Of a stretch of 36,025 bases of DNA, positions 1 to 36,025 are shown one piece after another (positions within the stretch are counted from its first letter, which is position 1; each line of letters begins with the position of its first letter). The notes beneath the pieces were generated by a model that saw nothing but the letters and a program-made list of their open reading frames with translations, ran no database searches and was not told the origin of the DNA. Both the position numbers and the translations under genes were made by a program. Source of the stretch: Kiritimatiellia bacterium (GTDB lineage: Bacteria > Verrucomicrobiota > Kiritimatiellia > RZYC01); contig JAQVYB010000019.1 in assembly GCA_028708815.1 (NCBI GenBank), positions 1-36,025 on the forward strand, given 5' to 3'.

Positions 1-1236
1 GTCCATGAAGATGAGGTCGTAGAGGTTGCTCATGGCCAGGTCCAGAACTTCCTGACCATTGTTGGCAACATCCACCGTGCAGCCCGTCTTCTGAATCACG
101 CGCGTGGCTACTTTCTGATTGGTCAAGCTGTCGTCCACGAGCAGGATATGTCCTCGGATTGTCTCGGCAATCGGGATCTCTTCCGGGTTTTCTTCGGGGA
201 CGTCACTGCGCGAGGCGAGGTGCAACTTCAGTTCAAAAGAGAACCTGGAACCTTTTCCCGGCTCGCTTTTGACCCGCATGGTTCCACCCATGAGTTCAAC
301 CAGTTGACGGCTGATGGCCAATCCAAGTCCCGTGCCCCCGTATTTGCGCGTGGTGGAAGCATCGGCCTGCCTGAATTTTTCAAAAATACGGGGCAGGGCC
401 TCCTGGGAAATGCCGATCCCGGTATCGGCAACTTCGAAGCGGATCAGGGCGTCTTTGATGTTAACCCCGAGACTGCTCAGGGAGATATTTACGCAGCCCT
501 TGTCGGTGAATTTCACGGCATTTCCGGCAAGATTGGTTAAGATTTGGGCAATTCGTCTGCCGTCGGCAAAATAATAAAAAGGGACGTCGCTGCCGTATTT
601 TAGGTGGAATTCAATGCCCTTGTTTTCAGCCTGAATAGTCAGGGGGGTGGAGATTTGTTTGAGGAGTTGGTTCAGGTTGAACGGCGCGGGATCCAGAACC
701 AGTTCACCCGCCTCGATCTTGGAGAGGTCCAGGATATCATTGATCAGCGCCAGGAGGGTCTCTCCGGAGTCAATGATGGATTGGGTGAATTCCTGTTGAT
801 CTTCGGAGAGCGGGGTGTCGCACAGCAGTTTGGCCATGCCGATCACGCCGTTCATGGGCGTGCGTATGTCGTGCGACATGTTGGCCAGAAACTGTGTCTT
901 GAAAAGATTGGCCATATCCGAGCTTACGGCCAGTTCATTGGCCTTCACAATGGAGTATTCGAGCTCGCTGATATGTTCGAGCAGGGTTTCCCGTTCTTTT
1001 TCGAGCTGGGCCACGCGAGCCAGAAGTTTGTCGCGCTCCGTGGAGGTCTCGTGGGACTCTTTCGGAGTCTCTCCCCATTTATTTTCGCCATTGACCATTG
1101 CCGTACCCGCTCTTGCTGCTTGTCTGTCCCTTGCCGTTTTCGCGCGATCCATGATCTGTTTGCGCCACCCCAAGCCGTCTGTATGCCAATCAGAGTGATT
1201 GATCTTTATGTTTCTGTCAATCAGGCATCGTGTCAT
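1..1236 (-). CDS. Hybrid sensor histidine kinase, 3' part outside window
   Basis: Cytoplasmic-looking sensor kinase that should autophosphorylate on His and pass phosphate to its own receiver domain. The first ~60 residues are basic and unassigned, and ~60-105 look coiled-coil. A HisKA domain carries MSHDIRTPMNG with the phospho-acceptor at about His122 (codon 873-871). The HATPase domain shows NAVKFT (N box), DTGIGIS (G1) and GGTGLGL (G2). A receiver follows with LLVDDS, and the window ends exactly at the Asp of LIFMD, the expected phospho-acceptor. I see no membrane segment in the 412 codons present, so any sensing would be cytoplasmic or through a partner. The start at 1236 is the first ATG after an in-frame stop; ATG 1152 is an alternative, and neither has a strong ribosome site. 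It is divergent from the helicase gene. The family is certain; the signal is unknown. Confidence 0.9.
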   Translation of the reverse strand, partial: MTRCLIDRNIKINHSDWHTDGLGWRKQIMDRAKTARDRQAARAGTAMVNGENKWGETPKESHETSTERDKLLARVAQLEKERETLLEHISELEYSIVKANELAVSSDMANLFKTQFLANMSHDIRTPMNGVIGMAKLLCDTPLSEDQQEFTQSIIDSGETLLALINDILDLSKIEAGELVLDPAPFNLNQLLKQISTPLTIQAENKGIEFHLKYGSDVPFYYFADGRRIAQILTNLAGNAVKFTDKGCVNISLSSLGVNIKDALIRFEVADTGIGISQEALPRIFEKFRQADASTTRKYGGTGLGLAISRQLVELMGGTMRVKSEPGKGSRFSFELKLHLASRSDVPEENPEEIPIAETIRGHILLVDDSLTNQKVATRVIQKTGCTVDVANNGQEVLDLAMSNLYDLIFMD

Positions 1237-1378
1237 AATTGTTGGCTTTGCAGGCCGCCTTGTTTATTCGCTCGCTAGTGGCGAGGCGATCTGCTAAGGT
1301 AGCTTCTTCATTCGTGAAAAACGATCCTCTCCGGCCTCCGCCTGGGCGGAATAACACCAAAAAACAGGTCGGTACCAT

Positions 1379-2617
1379 ATGTCCTTTATTCCATTTTCTC
1401 TTCATGCCACATTGATGGCCAATTTGAGCGAGCAGGGGTTTTCCAAGCCCACCCCGATCCAAAAAGAAACCATTGGGTTGGCCATCGAAGGGCACGACGT
1501 GATGGGGCTGGCCCAGACCGGGACCGGCAAGACCGCTGCCTTTCTGTTGCCGATTCTGCAGCGCCTGGGTCAGACCCGACGTATCCCGAGGGCGTTGATT
1601 GTGGTGCCGACCCGCGAGCTGGCCGAGCAGATACGGGCGGTTTTTGAGCAACTGGGGAAGGGGACGGGACTTCGCTGGGCGATGGCGTATGGCGGCGTGG
1701 GCATCAATCCGCAGATTACCAAATTGAAAAAGGGGGTGGATGTGGTGATTGCGTGTCCGGGGCGTTTGCTGGACCATATCGAGCGCGGGACCGTGGATTT
1801 GTCGAAAATCGAGGTGTTGGTTCTGGATGAAGCCGACCGCATGTTCGATATGGGTTTTCTCCCCGACATCCGGCGTATCGTGAAGAAGCTGCCGGCCGAA
1901 CGGCAAACGCTGCTGTTTTCCGCTACCATGCCCGAGAACATACGCTCGCTGGCCCGTGACGTGATGCGGGACCCGAAAACGGTGGAAATATCGCATTCCA
2001 TGCCGCCTGCCACCGTGACGCATGCCCTATTTGCTGTATCGGACAATCAGTACAAAACGCCGCTGCTGCTGGCGCTGCTCAAGCAGATCGACCGGGATTC
2101 CGTGCTGATTTTCACGCGCACCAAATACCGCGCGGAGCGCCTGACTCGCCAATTGATCAGTGCCGGGCATCGCACCACTTCGCTTCAGGGCAACCTTTCA
2201 CAGGGCCGCCGAAAGGCTGCAATGGACGGATTTCGGGAAGGAACATTCCGCATCATGGTGGCTACGGACATCGCCTCGCGCGGACTCGATGTCTCTTCCA
2301 TTTCTCATGTAATCAACTACGATATTCCGGCTCACGTGGATGATTATGTGCATCGAATCGGACGCACCGGACGCGCAGCCAAAGACGGGGACGCCTTTAC
2401 CTTTGTGACGCCGGATGACGCCGACTTGGTGCGTGCCATTGAAAAGCGCATGGGAAGCCGTCTGGCGCGCAGGATTCTCGAAGGGTTCAAAGAGTCTGAA
2501 CAGCCCAACGCCCACCTGAAAAAGGCGAAGCCTGCCGGGCAGGCGGCAAAAGCGCACAAGTCATCCGGGCAAAGGCGTCACTTTGGCCCGCCTCGGAGCG
2601 GCGGCAGGCGGCGCTGA
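1379..2617 (+). CDS. rhlE: DEAD-box ATP-dependent RNA helicase, RhlE-like
   Basis: ATP-dependent RNA unwinding in ribosome assembly or RNA turnover. All core motifs are visible in order: Q motif (GFSKPTPIQ), motif I AQTGTGKT, Ia PTRELAEQ, II DEAD, III SAT, IV LIFTRTK, V ATDIASRGLDV and VI HRIGRTGR. Motif Ib reads CPGR instead of the usual TPGR. The roughly 45-residue C-terminal tail is Lys/Arg/Gly-rich (ends GGRRR), as in RhlE-type enzymes, and should add nonspecific RNA binding. Length (412 residues) is typical. The ATG at 1379 is directly before the Q-motif region, with only a weak AGGTCGG upstream. The stop codon lies in the loop of a 5-bp GC hairpin (2610-2622). The gene stands alone, divergent from the kinase. 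The subfamily name is by resemblance. Confidence 0.93.
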   Translation: MSFIPFSLHATLMANLSEQGFSKPTPIQKETIGLAIEGHDVMGLAQTGTGKTAAFLLPILQRLGQTRRIPRALIVVPTRELAEQIRAVFEQLGKGTGLRWAMAYGGVGINPQITKLKKGVDVVIACPGRLLDHIERGTVDLSKIEVLVLDEADRMFDMGFLPDIRRIVKKLPAERQTLLFSATMPENIRSLARDVMRDPKTVEISHSMPPATVTHALFAVSDNQYKTPLLLALLKQIDRDSVLIFTRTKYRAERLTRQLISAGHRTTSLQGNLSQGRRKAAMDGFREGTFRIMVATDIASRGLDVSSISHVINYDIPAHVDDYVHRIGRTGRAAKDGDAFTFVTPDDADLVRAIEKRMGSRLARRILEGFKESEQPNAHLKKAKPAGQAAKAHKSSGQRRHFGPPRSGGRRR

Positions 2618-2793
2618 GCGCCCGCTAACGACGGGGGTATGCATTCCCGCACCAATCCATCACGCAGGAAGCGCATGGCTTCATTCTTTAGGGTTGCCCC
2701 AGGAATTCTCAGGCCCGCTTCCCCCGTGGTGAAGTCAATGGCGATGGCCTCGTGGATCTTGTCGATGCCATGCTCCTCTTCTGGACGGCGCAT
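2578..2793 (-). CDS. Small hypothetical protein (uncertain)
   Basis: A 71-codon reading frame on the minus strand. It starts with ATG 2793 and has AGAGGTG about 8 nt upstream, a reasonable ribosome site. The first 50 residues look protein-like (acidic start, then IDKIHEAIAIDF and NEAMRFLRDGL), while the last 20 are Arg/Pro-rich and overlap the 3' end of the helicase gene in antisense. I recognise no family. It could be a real small gene with an over-extended end, a remnant of a longer gene, or chance. Confidence 0.25.
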   Translation of the reverse strand: MRRPEEEHGIDKIHEAIAIDFTTGEAGLRIPGATLKNEAMRFLRDGLVRECIPPSLAGAQRRLPPLRGGPK

Positions 2794-3467
2794 GTCTCAC
2801 GCACCTCTACTTGTTTCTGACAAGATCTACAGAATTCAACAGACCGTACCGCCGCCGCTATAGTTGTGCCATTTGGCAGTGAACGAAAAAGCAGGGAAAA
2901 CGGAGGAATAGAAACTGTGAAACATACCAACTGCGCAGAAGAAATAATCAGAATCGCCTGAGTACCACTGGTGTAGACGCGAAATTCTGCAATTATGATG
3001 AGAAATGACTATTTACGGCCTGACCCCGATACGGCTTGATTCCTCTTTCTGTCAACCAACTGTGTTATTAGCCTTCCTTCAGCTTTCAAGGCCCCTTTAT
3101 ATCATGAGGGGAACGGTAGGTGGGGAGGGAACTTTCTGTCAACGTCAAACCGATTTGTTTTGAACTCATTATAAAAAGAAGATCCGGAAAATCCGGCCAT
3201 CCTGACCGAAGGCATTCGATTCTTCATGCCTTGGTGCATTCGTGCGAGACGACTCCCCATTTTGCGCATTTTTTGTGTTTCGTGGTGAAAAATGCTGAAT
3301 TTTCGTCGTTTCTGCCAAAAAAATTCGATTTTTCAGCGATTTTCGATGATTTTCGACGATTTTCAGCGATTTTCAGCGATTTTCAGTGTTTTTCGGCGAT
3401 TTTCGACCGTTTTATGGCCGTTTTCGGTATTTTTTGAATACTGTTTCATCGAAAAGGAGCGCGCCGA
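2618..3467. other. Long non-coding stretch
   Basis: About 850 bases with no convincing gene apart from the small minus-strand frame at 2578-2793. The part from 2800 to 3250 is mixed sequence in which I see no tRNA or terminator. Around 3016-3036 it reads CGGCCTGACCCCGATACGG, which resembles short intergenic repeats sometimes found beside REP-associated transposases, but no transposase is present. From 3261 it turns into the phased T-tract element described separately. Confidence 0.5.
3261..3424 (+). repeat. Left phased T-tract element (10-bp period)
   Basis: Begins with TTTGCGCA (3261-3268) and GTGTTTCGTGGTGAAAAA (3275-3292). From 3331 to 3420 it becomes a tandem array of nine units of exactly 10 bp, most close to TTTCAGCGAT or TTTCGACGAT. 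Because a T-tract recurs about once per helical turn, this DNA should be intrinsically curved. A related element in the opposite orientation lies at 7667-7782. It ends about 240 bp before the phosphodiesterase gene. The periodicity is read directly; the curvature is inferred from known A-tract behaviour. Confidence 0.8.
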
Positions 3468-3572
3468 ATGGGAAAAGAAGGGAGGAAGCAGGGAGCCGGA
3501 CCGTCCGCTCAATACGCGTTGACGGTTTCACCGGAATACCCGCCGCCCGAATTTGTCCCGCTTGGACATTGA
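3468..3572 (+). CDS. Small ORF with strong RBS, possibly a broken gene
   Basis: A 34-codon frame starting at ATG 3468, with AAGGAG at 3454-3459 and an 8-nt gap, one of the best ribosome sites in the window. The product begins MGKEGRKQGAG and ends in a proline-rich PEYPPPEFVPLGH. Right after, in the +1 frame, a protein-like stretch (LDIDDWVRQAYVLRQANEL) runs to a stop at 3619-3621, just before the phosphodiesterase gene. This could be a short gene broken by one frameshift, a leader peptide, or chance. No family is recognised. Confidence 0.3.
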   Translation: MGKEGRKQGAGPSAQYALTVSPEYPPPEFVPLGH

Positions 3573-3663
3573 CGATTGGGTAAGGCAAGCCTACGTTCTC
3601 CGCCAGGCAAACGAGCTTTAAAAGATGAACGGTCCAGCATCCGTTTTGCCCGGACGGAATACC

Positions 3664-4569
3664 ATGTCGCACGATCTTGTCGCCAATCCCCACTCGCTAT
3701 TTCGCTTTCTGATGGGCATCAGTCTGCTGGTTGCATTCGTGTGGCCGATCGGCTGCACCGTGCCGCGCAGTATGATGAGTCTGAGTCAGGTCATCGAATA
3801 CGAAACGGGACGTTCCGCCCGCGGACTGCCTCCGTATCGTTGTACGGCAGGCGCTCACCGCGGGGCCTCGGCGATCCATATGGAAAACACCCTGTCCGCG
3901 CTGAAGGCGGCTGACGACGATCCCCGCTTCGCGTTCATTGAATTCGATGTTCAATATACAAAGGACAGGCAAATCGTGTTGTTTCATGATCAGCGTCTGC
4001 TGCGTCTGTACGGGAGAATGGCTTCCGTCGGTAATGCCGACTACGCGGAGCTGGAAAAAATGTCGAATGGAGATATCGCCCTCTACACCGAAGCCATGGC
4101 TGTCCTGCACAAAAAGCTGAACATCGAAATCAAATCACAGGGTGATCGCGCGGAAGACGAGCAGTTGGCGGATGCCATCATGGCCGATCTTAACGCCCGC
4201 GGGCGCGAAACGGACGTCATGATCAGTTCCATTTCCAGTGACGTCATTCGATATATTAAGAGCAAATACCCCAACCAGCCCACCGGACAAATCTACTGGC
4301 TCACGAAGTCCACCTACGTGCATTGGGATCGCTTAACCGAAGGATTGTATGAGCGCCTCGCTGAATCACAGGCTGACTATATCATGCTGCACGTGGTCAA
4401 TCTCCGAAACATTGATGACCTGCTCAAACTCAAGCCTCCGGGAAAAACCATTGTATTCTGGGATTTTGAGGACGGGATCTTTCTGGTCCATAAAGATGGA
4501 AGCGACCGGTTGTGGGGCACCTCGGCCATCGCCAACAAATGGCAGCAATTTCTGTTTCGGGTGCATTGA
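3664..4569 (+). CDS. Glycerophosphodiester phosphodiesterase, probable lipoprotein
   Basis: Hydrolyses glycerophosphodiesters (phospholipid head-group products) to sn-glycerol 3-phosphate and an alcohol. GDPD TIM-barrel signatures are present: AHRGAS followed by ENTLSAL, FIEFDVQYTKD, LFHD and NIEIKSQG, supplying the catalytic His residues and the acidic metal ligands. The N-terminus has a basic stretch, a hydrophobic run and then PIGC, a possible lipobox. With the ATG at 3664 the Cys is residue 31, a normal lipoprotein signal length; the upstream in-frame ATG at 3625 would give an unusually long one, so I prefer 3664. The product would be anchored in the periplasm. It is convergent with the restriction gene 51 bp downstream. 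The family is sure; lipidation is likely but not certain. Confidence 0.87.
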   Translation: MSHDLVANPHSLFRFLMGISLLVAFVWPIGCTVPRSMMSLSQVIEYETGRSARGLPPYRCTAGAHRGASAIHMENTLSALKAADDDPRFAFIEFDVQYTKDRQIVLFHDQRLLRLYGRMASVGNADYAELEKMSNGDIALYTEAMAVLHKKLNIEIKSQGDRAEDEQLADAIMADLNARGRETDVMISSISSDVIRYIKSKYPNQPTGQIYWLTKSTYVHWDRLTEGLYERLAESQADYIMLHVVNLRNIDDLLKLKPPGKTIVFWDFEDGIFLVHKDGSDRLWGTSAIANKWQQFLFRVH

Positions 4570-4620
4570 GGAATGAAGCTTCCGGCACCGGCAAAGAGTC
4601 GGCTTTTCCGCGTCCGTCGT

Positions 4621-7407
4621 TTATGCATAAGGGCCGAGAAACCGTTCGCCGTTAAAATGGATGAGATGATCAGGAGCGTCAGCCACCCATACTTCCGTTT
4701 CCCACGAGATTACTCCCAGATAGCGCGCCATGAGGTTACGATCAGGAAAGGCGGTCACATAAACAAGTCCCGGCGTAACGGAGGAAAACAGCGTCGCCAG
4801 TTCCTCGTGTCGCTTGGCATCCACGGGACCGTGACTGGTCACGGATTCGATCAGAACCAGCCACTGTTTTTCCGTATAGTAAACAATGACATCAGGCATT
4901 TTTCCGTGCTCATCGACCCGGCACCCGAGCTTCTTCATTCGGCTTTTGTCAAAAAATGCGAACTTCTTCTTGGTGTCGCCTACATACAAAACCTCCGCGC
5001 CGGGAGTAAAGCGGGGGCAGAATTTCTCAACAATAGCTTTCACCAATTCGTTATGTACACCTGAAGAAAGCTGTATTTCGGTTCCATTGTTAAAACGGAC
5101 GGGTATGAGTTCCATCGTTCGAAGGGAGGCGTAACGTTCCTGAAGAGATGGAACCGTCTTCAAATAGTGGTCCAGCTCCTCGATCCATTGAGGCGTGTTA
5201 TATTGCCGCAGAAGATCTGCTGCCGTGGGGACCAATTGATAGCACCATTTAGGGCTGTTAGTCGCTCGTGCAGGGTCATCGGGATTTTCCCGAACAAAGC
5301 CCGCCTGTACGAACTGATGCATGGTTTGTCGTCGAAAAGTTTCGCGGGTATTCGGAGCGTAATTCACTCCGTAGTGCTCTTTGCAGAAATCCGTGATGGG
5401 AGTAATGCCGATTTGCGGTGTCCGAAGCTGAGCCCAGTCCTCTTCCGTGGTAAGACCTGCCAATGCCAATAATGTTAAGGCTGAGCGCTCATTCTGTTGT
5501 TCCTTGGGAAGCCCCAAAAATCCGAGAATAGCGAGAGCCTCGTCGATTTTATGCCTGATCTTCCGTTTGCCGGGCCGTTTCCTGGGTGCCATTCTGTTTG
5601 CCTCCGCTTCCACGAGTTCATCAATCATTTCGGGATCATCCACAACTTTTCTATATACGCATCCCCATTTTTGCAGAGAGTCCAAAGGAGGATAATTCAA
5701 TCGCTGCAAATCTCCGGCATTAACCTGGGTATGTCCACTGAAAAGCCGGAAATACATATCCACGAGGGAGGAGTTCAGAAACAGAGCCAGCCCTTGCGCC
5801 ACATCAGCCGACAGGCCGTGTCCCTCGGTATGGTATACGTTTAAATGATTTTCAAAACCAATGGGTGTTTCTGTCCTGCACACCGCCGCAACGACACGGC
5901 GCGGTTCTTCTTTGGCGGAAAAGCGTTTGGTTACGACATAGTCACCGGGCGGGAACAGGAGCGTTTTCGTCGCCCCGCATTCCACGATGAACTGGCATTT
6001 GCTGAATTCTTTCTTCGGATGTTCGACAAAACCTTTTCGGATATGTCCCGGGTAGATCAAGGGCTCACTATCCGCCTCCGGTTCAGTGCGCAGAAACTCT
6101 CTGGACCGAAAATCCACCACGCGCCCCGTGGAGACCGCTATCCCGAGATCATCGAGGCTGCATGGAAATGCCTTCATGAGTTCCATGGTGGTCTGATCGA
6201 AATCGTTGAGTGCAATGTGTATGATTTGTTCCGAGCTCTTTACGTTGACCACCTGTGCCGCATCCACTTCGCGGCTCGTAAGCAGATCCCAGCCCGCGCC
6301 GCTACTGGAGGATATTGTAATCCGCTCGTTGATCATTCCTTTTATCAGGTGAAAGATAATGTTTTCCTGCAACACCTCGTCGTCTGAGAAGGCCTGATCC
6401 CTCCGCTCAAACACATGAATTTTTCGCAGGGACGTCTGCTCAAAAAGGAACCGGCGAAAGGGCTTGAAATAGGATCCATTACAAAAACTGCGCGGCGTGA
6501 TAGCCACCAGCTCCCCGCCGGGTTCCAGGTCTCTTACGGCCAATGCCACAAAGGCGGAATATAGATTGCCCGTTTCTATGCCAAGCGCACTCAACGCCGC
6601 TCGCTGTTCGGAATCGCTGTTTATTTTTTTATATGGCGGATTCAAAATGGCGTGTGTATACAAGCGGGGCGGTTTTTCAAACAGCGTGTTTTCAGCATGG
6701 TGTCGGGTATGCAGGATAAAGTCTTCCGAAATGATCTCCGCCGAAAAAAACACGCCCAACTCACGGCAGCGGGTTCTGCAAAGGTTTAAGGTCACCTCCA
6801 GATAGCTGCGGACCACCGGATCAATTTCAAAGGCGGTCACTTCAATGGTTTTCGGCAGATGTTCTGCTTCAAGCATTCGGGTGATCAAGGCCGCTGTCAA
6901 GGTGCCGATCCCGGCTCCGGCATCCAGAATTCGAATCTGGTTGGAAGAAATGACCTCGAACATCTTCGCCATAAATTCGGCAATTTCAGACGGGGTGAAG
7001 TATTGCCCCAGTTTTGATCGTCGTTCCGGAGCGATCTGGCTGGAAACATCCAGTCTTCGATAATCCAGTAGGCCCATTAAGCCGACAGATTTATAGTCCA
7101 GATACGTGACGCCGGGCTCCCGAAGCTGATTGGAGAGCCGTTCAAATTCCGGTTGTGATCCCAAGGTGGCATAGGCCTTTGAAAGAGCCCGTTCTCTGGT
7201 CAACATGTCTGACGAAACGCCGTAAAAATCAGCAAGATCTTTGCATTGATTTGTCGTGGGCAAACGTACTCCACGTTCCAGCTTGCTCAAGAGGGACACA
7301 TCAAGGTTCACCTCCGCCGCCACCCCCCTCAATGTCAACTCCGCCTCCTCCCGCAAGGCACGGAGGTTTGAGCCGATCGATATATATGGATGCTGCTCGT
7401 TGGACAT
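4621..7407 (-). CDS. XRE regulator-N6-adenine methyltransferase-BsuBI/PstI endonuclease fusion
   Basis: A complete restriction-modification system in one 928-residue chain. Residues ~10-65 are an XRE/HTH_3 domain (IGSNLRALREE...LSKLERGVRLP). Residues ~130-560 are an Eco57I/M.PstI-like adenine methyltransferase: GQYFTP (134-139), SAM-binding LDAGAGIGT (161-169) and catalytic NPPY (256-259). Residues ~600-745 match the helical N-domain of BsuBI/PstI nucleases (GITPITDFCKEHYG, APNTRETFRRQT). Residues ~807-928 are the nuclease domain with MPDV (Asp839) and LIESVTSHGPV (Glu854), keeping the family's acidic catalytic residues. BsuBI and PstI normally have separate genes and cut CTGCAG; the specificity here is unknown. 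ATG 7407 is preferred over an in-frame TTG at 7461. The start codon lies inside an inverted repeat, suggesting autoregulation. The gene looks more A/T-rich than its neighbours, consistent with transfer. Confidence 0.9.
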   Translation of the reverse strand: MSNEQHPYISIGSNLRALREEAELTLRGVAAEVNLDVSLLSKLERGVRLPTTNQCKDLADFYGVSSDMLTRERALSKAYATLGSQPEFERLSNQLREPGVTYLDYKSVGLMGLLDYRRLDVSSQIAPERRSKLGQYFTPSEIAEFMAKMFEVISSNQIRILDAGAGIGTLTAALITRMLEAEHLPKTIEVTAFEIDPVVRSYLEVTLNLCRTRCRELGVFFSAEIISEDFILHTRHHAENTLFEKPPRLYTHAILNPPYKKINSDSEQRAALSALGIETGNLYSAFVALAVRDLEPGGELVAITPRSFCNGSYFKPFRRFLFEQTSLRKIHVFERRDQAFSDDEVLQENIIFHLIKGMINERITISSSSGAGWDLLTSREVDAAQVVNVKSSEQIIHIALNDFDQTTMELMKAFPCSLDDLGIAVSTGRVVDFRSREFLRTEPEADSEPLIYPGHIRKGFVEHPKKEFSKCQFIVECGATKTLLFPPGDYVVTKRFSAKEEPRRVVAAVCRTETPIGFENHLNVYHTEGHGLSADVAQGLALFLNSSLVDMYFRLFSGHTQVNAGDLQRLNYPPLDSLQKWGCVYRKVVDDPEMIDELVEAEANRMAPRKRPGKRKIRHKIDEALAILGFLGLPKEQQNERSALTLLALAGLTTEEDWAQLRTPQIGITPITDFCKEHYGVNYAPNTRETFRRQTMHQFVQAGFVRENPDDPARATNSPKWCYQLVPTAADLLRQYNTPQWIEELDHYLKTVPSLQERYASLRTMELIPVRFNNGTEIQLSSGVHNELVKAIVEKFCPRFTPGAEVLYVGDTKKKFAFFDKSRMKKLGCRVDEHGKMPDVIVYYTEKQWLVLIESVTSHGPVDAKRHEELATLFSSVTPGLVYVTAFPDRNLMARYLGVISWETEVWVADAPDHLIHFNGERFLGPYA

Positions 7408-7418
7408 GTTTTGTCCAA
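7400..7418. promoter_or_regulatory. Inverted-repeat operator over the restriction gene start codon
   Basis: TTGGACA (7400-7406), a 5-base spacer and TGTCCAA (7412-7418) form a perfect 7-bp inverted repeat. The minus-strand ATG (7407-7405) falls within it, and no good Shine-Dalgarno sequence is visible. Dimeric XRE repressors bind such sites, and the encoded protein begins with an XRE domain, so self-repression like that of restriction controller (C) proteins is the natural reading. The repeat is seen; the binding is inferred. Confidence 0.6.
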
Positions 7419-8008
7419 TAACATAAAGCGGTGGGTCGCGGCAAGTTTTCAAACGATGCAACCATTGTTTCCCTGGATCGCGACTTCACGAAAAGAACCG
7501 GATGTTTCCGTGTGATGTCGGGAGAAGTAATAAGGGCGGATGGCGCATTGGTAACTTAAAAACGTACTTCCGACAAAAAAAACGAGATTTTCTACCACCC
7601 GTACGGAGTGCGTGGGTGTTTGCACCATGGGACATCCCCGGCACTATGTCGCTGAAAAATTTCCCCAAAATCACCCAAAATTCCGCCTGAAATCGAAGAA
7701 AAACACCAAAAACAACGCCAAAACCGGCCTAAAACGCCAAAAAAACGCTTTTTCACTACGAAACACTCGAAAATTGCGCAAATCTCAATCGGGAACGCAG
7801 GAAATCAGGCAGGAATGCCTACGCTACACCAGAACAAATCCTGTTTTCCGTCAAAACGCGCACTCTTCCCAATCGGTGCAATCTGGAAAGGCCTCTTCCC
7901 CCAATCGCGACAGCGATTTTCACTAAAGCGGGCGGGCATCGAACGATTGACTGGGAGTCAGACGAAAGCAGAATCAAGGAACGTCAACTGGGTTGCGGGA
8001 CACCCGCT
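7419..8008. other. Intergenic region upstream of the restriction gene
   Basis: About 590 bases with no supported gene. It holds the right phased T-tract element, the beginning of an 11-bp inverted repeat that spans 7922-8013, and presumably the restriction gene promoter, which I could not place with confidence. A small CACCC/GGGTG pairing lies near 7597-7620. Confidence 0.5.
7667..7782 (-). repeat. Right phased T-tract element (inverted copy)
   Basis: Read on the minus strand it starts with TTTGCGCA (7782-7775) and GTGTTTCGTAGTGAAAAA (7766-7749), one mismatch from the left element's 18-mer. T-tracts of 3-7 bases then recur about every 9-12 bases down to ~7667, less regular than on the left. 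It ends about 260 bp before the restriction gene start, much like the left copy's distance to the phosphodiesterase. It is therefore in the same orientation relative to its gene as the left copy. Confidence 0.7.
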
Positions 8009-8013
8009 TTAGT
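7922..8013. repeat. 11-bp inverted repeat spanning a gene end
   Basis: ACTAAAGCGGG (7922-7932) is the exact reverse complement of CCCGCTTTAGT (8003-8013), 70 bases apart. The right arm contains the stop codon of the minus-strand beta-barrel gene. No T-run follows, so it is not a typical terminator. It may be a small REP or MITE-like unit, but I see no flanking duplication. Confidence 0.55.
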
Positions 8014-8983
8014 TGCTCTTGCCGGGCCGGATGTTGATGGCGATGGATACGAACGGTTCGCTTTTTAGAGACGGATCGAATTCCGTATCGCCCTGGGTGT
8101 TGAATTCAAAACTTTTCAGCCCCGAATAACCAACCCCGAAATTAAACCAGACCGATTTGTAGACACGCTTTTCCGCCCAGAATCCAAAGTCCCATGCACC
8201 CAGCGAACCGACCACCTGAGAGTCATCCCCTTTCGGGTCGATCGTCCAGCTCGATCCCGACGGAGAGACGCCCAGTTTGAAGAACAGGGAATCGGACGGG
8301 GCATAATTAATCGCGGGCCAGGGCGCCACCAGCGAAATCGCCCAGCAGGGATCGATAATATAACTGAACCCGAGATAGGGCAGAAAGAAGCCGTCGGAAA
8401 AAGCGTAGTCATAGACGAGTCCGTAGTACCAAACCGTTCGTTCTCCCTGAAGGGAACGTCCCGCCACGCAGGCCCATCCGCTGCCGGCCCACTCGGCGTT
8501 GTCCGTCAGTGGGGAATAGGCCGATGGCATGATAAATCCACCCCACTGCTGTCCGGGGCTGGTCTGTACCGCGCCACCCAGGACCAGATTCAAGCCCGTC
8601 ACATCGCGATCTTTCAGGGGGCCTTCCGTGAAGGCAAAATGCGTATAGCTGACATAGGGCACCGCCAACGCAATACTTTTCTTCCCGACGTATATCGGAA
8701 CCATCGCATAGGCGGCGGTGTTCCGGGAGCGGAATTCGATATCTTCCTGATCACCCCGGGTGCGCGTGAACGTGTTCTTTCCATATTCCGTGTGCCGCAG
8801 CGATAAAACCGGAAGAAACGGCACATCGCTTTCCGAACGGGAGAACTCAAACTCCGTATTTTTCAGCTTGAGGAGGGTCGAATCCATCCATCCGTCCGAT
8901 TCCTGTGCGCGAACGCCCACGGTGAGCAGAAAAAAAACGAACGTCAGCAAAAAACAACAAACGGGATGCTTCTCTTTTTTCAC
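8009..8983 (-). CDS. Predicted outer-membrane beta-barrel protein (DUF6268-like)
   Basis: A 324-residue exported protein. It starts MKKEKHPVCCF, followed by a hydrophobic run (LLTFVFFLLTVGVRA) and a likely signal-peptidase site at VRAQES. The mature part alternates short polar turns with amphipathic strands rich in Tyr, Trp, Phe and Gly (LPYLGFSYII, AWDFGFWAEKRVY, VWFNFGVGYSGLKSFEF). It ends in a strand-like FVSIAINIRP, as small outer-membrane barrels do. The whole resembles the DUF6268 group found in PVC and Bacteroidetes-type bacteria. No catalytic motif is seen, so a structural, adhesive or porin-like role is only a guess. It is monocistronic. Confidence 0.7.
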   Translation of the reverse strand: MKKEKHPVCCFLLTFVFFLLTVGVRAQESDGWMDSTLLKLKNTEFEFSRSESDVPFLPVLSLRHTEYGKNTFTRTRGDQEDIEFRSRNTAAYAMVPIYVGKKSIALAVPYVSYTHFAFTEGPLKDRDVTGLNLVLGGAVQTSPGQQWGGFIMPSAYSPLTDNAEWAGSGWACVAGRSLQGERTVWYYGLVYDYAFSDGFFLPYLGFSYIIDPCWAISLVAPWPAINYAPSDSLFFKLGVSPSGSSWTIDPKGDDSQVVGSLGAWDFGFWAEKRVYKSVWFNFGVGYSGLKSFEFNTQGDTEFDPSLKSEPFVSIAINIRPGKSN

Positions 8984-9069
8984 CGAGATCCTCTTTTTCG
9001 GTTGATGCGCATGATGGAATAAAAGTACGCGTCATCCTGACCTTTCCGACCCCCCCTTGTCAATTCCCG

Positions 9070-9198
9070 CCTCATGGAAGGCGCATCTCCGATTAGGTGC
9101 ATCGCACGAAGAGCCGATCCGACGATCGGCGCTCCCGGGACCGCCAATCGTCTGATTGGCACAGCGTGCACTAAAGCGAAGATGCGCCTTCCCCTCAT
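9070..9198. mobile_element. 117-bp MITE-like element with flanking direct repeats
   Basis: Terminal inverted repeats are perfect over 13 bp: GGAAGGCGCATCT (9076-9088) and AGATGCGCCTTCC (9180-9192). The repeat CCTCAT stands immediately outside both ends (9070-9075 and 9193-9198), as expected of a 6-bp target-site duplication. The interior is an imperfect palindrome centred on CCCGGG (9134-9139). Each half carries its own hairpin: GCCGATC/GATCGGC (9113-9130) and GCCAATC/GATTGGC (9143-9160), both with 4-base loops. It has no coding capacity. All of this is read directly; mobilisation by a transposase elsewhere is inferred. It sits just upstream of the hcp operator. Confidence 0.75.
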
Positions 9199-9218
9199 GG
9201 ACTGTTTTTTTGCATTTC

Positions 9219-9232
9219 TTGACCTGGATCAA
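9219..9232. promoter_or_regulatory. FNR/HcpR/DNR-type operator upstream of hcp
   Basis: TTGACCTGGATCAA fits the CRP/FNR-family pattern TTGAY-N4-RTCAA. Its flanking bases extend the dyad (CTTGA...TCAAG). If the site is centred at -41.5 as for class II activation, transcription would begin near 9267 with a -10 at about 9255-9260 (TAAGGT, a weak match). Regulators of this family commonly control hcp genes under anaerobiosis or NO. The regulator itself is not in the window. Confidence 0.75.
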
Positions 9233-9327
9233 GGAAAAGTCGTACAGTCGGAACTAAGGTATGCGTCAACAAGATGAAATGACGCGATGACCGCGGCATG
9301 GCAACAAGGGAAATGAAGGAGCGCAAA

Positions 9328-10974
9328 ATGAGTATGTTCTGTTTTCAATGTCAGGAAACGGCCCGCAATCAGGGCTGTACGGTACGCGGCGTGTGCGGAA
9401 AACTGCCGGAGACGGCCACGCTGCAGGATGCACTGATCCACACGGTGCGCGGAATCGCCTTCTGGGGCGCCGAGGCAACCAAGCAGCAGATCAACGTCAG
9501 TAAAGAAGGTCTGTTCGCGATGCAGAGTCTGTTTGCAACGATCACCAACGCCAACTTCGACAACGCGCGTTTTGTGACGTTGATCGGGGAAGCCTTGAAG
9601 CAGCGCGATGAGCTGCGTGCGAAGGTGGAAGCCAACGCCAAGGTGGCGGGCGCGTTGCCGGATTGCGCGGTGTGGCAGGGAACAACGGAAGCGGATTATG
9701 CCGCCAAAGGCGCGGAGGTCGGCGTGCTGTCGAATCAGAACGAGGATACCCGCTCGCTGGAACAGTTGATCACGCTGGGTCTGAAAGGGCTCTCCGCCTA
9801 TGCCGATCATGCCGCCATGCTGGGCTATGAGGACGATGGAATCTACGCGTCGTTCATGGAAGCCATGGCCGACACGACCCGCGGATTGAGCGTCGATCAG
9901 TTGGTGGCGCGAACCCTCCAGACCGGACATGACATTGTCAAGGTTATGGCGCTGCTGGACAAGGCCAACACGGAAACCTACGGTCATCCCGAAATCACGC
10001 AGGTCAATATCGGCGTGCGCGGCAATCCCGGGATACTGATCTCCGGACACGATCTGCACGACATGCAGGAACTGCTCGATCAGACCGAAGGCACGGGCGT
10101 GGATGTGTATACGCACAGCGAAATGCTGCCCGCGAATTACTATCCGGCGTTCAAGAAATACAAACACTTCGTCGGCAATTACGGATCGTCGTGGTGGAAA
10201 CAGAATGAGGACTTCACCACCTTCAACGGACCGATCCTGATGACGACCAACTGCATCATCCCGCTCAAGGATGCCTACAAAGATCGTATCTTTACCACGG
10301 GCATGGCCGGCTGGCCGGGCGTACCGCATATTGCAGAGCGCCCCAAAGGCGGAAAGAAGGATTTCTCGGCGATCATTGCGCTCGCGAAGAAATGTCCGCC
10401 GCCGACCGAAATCGAAACCGGCACCATTGTGGGCGGCTTTGCGCACAACCAGGTGTTGGCGCTGGCCGACAAAGTCGTGGATGCCGTTAAGTCCGGCGCG
10501 ATCAAGCGTTTTGTGGTGATGGCCGGTTGTGATGGACGCCATAAAACCCGCTCCTACTTCACCGACGTCGCCGAAGCGCTGCCGAAAGACACCGTCATTC
10601 TGACCGCCGGTTGTGCGAAGTACCGCTACAACAAGCTCAACCTGGGCGATATCGGCGGGATTCCGCGCGTGCTGGATGCCGGGCAATGCAATGACAGCTA
10701 TTCGCTGGCCGTCATCGCGCTCAAGCTCAAGGAAGTGTTCGGATTGGAGGATGTCAACCAGTTGCCGCTGTCCTTCGACATCGCCTGGTACGAGCAGAAA
10801 GCCGTCGCCGTGCTGCTGGCTCTGCTGGCGCTTGGGTTCAAAGGGATGCGCCTGGGGCCCACGCTGCCCGCGTTCCTTTCGCCCAACGTGGCCAAGGTGC
10901 TGGTGGAAAATTTCCACATCAAACCCACCGGCGACGTGGAAGCGGATGTGGCCGCCATGATGGCTGGGAACTGA
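9328..10974 (+). CDS. hcp: Hybrid cluster protein (hydroxylamine/NO reductase)
   Basis: Fe-S/O cluster enzyme of anaerobes that reduces hydroxylamine in vitro and is linked to NO detoxification and S-nitrosylation in vivo. The N-terminal cysteines read C-x2-C-x8-C-x5-C ([19 protein letters not shown]), the spacing of class I enzymes with a [4Fe-4S] proximal cluster, as in Desulfovibrio. Conserved hybrid-cluster regions include [48 protein letters not shown] and [10 protein letters not shown]. Length is 548 residues from the preferred start. I chose ATG 9328 because AAGGAG lies 6 nt upstream (9316-9321); an in-frame ATG at 9298 lacks a site. It is preceded by an FNR/HcpR-type operator and followed by a ferredoxin and a cupin. 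Confidence 0.96.
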
Positions 10975-10982
10975 CCATATCT

Positions 10983-11206
10983 GGTGACCCCGAAGGGGTG
11001 TGGGAGAATAGCCCGGGGTCTGAAGACCCCGGGAATACGTCAAACAAAACAACGCGCACCCCGGAGGAGGTGCAGGAACAGAGGCGTACACATGCTTGCA
11101 TCAGGATATTCCGGCACCGCCTCCGGGGTGCGTGTGTTTTGGGAAATAAAAACCCAGGGTCTGACGAAGACCCTGGGCTATACCCCTTCACCCCATCCGG
11201 GGTGAC
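10983..11206. repeat. Inverted pair of REP-like elements (REPIN-like)
   Basis: Two ~100-bp copies face each other. Copy A (10983-11080, plus) and copy B (11104-11206, minus) share the order ACCCC hairpin, TAGCCC-R-GGGTCT...AGACCC-Y-GGG hairpin, AAAACA spacer and GCACCCCGGAGG...GGTGC-M-GGAA. Individual hairpins are 10987-10999, 11012-11033, 11153-11177 and 11189-11204. The inner ends pair over 13 bp (11055-11067 with 11120-11132). Such doublets are typical of REPINs moved by RAYT transposases, none of which is in the window. It separates hcp from the ferredoxin gene and may weaken read-through. Confidence 0.75.
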
Positions 11207-11209
11207 AAC

Positions 11210-11347
11210 CTTTGAGGGTTGGAAAAAACGCACGAAAAGTTTCCAATGGTTGGAAAATCGGTCGAAAAGTTTCCAATGGTTGGAAAAATCGGTCGAAAAG
11301 TTTCCAATCGTTGGAACTTTTCGGGGTGCGTTTTCCAATCGTTGGAA
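11210..11347. repeat. Array of 15-bp palindromes spaced 30-31 bp
   Basis: TTCCAATSGTTGGAA occurs at 11241-11255, 11271-11285, 11302-11316 and 11333-11347, with start-to-start spacing of 30, 31 and 31 bp. A degenerate half (TTGGAA, 11219-11224) falls one period earlier. Spacers are similar to each other (AATCGGTCGAAAAG-type). Three helical turns separate the centres, so proteins bound to them would line up on one face. The array ends 4 bases before the ferredoxin ribosome site (GGAGAAG, 11352-11358). A regulatory role is inferred. Confidence 0.75.
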
Positions 11348-11363
11348 AAATGGAGAAGACGAT

Positions 11364-12107
11364 ATGAAACGGAAAATCATCGAAATCGACGAAGCGCTTT
11401 GCAATGGATGCGGGGCCTGTGTGACGGGTTGCGCGGAGGGGGCTTTGCAGATTGTGAACGGCAAGGCAAAGCTGGTGAACGAAGTGTTCTGCGATGGACT
11501 CGGTGCGTGCATCGGGGAATGTCCGACCGGCGCGCTGAACATCGTCGAGCGTGATGCGCCCGATTTTGACGAGGCCGCCGTGGAGGTTCACCTGAACAAA
11601 CCCGCACCCGCGCCGCGCGCACCTGCGGGGTGTCCCGGTATGCAGGTTCGTTTTGAACCGACAGCAAAGAAGGCGGCCCCGCCGCCGGATTCGTCGGTGC
11701 CGGGCGGGCAGGTGATTCCGTCCGAACTGGCACAATGGCCGACGCAGCTTCATCTGGTTCCGCCCAAGGCGCCCTTTTTTGCGAATCGCGAACTGGTGGT
11801 GCTGAGTACCTGTGCGCCTTCGGCTTCGCCGGATGTGAACTGGCGTTTCGTACGTGGTCGCGCGATTGTGATGGCATGTCCGAAGCTGGACCGGACCGAG
11901 GGGTACGTGGAAAAGCTGGCGGCGATTTTCGCTTCCAACGGAATCCCGAAAGTGATCGTCGTGCGTATGGAGGTGCCGTGCTGCGGAGGATTGTCCGCGA
12001 TGGTTAAACAGGCGGTGCAGCAATCCGGACGCACGGACCTGATCGTGGAAGAAGCCACTATTGCACTGAACGGCGACCTGATCGCCACACGTCGATTGGA
12101 GGTATGA
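11364..12107 (+). CDS. 4Fe-4S ferredoxin-like partner of Hcp (FrdX-type)
   Basis: A 247-residue protein with an N-terminal bacterial ferredoxin domain and a long extra C-terminal domain, probably delivering electrons to Hcp. Cluster 1 is complete (CNGCGACVTGC). Cluster 2 reads CDGLGACIGECP, with Leu where the second Cys of CxxCxxCxxxCP is expected, so one site may be three-Cys or use another ligand. A Pro/Ala-rich linker (~75-125) leads to a C-terminal domain with STCAP, MACPKLD and EVPCCGGL, whose cysteines suggest further redox or metal binding. The start at ATG 11364 follows GGAGAAG (11352-11358); the frame is open further upstream only through repeat DNA. The hcp-ferredoxin pairing is known in Desulfovibrio HcpR regulons. 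Confidence 0.88.
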   Translation: MKRKIIEIDEALCNGCGACVTGCAEGALQIVNGKAKLVNEVFCDGLGACIGECPTGALNIVERDAPDFDEAAVEVHLNKPAPAPRAPAGCPGMQVRFEPTAKKAAPPPDSSVPGGQVIPSELAQWPTQLHLVPPKAPFFANRELVVLSTCAPSASPDVNWRFVRGRAIVMACPKLDRTEGYVEKLAAIFASNGIPKVIVVRMEVPCCGGLSAMVKQAVQQSGRTDLIVEEATIALNGDLIATRRLEV

Positions 12108-12108
12108 C

Positions 12109-12432
12109 ATGGATGAACTTAAAGGAAAACCACTGAATCTGAAAACGTTGGTGGACTATGCCGATGGCGCGGTGATCAGTCGTACGCTGCTGAAAAAGGA
12201 GAGCGGGAATATCACGCTGTTTTCGTTTGATACGGGGCAGGGACTCAGTGAGCACACTTCGCCCTTTGACGCCGTGGTTGAAGTGGTGGAAGGGGAGGGA
12301 ACCTTTATTATCGCCGGGAACCCGCAGACCGTGAAGGCGGGCGAATTGATCATCATGCCGGCGAATGTTCCTCATGACGTGCAGGCGGCGAAAGCACCAT
12401 TTAAAATGCTGCTTATTATGTTGGGTAAGTGA
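12109..12432 (+). CDS. Small cupin-domain protein
   Basis: A 107-residue single-domain cupin that begins 1 base after the ferredoxin stop codon, so the two are surely co-transcribed. The double-stranded beta-helix signatures are visible: motif 1 around LSEHTSPFDAVVEVVEGEG and motif 2 around VKAGELIIMPANVPHDV. The histidines (about 44 and 87) could hold a metal. Small cupins of this kind often sit beside hcp in anaerobes, but I know of no established function. A role in nitrosative or metal stress is inferred only from position. Confidence 0.85.
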   Translation: MDELKGKPLNLKTLVDYADGAVISRTLLKKESGNITLFSFDTGQGLSEHTSPFDAVVEVVEGEGTFIIAGNPQTVKAGELIIMPANVPHDVQAAKAPFKMLLIMLGK

Positions 12433-12579
12433 TGGGCTCATGAGTGTCCCGGCTGACCCTGCCGCTGCACGGCTTTCTCTCTTTCCTGTTCTCTTGTTTC
12501 ATTCTTGGTACGGGAAAAAAGTAAATCATGAACGGACCGCCCCGTTCCGCATCGGTCAACACGCGGTATATCGTCTTTC

Positions 12580-13935
12580 TTACGTCCGTGGCTCAGCGGG
12601 CGTTTTTTTCGGACGAAGATACAGCAGGTCGAAATAAAACAACTGATAAAGCAGGATGGCAAAGATGGTGGTTGTGGGTAGGGGATCGGAAAAGAAATTC
12701 TGCAACCAGCCCGGGAAGCGGGCGTATAGATCGGGCATAAAGCCGGTGCTCAACCCGAAAATCAGCGAAATTCCCACAGTGAAAATGGCCCGGGTATCGA
12801 AGGTTTCCTTCATCATCTCCTTCAACCCGGTACAGATCATGAAGCTTCCCGCGAAAATCAGCGAGGCGCCCAGCACCGGGCGCGGCAGCGTGGCCACAGC
12901 CGCCGTCACTTTCGGCATAAATGCCATCACCGCAAAGATCACCCCCGCCACCACGGAGATCCAGCGGCTGCAGGCACGGGTCGCTGCCGCCAGCCCGACA
13001 TTGCTCGACGACGTATCCACCGCCAGCGCTCCCATCACACCGGCCAGTGCCGTGGTCAGGCCATCCGCCATCAAGCCACCGGCTATCGGCTGCATATTGG
13101 GTTCCTTCAACTCGGGTTCCGAGATCTGCTGGGCCGCCAAAAGATTCCCAAACGATTTCAGAGATCCGCATACCGATACAATGAGAAACGGCAGGGCCAG
13201 CGCAGGATTGAAGCGGATGTCCCAGATGCCGAATGGTAGCATCGGCAGAGCAAACATCGGTTTTGATTCAATCAGGGTCAGCGCCACGCGGGTATCCGGT
13301 GTCAGTAGAAGAGCCAGCGCCCAACCCAGCAGGGTTCCAATCAGCAGGCAATACATCCGCACCCAGCCGCGTCCCCAGATATTGGCCCCCACCATAATCA
13401 GCAACGATACAAGTCCCACCACCAGATCTTGCCAGCGCGTGCTGTCGCCCGAAAACGCCACCCCGAAAAAATTGCCGGTCGCCACCGAAATCACGCTGAC
13501 ACCGACCATGGCCACGACCAATCCCACGATGATTGGTGGAAACATAAACCGGAGTTTTTTGACAATCGGCGCCAATCCCATTTCGACCAGTCCCGAAAAA
13601 AGAATCATCCCGCGCATAAGCGGAAGGCCGCCCACCCAGGCCGCATGAAGCGAGGCCGAAAGATAAGAGGGACCACACAGGTTCGGACACAGATAGCCCG
13701 ACCCCAGATATTTCCAGCGCAGGGGCTGAATGATGGACCCCATGCCCGCAACAATCATGGTCAGGCTCACCAGCGCAGTGGCCATTTCGACGCTTCCGCC
13801 GATTTCGCGCACCAGCATGGCCGGAAAAGAGGATGCCGCAAACATGAACAGCATGTGTTGAATGCTCAGCACGATCAACGGCCCCGGCGGGGGGACGTCA
13901 TTCACTTTGTAAACCATCGATTCGGGTGTAGTCAT
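12580..13935 (-). CDS. NCS2-family nucleobase (xanthine/uracil) permease
   Basis: Inner-membrane proton-coupled symporter of the nucleobase-ascorbate (NCS2/NAT) family. The 451 residues give roughly 12-14 hydrophobic segments. The family's TM1 QH motif is seen (LSIQHMLFMFAASSFPAML), as is the TM10-region pattern (TSSSNVGLAAATRACSRW), where related permeases bind substrate. There is also a glycine-rich GGLMADGLTTALAGVMGAL before it. Purine versus uracil specificity cannot be read from sequence alone; the permease looks closer to xanthine/purine members. It lies 9 bases downstream of the Cache-protein gene, in one operon, and is convergent with the cupin gene across a 147-bp gap that holds no clear terminator. 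Confidence 0.9.
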   Translation of the reverse strand: MTTPESMVYKVNDVPPPGPLIVLSIQHMLFMFAASSFPAMLVREIGGSVEMATALVSLTMIVAGMGSIIQPLRWKYLGSGYLCPNLCGPSYLSASLHAAWVGGLPLMRGMILFSGLVEMGLAPIVKKLRFMFPPIIVGLVVAMVGVSVISVATGNFFGVAFSGDSTRWQDLVVGLVSLLIMVGANIWGRGWVRMYCLLIGTLLGWALALLLTPDTRVALTLIESKPMFALPMLPFGIWDIRFNPALALPFLIVSVCGSLKSFGNLLAAQQISEPELKEPNMQPIAGGLMADGLTTALAGVMGALAVDTSSSNVGLAAATRACSRWISVVAGVIFAVMAFMPKVTAAVATLPRPVLGASLIFAGSFMICTGLKEMMKETFDTRAIFTVGISLIFGLSTGFMPDLYARFPGWLQNFFSDPLPTTTIFAILLYQLFYFDLLYLRPKKTPAEPRT

Positions 13936-13944
13936 ATCTCTTCC

Positions 13945-14877
13945 TTATTTCGACCAAATCGGTTTCGGCAGGGCGGTGGCCGCACCCACGATTACGGGGG
14001 TGTCTTCCATTAGACCCTTCCGCGCATAAATTCCCCGTTTATCCATGATGCGTTCGTAGCGGTTTTTCGTAAGAATCACTTCCCAGCAACTATCCGCCTC
14101 TTGCAGTTTACGAACCAATTCGCCAAAGGGCTTGTGCCCTGCCGCATCCTCATAAGAGGCCAGATTACGGGGGCCGATAGCCTCCAGAGCGGGGTCGACC
14201 AGAGTGTTTCCCTCCGCATCCAGCACGAACACCTTCACATCGCGAAACCGATATTTGCCGTCCGGTTTCCGGATTTCGTCCAGCGCGGCAGCCCCCTTGG
14301 TGGCCAGCAACCGGACGGCGGAGTCCACGGTGAACTTGGCGAACATCCGTTCTTCCGGGGGCGATTCCATTCCCCCGCCGATCACCACCTCCCGTCCGTC
14401 AGGCATCGTCACCGAAAAATGACAGGAGGACTTGGCGATCGGGTTGAACCCGCCTGCCGGATGCCAGAAATAATGCACCCACCCATGAGGACTGTCGGGA
14501 TCGGTCGCGGCATTCAACGCCATTTGCAGGGTCTTTTTGCCTTCGGCATCCGTGACGTTCAGCAGGTTTTTTCCTTCAAAGGCCGGCATCGCGGGATGAA
14601 AGAGACACTCTCCGTCTCGTGCGTAGACATACACATAAAACAACTCGTTGTTCCAGCGATCCGGGTCAGTCCTGAACTTGCAGAACGCATTGGTTCCCTT
14701 TTCTTCGATCAGATCGGCGGCGTCTCGAACCGTGCGCACGAGCTTGCGCGTATCACGATAATCATACTGCGCCAACTCCTGCTCAAAGGAAGATTCGGCT
14801 CCCATCGCAGAAAAAACACCGACCACCATGAGGGTCAGGCTGAATCGTGCGATCCGGCGAAAATTTCCAATCCCCAT
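13945..14877 (-). CDS. Secreted double-Cache-domain protein
   Basis: A 310-residue exported protein with a signal peptide (GNFRRIARFSLTLMVVGVFSAMGAES) and no later membrane segment. Two Cache-like modules follow. One is around TNAFCKFRTDPDRWNNELFYVYVYARDGECLFHP with GKNLLNVTDAEGK; the second is around FRDVKVFVLDAEGNTLVDPALEAIGPRNL. Cache domains usually form the small-molecule sensor of receptors. Here no kinase, cyclase or chemotaxis domain is attached, so it may be a free periplasmic sensor or binding protein. ATG 14877 is preferred over ATG 14883 because GGGAG lies about 9 nt before it. It heads the operon with the nucleobase permease, hinting at a shared ligand or signal. Confidence 0.82.
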   Translation of the reverse strand: MGIGNFRRIARFSLTLMVVGVFSAMGAESSFEQELAQYDYRDTRKLVRTVRDAADLIEEKGTNAFCKFRTDPDRWNNELFYVYVYARDGECLFHPAMPAFEGKNLLNVTDAEGKKTLQMALNAATDPDSPHGWVHYFWHPAGGFNPIAKSSCHFSVTMPDGREVVIGGGMESPPEERMFAKFTVDSAVRLLATKGAAALDEIRKPDGKYRFRDVKVFVLDAEGNTLVDPALEAIGPRNLASYEDAAGHKPFGELVRKLQEADSCWEVILTKNRYERIMDKRGIYARKGLMEDTPVIVGAATALPKPIWSK

Positions 14878-15107
14878 AACCATGAACTCCCATTTTCAGC
14901 GCCACCGACTTCGTCGGGCCGCCAGGTTTCAACCTCAACGCCACGGCCTGATTTTCTATTCAATTTACGGACAAAAGGCCAGTGCCGATGCGCGTTTTCG
15001 TGTATATGGCCGCTTGCTTGGAGAGTGCCGGCTCTCGTTGGGTTGAGGGGCGTGCCCGGAATATGCTTTCGGCAGAGAAGAATTTTTTGAAAAGCCATCG
15101 AAAAAGT

Positions 15108-15153
15108 TTCCAATGATTGGAAAAATGGGCGACTCTTTTTCCAATGATTGGAA
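15108..15153. repeat. Second palindrome array with 31-bp spacing
   Basis: TTCCAATGATTGGAA occurs at 15108-15122 and 15139-15153, exactly 31 bp apart, the same unit and period as the array before the ferredoxin gene. The spacer differs. The second copy contains the ATG (15144) that is the best start for the channel gene. Two unrelated genes sharing this arrangement suggests either a common regulator or a dispersed repeat. Confidence 0.75.
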
Positions 15154-15776
15154 AAACACACAGCAACCGGAATCTGTTGACCACGGATCGAATCATGACG
15201 CTGACGGACGGAATATTCGCGATTGCGATGACGCTGCTCGTGCTCTCGATCGAGGTTCCCAAAAAAGAAGCCGTGACGGCGGGCGCGGCGTTGCATCAAT
15301 ACCTGCTTGCGCTTTATCCGCAGTTCTTCAATTATTTTTTGAGTTTCTATCTGCTCAGTCGGTTATGGATCAACCTGCACCGCGTATATCATGATATTAT
15401 TCGTACGGATGATCGGCACATCTGGATCAACATCAGCCTGCTGATGTTTGTGGTGCTGGTTCCCTTTTCCGCCTCGCTGGATGCGGAATACAGCGGGGAT
15501 TTTTCTGCCGTAGCGATCTTTCATGCGAACATGCTGGTGATTGCCGTCCTGTATTTCTGGAACTGGTCGTATGCCGCCCGCAATCATCGGTTGATTGAAG
15601 CCGATTTTCCTGATGCCGTGATCACGCTTATGAAAAAGAGAATGCTGGTATTTCCCGTAACGGCACTGCTTGCTCTGCTGATCAGCATTATGACACCGAG
15701 CTACAGCACCCTGACCTATCTGTTTATTCCATTTTGTGTTGTCCGGTTGCGAAATATTCAAAATTCATTGCGCTGA
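15144..15776 (+). CDS. TMEM175-family potassium channel-like membrane protein
   Basis: A ~210-residue integral membrane protein with six hydrophobic segments. The family signature lies in the first helix: DRIMTLTDGIFAIAMTLLVL, equivalent to the R...FSDGxFAIAxTLL motif whose residues line the pore and hold the subunits together in bacterial TMEM175 K+ channels. The Arg precedes ATG 15195, so translation must start upstream: ATG 15144 (no ribosome site, inside a palindrome) or TTG 15177 (weak GGAA). The start is therefore uncertain. It stands alone and is convergent with the HD hydrolase gene, only 18 bases away. Ion selectivity is inferred from family. Confidence 0.83.
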   Translation: MIGKTHSNRNLLTTDRIMTLTDGIFAIAMTLLVLSIEVPKKEAVTAGAALHQYLLALYPQFFNYFLSFYLLSRLWINLHRVYHDIIRTDDRHIWINISLLMFVVLVPFSASLDAEYSGDFSAVAIFHANMLVIAVLYFWNWSYAARNHRLIEADFPDAVITLMKKRMLVFPVTALLALLISIMTPSYSTLTYLFIPFCVVRLRNIQNSLR

Positions 15777-15794
15777 TAACTTTTTCCAATTCAT

Positions 15795-16448
15795 TCATCG
15801 TATTCCCTTCCATTCCTGATGAAATTCATCCAGGAATTGTTCCATAAAGGCATGTCGTTGTTTTGCCAGAGTGTGTCCTGTTCTGGTGTTCATGCGGTCT
15901 TTCAGCAAAAGCAGTTTTTCGTAGAAATGATTAAGGGATGGGGCTTGGCTGTTTTTGTATTCCTCTTTGGTCATGTTCAGATTCGGCTGAATGGCGGGAT
16001 TGCATATTTCCCGGTTTTTATGTCCCCCGTAGTTAAACGTGCGCGCGATGCCGATTGCTCCCAGTGCATCCAGCCGGTCTGCATCCTGGATCACGTCCAG
16101 CTCTGGTGACCGGAATGCCTGAACATGATTTCCGCCCTTAAACGAAATGTTTGCAACAATCTTTTCCACGTGGGCAACAACCCGCTCATCCACCTGCAGT
16201 GAGTGTAAAAATGCCCGGGCTTTGCGCGGACCGATTTCTTCATCGCCCTCATGAAACTTGGAGTCGGCCACATCATGAAGCAGGGCGCCGAGTTCAACAA
16301 TAAATCCGTCCACATCTTCAGTCCGGGCAATTTGATGGGCCAGCCTCCATACTCGGTAAACATGCCACCAGTCATGCCCTCCTTCTGCATCGACTAAGAC
16401 CGCTTTGACGTACTCAACCGTTTTTTCTATGATGGCATCCTGCTCCAT
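15795..16448 (-). CDS. HD-domain phosphohydrolase, YedJ-like
   Basis: A 217-residue soluble metal-dependent phosphohydrolase. HD-superfamily metal ligands appear in order: the first His/Asp in GGHDWWHVYRVWRLA, LLHDVAD (HD pair), the helix with VVAHVEKIVANISF and DADRLDALGAIGIARTF (final Asp). The C-terminal LLLLKDRMNTRTGHTLAKQRHAFMEQFLDEF is typical of the YedJ/YpgQ group, which hydrolyses nucleotides. The substrate here is unknown. Its start overlaps the end of the upstream methyltransferase gene by 35 bases, so the two are translationally linked or the upstream gene has an extended tail. It is the last gene of the minus-strand run. Confidence 0.88.
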   Translation of the reverse strand: MEQDAIIEKTVEYVKAVLVDAEGGHDWWHVYRVWRLAHQIARTEDVDGFIVELGALLHDVADSKFHEGDEEIGPRKARAFLHSLQVDERVVAHVEKIVANISFKGGNHVQAFRSPELDVIQDADRLDALGAIGIARTFNYGGHKNREICNPAIQPNLNMTKEEYKNSQAPSLNHFYEKLLLLKDRMNTRTGHTLAKQRHAFMEQFLDEFHQEWKGIR

Positions 16449-17241
16449 GATTATAACAAAGTTCCTTCCCCGAACGGTTGCGGTTATGTTTTGGCGAAGT
16501 TCCCGGCGTTGTTCGCTTGTTCGCCGATGGCGCCATACGCGGTTCGCCGCCCCCGGGGGGCAGAGCCGCCTTGTCTTCCGACGCGACCCATATAAAACAG
16601 GATATGGATGTGTTTCCTTCGTAGGCAGGGACGCGGTAGCGGCTCACATGAAAACCGCAGGTCACTAATAACTGCTCAAAATTCTTGTTCGGTTCTGCGG
16701 ACCATACCGCCAGACACCCTTTTTCGCGTAGCGCTCTGCGACACGCCTGCATCCCTTTGCGTCCGTAAAGTCGGCGGTTCCCGGCATCTGTCATCGCATG
16801 AGGACCATTATCAATGTCCAGCAGGATCGTATCGTATCGATTCGTTGCCCCTGCAATAAGCTCAACAATATCACCGGTCTTGATTTCCACACGCTGGTCA
16901 AGCAGCGCCTCCCCGTTGAGTTCCTGCAAAAAAGTGCGGTTCCACTCGACGACAGCCCCCATCAACTCACCCAGCACGACCCGCGCATCCTGTCCGAGCA
17001 GATCCAGCGTCTGCCGCAAGGTATATCCCATGCCAAGACCGCCAACCAGGACGACCGGGGCCGGATGGCCGGACAGATGCGCACATCCCAGACGTGCCAG
17101 TTCCAGTTCCGACTCGTGTTGACGGCTGTTCATCAACTCGTGACCATTGATTCGTATGAAATAATCGCGGTCATGCCGATAAAGTTCCATCTTGCTTCCG
17201 TCCGGCGTGCGGGCCACGGCTATTCGTTCTCTTGGCTTCAT
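16414..17241 (-). CDS. Spermidine-synthase-like SAM-dependent methyltransferase
   Basis: A ~275-residue Rossmann-fold protein of the polyamine aminopropyltransferase/methyltransferase class. Visible elements are the N-terminal beta module (MELYRHDRDYFIRINGHELMNS), motif I VLVGGLGMGYTLR, an acidic residue at the end of strand 2 (VVLGELM) and YDTILLDIDNGPHAMT as the active-site strand. It lacks the classic GGGDG of true spermidine synthases, so methyl rather than aminopropyl transfer is possible. The C-terminal ~55 residues are Pro/Arg/Asn-rich and overlap the HD gene. ATG 17241 is chosen because the only longer start is TTG 17277. The gene follows mfd by 37 bases. Confidence 0.8.
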   Translation of the reverse strand: MKPRERIAVARTPDGSKMELYRHDRDYFIRINGHELMNSRQHESELELARLGCAHLSGHPAPVVLVGGLGMGYTLRQTLDLLGQDARVVLGELMGAVVEWNRTFLQELNGEALLDQRVEIKTGDIVELIAGATNRYDTILLDIDNGPHAMTDAGNRRLYGRKGMQACRRALREKGCLAVWSAEPNKNFEQLLVTCGFHVSRYRVPAYEGNTSISCFIWVASEDKAALPPGGGEPRMAPSANKRTTPGTSPKHNRNRSGKELCYNHGAGCHHRKNG

Positions 17242-17278
17242 AGTGGCCGATCTTACAGGTTCTTCCGTAAGGAACAAC

Positions 17279-20200
17279 TCATGTTTTAATGAGTTCGAGG
17301 AGCTCGTTGAGTCGGTCGGTGACGGAGACCATGTGGAGGCGCGGGAAGCGGTGGTTGAGCATGACGTAATCCTGGTTGCGGGTCAGGATGACTTTGTTGT
17401 CGCGGACTTCCACGCGATCGATGCCTTTGAAGGCGGCGGCGATGCGCAGGGAGCCCAGGAGGAGCATGCGGTGTGCCGGTTCGGGGAGTGGACCGAATTG
17501 GTCGCGTAGGCGTGCGCGTAATTCCTGAAGGTCTTTCTCGGTGACGGCGCCTGCGAGACGGCGGTAGACGTCGATGCGCTGATTTTCCTCTTCGATGTAG
17601 TCGTATGGAATGGCGACAGCGCACTCGCTGTCGGCCAGTCGCGGCGACCACTCGATGAAATCGAGGGTGATTTCGACATGGATGACCGGGGGAACGGGGT
17701 CGCCCTGGCGTACGGCCACGGCCTGACGCAGAAGGCGGCAATACAGTTCGAAGCCGATGGCGGCGATGTGACCGCTCTGCTGGGCGCCGAGGAGATTGCC
17801 CGCACCACGTATTTCGAGGTCGCGCAGGGCCACTTTGAAGCCGGCGCCGAGGCTGCCGTAGCGTTTGATGGCGCCGATGCGGCGGCGGGCGATGTCGAAG
17901 AGGCGTTTGTGACGCGGGAGCAGGAGGTAGGCGTAGGCTTTGTGCTTGTAGCGTCCGACGCGCCCGCGCAATTGATAGAGTTCGGCGAGTCCGAAGCGGT
18001 CGGCGCGGTCAATGATGATGGTATTGACATTGGGTATGTCCACGCCGCTTTCGATGATGGTGGTGCAGAGCAGGACGTTGAAGCGCCGTTCGGTGAATTT
18101 GCGCATGACGGCGGAAAGACGGTTTTCGCTCATTTGTCCATGGGCGATGCTGATCCAGGCTTCGGGTACGATTCGACGCAGGCGGTCGTGCATGAGTTTG
18201 ATGGTCTGGACGCGGTTGTGCAGGAAGAAGACCTGCCCATTGCGGTTGATTTCGTTCATGATGGCCTGGCGGATGGTCTGATCGCTGTCCTCGGTGACGA
18301 TGGTTTCGATGGCGAGTCGCTCGCGCGGTGCGGTTTGGATGGTGCTCATATCCTTGGCGCCGGTGAGGCTCATGTAGAGGGTGCGCGGGATGGGGGTGGC
18401 GGTCATGGTCAGGACGTCCACGAGCTGCCGGAACCGCTTCAGACGTTCTTTGTGCTCGACGCCGAAGCGCTGTTCTTCGTCGATAATGACCAGCCCGAGA
18501 TCGGCAAAGCCGACATCCGGCTGCACGAGACGGTGCGTGCCTATGACGATGTCGACTTGTTTATTCTTAAGGCGTTCAATGGTTTCGCGTTGTTCCGCAC
18601 GTGTACGGAATCGGCTGAGCATTTCGATGGCAACGGGAAAGGAGGCCATGCGTTCGCAGAAGGTGAAGTAGTGCTGCTGGGCGAGGATGGTGGTGGGGAC
18701 AAGTACGGCCACCTGTTTGCCGTCCATCACGGCCTTAAACGCGGCTCGCATGGCGACTTCGGTTTTGCCGAAACCCACGTCGCCGCAGATGAGGCGGTCC
18801 ATCGGACGCGGACTTTCCATGTCCGCTTTCACCTCGCGTATGGCTCGGTGCTGGTCTTCGGTTTCTTCAAACGGGAAGGATTGTTCGAATTCGTGCTGCC
18901 AGGTGGAGTCTTTGGCGAAAGCGTACCCCTGAAGTGATTGGCGTGCTGCCTGATTTTCAAGCAGCAGGGCGGCGAGATCTTCGACGGCCCTTCCGGCGGC
19001 TGCCTTTTGATTCTGCCATCGGCGCCCGCCCAGGATATGCAGCTCGGGGCGGGCGGTTCCCACACTGATGTAGCGGCTGATGAGATGGGCCTGCGTGACC
19101 GGAACATAGAGTTTCGCTTCGTTGGCATATTCAATGGAAAGCACTTCCTGAAGTTGGCCGTTGAACTGCATCTCGTAGAGGCCGAGATATTTTCCGAGGC
19201 CGTGATCCGCGTGAATCACGAGTTCTCCCGGCATCAGCTCACTCCAGGAGACCAGGGCCGCCTGCGGGAGGCTCGCGGGTGGCAGGCGTTTTCGGCGTGA
19301 GGCGGCGCGGCGTTTTTTCTCGTATCCGTAGATGTCCTGTTCGGTGACGGCGAGGAGGCGTTTGGCGGCGATGGAGAAGCCTTCCGAGAGGGGTGCCACA
19401 TGCAGGTTGAAGCGGTTCGTGACGACGGGTGAAAGCGGGGCGTAGAGTTCGTTGAAGCGTTCGGATGCGCCGGGGGTGTCGAAGAAGAGATGCAGTTCGC
19501 CGCCCGCTTCGGCCCGGGCGATCAGTTGTTCGATGTAGCGGCGACGGCTCTGCTCCATGATGTCGGGATGAAAGACATCCGATTCGAGGCGCGGAAGGCT
19601 TTCGGCGGCGCCGAGTCCGGCGTCGAAGAGGGTGGGTGACCAGGGGGGGATGGAGGAGGGGATGGCGCCGGTGAAGACGGTGCGGCCCTGGAACTTTTGG
19701 AGTGCATGAAGCACCTCGGCGAAGGGTAGGTGAAAGTCCGGCTCTTCTTCGGCGAGGACGGTTTCTTCATAGAGAGCGGCATGTTCGATCAGACTGTCCG
19801 CATCCAGAAAAGCGCAGTGCGCGTTTGCCGGCAGGTAATCGGTCAGGGCGGTTCGTGTGCCGTCCGAGGTTTCCATTACCGGAGAGAGCGTGACGCGGTC
19901 CAGTTTGGCGATGGAACTCTGAGACATCGGGTCGAAGGAGCGGATGGAGTCCACGACATCACCGAAGAATTCGATACGCATGGGGTCGGGCGAGGTGGGC
20001 GGCCAGATGTCGAGCAGGCCGCCGCGCAGGGAGGCCTGACCGGGTGTTTCGACCTGGTAGGTGAAATCATAGCCCCAGGATTGGAGTTTTTCGGAAAGGG
20101 TTGCCGGATCGTGCGAATCGGTTAGTTTCAGGGAGAGGGATCGGGTGCGCAGGAGTTCGGCGGAAATGGTTTGCTGCATGAGGGCCTGGATGGAGGTGAC

Positions 20201-20566
20201 GATCAATTGCGGGGCGTCGGTTTCCTGCAGGCGGTGGACGGTGTTCATTCGTTCGCCGACCGTATCCATACGGCGATTCGGGCCTTCGCCCGGAAGGATA
20301 TCCCAGGCAGGGAAGAGGAGGCAGGGCGGCTCGGTATCCGGGGCGAGGGTGTCAAGGTCGGAGGAGAACCGCTCCATGGCGGCAGGGTTGTCGGTAATCC
20401 AGAGCCAGTGTCCGGGCACGGTATGAAAAAGGGCCCAGGCCAGGTAGGCGGTGGAGGAGGTGGCCGGAGATGAAACGGCTACGGAATCGCCCTGTTGCAG
20501 GGCGGCATTCAGGATCTCCTCCTGCTGCGGTGAGAAGCGGCATGATAGCTTCCGGTGCTGTTTCAT
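17279..20566 (-). CDS. mfd: Transcription-repair coupling factor Mfd
   Basis: A 1095-residue DNA translocase that removes RNA polymerase stalled at lesions and recruits UvrA. Domains in order are a UvrB-like N-terminal module (LFPAWDILPGEGPNRRMDT), a D3-like region, the RNA-polymerase-interacting CarD-like domain (PGELVIHADHGLGKYLGLYEM), RecG-like helicase lobes with Walker A (CGDVGFGKTE), DEEQ (VIIDEEQRFGVEHKERLK), TATPIPRT and QLRGRVGR, and the C-terminal TRCF domain. Length is close to E. coli Mfd (1148). It is transcribed after the RpiB-GlyA fusion gene with a 43-base gap. The long open frame antisense to it (17678-18937) is a codon-bias shadow. Confidence 0.97.
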   Translation of the reverse strand: MKQHRKLSCRFSPQQEEILNAALQQGDSVAVSSPATSSTAYLAWALFHTVPGHWLWITDNPAAMERFSSDLDTLAPDTEPPCLLFPAWDILPGEGPNRRMDTVGERMNTVHRLQETDAPQLIVTSIQALMQQTISAELLRTRSLSLKLTDSHDPATLSEKLQSWGYDFTYQVETPGQASLRGGLLDIWPPTSPDPMRIEFFGDVVDSIRSFDPMSQSSIAKLDRVTLSPVMETSDGTRTALTDYLPANAHCAFLDADSLIEHAALYEETVLAEEEPDFHLPFAEVLHALQKFQGRTVFTGAIPSSIPPWSPTLFDAGLGAAESLPRLESDVFHPDIMEQSRRRYIEQLIARAEAGGELHLFFDTPGASERFNELYAPLSPVVTNRFNLHVAPLSEGFSIAAKRLLAVTEQDIYGYEKKRRAASRRKRLPPASLPQAALVSWSELMPGELVIHADHGLGKYLGLYEMQFNGQLQEVLSIEYANEAKLYVPVTQAHLISRYISVGTARPELHILGGRRWQNQKAAAGRAVEDLAALLLENQAARQSLQGYAFAKDSTWQHEFEQSFPFEETEDQHRAIREVKADMESPRPMDRLICGDVGFGKTEVAMRAAFKAVMDGKQVAVLVPTTILAQQHYFTFCERMASFPVAIEMLSRFRTRAEQRETIERLKNKQVDIVIGTHRLVQPDVGFADLGLVIIDEEQRFGVEHKERLKRFRQLVDVLTMTATPIPRTLYMSLTGAKDMSTIQTAPRERLAIETIVTEDSDQTIRQAIMNEINRNGQVFFLHNRVQTIKLMHDRLRRIVPEAWISIAHGQMSENRLSAVMRKFTERRFNVLLCTTIIESGVDIPNVNTIIIDRADRFGLAELYQLRGRVGRYKHKAYAYLLLPRHKRLFDIARRRIGAIKRYGSLGAGFKVALRDLEIRGAGNLLGAQQSGHIAAIGFELYCRLLRQAVAVRQGDPVPPVIHVEITLDFIEWSPRLADSECAVAIPYDYIEEENQRIDVYRRLAGAVTEKDLQELRARLRDQFGPLPEPAHRMLLLGSLRIAAAFKGIDRVEVRDNKVILTRNQDYVMLNHRFPRLHMVSVTDRLNELLELIKT

Positions 20567-20609
20567 GATCGTACAGTATCCGGAGGCGGGGTGCGCGTCA
20601 ATGATGTGT

Positions 20610-22292
<1,683 letters not shown>

Positions 22293-22293
22293 G

Positions 22294-22785
22294 TTAACCA
22301 TCCTTTTTTGCGTTGTTGATCAGGGGCGCTCCCTGGTTTTTCAGAAAGAGGGCCATATCCGTTATGGCCTCATCCAGTTCATCGCGGATTTGGCGATACC
22401 GGGTTTCGGATTGACCAAATGGGTCGGTCACATCTTTTGCGGTATCGGCCACGCCAAATGCATGCAACAGCCGCACCCGATTTCGGGCTTTTGGAAAAAG
22501 GCGGCACACGGCGTCCCGATGAGCGGAGGTCATTACCACGATTAGATCGGCGTCGTCAATCTTCTCCGAGGTCAAAAATCGGCTGCGGTGTACGGTCAGA
22601 TCGCAGCCGAGTTCACGCATAACGGCGATGGCGTTCGGGGAGGCCTTGGCTCCAACGGCGGCGGAAAGACCGGCGGAGGAACAGCATACGTCAAACACAT
22701 GGCCGAGTTTTCGGCGAAAGAGGTGTTCCGCCATCGGACTGCGACAGGTGTTTCCGGTGCACACAAATAGAACAGTTCGGATCAT
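22294..22785 (-). CDS. Low-molecular-weight protein phosphatase (YwlE/Wzb type)
   Basis: A 163-residue LMW-PTP-fold phosphatase. The P-loop is at the N-terminus, [13 protein letters not shown], giving the CX5RS nucleophile/arginine motif. The general-acid Asp lies in VTDPFGQS near residue 120. The residue after the second Cys-loop position is Thr (GNTCRS), as in the arginine phosphatase YwlE, where that Thr selects phosphoarginine over phosphotyrosine; classical tyrosine phosphatases carry Ile or Leu there. Together with the adjacent rpiB-glyA (Bacillus ywlE-ywlF-glyA) this favours the YwlE type, though no McsB-like kinase is in the window. It begins 4 bases after the upstream gene. Confidence 0.88.
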
Positions 22786-22789
22786 CGGG

Positions 22790-23632
22790 TTACAGGATCG
22801 TGGACTTGGTCAGCGCCAGCATGCTTTTCCAGAGCTTATCGGAATCTTTCAGATCCACCACTTTGTCCCGGGCTTCTTTTTTCTGAAAGGTCTGGGCGAG
22901 TCCGGCGAGCAGTTTCAAATAGAAGGCGCTGGCGGCGGTTGGAATGACCACAAAGACCACGATTCGCGTGAGCTTGGTGGCGTCGGCATCGTATTTGAAT
23001 CCGTTTTTGCTGGTGGCTACGGCCACGGTCAGCCCTCCGCCTTCTACACCGCGTACGTGCGGGAAGGCGAGCCCGTGATCCAGGGCTGTGCTGACGATGG
23101 CTTCACGCCGGAGTGCTGCTTCGGTCAGGGCGGCGGAATCGTTGATGAAGCCTTCCTTTTCCATGAGTGCAGCCAGTTCGGCGATTATTTCTTCTTTGGA
23201 GGTGGCTGTGCTGTGGGCCAGCATGAGATTGGGGGAGGAGAAGCGACTGAGGCCGGCCTGTGCCGGGCCGGAGAATCGCCGGGTTTTCTGCGCCATACGT
23301 TTGGGCAGTTCCTTGGGAGGGAAGTAGAGGATGCGCGCGCAGTTTGGGCAGGTGTGCAGTTCGGTGGCGGCCCGGACGGCATGTACGCGGCTGACGGGAA
23401 GCGCCATGCCGCATCCGGTGCAGGTCCCGTTCGAGATGGGTACAATGGCGATGTGATGTTTTTTCTGTAGTTTGATGAATTGCTCGCCCAGGTCGGGAGG
23501 GAGCGCTTCGAGATAGGTGTCAATGGCCTTTTTCAGTTGATCCAGTCGTCCGTTGGTGGAGGTGGCGCTTTGCTGGGCCATGGCCTCCATGAGTTCCTGT
23601 AACTGAATGAGTTGATTGATGGTTTTTTTCAT
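22790..23632 (-). CDS. Zinc-ribbon domain fused to PTS EIIA domain
   Basis: A 280-residue two-part protein. Residues ~1-60 are helical and probably coiled-coil. Residues ~65-105 form a C4 zinc ribbon with CTGC (Cys71, Cys74) and CPNC (Cys95, Cys98), like the CT398/zf-RING_7 group. After a linker, residues ~135-280 match the fructose/nitrogen-type PTS EIIA domain (EIIA type 2), with the phospho-acceptor His192 in HGLAFPHVRG and the later NGFKYDADATKLTRIVVFVV strand. EIIA-Ntr proteins usually regulate rather than transport. No EIIB, EIIC, HPr or EI gene is nearby. AGGATC lies 6 nt before ATG 23632. It is the first gene of the minus-strand operon. Confidence 0.82.
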   Translation of the reverse strand: MKKTINQLIQLQELMEAMAQQSATSTNGRLDQLKKAIDTYLEALPPDLGEQFIKLQKKHHIAIVPISNGTCTGCGMALPVSRVHAVRAATELHTCPNCARILYFPPKELPKRMAQKTRRFSGPAQAGLSRFSSPNLMLAHSTATSKEEIIAELAALMEKEGFINDSAALTEAALRREAIVSTALDHGLAFPHVRGVEGGGLTVAVATSKNGFKYDADATKLTRIVVFVVIPTAASAFYLKLLAGLAQTFQKKEARDKVVDLKDSDKLWKSMLALTKSTIL

Positions 23633-23861
23633 TCAAGATCCTGTTTTCGGTTGATGGTTGAAAACGTCGTCTCTTCGGCGGCGTAGCTAAACGAAAAAAG
23701 TGTCTAGCATATTTCGAATGGGATGCAACGAAGAAGAATACTGTTTTCTTCCGTAGGGAAATAAGGAAGACACGGAACTTGCCAAATCAGGGAAATGAAT
23801 TATCGTACACGCGGATTAAACAGGCATTTGAGCCGCTAACTTCTCAGGACGGTGTTGAGCC

Positions 23862-24851
23862 ATGAAGGCAGAAGAAAAAATCGATGTTTCCGTAGTTGCC
23901 CCGGTGTATAACGAGGAAGGATGCGTGCAGGCGCTGGTGGAAAAGCTGCACGAGGTTCTTTCAACGCTGGGTCGTCCGTATGAAATCGTACTGGTGGACG
24001 ATGGGAGCCGGGATGATTCCTGGCGGGTCATGGAGGCGTTATCGCATCGGGTGCCCTGCCTTCACCTGGTTCGGTTGCGGCGGAATTTCGGCCAGACGGC
24101 GGCGATGAGCGCGGGTTTTCACGAGGCGCGTGGCGAAGTGGTGATCACAATGGATGCCGACTTGCAGAATGATCCGGAGGATATTCCGCGGTTGCTGGAG
24201 CACATGGATACGGGGGTGGATGTGGTCAGTGGTTGGCGGAAGAACAGAAAGGACCGCTTTATCAAGCGGCGCCTGCCCTCGATGCTGGCTAATTCGCTGA
24301 TTAGCTACATCACCGGTGTTCATCTGCACGATTATGGCTGTACCCTGAAGGCGTATCGGCGCGAAGTGATTAAGAATGTGCACCTCTACGGCGAGATGCA
24401 CCGTTTTATTCCGGCGCTGGCGAGCTGGGTGGGGGGACGCATCGATGAAGTGGTGGTGAACCATCATCCGCGCACGACCGGGCAGTCCAAGTATGGGCTC
24501 TCGCGCACCGGGCGGGTGATCCTGGATTTGATTACCGTGAAATTTCTGCTCCGCTACAGTACGGGGCCCATGCAGATGTTCGGAAAAATCGGTGCGCTGT
24601 TTGGGCTTCCGGGATTACTGATGATGTTCTTTATGGTGTTGGGCAACCTTTCCTATCATCTGTTTGGAACGGAGTTTGCAGCATTTCTGATCAAGCGCCC
24701 GTTCTGGCTGATGTCGTCCTTTATGCTGATTTTCATGGGGGTGCAGTTTATCTGTATCGGCCTGCTGGCCGAAGTGCAGGCGCGGACGTATCATGAGTCG
24801 CAGGATAAGCCGGTGTATGTAATCCGGGATATTGTGACGTCCACCTGCTGA
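23862..24851 (+). CDS. GT2 glycosyltransferase, GtrB/DPM1-like, with C-terminal membrane helices
   Basis: A 329-residue inner-membrane enzyme that likely moves a sugar from a nucleotide donor to polyprenyl phosphate. The GT-A domain occupies ~1-230 with VVAPVYNEEG, VLVDDGSRDDS, LRRNFGQTAAMSAGF, the DAD metal site in VITMDADLQNDPEDI, and YGEMHRFIPALA, characteristic of the GtrB/ArnC/DPM group. Two hydrophobic segments (~248-270 and ~283-308) match the membrane anchor of GtrB-like proteins. The sugar is unknown. It is followed 23 bases later by a membrane protease and is divergent from the zinc-ribbon/EIIA gene across 229 bases. Confidence 0.92.
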   Translation: MKAEEKIDVSVVAPVYNEEGCVQALVEKLHEVLSTLGRPYEIVLVDDGSRDDSWRVMEALSHRVPCLHLVRLRRNFGQTAAMSAGFHEARGEVVITMDADLQNDPEDIPRLLEHMDTGVDVVSGWRKNRKDRFIKRRLPSMLANSLISYITGVHLHDYGCTLKAYRREVIKNVHLYGEMHRFIPALASWVGGRIDEVVVNHHPRTTGQSKYGLSRTGRVILDLITVKFLLRYSTGPMQMFGKIGALFGLPGLLMMFFMVLGNLSYHLFGTEFAAFLIKRPFWLMSSFMLIFMGVQFICIGLLAEVQARTYHESQDKPVYVIRDIVTSTC

Positions 24852-24874
24852 TTGCCTCGGGAGTGCCGACCGAT

Positions 24875-25756
24875 ATGCCTTTCGCCCAGATTGCTGAACC
24901 GCTGACCAACGAGGCCTTGTTGCAGTCTGCGGACCTGCATATGCTGATCCCGGTTGGGATCTATATTACCCTGGTTCTGCTTGTCGGGCTTGCGGTGGAT
25001 ATCTGGCTGCTCGCGGGTATGATCGTGCGGGCTCGGACGTGGACGCTTGCCGCCGCCCGCGCCCTGACGCCCCGAATTTCCCTGAGGCTCGTGCTGTTTT
25101 TCGCTGCGGTTCTTTTCGTGCTGCACTTGGTTGGGTTGCTGATCGGGTTCCTGGCGGCGCCCGAAAGCGATGTGCCGCTGATGGTGCTGCAAAGTCTCAC
25201 GCTTCACTGGGCGGTGCTTGTCCTGACGGCCGTCCTTCTGTATCGGCGCGGCTGTACGGCATCCTCTTTTTTCGGGATTACGCTACGCGGTGCGGTGCGG
25301 GATGTGGGTGCGGGGGTGACGGCTTTTCTGGGGATGATGCCGATTCTGATGCTGGGTACGCTGCTGTACCAGACCCTGCTTCGCGTGTTTCATGTGCCGG
25401 TTGATTTTCAGGATATTCTGATTAATATCACCGAAGAACATGGATGGTCGGTGCGTGCGTATTTGTTTTTTCTGGCGGTGGTGCTGGCGCCGCTCGCCGA
25501 GGAGGTGCTCTTCCGAGGGATACTGCTTCGGTTTGTCGCCCAGCGGACAGGGATATTGGGCGGTTGCGTGTTGACGTCCATGCTCTTTGCAGTCATTCAC
25601 CTGCATGTGCCTTCGCTGGCGCCCATCTTTATTCTGTCGTTTAGTCTTTCGCTGGTCTATCTCGCCACCGGATCGCTCCTGGCAGCGATTACCATGCACA
25701 TGCTGTTCAACGCGCAAAGTCTGGGGATCATGTTGCTGTTGCGTGCCGCAACCTGA
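24875..25756 (+). CDS. CPBP-family intramembrane protease (Rce1/abortive-infection type)
   Basis: A ~293-residue polytopic membrane protein of the CPBP glutamic endopeptidase family. Catalytic motifs are present in order: EEVLFR (EExxxR), FAVIHL (FxxxH) and HMLFN (HxxxN), all in the C-terminal ABI domain (~200-285), preceded by at least four hydrophobic segments. The CAAX processing seen in eukaryotic Rce1 is not expected here; bacterial members process peptides or act in immunity, and the substrate is not inferable. ATG 24875 is chosen because GGAG lies about 12 nt upstream; the GTG at 24863 directly abuts that site. It appears co-transcribed with the glycosyltransferase gene. Confidence 0.9.
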   Translation: MPFAQIAEPLTNEALLQSADLHMLIPVGIYITLVLLVGLAVDIWLLAGMIVRARTWTLAAARALTPRISLRLVLFFAAVLFVLHLVGLLIGFLAAPESDVPLMVLQSLTLHWAVLVLTAVLLYRRGCTASSFFGITLRGAVRDVGAGVTAFLGMMPILMLGTLLYQTLLRVFHVPVDFQDILINITEEHGWSVRAYLFFLAVVLAPLAEEVLFRGILLRFVAQRTGILGGCVLTSMLFAVIHLHVPSLAPIFILSFSLSLVYLATGSLLAAITMHMLFNAQSLGIMLLLRAAT

Positions 25757-25844
25757 AGATCGGGCCAAAACCTCCCGATGCGGATTTTCTCCTTTTCGTT
25801 GAAGCGTTTCCGGCTCCCGCAGCTTGTGGTGCCCGGGCCCTATA

Positions 25845-25885
25845 CCACAACATGCTGTATATAGTGGCGTTGTGGAGGTTTTGTT
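25845..25885 (+). terminator. Possible weak terminator before the dcw cluster
   Basis: CCACAAC (25845-25851) and GTTGTGG (25869-25875) form a 7-bp stem with a 17-base loop, followed within a few bases by GGTTTTGTT. The long loop and short interrupted T-run make it a weak candidate for ending the protease transcript. It could equally be an unrelated inverted repeat. Confidence 0.35.
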
Positions 25886-25917
25886 AAAAAAAAGTTCAAG
25901 TATTTCGCATAAAAGGG

Positions 25918-25953
25918 TTGACCGGTGGTGGGGCAAAGTGGGATAAGGTGCAT
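25918..25953 (+). promoter_or_regulatory. MraZ boxes overlapping a probable promoter
   Basis: TGGGG (25929-25933), TGGGA (25939-25943) and a degenerate TGCAT (25949-25953) recur every 10 bases. This is the TGGGN-N5 direct-repeat pattern bound by MraZ upstream of its own operon. TTGACC (25918-25923) and GATAAG (25942-25947) are 18 bases apart and could be the -35 and -10, so bound MraZ would block polymerase. The repeats are clear; the promoter is a moderate match. Confidence 0.75.
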
Positions 25954-25968
25954 CGAAGGATAAGTCAA

Positions 25969-26448
25969 ATGGAGCGACACGAAATACGAGAGACTATAGA
26001 GACTCCGGCCATGGACAGCTTCTTCGGCACCTACACGCACTTGCTGGATTCCAAAAAACGCCTGACCATTCCCTCGGATTGGCGCGAAAAACTGGATACC
26101 CCGCAGCTCTTCGTTCTGCCTGGCGTGAATACCAAATGTCTGTCGGTCTTTCCGGCAAACGAGATGGCGCGTCGTTTGGAAAAATTTCGAAATGTCTCCA
26201 TTGCGGATACTCGGGCGCAGCAGTTTGCCCGCGCCATTTTTGCGAGGGCCAATCAGATTCCGTGGGATTCGCAGGGGCGGATTCGTATCAGTGATGAGTT
26301 GATGGGCTGGGCGGGTTTGACGGATCAGGTGGTTTTGGCGGGTGTGGGCACCCGGTTTGAATTGTGGAGCCCGGAGCGTTGGAGCGAGGCGCAGCCGGCG
26401 ATGGATATGGCGGGTTTCGAGGAAGCGGCGAAGTATATCGGTTTCTAA
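25969..26448 (+). CDS. mraZ: Transcriptional regulator MraZ
   Basis: A 159-residue DNA-binding regulator of the division and cell-wall operon, acting as a ring-shaped oligomer. Two AbrB-like MraZ half-domains are visible: SFFGTYTHLLDSKKRLTIPSDWR near the start and NQIPWDSQGRIRISDELMGWAGL in the second half, both containing the conserved D-x-K/Q-G/K-R core. ATG 25969 is chosen because AAGGA (25956-25960) lies 8 nt upstream; MDSFFGTYTH at 26011 is an alternative. The extra N-terminal MERHEIRETIETPA is unusual but plausible. MraZ boxes lie directly before it. It heads the dcw cluster, separated from rsmH by a 258-base gap. Confidence 0.94.
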   Translation: MERHEIRETIETPAMDSFFGTYTHLLDSKKRLTIPSDWREKLDTPQLFVLPGVNTKCLSVFPANEMARRLEKFRNVSIADTRAQQFARAIFARANQIPWDSQGRIRISDELMGWAGLTDQVVLAGVGTRFELWSPERWSEAQPAMDMAGFEEAAKYIGF

Positions 26449-26706
26449 TAATCCCGGCAAGGATGTGTGTGGGAGATCACGTGACATAGCCAGAAAACTG
26501 ACGGTGAACAAGGCGATCGAATGCGGGCGGGTGGGTGAAAGTAAGATGCTGGCGTTGCCTTCGGGTGTCGCGGGCCGTTCCCAGCGGTTTGGCCGTGGGC
26601 CGAGCATCCTGGCGACCTGCTTCAGTTCCTTTCGTAGTGGTGTGGGCGTGGCTTCGGACAGTCATTCCTGGTTTTTTTCAGCCTGACAGGCAGGTGAGGA
26701 TGAAAC
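26449..26706 (+). other. 258-base gap between mraZ and rsmH with hairpin potential
   Basis: Adjacent dcw genes here are otherwise 1-14 bases apart or overlapping, apart from the 80-base murE-murF gap. This stretch contains a long-range pairing GATGCT (26545-26550) with AGCATC (26603-26608), and inside it GGCC/GGCC pairing around GTTCCCAGCGG. A 46-codon frame (ATG 26546 to TGA 26686) has only a poor ribosome site and a low-complexity product, so I do not call it a gene. It could be a structured leader, an inserted repeat or a small RNA. Confidence 0.45.
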
Positions 26707-27618
26707 GTGCATGTTTCCGTATTAGCCGAAGAGGTCATCGAGGGGTTGAACCCGAAGCCGGGGGGACTCTATGTGGATGGTACGCTGGGGGGCGGAGGGC
26801 ATGCGCAACGGATTCTCGAACGGGGCGGGCGAGTGATTGGAATCGATCAGGATGCCGATGTGCTGGCGGAAACCGTGGCGCGGCTCTCAATGTGGCGCGA
26901 ACTGTTTACACCGGTTCATGGAAATTTTGCTGATATGAAAAGTCTGCTTGAAAACAGGGCTTCTGAGGGCGTGGACGGGATTCTACTGGATCTCGGCGTA
27001 TCCTCGTTTCAGCTCGATCGGTCGGAACGCGGTTTCAGTTTTCAGCAGGATGGTCCGTTGGATATGCGGATGGACCGCAGCGGTGGGCGCACGGCGGCGG
27101 ATTGGGTGAACACGCTTTCGCGCGAAGAACTCGCGGAGATTCTGCGGGCATACGGCGAAGAGCCGGCAGCCTGGCGGATTGCCGGAGCCATCGTGCAGGC
27201 CCGCGAAGAGAAGCCGCTGACCACCACGCTTGAACTGGCGGACGTGGTGTCGAAGGCCAGTGGCGGGCGCCGTGGGCGGATTCATCCGGCCACGCGTACG
27301 TTTCAGGCGCTGCGCATGGCGGTGAATGATGAACTCGGAGCGCTGGAGCGCGGATTGGTTGATGGCCTGAACCTGTTGGTTTCCGGCGGCCGGATGGCCG
27401 TGATCTCTTTTCACAGTTTGGAAGATCGGAAGGTTAAGCAGACGTTCAATAAACATGCAGGGCGCATGGAATCGCTGCCCCAGGGTGGAGCGCGCTGGGT
27501 TGGCGAACTTCCGCAAATGCGGAAGATTACACGAAAAGCTGTAAGGGCATCCGATGGCGAAACCGCGGATAATCCGCGGTCGCGGTCGGCGAAATTACGC
27601 ATAGTGGAAAGGGTGTGA
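26707..27618 (+). CDS. rsmH: 16S rRNA m4C1402 methyltransferase RsmH
   Basis: SAM-dependent enzyme that N4-methylates C1402 in the ribosomal P site (formerly MraW). At 303 residues it is of normal length. Signatures include HVSVLAEEVIEGL at the start, YVDGTLGGGGHA (SAM motif I), IGIDQDADVL, DGILLDLGVSSFQLD, RGFSFQQDGPLDMRMD, ATRTFQALRMAVNDE and VISFHSLEDRKVK. The start codon is GTG 26707, with GAGGA about 8 nt upstream and the family-invariant HVSVL immediately after; no ATG is in frame nearby. It is followed after 3 bases by the ftsL-like gene. Confidence 0.96.
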   Translation: MHVSVLAEEVIEGLNPKPGGLYVDGTLGGGGHAQRILERGGRVIGIDQDADVLAETVARLSMWRELFTPVHGNFADMKSLLENRASEGVDGILLDLGVSSFQLDRSERGFSFQQDGPLDMRMDRSGGRTAADWVNTLSREELAEILRAYGEEPAAWRIAGAIVQAREEKPLTTTLELADVVSKASGGRRGRIHPATRTFQALRMAVNDELGALERGLVDGLNLLVSGGRMAVISFHSLEDRKVKQTFNKHAGRMESLPQGGARWVGELPQMRKITRKAVRASDGETADNPRSRSAKLRIVERV

Positions 27619-27621
27619 GTC

Positions 27622-28020
27622 ATGGCACGCAAAACAAAGAAAAACTATAAAAAAGATCAGGAGCGCAATGTGTTTCCTGCGCCGTTGGCGGCCATTCTGG
27701 CGTTGGTGGCGGTTCTTTCGCTGAGTTATCTGTGGTTGTGCGGGCAGTGCGATGCGGCGGGACGCCGGATTAAGGATCTGGAAAAGCAGCGGGTGGAAGT
27801 GCGCAAGCGCCGTTTTAATGAGGAGTATAAGTGGCACAATATGAAGTCGCAGGCTAGCTTGGAGAAAGCGCTTGCCCTGCACGGATTGGATATGACCTGG
27901 CCGGAAAAACGGCGTGCGGTGCATGTGGCCATGAACCATTGCCGCTTTGATGATGAAGCGGAATACCGCCTTACCCAGGATGATAGCGGAACTGCATTCG
28001 GCAGGATGGCCATGCGATGA
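27622..28020 (+). CDS. FtsL-like single-pass division protein
   Basis: A 132-residue bitopic membrane protein. It has a short Lys-rich cytoplasmic N-terminus (MARKTKKNYKKDQER), one transmembrane segment (~20-40, APLAAILALVAVLSLSYLWLCG) and a periplasmic coiled-coil-like region (AAGRRIKDLEKQRVEVRKRRFNEEYKWHN). Sequence identity to FtsL is never high, so the call rests on topology and on its place between rsmH and ftsI, where ftsL always sits. FtsL links FtsB and FtsQ to FtsW/FtsI at the septum. Its stop codon overlaps the ftsI start (ATGA), indicating coupled translation. The C-terminal ~55 residues are family-specific. Confidence 0.75.
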   Translation: MARKTKKNYKKDQERNVFPAPLAAILALVAVLSLSYLWLCGQCDAAGRRIKDLEKQRVEVRKRRFNEEYKWHNMKSQASLEKALALHGLDMTWPEKRRAVHVAMNHCRFDDEAEYRLTQDDSGTAFGRMAMR

Positions 28021-29795
28021 TGACATTCAGACGGCATTGGCGCATTCTGCTGATTGCATGCGTGATCGGCGCCGCGTTTACGGGGCTGGGCGTTCGCCTG
28101 GCCTTTTTGCATTTGGGTGACAATGAGGCGTTGTTGGACCGCATCAATCGCACCAGGCATCTGGAGCAGACGATTGTGGCCGGGCGGGGTCGCGTGCTGG
28201 ATCGTAATGGGGTGCCGTTGGCGATGGACCTGGCGGTGAAAAACATCTGTGTTGATCCAAAGGTGATCTCTGAAAAAGGCTTTGTCCCTTTTGTGGGGCG
28301 GAATCTGGCGCGGGTGCTTCAGGAGGATCCGGAGGTGGTGCTGGATCGGTTGAACCGCCCGGATCGTCGGTTCGAATATGTGCGCAAGTTTGCTCCGTCC
28401 GAGGTGAGTGAGCCGGTTGCGAAAATGCAGTTGCCCGGGGTGTTTTTTGAGGAGACGACCAAGCGGTATTATCCTCAGAATTCCTTGATGTGTCATGTCG
28501 TGGGTTTTTCAAATATGGAAGGCGTGGGAAGCGCGGGGATCGAGCAGCGGCTGAACGGTTATCTCCGCAGTACGCCGGGCCTGCGCGTGGGGGAGCGCGA
28601 TGGCCGACATCGGGAAATTTACGGGCGGCGCAGTCTCGAAATTGACCCGCTGGAAGGAGCGGATGTCTTCCTGACACTCGATATGACCATCCAGCACCTG
28701 TTGGAAAAGTCCATGACTCAGGCGATGGAGCAGCATCAAGCCAAGGGCGCCTGGGCCATTGTGCAGCGGGTGCGTACCGGTGAAATTCTGGCGATGGCCA
28801 GCTACCCGAATTATGATCTGAATGAGTATAGCAAATCCACCCCCGAACAGCGGCGGAACCGGAACATTGGGTATGTCTATGAACCTGGCTCCACCTTCAA
28901 GGTGGCGGTGATCGCGGCGGCACTCAATGAGGGGCTTGTGGCGCCGGAGGATATCATTGACTGCGAAAACGGGCATTGGTTCTATGGCAATCGCCCCTTA
29001 CGCGATTTTCATGCCTATGGAAAATTGAGTGTGGCCGATGTCATTAAGAAGTCGAGTAACATCGGTGCGGCAAAGGTCGCGGTGAAATTAGGCCCGAAGG
29101 CCCTGCAGCGCTATTTGCACGAGTTTGGAATCGGACGGCGTACCGGCGTGGATCTGCCGGGGGAAGAGAGCGGCATCCTGCATCCGACCGAGAAATGGAG
29201 TGCAATCAGTATAACACGCATTGCCATGGGACATGAGGTGGCGGTCACTGCGCTGCAGATGCTCAATGTGATGTCGGCCATAGCCAATGACGGCTTCCTG
29301 ATGCGCCCCTTGATTCTCAGCCGGGTGCAGGACAGCGGCGGGCGAACCATCTTTCAGGCTGAACCGGAAGTGCGTGGGCGTCCGATTCGCGAGGAAACCT
29401 CCCATACCATGAAGGAAATTCTCGCGCATGTGACTGAAAAGGGCGGTACGGGAACCAAGGCGGCCTTCGAGGGCTATCGCGTGGCCGGCAAAACGGGTAC
29501 CGCACAGAAACCTGTGCGTGGAGGCTATTCCGACAGTGCCAATATCGCTTCTTTTGTGGGTTTTTTCCCGGTGGAAAATCCGGAGGTGGCCATGATTGTG
29601 GTGGTGGATGAGCCGCAACCGCTGCACACGGGCGGGCAGGTCTCGGCGCCGGTGTTTTCCGCGATTGGCGGGCAGGTGGCGCGTTATCTCGGAACGCGGC
29701 CCGGCGAATGGTCCGGCCTGATGGATGGTATGATGGCGAATCGTGCCACATCCCGCCGGGATGAACTTGATTTTGCGAATGTATTAACGGATTAA
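28017..29795 (+). CDS. ftsI: Penicillin-binding protein FtsI (PBP3-type septal transpeptidase)
   Basis: A 592-residue class B PBP that cross-links septal peptidoglycan. It has an N-terminal membrane anchor (WRILLIACVIGAAFTGLGVRLAFL), a pedestal region with RGRVLDRNGVPLA and FEETTKRYYPQ, and a transpeptidase domain. The active-site serine is about Ser292 in EPGSTFKVA (SxxK), followed by KSSNIGAAK (SxN) and AGKTGTAQK (KTG). Length is nearly equal to E. coli FtsI (588). Two ATG codons lie in tandem (28017 and 28020), the first overlapping the upstream stop. murE follows after 14 bases. Confidence 0.95.
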   Translation: MMTFRRHWRILLIACVIGAAFTGLGVRLAFLHLGDNEALLDRINRTRHLEQTIVAGRGRVLDRNGVPLAMDLAVKNICVDPKVISEKGFVPFVGRNLARVLQEDPEVVLDRLNRPDRRFEYVRKFAPSEVSEPVAKMQLPGVFFEETTKRYYPQNSLMCHVVGFSNMEGVGSAGIEQRLNGYLRSTPGLRVGERDGRHREIYGRRSLEIDPLEGADVFLTLDMTIQHLLEKSMTQAMEQHQAKGAWAIVQRVRTGEILAMASYPNYDLNEYSKSTPEQRRNRNIGYVYEPGSTFKVAVIAAALNEGLVAPEDIIDCENGHWFYGNRPLRDFHAYGKLSVADVIKKSSNIGAAKVAVKLGPKALQRYLHEFGIGRRTGVDLPGEESGILHPTEKWSAISITRIAMGHEVAVTALQMLNVMSAIANDGFLMRPLILSRVQDSGGRTIFQAEPEVRGRPIREETSHTMKEILAHVTEKGGTGTKAAFEGYRVAGKTGTAQKPVRGGYSDSANIASFVGFFPVENPEVAMIVVVDEPQPLHTGGQVSAPVFSAIGGQVARYLGTRPGEWSGLMDGMMANRATSRRDELDFANVLTD

Positions 29796-29809
29796 TCGAG
29801 GAGAAAGTA

Positions 29810-31309
29810 GTGGTGCTGAGCCAACTTTATTTGAATGCCATGAAATGGACGAGTTTATTGAAGCAAGTGCAGGTCATTGGAACGCCGGGATCTGTAAATC
29901 CGGATATTCAGGGGGTCACGTACGATTCACGGATGGTCCGCGAAAATTATCTGTTTGCCGCGTTGCCTGGAGCGAAGCAGGCGGGGAGTCGATTTGTCAA
30001 TGAGGCGTTGCAGCGTGGAGCGGTGGGCGTGGTGGCGGAAGTTCCGCTGGCGCATCCGGCGCAGGTGGCCTTTGCCCAGGTGGCGGATGCCCGACGCGCG
30101 CTGGCCGATATTTCCTGCGCCTTTTATGAATATCCCTCCCGTTATCTGCAAACCATCGGCGTGACCGGAACCAACGGAAAAACAACGGTTTCGTTTTTGG
30201 CCAAGGCGATCATGGCTGCCGCGGGCCGGGCCCCGGGGTTGTTGGGAACCGTGCAGTATGAGATTGGCCAGCGGCTGATTCCTTCGAGCCGTACGACGCC
30301 GGAATCGGCGGATTTGCAGGCGTTGCTTCGTCAGATGCTGGTGGCCGGATGCCGAAGCGCGGTGATGGAGGTTTCCTCGCACGCCCTCGCGCAAAAGCGG
30401 GTGTGGGGGATCGATTTTGATGTGGCGGTGTTTACCAACCTGACCGAGGAACACCTGGATTATCATCGTGATATGCAGGGCTATTTCGCGGCCAAGTCGG
30501 CCCTGTTCTGCGGACTGGGGCATCGGGAAAAAAAATCCGTGGCGGTGATCAATCTGGACGATGAATGGGGGCGGAAACTGCTCGGTGGAAAGCACCACCG
30601 GGTACAGGAAATCACGTATGGCCTGGATGCCAACGCGCAGGTGCAGGCGGAGCGGCTTCGCCTGACCAGCACCGGGTCTTCCTTTGTTCTTAGAACGCCC
30701 TGGGGGCACGCAGAGGTGCGTTTGCCGTTACTCGGGCGCTACAACGTCAGCAATGCGCTGGCGTCCTGTGCGGCCTGCGGGGCGCTCGGTATTGATCCGG
30801 TCCTGATGGCGGAGGTGTTGGGTCGTATGCCGCCGGTTCCCGGTCGTCTGGAGGCGGTGGCCAACCGCCGTGGCATTCATGTGTTTGTGGATTATGCGCA
30901 TACCGCCGATGCCTTGAAAAACGTGTTGACCGCTCTGCGCGAATGTGCGGATCAACGAATCATTCTGGTGTTCGGATGTGGAGGTGATCGCGACCGGGGT
31001 AAGCGCGCTGCCATGGGATCGGTGGCCTCGCGGATGGCGGATTATTCCATTGTTACCACGGATAACGCACGCAGTGAAGATCCGGCGGATATCGCGGGTG
31101 AAGTGCTGGCCGGATTCGGAAGCGACCGGCAGATCGAGATGATCCTGGATCGCTCAGAAGCCATTGAACGCGCAATCGGCCTGGCTAATCGCGGTGACAT
31201 CGTGCTTATCGCCGGGAAAGGGCATGAAACCTACCAGGAAATCGGATATACGGTCAGGCCGTTTGATGATCGCGAGGTGGCACGTACGGTATTGGGAGAT
31301 GCCGACTGA
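29810..31309 (+). CDS. murE: UDP-MurNAc-tripeptide ligase MurE
   Basis: Cytoplasmic ATP ligase adding the third amino acid to UDP-MurNAc-L-Ala-D-Glu. The Mur domains are all visible: N-terminal substrate region (VTYDSRMVRENYLFAALPG), P-loop VTGTNGKTT, TTPESADLQ, EVSSHALAQKRV, FTNLTEEHLDYH, VDYAHTADALKNVL and GKGHETYQ. The specificity loop reads DNAR where meso-diaminopimelate enzymes usually have DNPR; the key Arg is kept, so meso-DAP is the likely substrate. GTG 29810 is chosen because GAGGAG lies 7 nt upstream. Length 499 is typical. It is followed by an 80-base gap with a strong hairpin, then murF. Confidence 0.96.
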   Translation: MVLSQLYLNAMKWTSLLKQVQVIGTPGSVNPDIQGVTYDSRMVRENYLFAALPGAKQAGSRFVNEALQRGAVGVVAEVPLAHPAQVAFAQVADARRALADISCAFYEYPSRYLQTIGVTGTNGKTTVSFLAKAIMAAAGRAPGLLGTVQYEIGQRLIPSSRTTPESADLQALLRQMLVAGCRSAVMEVSSHALAQKRVWGIDFDVAVFTNLTEEHLDYHRDMQGYFAAKSALFCGLGHREKKSVAVINLDDEWGRKLLGGKHHRVQEITYGLDANAQVQAERLRLTSTGSSFVLRTPWGHAEVRLPLLGRYNVSNALASCAACGALGIDPVLMAEVLGRMPPVPGRLEAVANRRGIHVFVDYAHTADALKNVLTALRECADQRIILVFGCGGDRDRGKRAAMGSVASRMADYSIVTTDNARSEDPADIAGEVLAGFGSDRQIEMILDRSEAIERAIGLANRGDIVLIAGKGHETYQEIGYTVRPFDDREVARTVLGDAD

Positions 31310-31343
31310 GAAGGGTGGAGAGAGACAGCGGTTGATGGTGCAG

Positions 31344-31367
31344 GCCCGAGGGTGCGCGCCCTCGGGC
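31344..31367 (+). repeat. Strong hairpin in the murE-murF gap
   Basis: GCCCGAGGG (31344-31352), a 6-base loop and CCCTCGGGC (31359-31367) form a perfect 9-bp GC-rich stem. There is no T-run, and the ribosome site of murF (AGAGG, 31376-31380) follows 8 bases later. It could be an RNA-stability or attenuation element or a single REP unit; an ordinary terminator inside this operon is unlikely. Confidence 0.65.
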
Positions 31368-31389
31368 GATTCTTAAGAGGGTGCGGTTC

Positions 31390-32796
31390 ATGACATGGAC
31401 GTCGGATAATTTAGCCCGGTGGTGTGCGGGTGATTGGTGCGGCGCAGCGCCCGTTGCCGATTTTACAGGGGTGTTCCATGATACACGGGAAGCCTTTTCG
31501 GGTGGTTTGTATGTGGCAATCAAGGGTGATCGGTTGGACGGCCATGCCTTTGTGAAGAAGGCCTTTGAATCGGGTGCGGCAGCTGCCGTGGTATCCCGCG
31601 AGTATGCCGTACAGTGCCCCGACTTCCCCGGCGCTTTGTTCTGTGTAGATGATACCCGTCGCGCCCTGATGGAACTGGCCGCAGGATACCGAAAAAACCT
31701 TCGCGGTCTGATCATCGGGCTGACCGGAAGCGTGGGCAAAACCACGGTGAAGGAAATGCTGGCCGACGTGTTGGCGTGCGCCGGTCGTGTGGCGCGCACG
31801 CGCGGAAACCGAAACAACGAGCTGGGGCTGCCGTTGAGCCTTTTATCCATGTCGCCGGAAGATGAATATGGTGTGTTTGAGGCGGGAATCAACCATCCGG
31901 GCGAGATGGCGATGCTGGCTCGTGTGTTGCAGCCGGATTGGGGCGTGATGACGCTGGTGGGCGCCGCCCATATAGGATTTTTCGAGTCCGAGGAGCAAAT
32001 TGCATGTGAAAAGGCCGAGTTGTTTCGGGCGCTCCCCGAAGAAGGTACCGCCGTGCTGGATGTGGATCAGCGCTGGGCGGAGACGATCCTGCAAGGTCTT
32101 TCCTGTCGGCGTTTGACGGTCTCCTCGAGCGGACGGAGCGATGCCGATTATTCGCTGGTTGATTCCGGGGAGGCGCAGATCTTACGCCTGGTTGATCGAG
32201 TGCACAACCGAACATGGGCGTGCCGTATGCCGCTGCCGGGTCGTCATATGATGCAGGATGCGCTGTTGGCGCTGGCGGTTGGTTTATCGCTGGGGGTGGA
32301 GCCGGAATCGGCCTGCCGGGCGATTGCATCGTTCAAACCGGTAGCCATGCGTTGGCAGGTGGAGCACGTCGAAGGGGTATGCTTTGTCAATGATGCCTAC
32401 AATGCCAATCCATTAAGCATGCGTGCGGCGCTGGCCACGTTTGCGGAGTTGCGGGGATACGGCGCGAAGTGGCTTGTGTTGGGTGGTATGGGTGAGTTGG
32501 GTGGAGCGGAACGCAGCGAACATGAAGGTCTGGGTGCGGCGTTGGCCGATGGGCCGTGGGAGAGGCTGGTAACCGTCGGTACGATGGGTGCGGGCATTGC
32601 CGAAGGTGCGGTACATGCGGGTATGCCCTCGAACCGGATTCACCGCTGTGCCGATGTCCGCGAGGCAGCCCGGCTGCTGCGCGAATGCCGCCTTGCTGAA
32701 AAGGATGCCGTTTTGCTCAAAGCCTCGCGGTTCGCCAAACTCGAAGACGTGCTTTCTCTTTTCAAAGAACAATCAACGCTGAACCCCAAAGGATAA
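31390..32796 (+). CDS. murF: UDP-MurNAc-tripeptide-D-Ala-D-Ala ligase MurF
   Basis: Cytoplasmic ATP ligase that adds D-Ala-D-Ala to complete the pentapeptide precursor. Key elements: DFTGVFHDTREAFSGGLYVAIKG (substrate domain), P-loop LTGSVGKTTVKEM, RTRGNRNNELGLPLSLL, EAGINHPGEMAML, NDAYNANPLSMRAALATF and LGGMGELG. About 468 residues, close to the family norm. ATG 31390 is preferred over GTG 31381 because AGAGG is 9 nt upstream of the ATG and abuts the GTG. mraY starts 1 base after its stop codon. Confidence 0.95.
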   Translation: MTWTSDNLARWCAGDWCGAAPVADFTGVFHDTREAFSGGLYVAIKGDRLDGHAFVKKAFESGAAAAVVSREYAVQCPDFPGALFCVDDTRRALMELAAGYRKNLRGLIIGLTGSVGKTTVKEMLADVLACAGRVARTRGNRNNELGLPLSLLSMSPEDEYGVFEAGINHPGEMAMLARVLQPDWGVMTLVGAAHIGFFESEEQIACEKAELFRALPEEGTAVLDVDQRWAETILQGLSCRRLTVSSSGRSDADYSLVDSGEAQILRLVDRVHNRTWACRMPLPGRHMMQDALLALAVGLSLGVEPESACRAIASFKPVAMRWQVEHVEGVCFVNDAYNANPLSMRAALATFAELRGYGAKWLVLGGMGELGGAERSEHEGLGAALADGPWERLVTVGTMGAGIAEGAVHAGMPSNRIHRCADVREAARLLRECRLAEKDAVLLKASRFAKLEDVLSLFKEQSTLNPKG

Positions 32797-32797
32797 C

Positions 32798-33952
32798 ATG
32801 CTCTACTACCTCTCTTATCTTTCCGATTTCATTTCGCCGCTGCGGGTGTTCCGCTATATCACCTTTCGCGCTTTTCTGAGCGCTGGAACGGCTTTCCTGA
32901 TCAGCGTATTGCTCGGACCTTACGTGATACGTCTGCTGCGCCGGCTTAATTTCGGTCAGGAGGTCCGGCGAGAGGAGGCCGAAAAGCTGTATTCCATGCA
33001 CGGGAAAAAGCAGGGAACTCCCACGATGGGCGGCGTGCTGATTATCTTTTCCGTATTGATTTCCACCCTGTTGTGGGCCGTGCCGACCAATGGGTTTGTC
33101 TGGCTGACGCTCGCCACCATGTGCTTTATGGGCGCCGTCGGCTTTCGGGATGATTATCTGAAGATTCGGAAAAAAAACACCAAGGGACTCAGTGCGCATG
33201 GTAAAATGATCGCGCAAACAGCCTGGGTCCTGCTGATTGCGGCAATCCTTTGGTTCTGGCCGCAAACCGCTGAGCGCGTTCGGGAATTGATGCTGCCGTT
33301 TCTGAAAGATCCGATCCTGGTCGGGATGGCTTTTCCAGCCGTGCTGCTTTTTCTCTGGTTGGTCATGGTGGGATCCACCAATGCCGTGAATTTAACGGAT
33401 GGGCTGGACGGGCTTGCCATCGGCTGCACAAATTCTGTGGCGGTGGCTTATCTGGTGATGACCTATGTGGCCGGACATGCTGTATTTGCGCGTTATCTAC
33501 AGGTGCCCTACGTGCCGGAGAGCGGGGAGCTGGCGGTGTTGTGCGGAAGCCTGTTGGGCGCCGGGCTGGGCTTCCTGTGGTACAATTGCCATCCGGCCCG
33601 TATTTTCATGGGCGATACGGGGAGTCTGTCGCTCGGTGGAACCATTGCGATGATCGCGATCCTGATCAATCAGGAGCTGGTGCTGTTTATTGTCGGGTTT
33701 GTTTTTGTCATGGAAGCGGCCAGCGTGCTTATGCAGGTGTCGTGGTTCAAATATACGAAGAAAAAATATGGAGAAGGCCGCCGGATTTTCCGTTGCGCAC
33801 CGTTGCATCATCACTTTGAACTGCTCGAAAAGGAGCGCGCCAGGCAGGAGGGGCGGGATGTGGAAGTGATTGAAACGATGATCACCATCCGCTTCTGGAT
33901 TCTTTCCATCGTCTGCGCGCTGCTTGGAGTGGCCACCCTGAAATTGCGATGA
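32798..33952 (+). CDS. mraY: Phospho-MurNAc-pentapeptide transferase MraY
   Basis: Integral membrane enzyme that moves phospho-MurNAc-pentapeptide to undecaprenyl phosphate, giving lipid I. The 384 residues form about ten hydrophobic helices. Conserved cytoplasmic-loop motifs are seen: KKQGTPTMGGVLI, VGFRDDYLK (Asp pair), NAVNLTDGLDGLA, ARIFMGDTGSLSLGG and the histidine loop APLHHHFEL. AAAGGA lies about 5 nt before the ATG. The last codon overlaps the murD start (ATGA). Confidence 0.97.
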   Translation: MLYYLSYLSDFISPLRVFRYITFRAFLSAGTAFLISVLLGPYVIRLLRRLNFGQEVRREEAEKLYSMHGKKQGTPTMGGVLIIFSVLISTLLWAVPTNGFVWLTLATMCFMGAVGFRDDYLKIRKKNTKGLSAHGKMIAQTAWVLLIAAILWFWPQTAERVRELMLPFLKDPILVGMAFPAVLLFLWLVMVGSTNAVNLTDGLDGLAIGCTNSVAVAYLVMTYVAGHAVFARYLQVPYVPESGELAVLCGSLLGAGLGFLWYNCHPARIFMGDTGSLSLGGTIAMIAILINQELVLFIVGFVFVMEAASVLMQVSWFKYTKKKYGEGRRIFRCAPLHHHFELLEKERARQEGRDVEVIETMITIRFWILSIVCALLGVATLKLR

Positions 33953-35289
33953 AGAAAACAGGAAAACAGCATTGGCTTGTGTTGGGCCTGGGGCTGAGCG
34001 GAAGCGCCGCCGTGCGCCTGCTTCTGAGCGAGGGGAGGCGTGTGTCCGTGTTGACGGACCGTGAAGGCGGCGGTGCGCATGGAGCCGTCATGCAACAGGT
34101 GCCGGATGACTCGGAGATATTTTTTGATGAAGCGTCCGTGCCCTGGCGGGAAATTGACGGATGCGTGGTCAGCCCCGGGATTCCGACGGAACATCCTTGG
34201 CTGTGCGGGGTGCGTCAACGCGGTATTCCATTGATTCCCGAGTTTGAGCTGGGGTGGATGCGCTTCGGCGGGCGAACCATAGCGGTCACCGGATCGAATG
34301 GTAAAAGCACGTTTGTGAAATGGTGTGTGGAGACACTGCGCGAGACAGGCGTGGACGCGGTCGTGTGCGGCAATTACGGAGTGCCGGTCTGTGATTGTGT
34401 GATGGCTCAAAAGCAGCCCGAGGCACTGGTGATCGAACTGAGTTCGTTTCAACTGGAAGCGGCGGTGCATTTTGCGCCCGATGTGGCCGTGCTGCTGAAT
34501 CTCCTCTCGAATCATCTGGATCGACATGGCGATATGGAGCGATACACGCGAATCAAATTGAAACTGTTTGAGCAGATGAATCCCGATGCGCCCGCCCTTC
34601 TGCCGTATTCCCTGAAAGCGGTGGCGGAGCGTCTTTATCCGGAGAAACGCTGGGTGACCTTTGGCGTGGAGGAGGGGGCCGATTATCTGGTTCGGAAAAA
34701 CCGGGTGATGCGCGGGGAGGATATGCCTGGAGAAGCTCTTTCAGGAACGATGTATGGCAATCGGATCATGCAGGCATCCGGGGCGGCAGCCTGTGCGTGG
34801 ATGGATGCGATGAAGATCAACCGGTCTACGGGTTTGGATGTGCTGCGTTCCATGAAGCCACTGCCGCATCGTCAGGAAACGGTGGCCAACCATCGCGGGG
34901 TGCGGTTTGTGAACGACTCCAAGGCCACGAATCTGGCGGCGCTTTGTGCCGCCGTCGAGGCGTTCGGGCCCCGTGTTCGTCTCATCGCAGGCGGGCAGGC
35001 GAAGGAAAAAGACTTTAAATCGGCAAAAGAAGTATTGGCTCAAAACACAAGAAAAGTATATCTTATTGGTCGCGATGCGGAAAAGATGGCAGCGGCTTGG
35101 GGTGCGGCAGTGCCGTGCGTCTGCTGCTGCACCTTGGAGCAGGCTGTGCAGACGGCCTGGCGGGATGCGGCGGAAGGAGATGCGGTACTGCTCTCGCCCG
35201 GGTGCACCAGTTATGATCAATTCAAAAATTTTGAGGAACGCGGCAGGGCCTTTGCAGAAGTGGTAAGACATTTGGAGATGGAGGAATAA
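33949..35289 (+). CDS. murD: UDP-MurNAc-L-alanine-D-glutamate ligase MurD
   Basis: Cytoplasmic ATP ligase adding D-glutamate to UDP-MurNAc-L-Ala. It has an N-terminal Rossmann start (WLVLGLGLSGSAAVRLL), VVSPGIP, P-loop VTGSNGKSTFVKW (Ser where Thr is more common), ELSSFQLE, LLNLLSNHLDRHG, RQETVANHRGVRFVNDSKATN, IAGGQAKEKDF and LLSPGCTSYDQFKNFEERG. Length 446 is typical. Translation is coupled to mraY by a 4-base overlap. The next gene encodes a LysM protein, the same order as murD-nlpD in Chlamydia. Confidence 0.96.
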   Translation: MKKTGKQHWLVLGLGLSGSAAVRLLLSEGRRVSVLTDREGGGAHGAVMQQVPDDSEIFFDEASVPWREIDGCVVSPGIPTEHPWLCGVRQRGIPLIPEFELGWMRFGGRTIAVTGSNGKSTFVKWCVETLRETGVDAVVCGNYGVPVCDCVMAQKQPEALVIELSSFQLEAAVHFAPDVAVLLNLLSNHLDRHGDMERYTRIKLKLFEQMNPDAPALLPYSLKAVAERLYPEKRWVTFGVEEGADYLVRKNRVMRGEDMPGEALSGTMYGNRIMQASGAAACAWMDAMKINRSTGLDVLRSMKPLPHRQETVANHRGVRFVNDSKATNLAALCAAVEAFGPRVRLIAGGQAKEKDFKSAKEVLAQNTRKVYLIGRDAEKMAAAWGAAVPCVCCCTLEQAVQTAWRDAAEGDAVLLSPGCTSYDQFKNFEERGRAFAEVVRHLEMEE

Positions 35290-35290
35290 A

Positions 35291-36025
35291 ATGAAAGAAC
35301 GGTATGTATTGAATGGTGAAAAACAGGGCACAGGTCGGAGCCAACTGATTAAAACGTCGGCCTTGGCTCTGGTGGTGGTCAGTGTGCATGTGGTGGCAAT
35401 CGGCGGGTTTTTTGCCATTCAGGGATGTGGAACAGTGCAGCGGGAGCCGCGAGCCGTCGAGCCTGCGCCCGCTCCGGTGATGCCGCCCAAGGCGAGTGTG
35501 GCGCAGCAGCAAAGGGCGCCGCGCCGCGCGATACGTCCCCCCGTGCCGGTGGAGCCTGCGCCGCCCATGAGGGATCAACACCGTACGGATACCACCTATA
35601 TCATTCAGAAAGGCGATTCCCTTTCCCGGATTGCCCAGCGCTTTGATGTGAGTACCAAGGAACTTTGCGAACTCAACGGTATAAAGAATCCGAATCTGGT
35701 GCGCGTTGGGCAGAAGCTGATGCTCCCTCCCTATGCAAAGAAACAGTCGGTCACTGCACCGAAAAAACCTGCCGCTCGTCCGCAGAGCCGTGCGGTGGTT
35801 TCCTCGGGTGCTCCTTCCGCAACGGCTTCCGGCGATCAGTATGTGGTGCAGCCGGGGGATGTGCTATCGAAAATTGCGGTGAAATACGGCACCACGGTTC
35901 AGGCTTTGCGTGAGACCAACAAACTGAGTGGAGATAAAATCATTGTAGGTCAGAAACTGACCATTCCAAAGGGAAGTGCCGCGCCCGCAACAAAACCTGC
36001 CGCTCCGGCCCTGGCTGCCAAGATC
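35291..36025 (+). CDS. LysM-domain envelope protein, NlpD-like, 3' end outside window
   Basis: The 245 codons present encode a cytoplasmic start (MKERYVLNGEKQGTGRSQ), one hydrophobic segment (ALALVVVSVHVVAIGGFFAIQGC) that ends in a possible lipobox Cys, a Pro/Ala-rich linker and two LysM domains. The first LysM is around TTYIIQKGDSLSRIAQRF to GQKLMLPP; the second is around QYVVQPGDVLSKIAVKYG to GQKLTIPK. LysM binds peptidoglycan glycan chains. NlpD-type proteins activate septal amidases through a C-terminal degenerate M23 peptidase domain, which cannot be checked here because the window ends. ATG 35291 follows GGAGGAATAA closely, 1 base after the murD stop. Confidence 0.88.
   Translation, partial: MKERYVLNGEKQGTGRSQLIKTSALALVVVSVHVVAIGGFFAIQGCGTVQREPRAVEPAPAPVMPPKASVAQQQRAPRRAIRPPVPVEPAPPMRDQHRTDTTYIIQKGDSLSRIAQRFDVSTKELCELNGIKNPNLVRVGQKLMLPPYAKKQSVTAPKKPAARPQSRAVVSSGAPSATASGDQYVVQPGDVLSKIAVKYGTTVQALRETNKLSGDKIIVGQKLTIPKGSAAPATKPAAPALAAKI

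Follow-up and report, generated by a model that had tools for sequence, protein, structure and literature searches.

The window, that is the whole stretch of 36,025 nucleotides analysed here, carries upstream of hcp a miniature inverted-repeat transposable element (MITE) which, very likely, was moved in trans by an ISKra4-type transposase, was inserted upstream of a promoter and carries a REPIN as cargo. The mover would be a DDE transposase of the Mutator superfamily (p-MULT 4), which would recognise ends of about 23 bp beginning with GGGCGCATCTSCG, make a 9-bp staggered cut and insert upstream of sigma70 promoters, so that the -35 would follow the element end at about 27 bp and the duplicated target at about 18 bp. 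The interior would be a head-to-head REP pair drawn from the genome's own CGGGAGC-tagged, Y1/RAYT-associated REP family. At hcp, the landing upstream of the promoter would have left both promoter and operator box intact. The mechanism itself is of a known kind, but the combination, in MITEs, of a REP-pair cargo and a fixed, measurable distance to promoters appears new within the literature searched (mostly non-subscription, ISfinder aside). The features of the locus are as follows.

9070-9078, no strand: left copy of the target duplication, 9 bp, CCTCATGGA (sequence and 9-bp register of the family)
9079-9192, plus strand: MITE, 114 bp (alignment of 20 copies)
9079-9101, plus strand: left terminal inverted repeat, about 23 bp, AGGCGCATCTCCGATTAGGTGCA (copy alignment and end pairing)
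9113-9140, minus strand: left REP unit, TCCCGGGAGCGCCGATCGTCGGATCGGC, with its hairpin at 9113-9130 and one mismatch to the family unit
9133-9140, no strand: palindrome TCCCGGGA, common to the heads of both REP units (sequence)
9133-9160, plus strand: right REP unit, TCCCGGGACCGCCAATCGTCTGATTGGC, with its hairpin at 9143-9160 and three mismatches to the family unit
9167-9189, minus strand: right terminal inverted repeat, about 23 bp (copy alignment and end pairing)
9190-9192: three extra bases, TCC, after the right inverted repeat, unique to the window copy (copy alignment)
9193-9201, no strand: right copy of the target duplication, 9 bp, CCTCATGGA (sequence and 9-bp register of the family)
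9219-9248, plus strand: predicted hcp promoter, -35 TTGACC (9219-9224) and -10 TACAGT (9243-9248) (promoter scan)
9328-10974, plus strand: hcp, hydroxylamine reductase/hybrid cluster protein (NF003658, 1.8e-249; Prismane)

By inspection, positions 9070-9201 read as CCTCATGGA, the 114-bp element and CCTCATGGA again. Ends of the family have the form GGGCGC...GCGCCC, with an end sequence of about 23 bp (GGGCGCATCTSCGATTTNGTGCA), and they pair over this length in the copy alignment, with 85.9% of cells paired. The window copy begins with AGGCGC, and its right end carries the three extra bases (GCGCCTTCC). For 19 copies of the own genome the identity between left and right flanks is 0.68 in the 9-bp register, against 0.25 for mismatched partners used as control; for 22 elements from other genomes the values are 0.65 and 0.27. 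Among the duplication lengths tested, 9 bp alone stands out, both in the own genome and elsewhere. Perfect duplications include CGAGGTCCT, CATGAATGA, GTTTTCGTT and TCGGATGCG, and in another 29 copies most 9-bp duplications are likewise perfect or close to it. An earlier, sequence-only reading had described a 6-bp duplication and perfect 13-bp inverted ends. CCTCAT does stand on both sides and the ends are complementary, but the duplication is the 9-bp CCTCATGGA; the miscount arose because its last three bases (GGA) were assigned to the left terminal repeat. Likewise, the 13-bp ends (GGAAGGCGCATCT) are complementary as described, but they start inside the duplication, and their match is partly accidental, since GGA plus A faces TTCC in the window copy.

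A search of the own genome with the element sequence returned 63 matches, many of which are a single copy matched on both strands or lone hairpins; about 20 full-length copies have both ends. These counts, the fold score (z = -6.4) and the stems maintained by changes in both arms go well past what chance would give. In other genomes of the class, the same ends enclose short elements whose interiors are unrelated. Of 346 genomes, 19 have one or more pairs of exact 10-bp ends at MITE spacing, and none has the reversed control pattern; a few of the 19 (G242, G249 and G338) appear to be chance hits within coding sequence. The MITE reading proposed earlier is thus supported for a non-autonomous element: it is short (114 bp), has no transposase gene, ends in inverted repeats of about 23 bp, and belongs to a family of dispersed copies with conserved ends and 9-bp target duplications (19 own copies, 22 other elements and 29 more), with a same-ended candidate autonomous element in the class. 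A locally evolved structure, with neither another copy nor an empty site, had been named as the opposite case and is not what was found. The precise empty site at hcp was not found in G001 and G002, whose flanks are not alignable with those of the window. Statistics of the overlap between copies and ORFs are too crude to be of use, as likely spurious ORFs overlap many copies.

In G053 (contig C101, L042 101-300), a CRISPR-like repeat, GGTTTTCCCCACGCGCGTGGGG, is the insertion site of a MITE bounded by these ends, and the adjacent intact repeats provide, within the genome itself, the empty counterpart of its left flank. In the own genome, four MITE copies (L022, L023, L033 and L034) precede one common block, TTCCCCCGAAACGACGCTTTACAATCCCGCG..., a repeated promoter-like leader that is about 200 bp long in three of the four, after which the sequences diverge.

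For several elements of the ISKra4 group, insertion upstream of sigmaA promoters is on record, at a published distance of 13-17 bp (PMC3942029). We scanned both flanks of each copy for -35/-10 pairs with at least 9 of 12 matches and a spacing of 16-18; the clustering described here was first noticed in an open scan. In nine of 20 own copies the -35 starts 25-29 bp from the element end, against a count of 0.41 on average across the windows; the observed maximum was not attained in any of 2,000 circular-shift controls. In 16 copies taken from other genomes the mean score peaks at the same offset, which alone is not significant (P about 0.11). For a second set of 29 copies (G049, G114, G116, G059, G345, G295 and G053), of which at least three from G049 (L323-L325) had already been in the earlier set, the 25-29 window was fixed beforehand: it held a predicted -35 in 11 of 29 copies, against 0.69 expected and with 0 of 5,000 controls, and the mean score peaked at exactly 27 bp (7.03 versus a background of 4.40). 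Over half of the copies have no predicted promoter at the expected distance. The copies lie upstream of predicted sigma70-type promoters at a fixed spacing, which fits the published targeting by ISKra4 relatives, including, for elements whose ends are near-perfect, insertion with the promoter on either side. The offset differs, being 27 bp here against the published 13-17 bp (PMC3942029); measured from the outer edge of the duplication it is 17-19 bp, which is closer but still outside that range. We infer that promoters are recognised during insertion. This is an indication that the preference of a parent transposase for sites upstream of promoters can persist in bacterial MITEs, and such retained targeting would explain elements in front of genes without invoking regulation.

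The window copy follows the family register: the distance to the start of the -35 is 26 bp for the element end and 17 bp for the duplication. Its position upstream of hcp, reported earlier and confirmed in the sequence, is not incidental, in view of the constant promoter spacing of the copies. Its neighbours are hcp and, on the other side, the start of an upstream minus-strand gene (8009-8983); it lies outside the predicted promoter and the operator box. The latter, TTGACCTGGATCAA (9219-9232), is FNR/HcpR-like and shares TTGACC with the predicted -35, a caution for the fit of this copy; a similar box precedes hcp in G001 and G002. The hcp ORF opens at 9298, and comparison with relatives makes 9328 the likely start. 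One might suppose that the element was retained for a selected regulatory function here, be it as insulator, terminator or RNA switch, since it folds stably (z = -6.4) and separates two genes of divergent orientation, a short way before the hcp promoter. We regard this as improbable: hcp is found without the element in G001 and G002, no Rfam match was obtained in the window, and the similar promoter spacing at many unrelated loci, also of elements with different interiors, is explained by insertion specificity. A targeted but neutral insertion is the most economical reading at hcp, and an effect on hcp expression is possible.

Elsewhere in the window, the minus strand encodes a 946-aa protein (4621-7461) that combines an HTH domain, an Eco57I-type methylase region and a BsuBI/PstI restriction endonuclease, and is thus a one-piece restriction-modification enzyme. 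Also on the minus strand (20610-22301), ribose-5-phosphate isomerase B is fused with serine hydroxymethyltransferase.

In the genome, the interior of the element also forms part of another repeat family. Both 7-bp-stem hairpins noted earlier, GCCGATC/GATCGGC at 9113-9130 and GCCAATC/GATTGGC at 9143-9160, are present and are REP units tagged with CGGGAGC, arranged head-to-head and overlapping in TCCCGGGA; with two REP units in inverted orientation, the interior has the form of a REPIN. Allowing up to three mismatches, a search with the 28-bp REP unit TCCCGGGAGCGCCGATCGTCTGATCGGC gave 75 matches in the genome (reversed control, 0), and a good part of these are outside MITEs, adjoining other repeats. 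A perfect hairpin, of one of several stem types, follows CGGGAGC at 42 of 94 distinct sites as compared with 0 of 87 for the reversed 7-mer, although 42/94 is not a genome-wide rate, because the loci were fetched partly for holding these repeats. The stems vary with compensation (GCCGATC/GATCGGC, GCCAATC/GATTGGC and GCCGAGC/GCTCGGC), so that changes on both sides keep the pairing. CGGGAGC-tagged hairpins stand beside three of the ten Y1/RAYT genes found, in two cases on both sides; a stem of the window type occurs beside one Y1 gene only, 1.1 kb away. In other genomes, 5 of 18 representative elements have a GTAG-tagged hairpin, as compared with 2.9% of flanking windows; two elements (G049 and G116) have an opposed pair, which occurs in 1 of 757 windows. 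This test was designed after the sequences had been viewed and is therefore weaker evidence.

The two Y1/RAYT genes flanked on both sides, at L047 1204-1960 and L056 1224-2050, have hairpins of other stem types, namely GCCCCC-GGA-GGGGGC and GGCATGG-GCC-CCATGCC. On contig C35 (L026 1500-3620), a REP pair and a nearby single REP recur about 1.8 kb apart with near-identical flanks, the second copy being interrupted by Ns.

The arrangement resembles REPIN/RAYT systems (PMC3116915, PMC2817692, PMC3733652) in the inverted pair of tagged hairpins and in similarly tagged hairpins that flank Y1 genes. Pseudomonas REPs such as TGTGGGAGCGGGC have, as here, GGGAGC beside the hairpin. The differences are the tag, CGGGAGC instead of GTAG or CGTC, and the enclosure of the pair by DDE-type ends and 9-bp duplications. 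It follows to ask which part is mobile. The free REP units beside other repeats, and the resident Y1 genes with tagged hairpins adjoining three of ten, would agree with a REP pair moved by a resident Y1/RAYT protein, for which the GGGCGCATCT ends were accessory flanks. We consider this very unlikely, because the 9-bp duplications sit at the ends of the GGGCGC repeats, transposition of the Y1/IS200 type makes no such duplication (PMC2817692), and the same ends bound elements with unrelated interiors. Capture of the REPIN by an element with DDE-type ends is the reading we prefer. One element would then unite two mobile systems that are unrelated, the DDE/Mutator ends and the REPs associated with RAYT, and REP repeats would gain a second possible route of spread.

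ISKra4 was tested as the partner on a guess from the end sequence and the 9-bp duplications. Matches to the ISKra4 model were found in 39 of 146 genomes of the class. One of them (G124, L283) has a transposase gene between GGGCGCATCTGCGATTC and AAATCGCAGATGCGCCC, in an element of 1,730 bp; this is a candidate for the full-length transposon with the same ends that the sequence-only reading had proposed to look for, from the same class but not the same family. The best model for its protein is NCBIfam transpos_ISKra4 (4.7e-47; 161 bits, below the curated cut-off of 205 bits), followed by ISLre2 and ISH6, and all three are counted as Mutator-like (PMC3942029). The 9-bp duplication is absent from this copy. 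In G110, an ISKra4 fragment lies between such ends, and the genome also has a MITE bearing them. The family is therefore apparently of ISKra4 type, within the Mutator superfamily, as far as ends and protein models tell. The likeness to the ISKra4 group (p-MULT 4) comprises inverted ends starting with G, a 9-bp target duplication where p-MULT elements make repeats of 8-9 bp, and the ISKra4-like transposase of the same-ended relative (PMC3942029). In contrast to that group, the window MITE and, as far as found, its genome have no transposase gene, and the interior of the MITE is replaced by the REP pair. An ISKra4-type transposase would have moved these copies. In the ISKra4-model search the own genome (G000), a draft in 272 contigs, gave no match, and nor did its two family-mates; among the matches listed, no pair of ends stands at transposon distance in the own genome. 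The local copies thus look orphaned; probably they are, or their partner is absent from the draft.

Other candidates for a partner or long element did not hold. At L250, with 1,622 bp between the ends, no transposase-like ORF was seen by inspection among the ORFs listed. On contig C95, no second end accompanies the lone end close to a Y1 gene, and that locus is flanked by CGGGAGC-tagged hairpins. Among the cyanobacterial plasmid ISKra4 elements checked for ends, one has GGGCGCATCT, near one side only. An ISAzo13-like element as the autonomous partner, suggested by a G053 contig that joins a MITE end to its coding sequence, can practically be dismissed, since it has its own ends (GGCGTCAATAAATAACATAG) and sits inside a MITE copy as a nested insertion (L245 1-193, G053:C41).

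Across the class, one may speculate that Mutator-type MITE ends repeatedly capture local RAYT REP pairs, giving a series of chimaeric elements in which REPs are spread by a second, promoter-targeting transposase, come to stand at a set spacing before promoters and possibly serve there as a regulatory layer in common; we put this forward only tentatively, as an extension with less than even chances. Among described bacterial MITEs, Nezha, Chunjie, QMITE and MITEAba12 are likewise short and non-coding, with inverted ends, target duplications, many copies and a transposase acting in trans (PMC10969869, PMC6382973). For these four, no description of a fixed promoter spacing or a REP cargo was found in the literature searched, and their end sequences, judged from their descriptions, differ from those of the window family (PMC10969869, PMC6382973).
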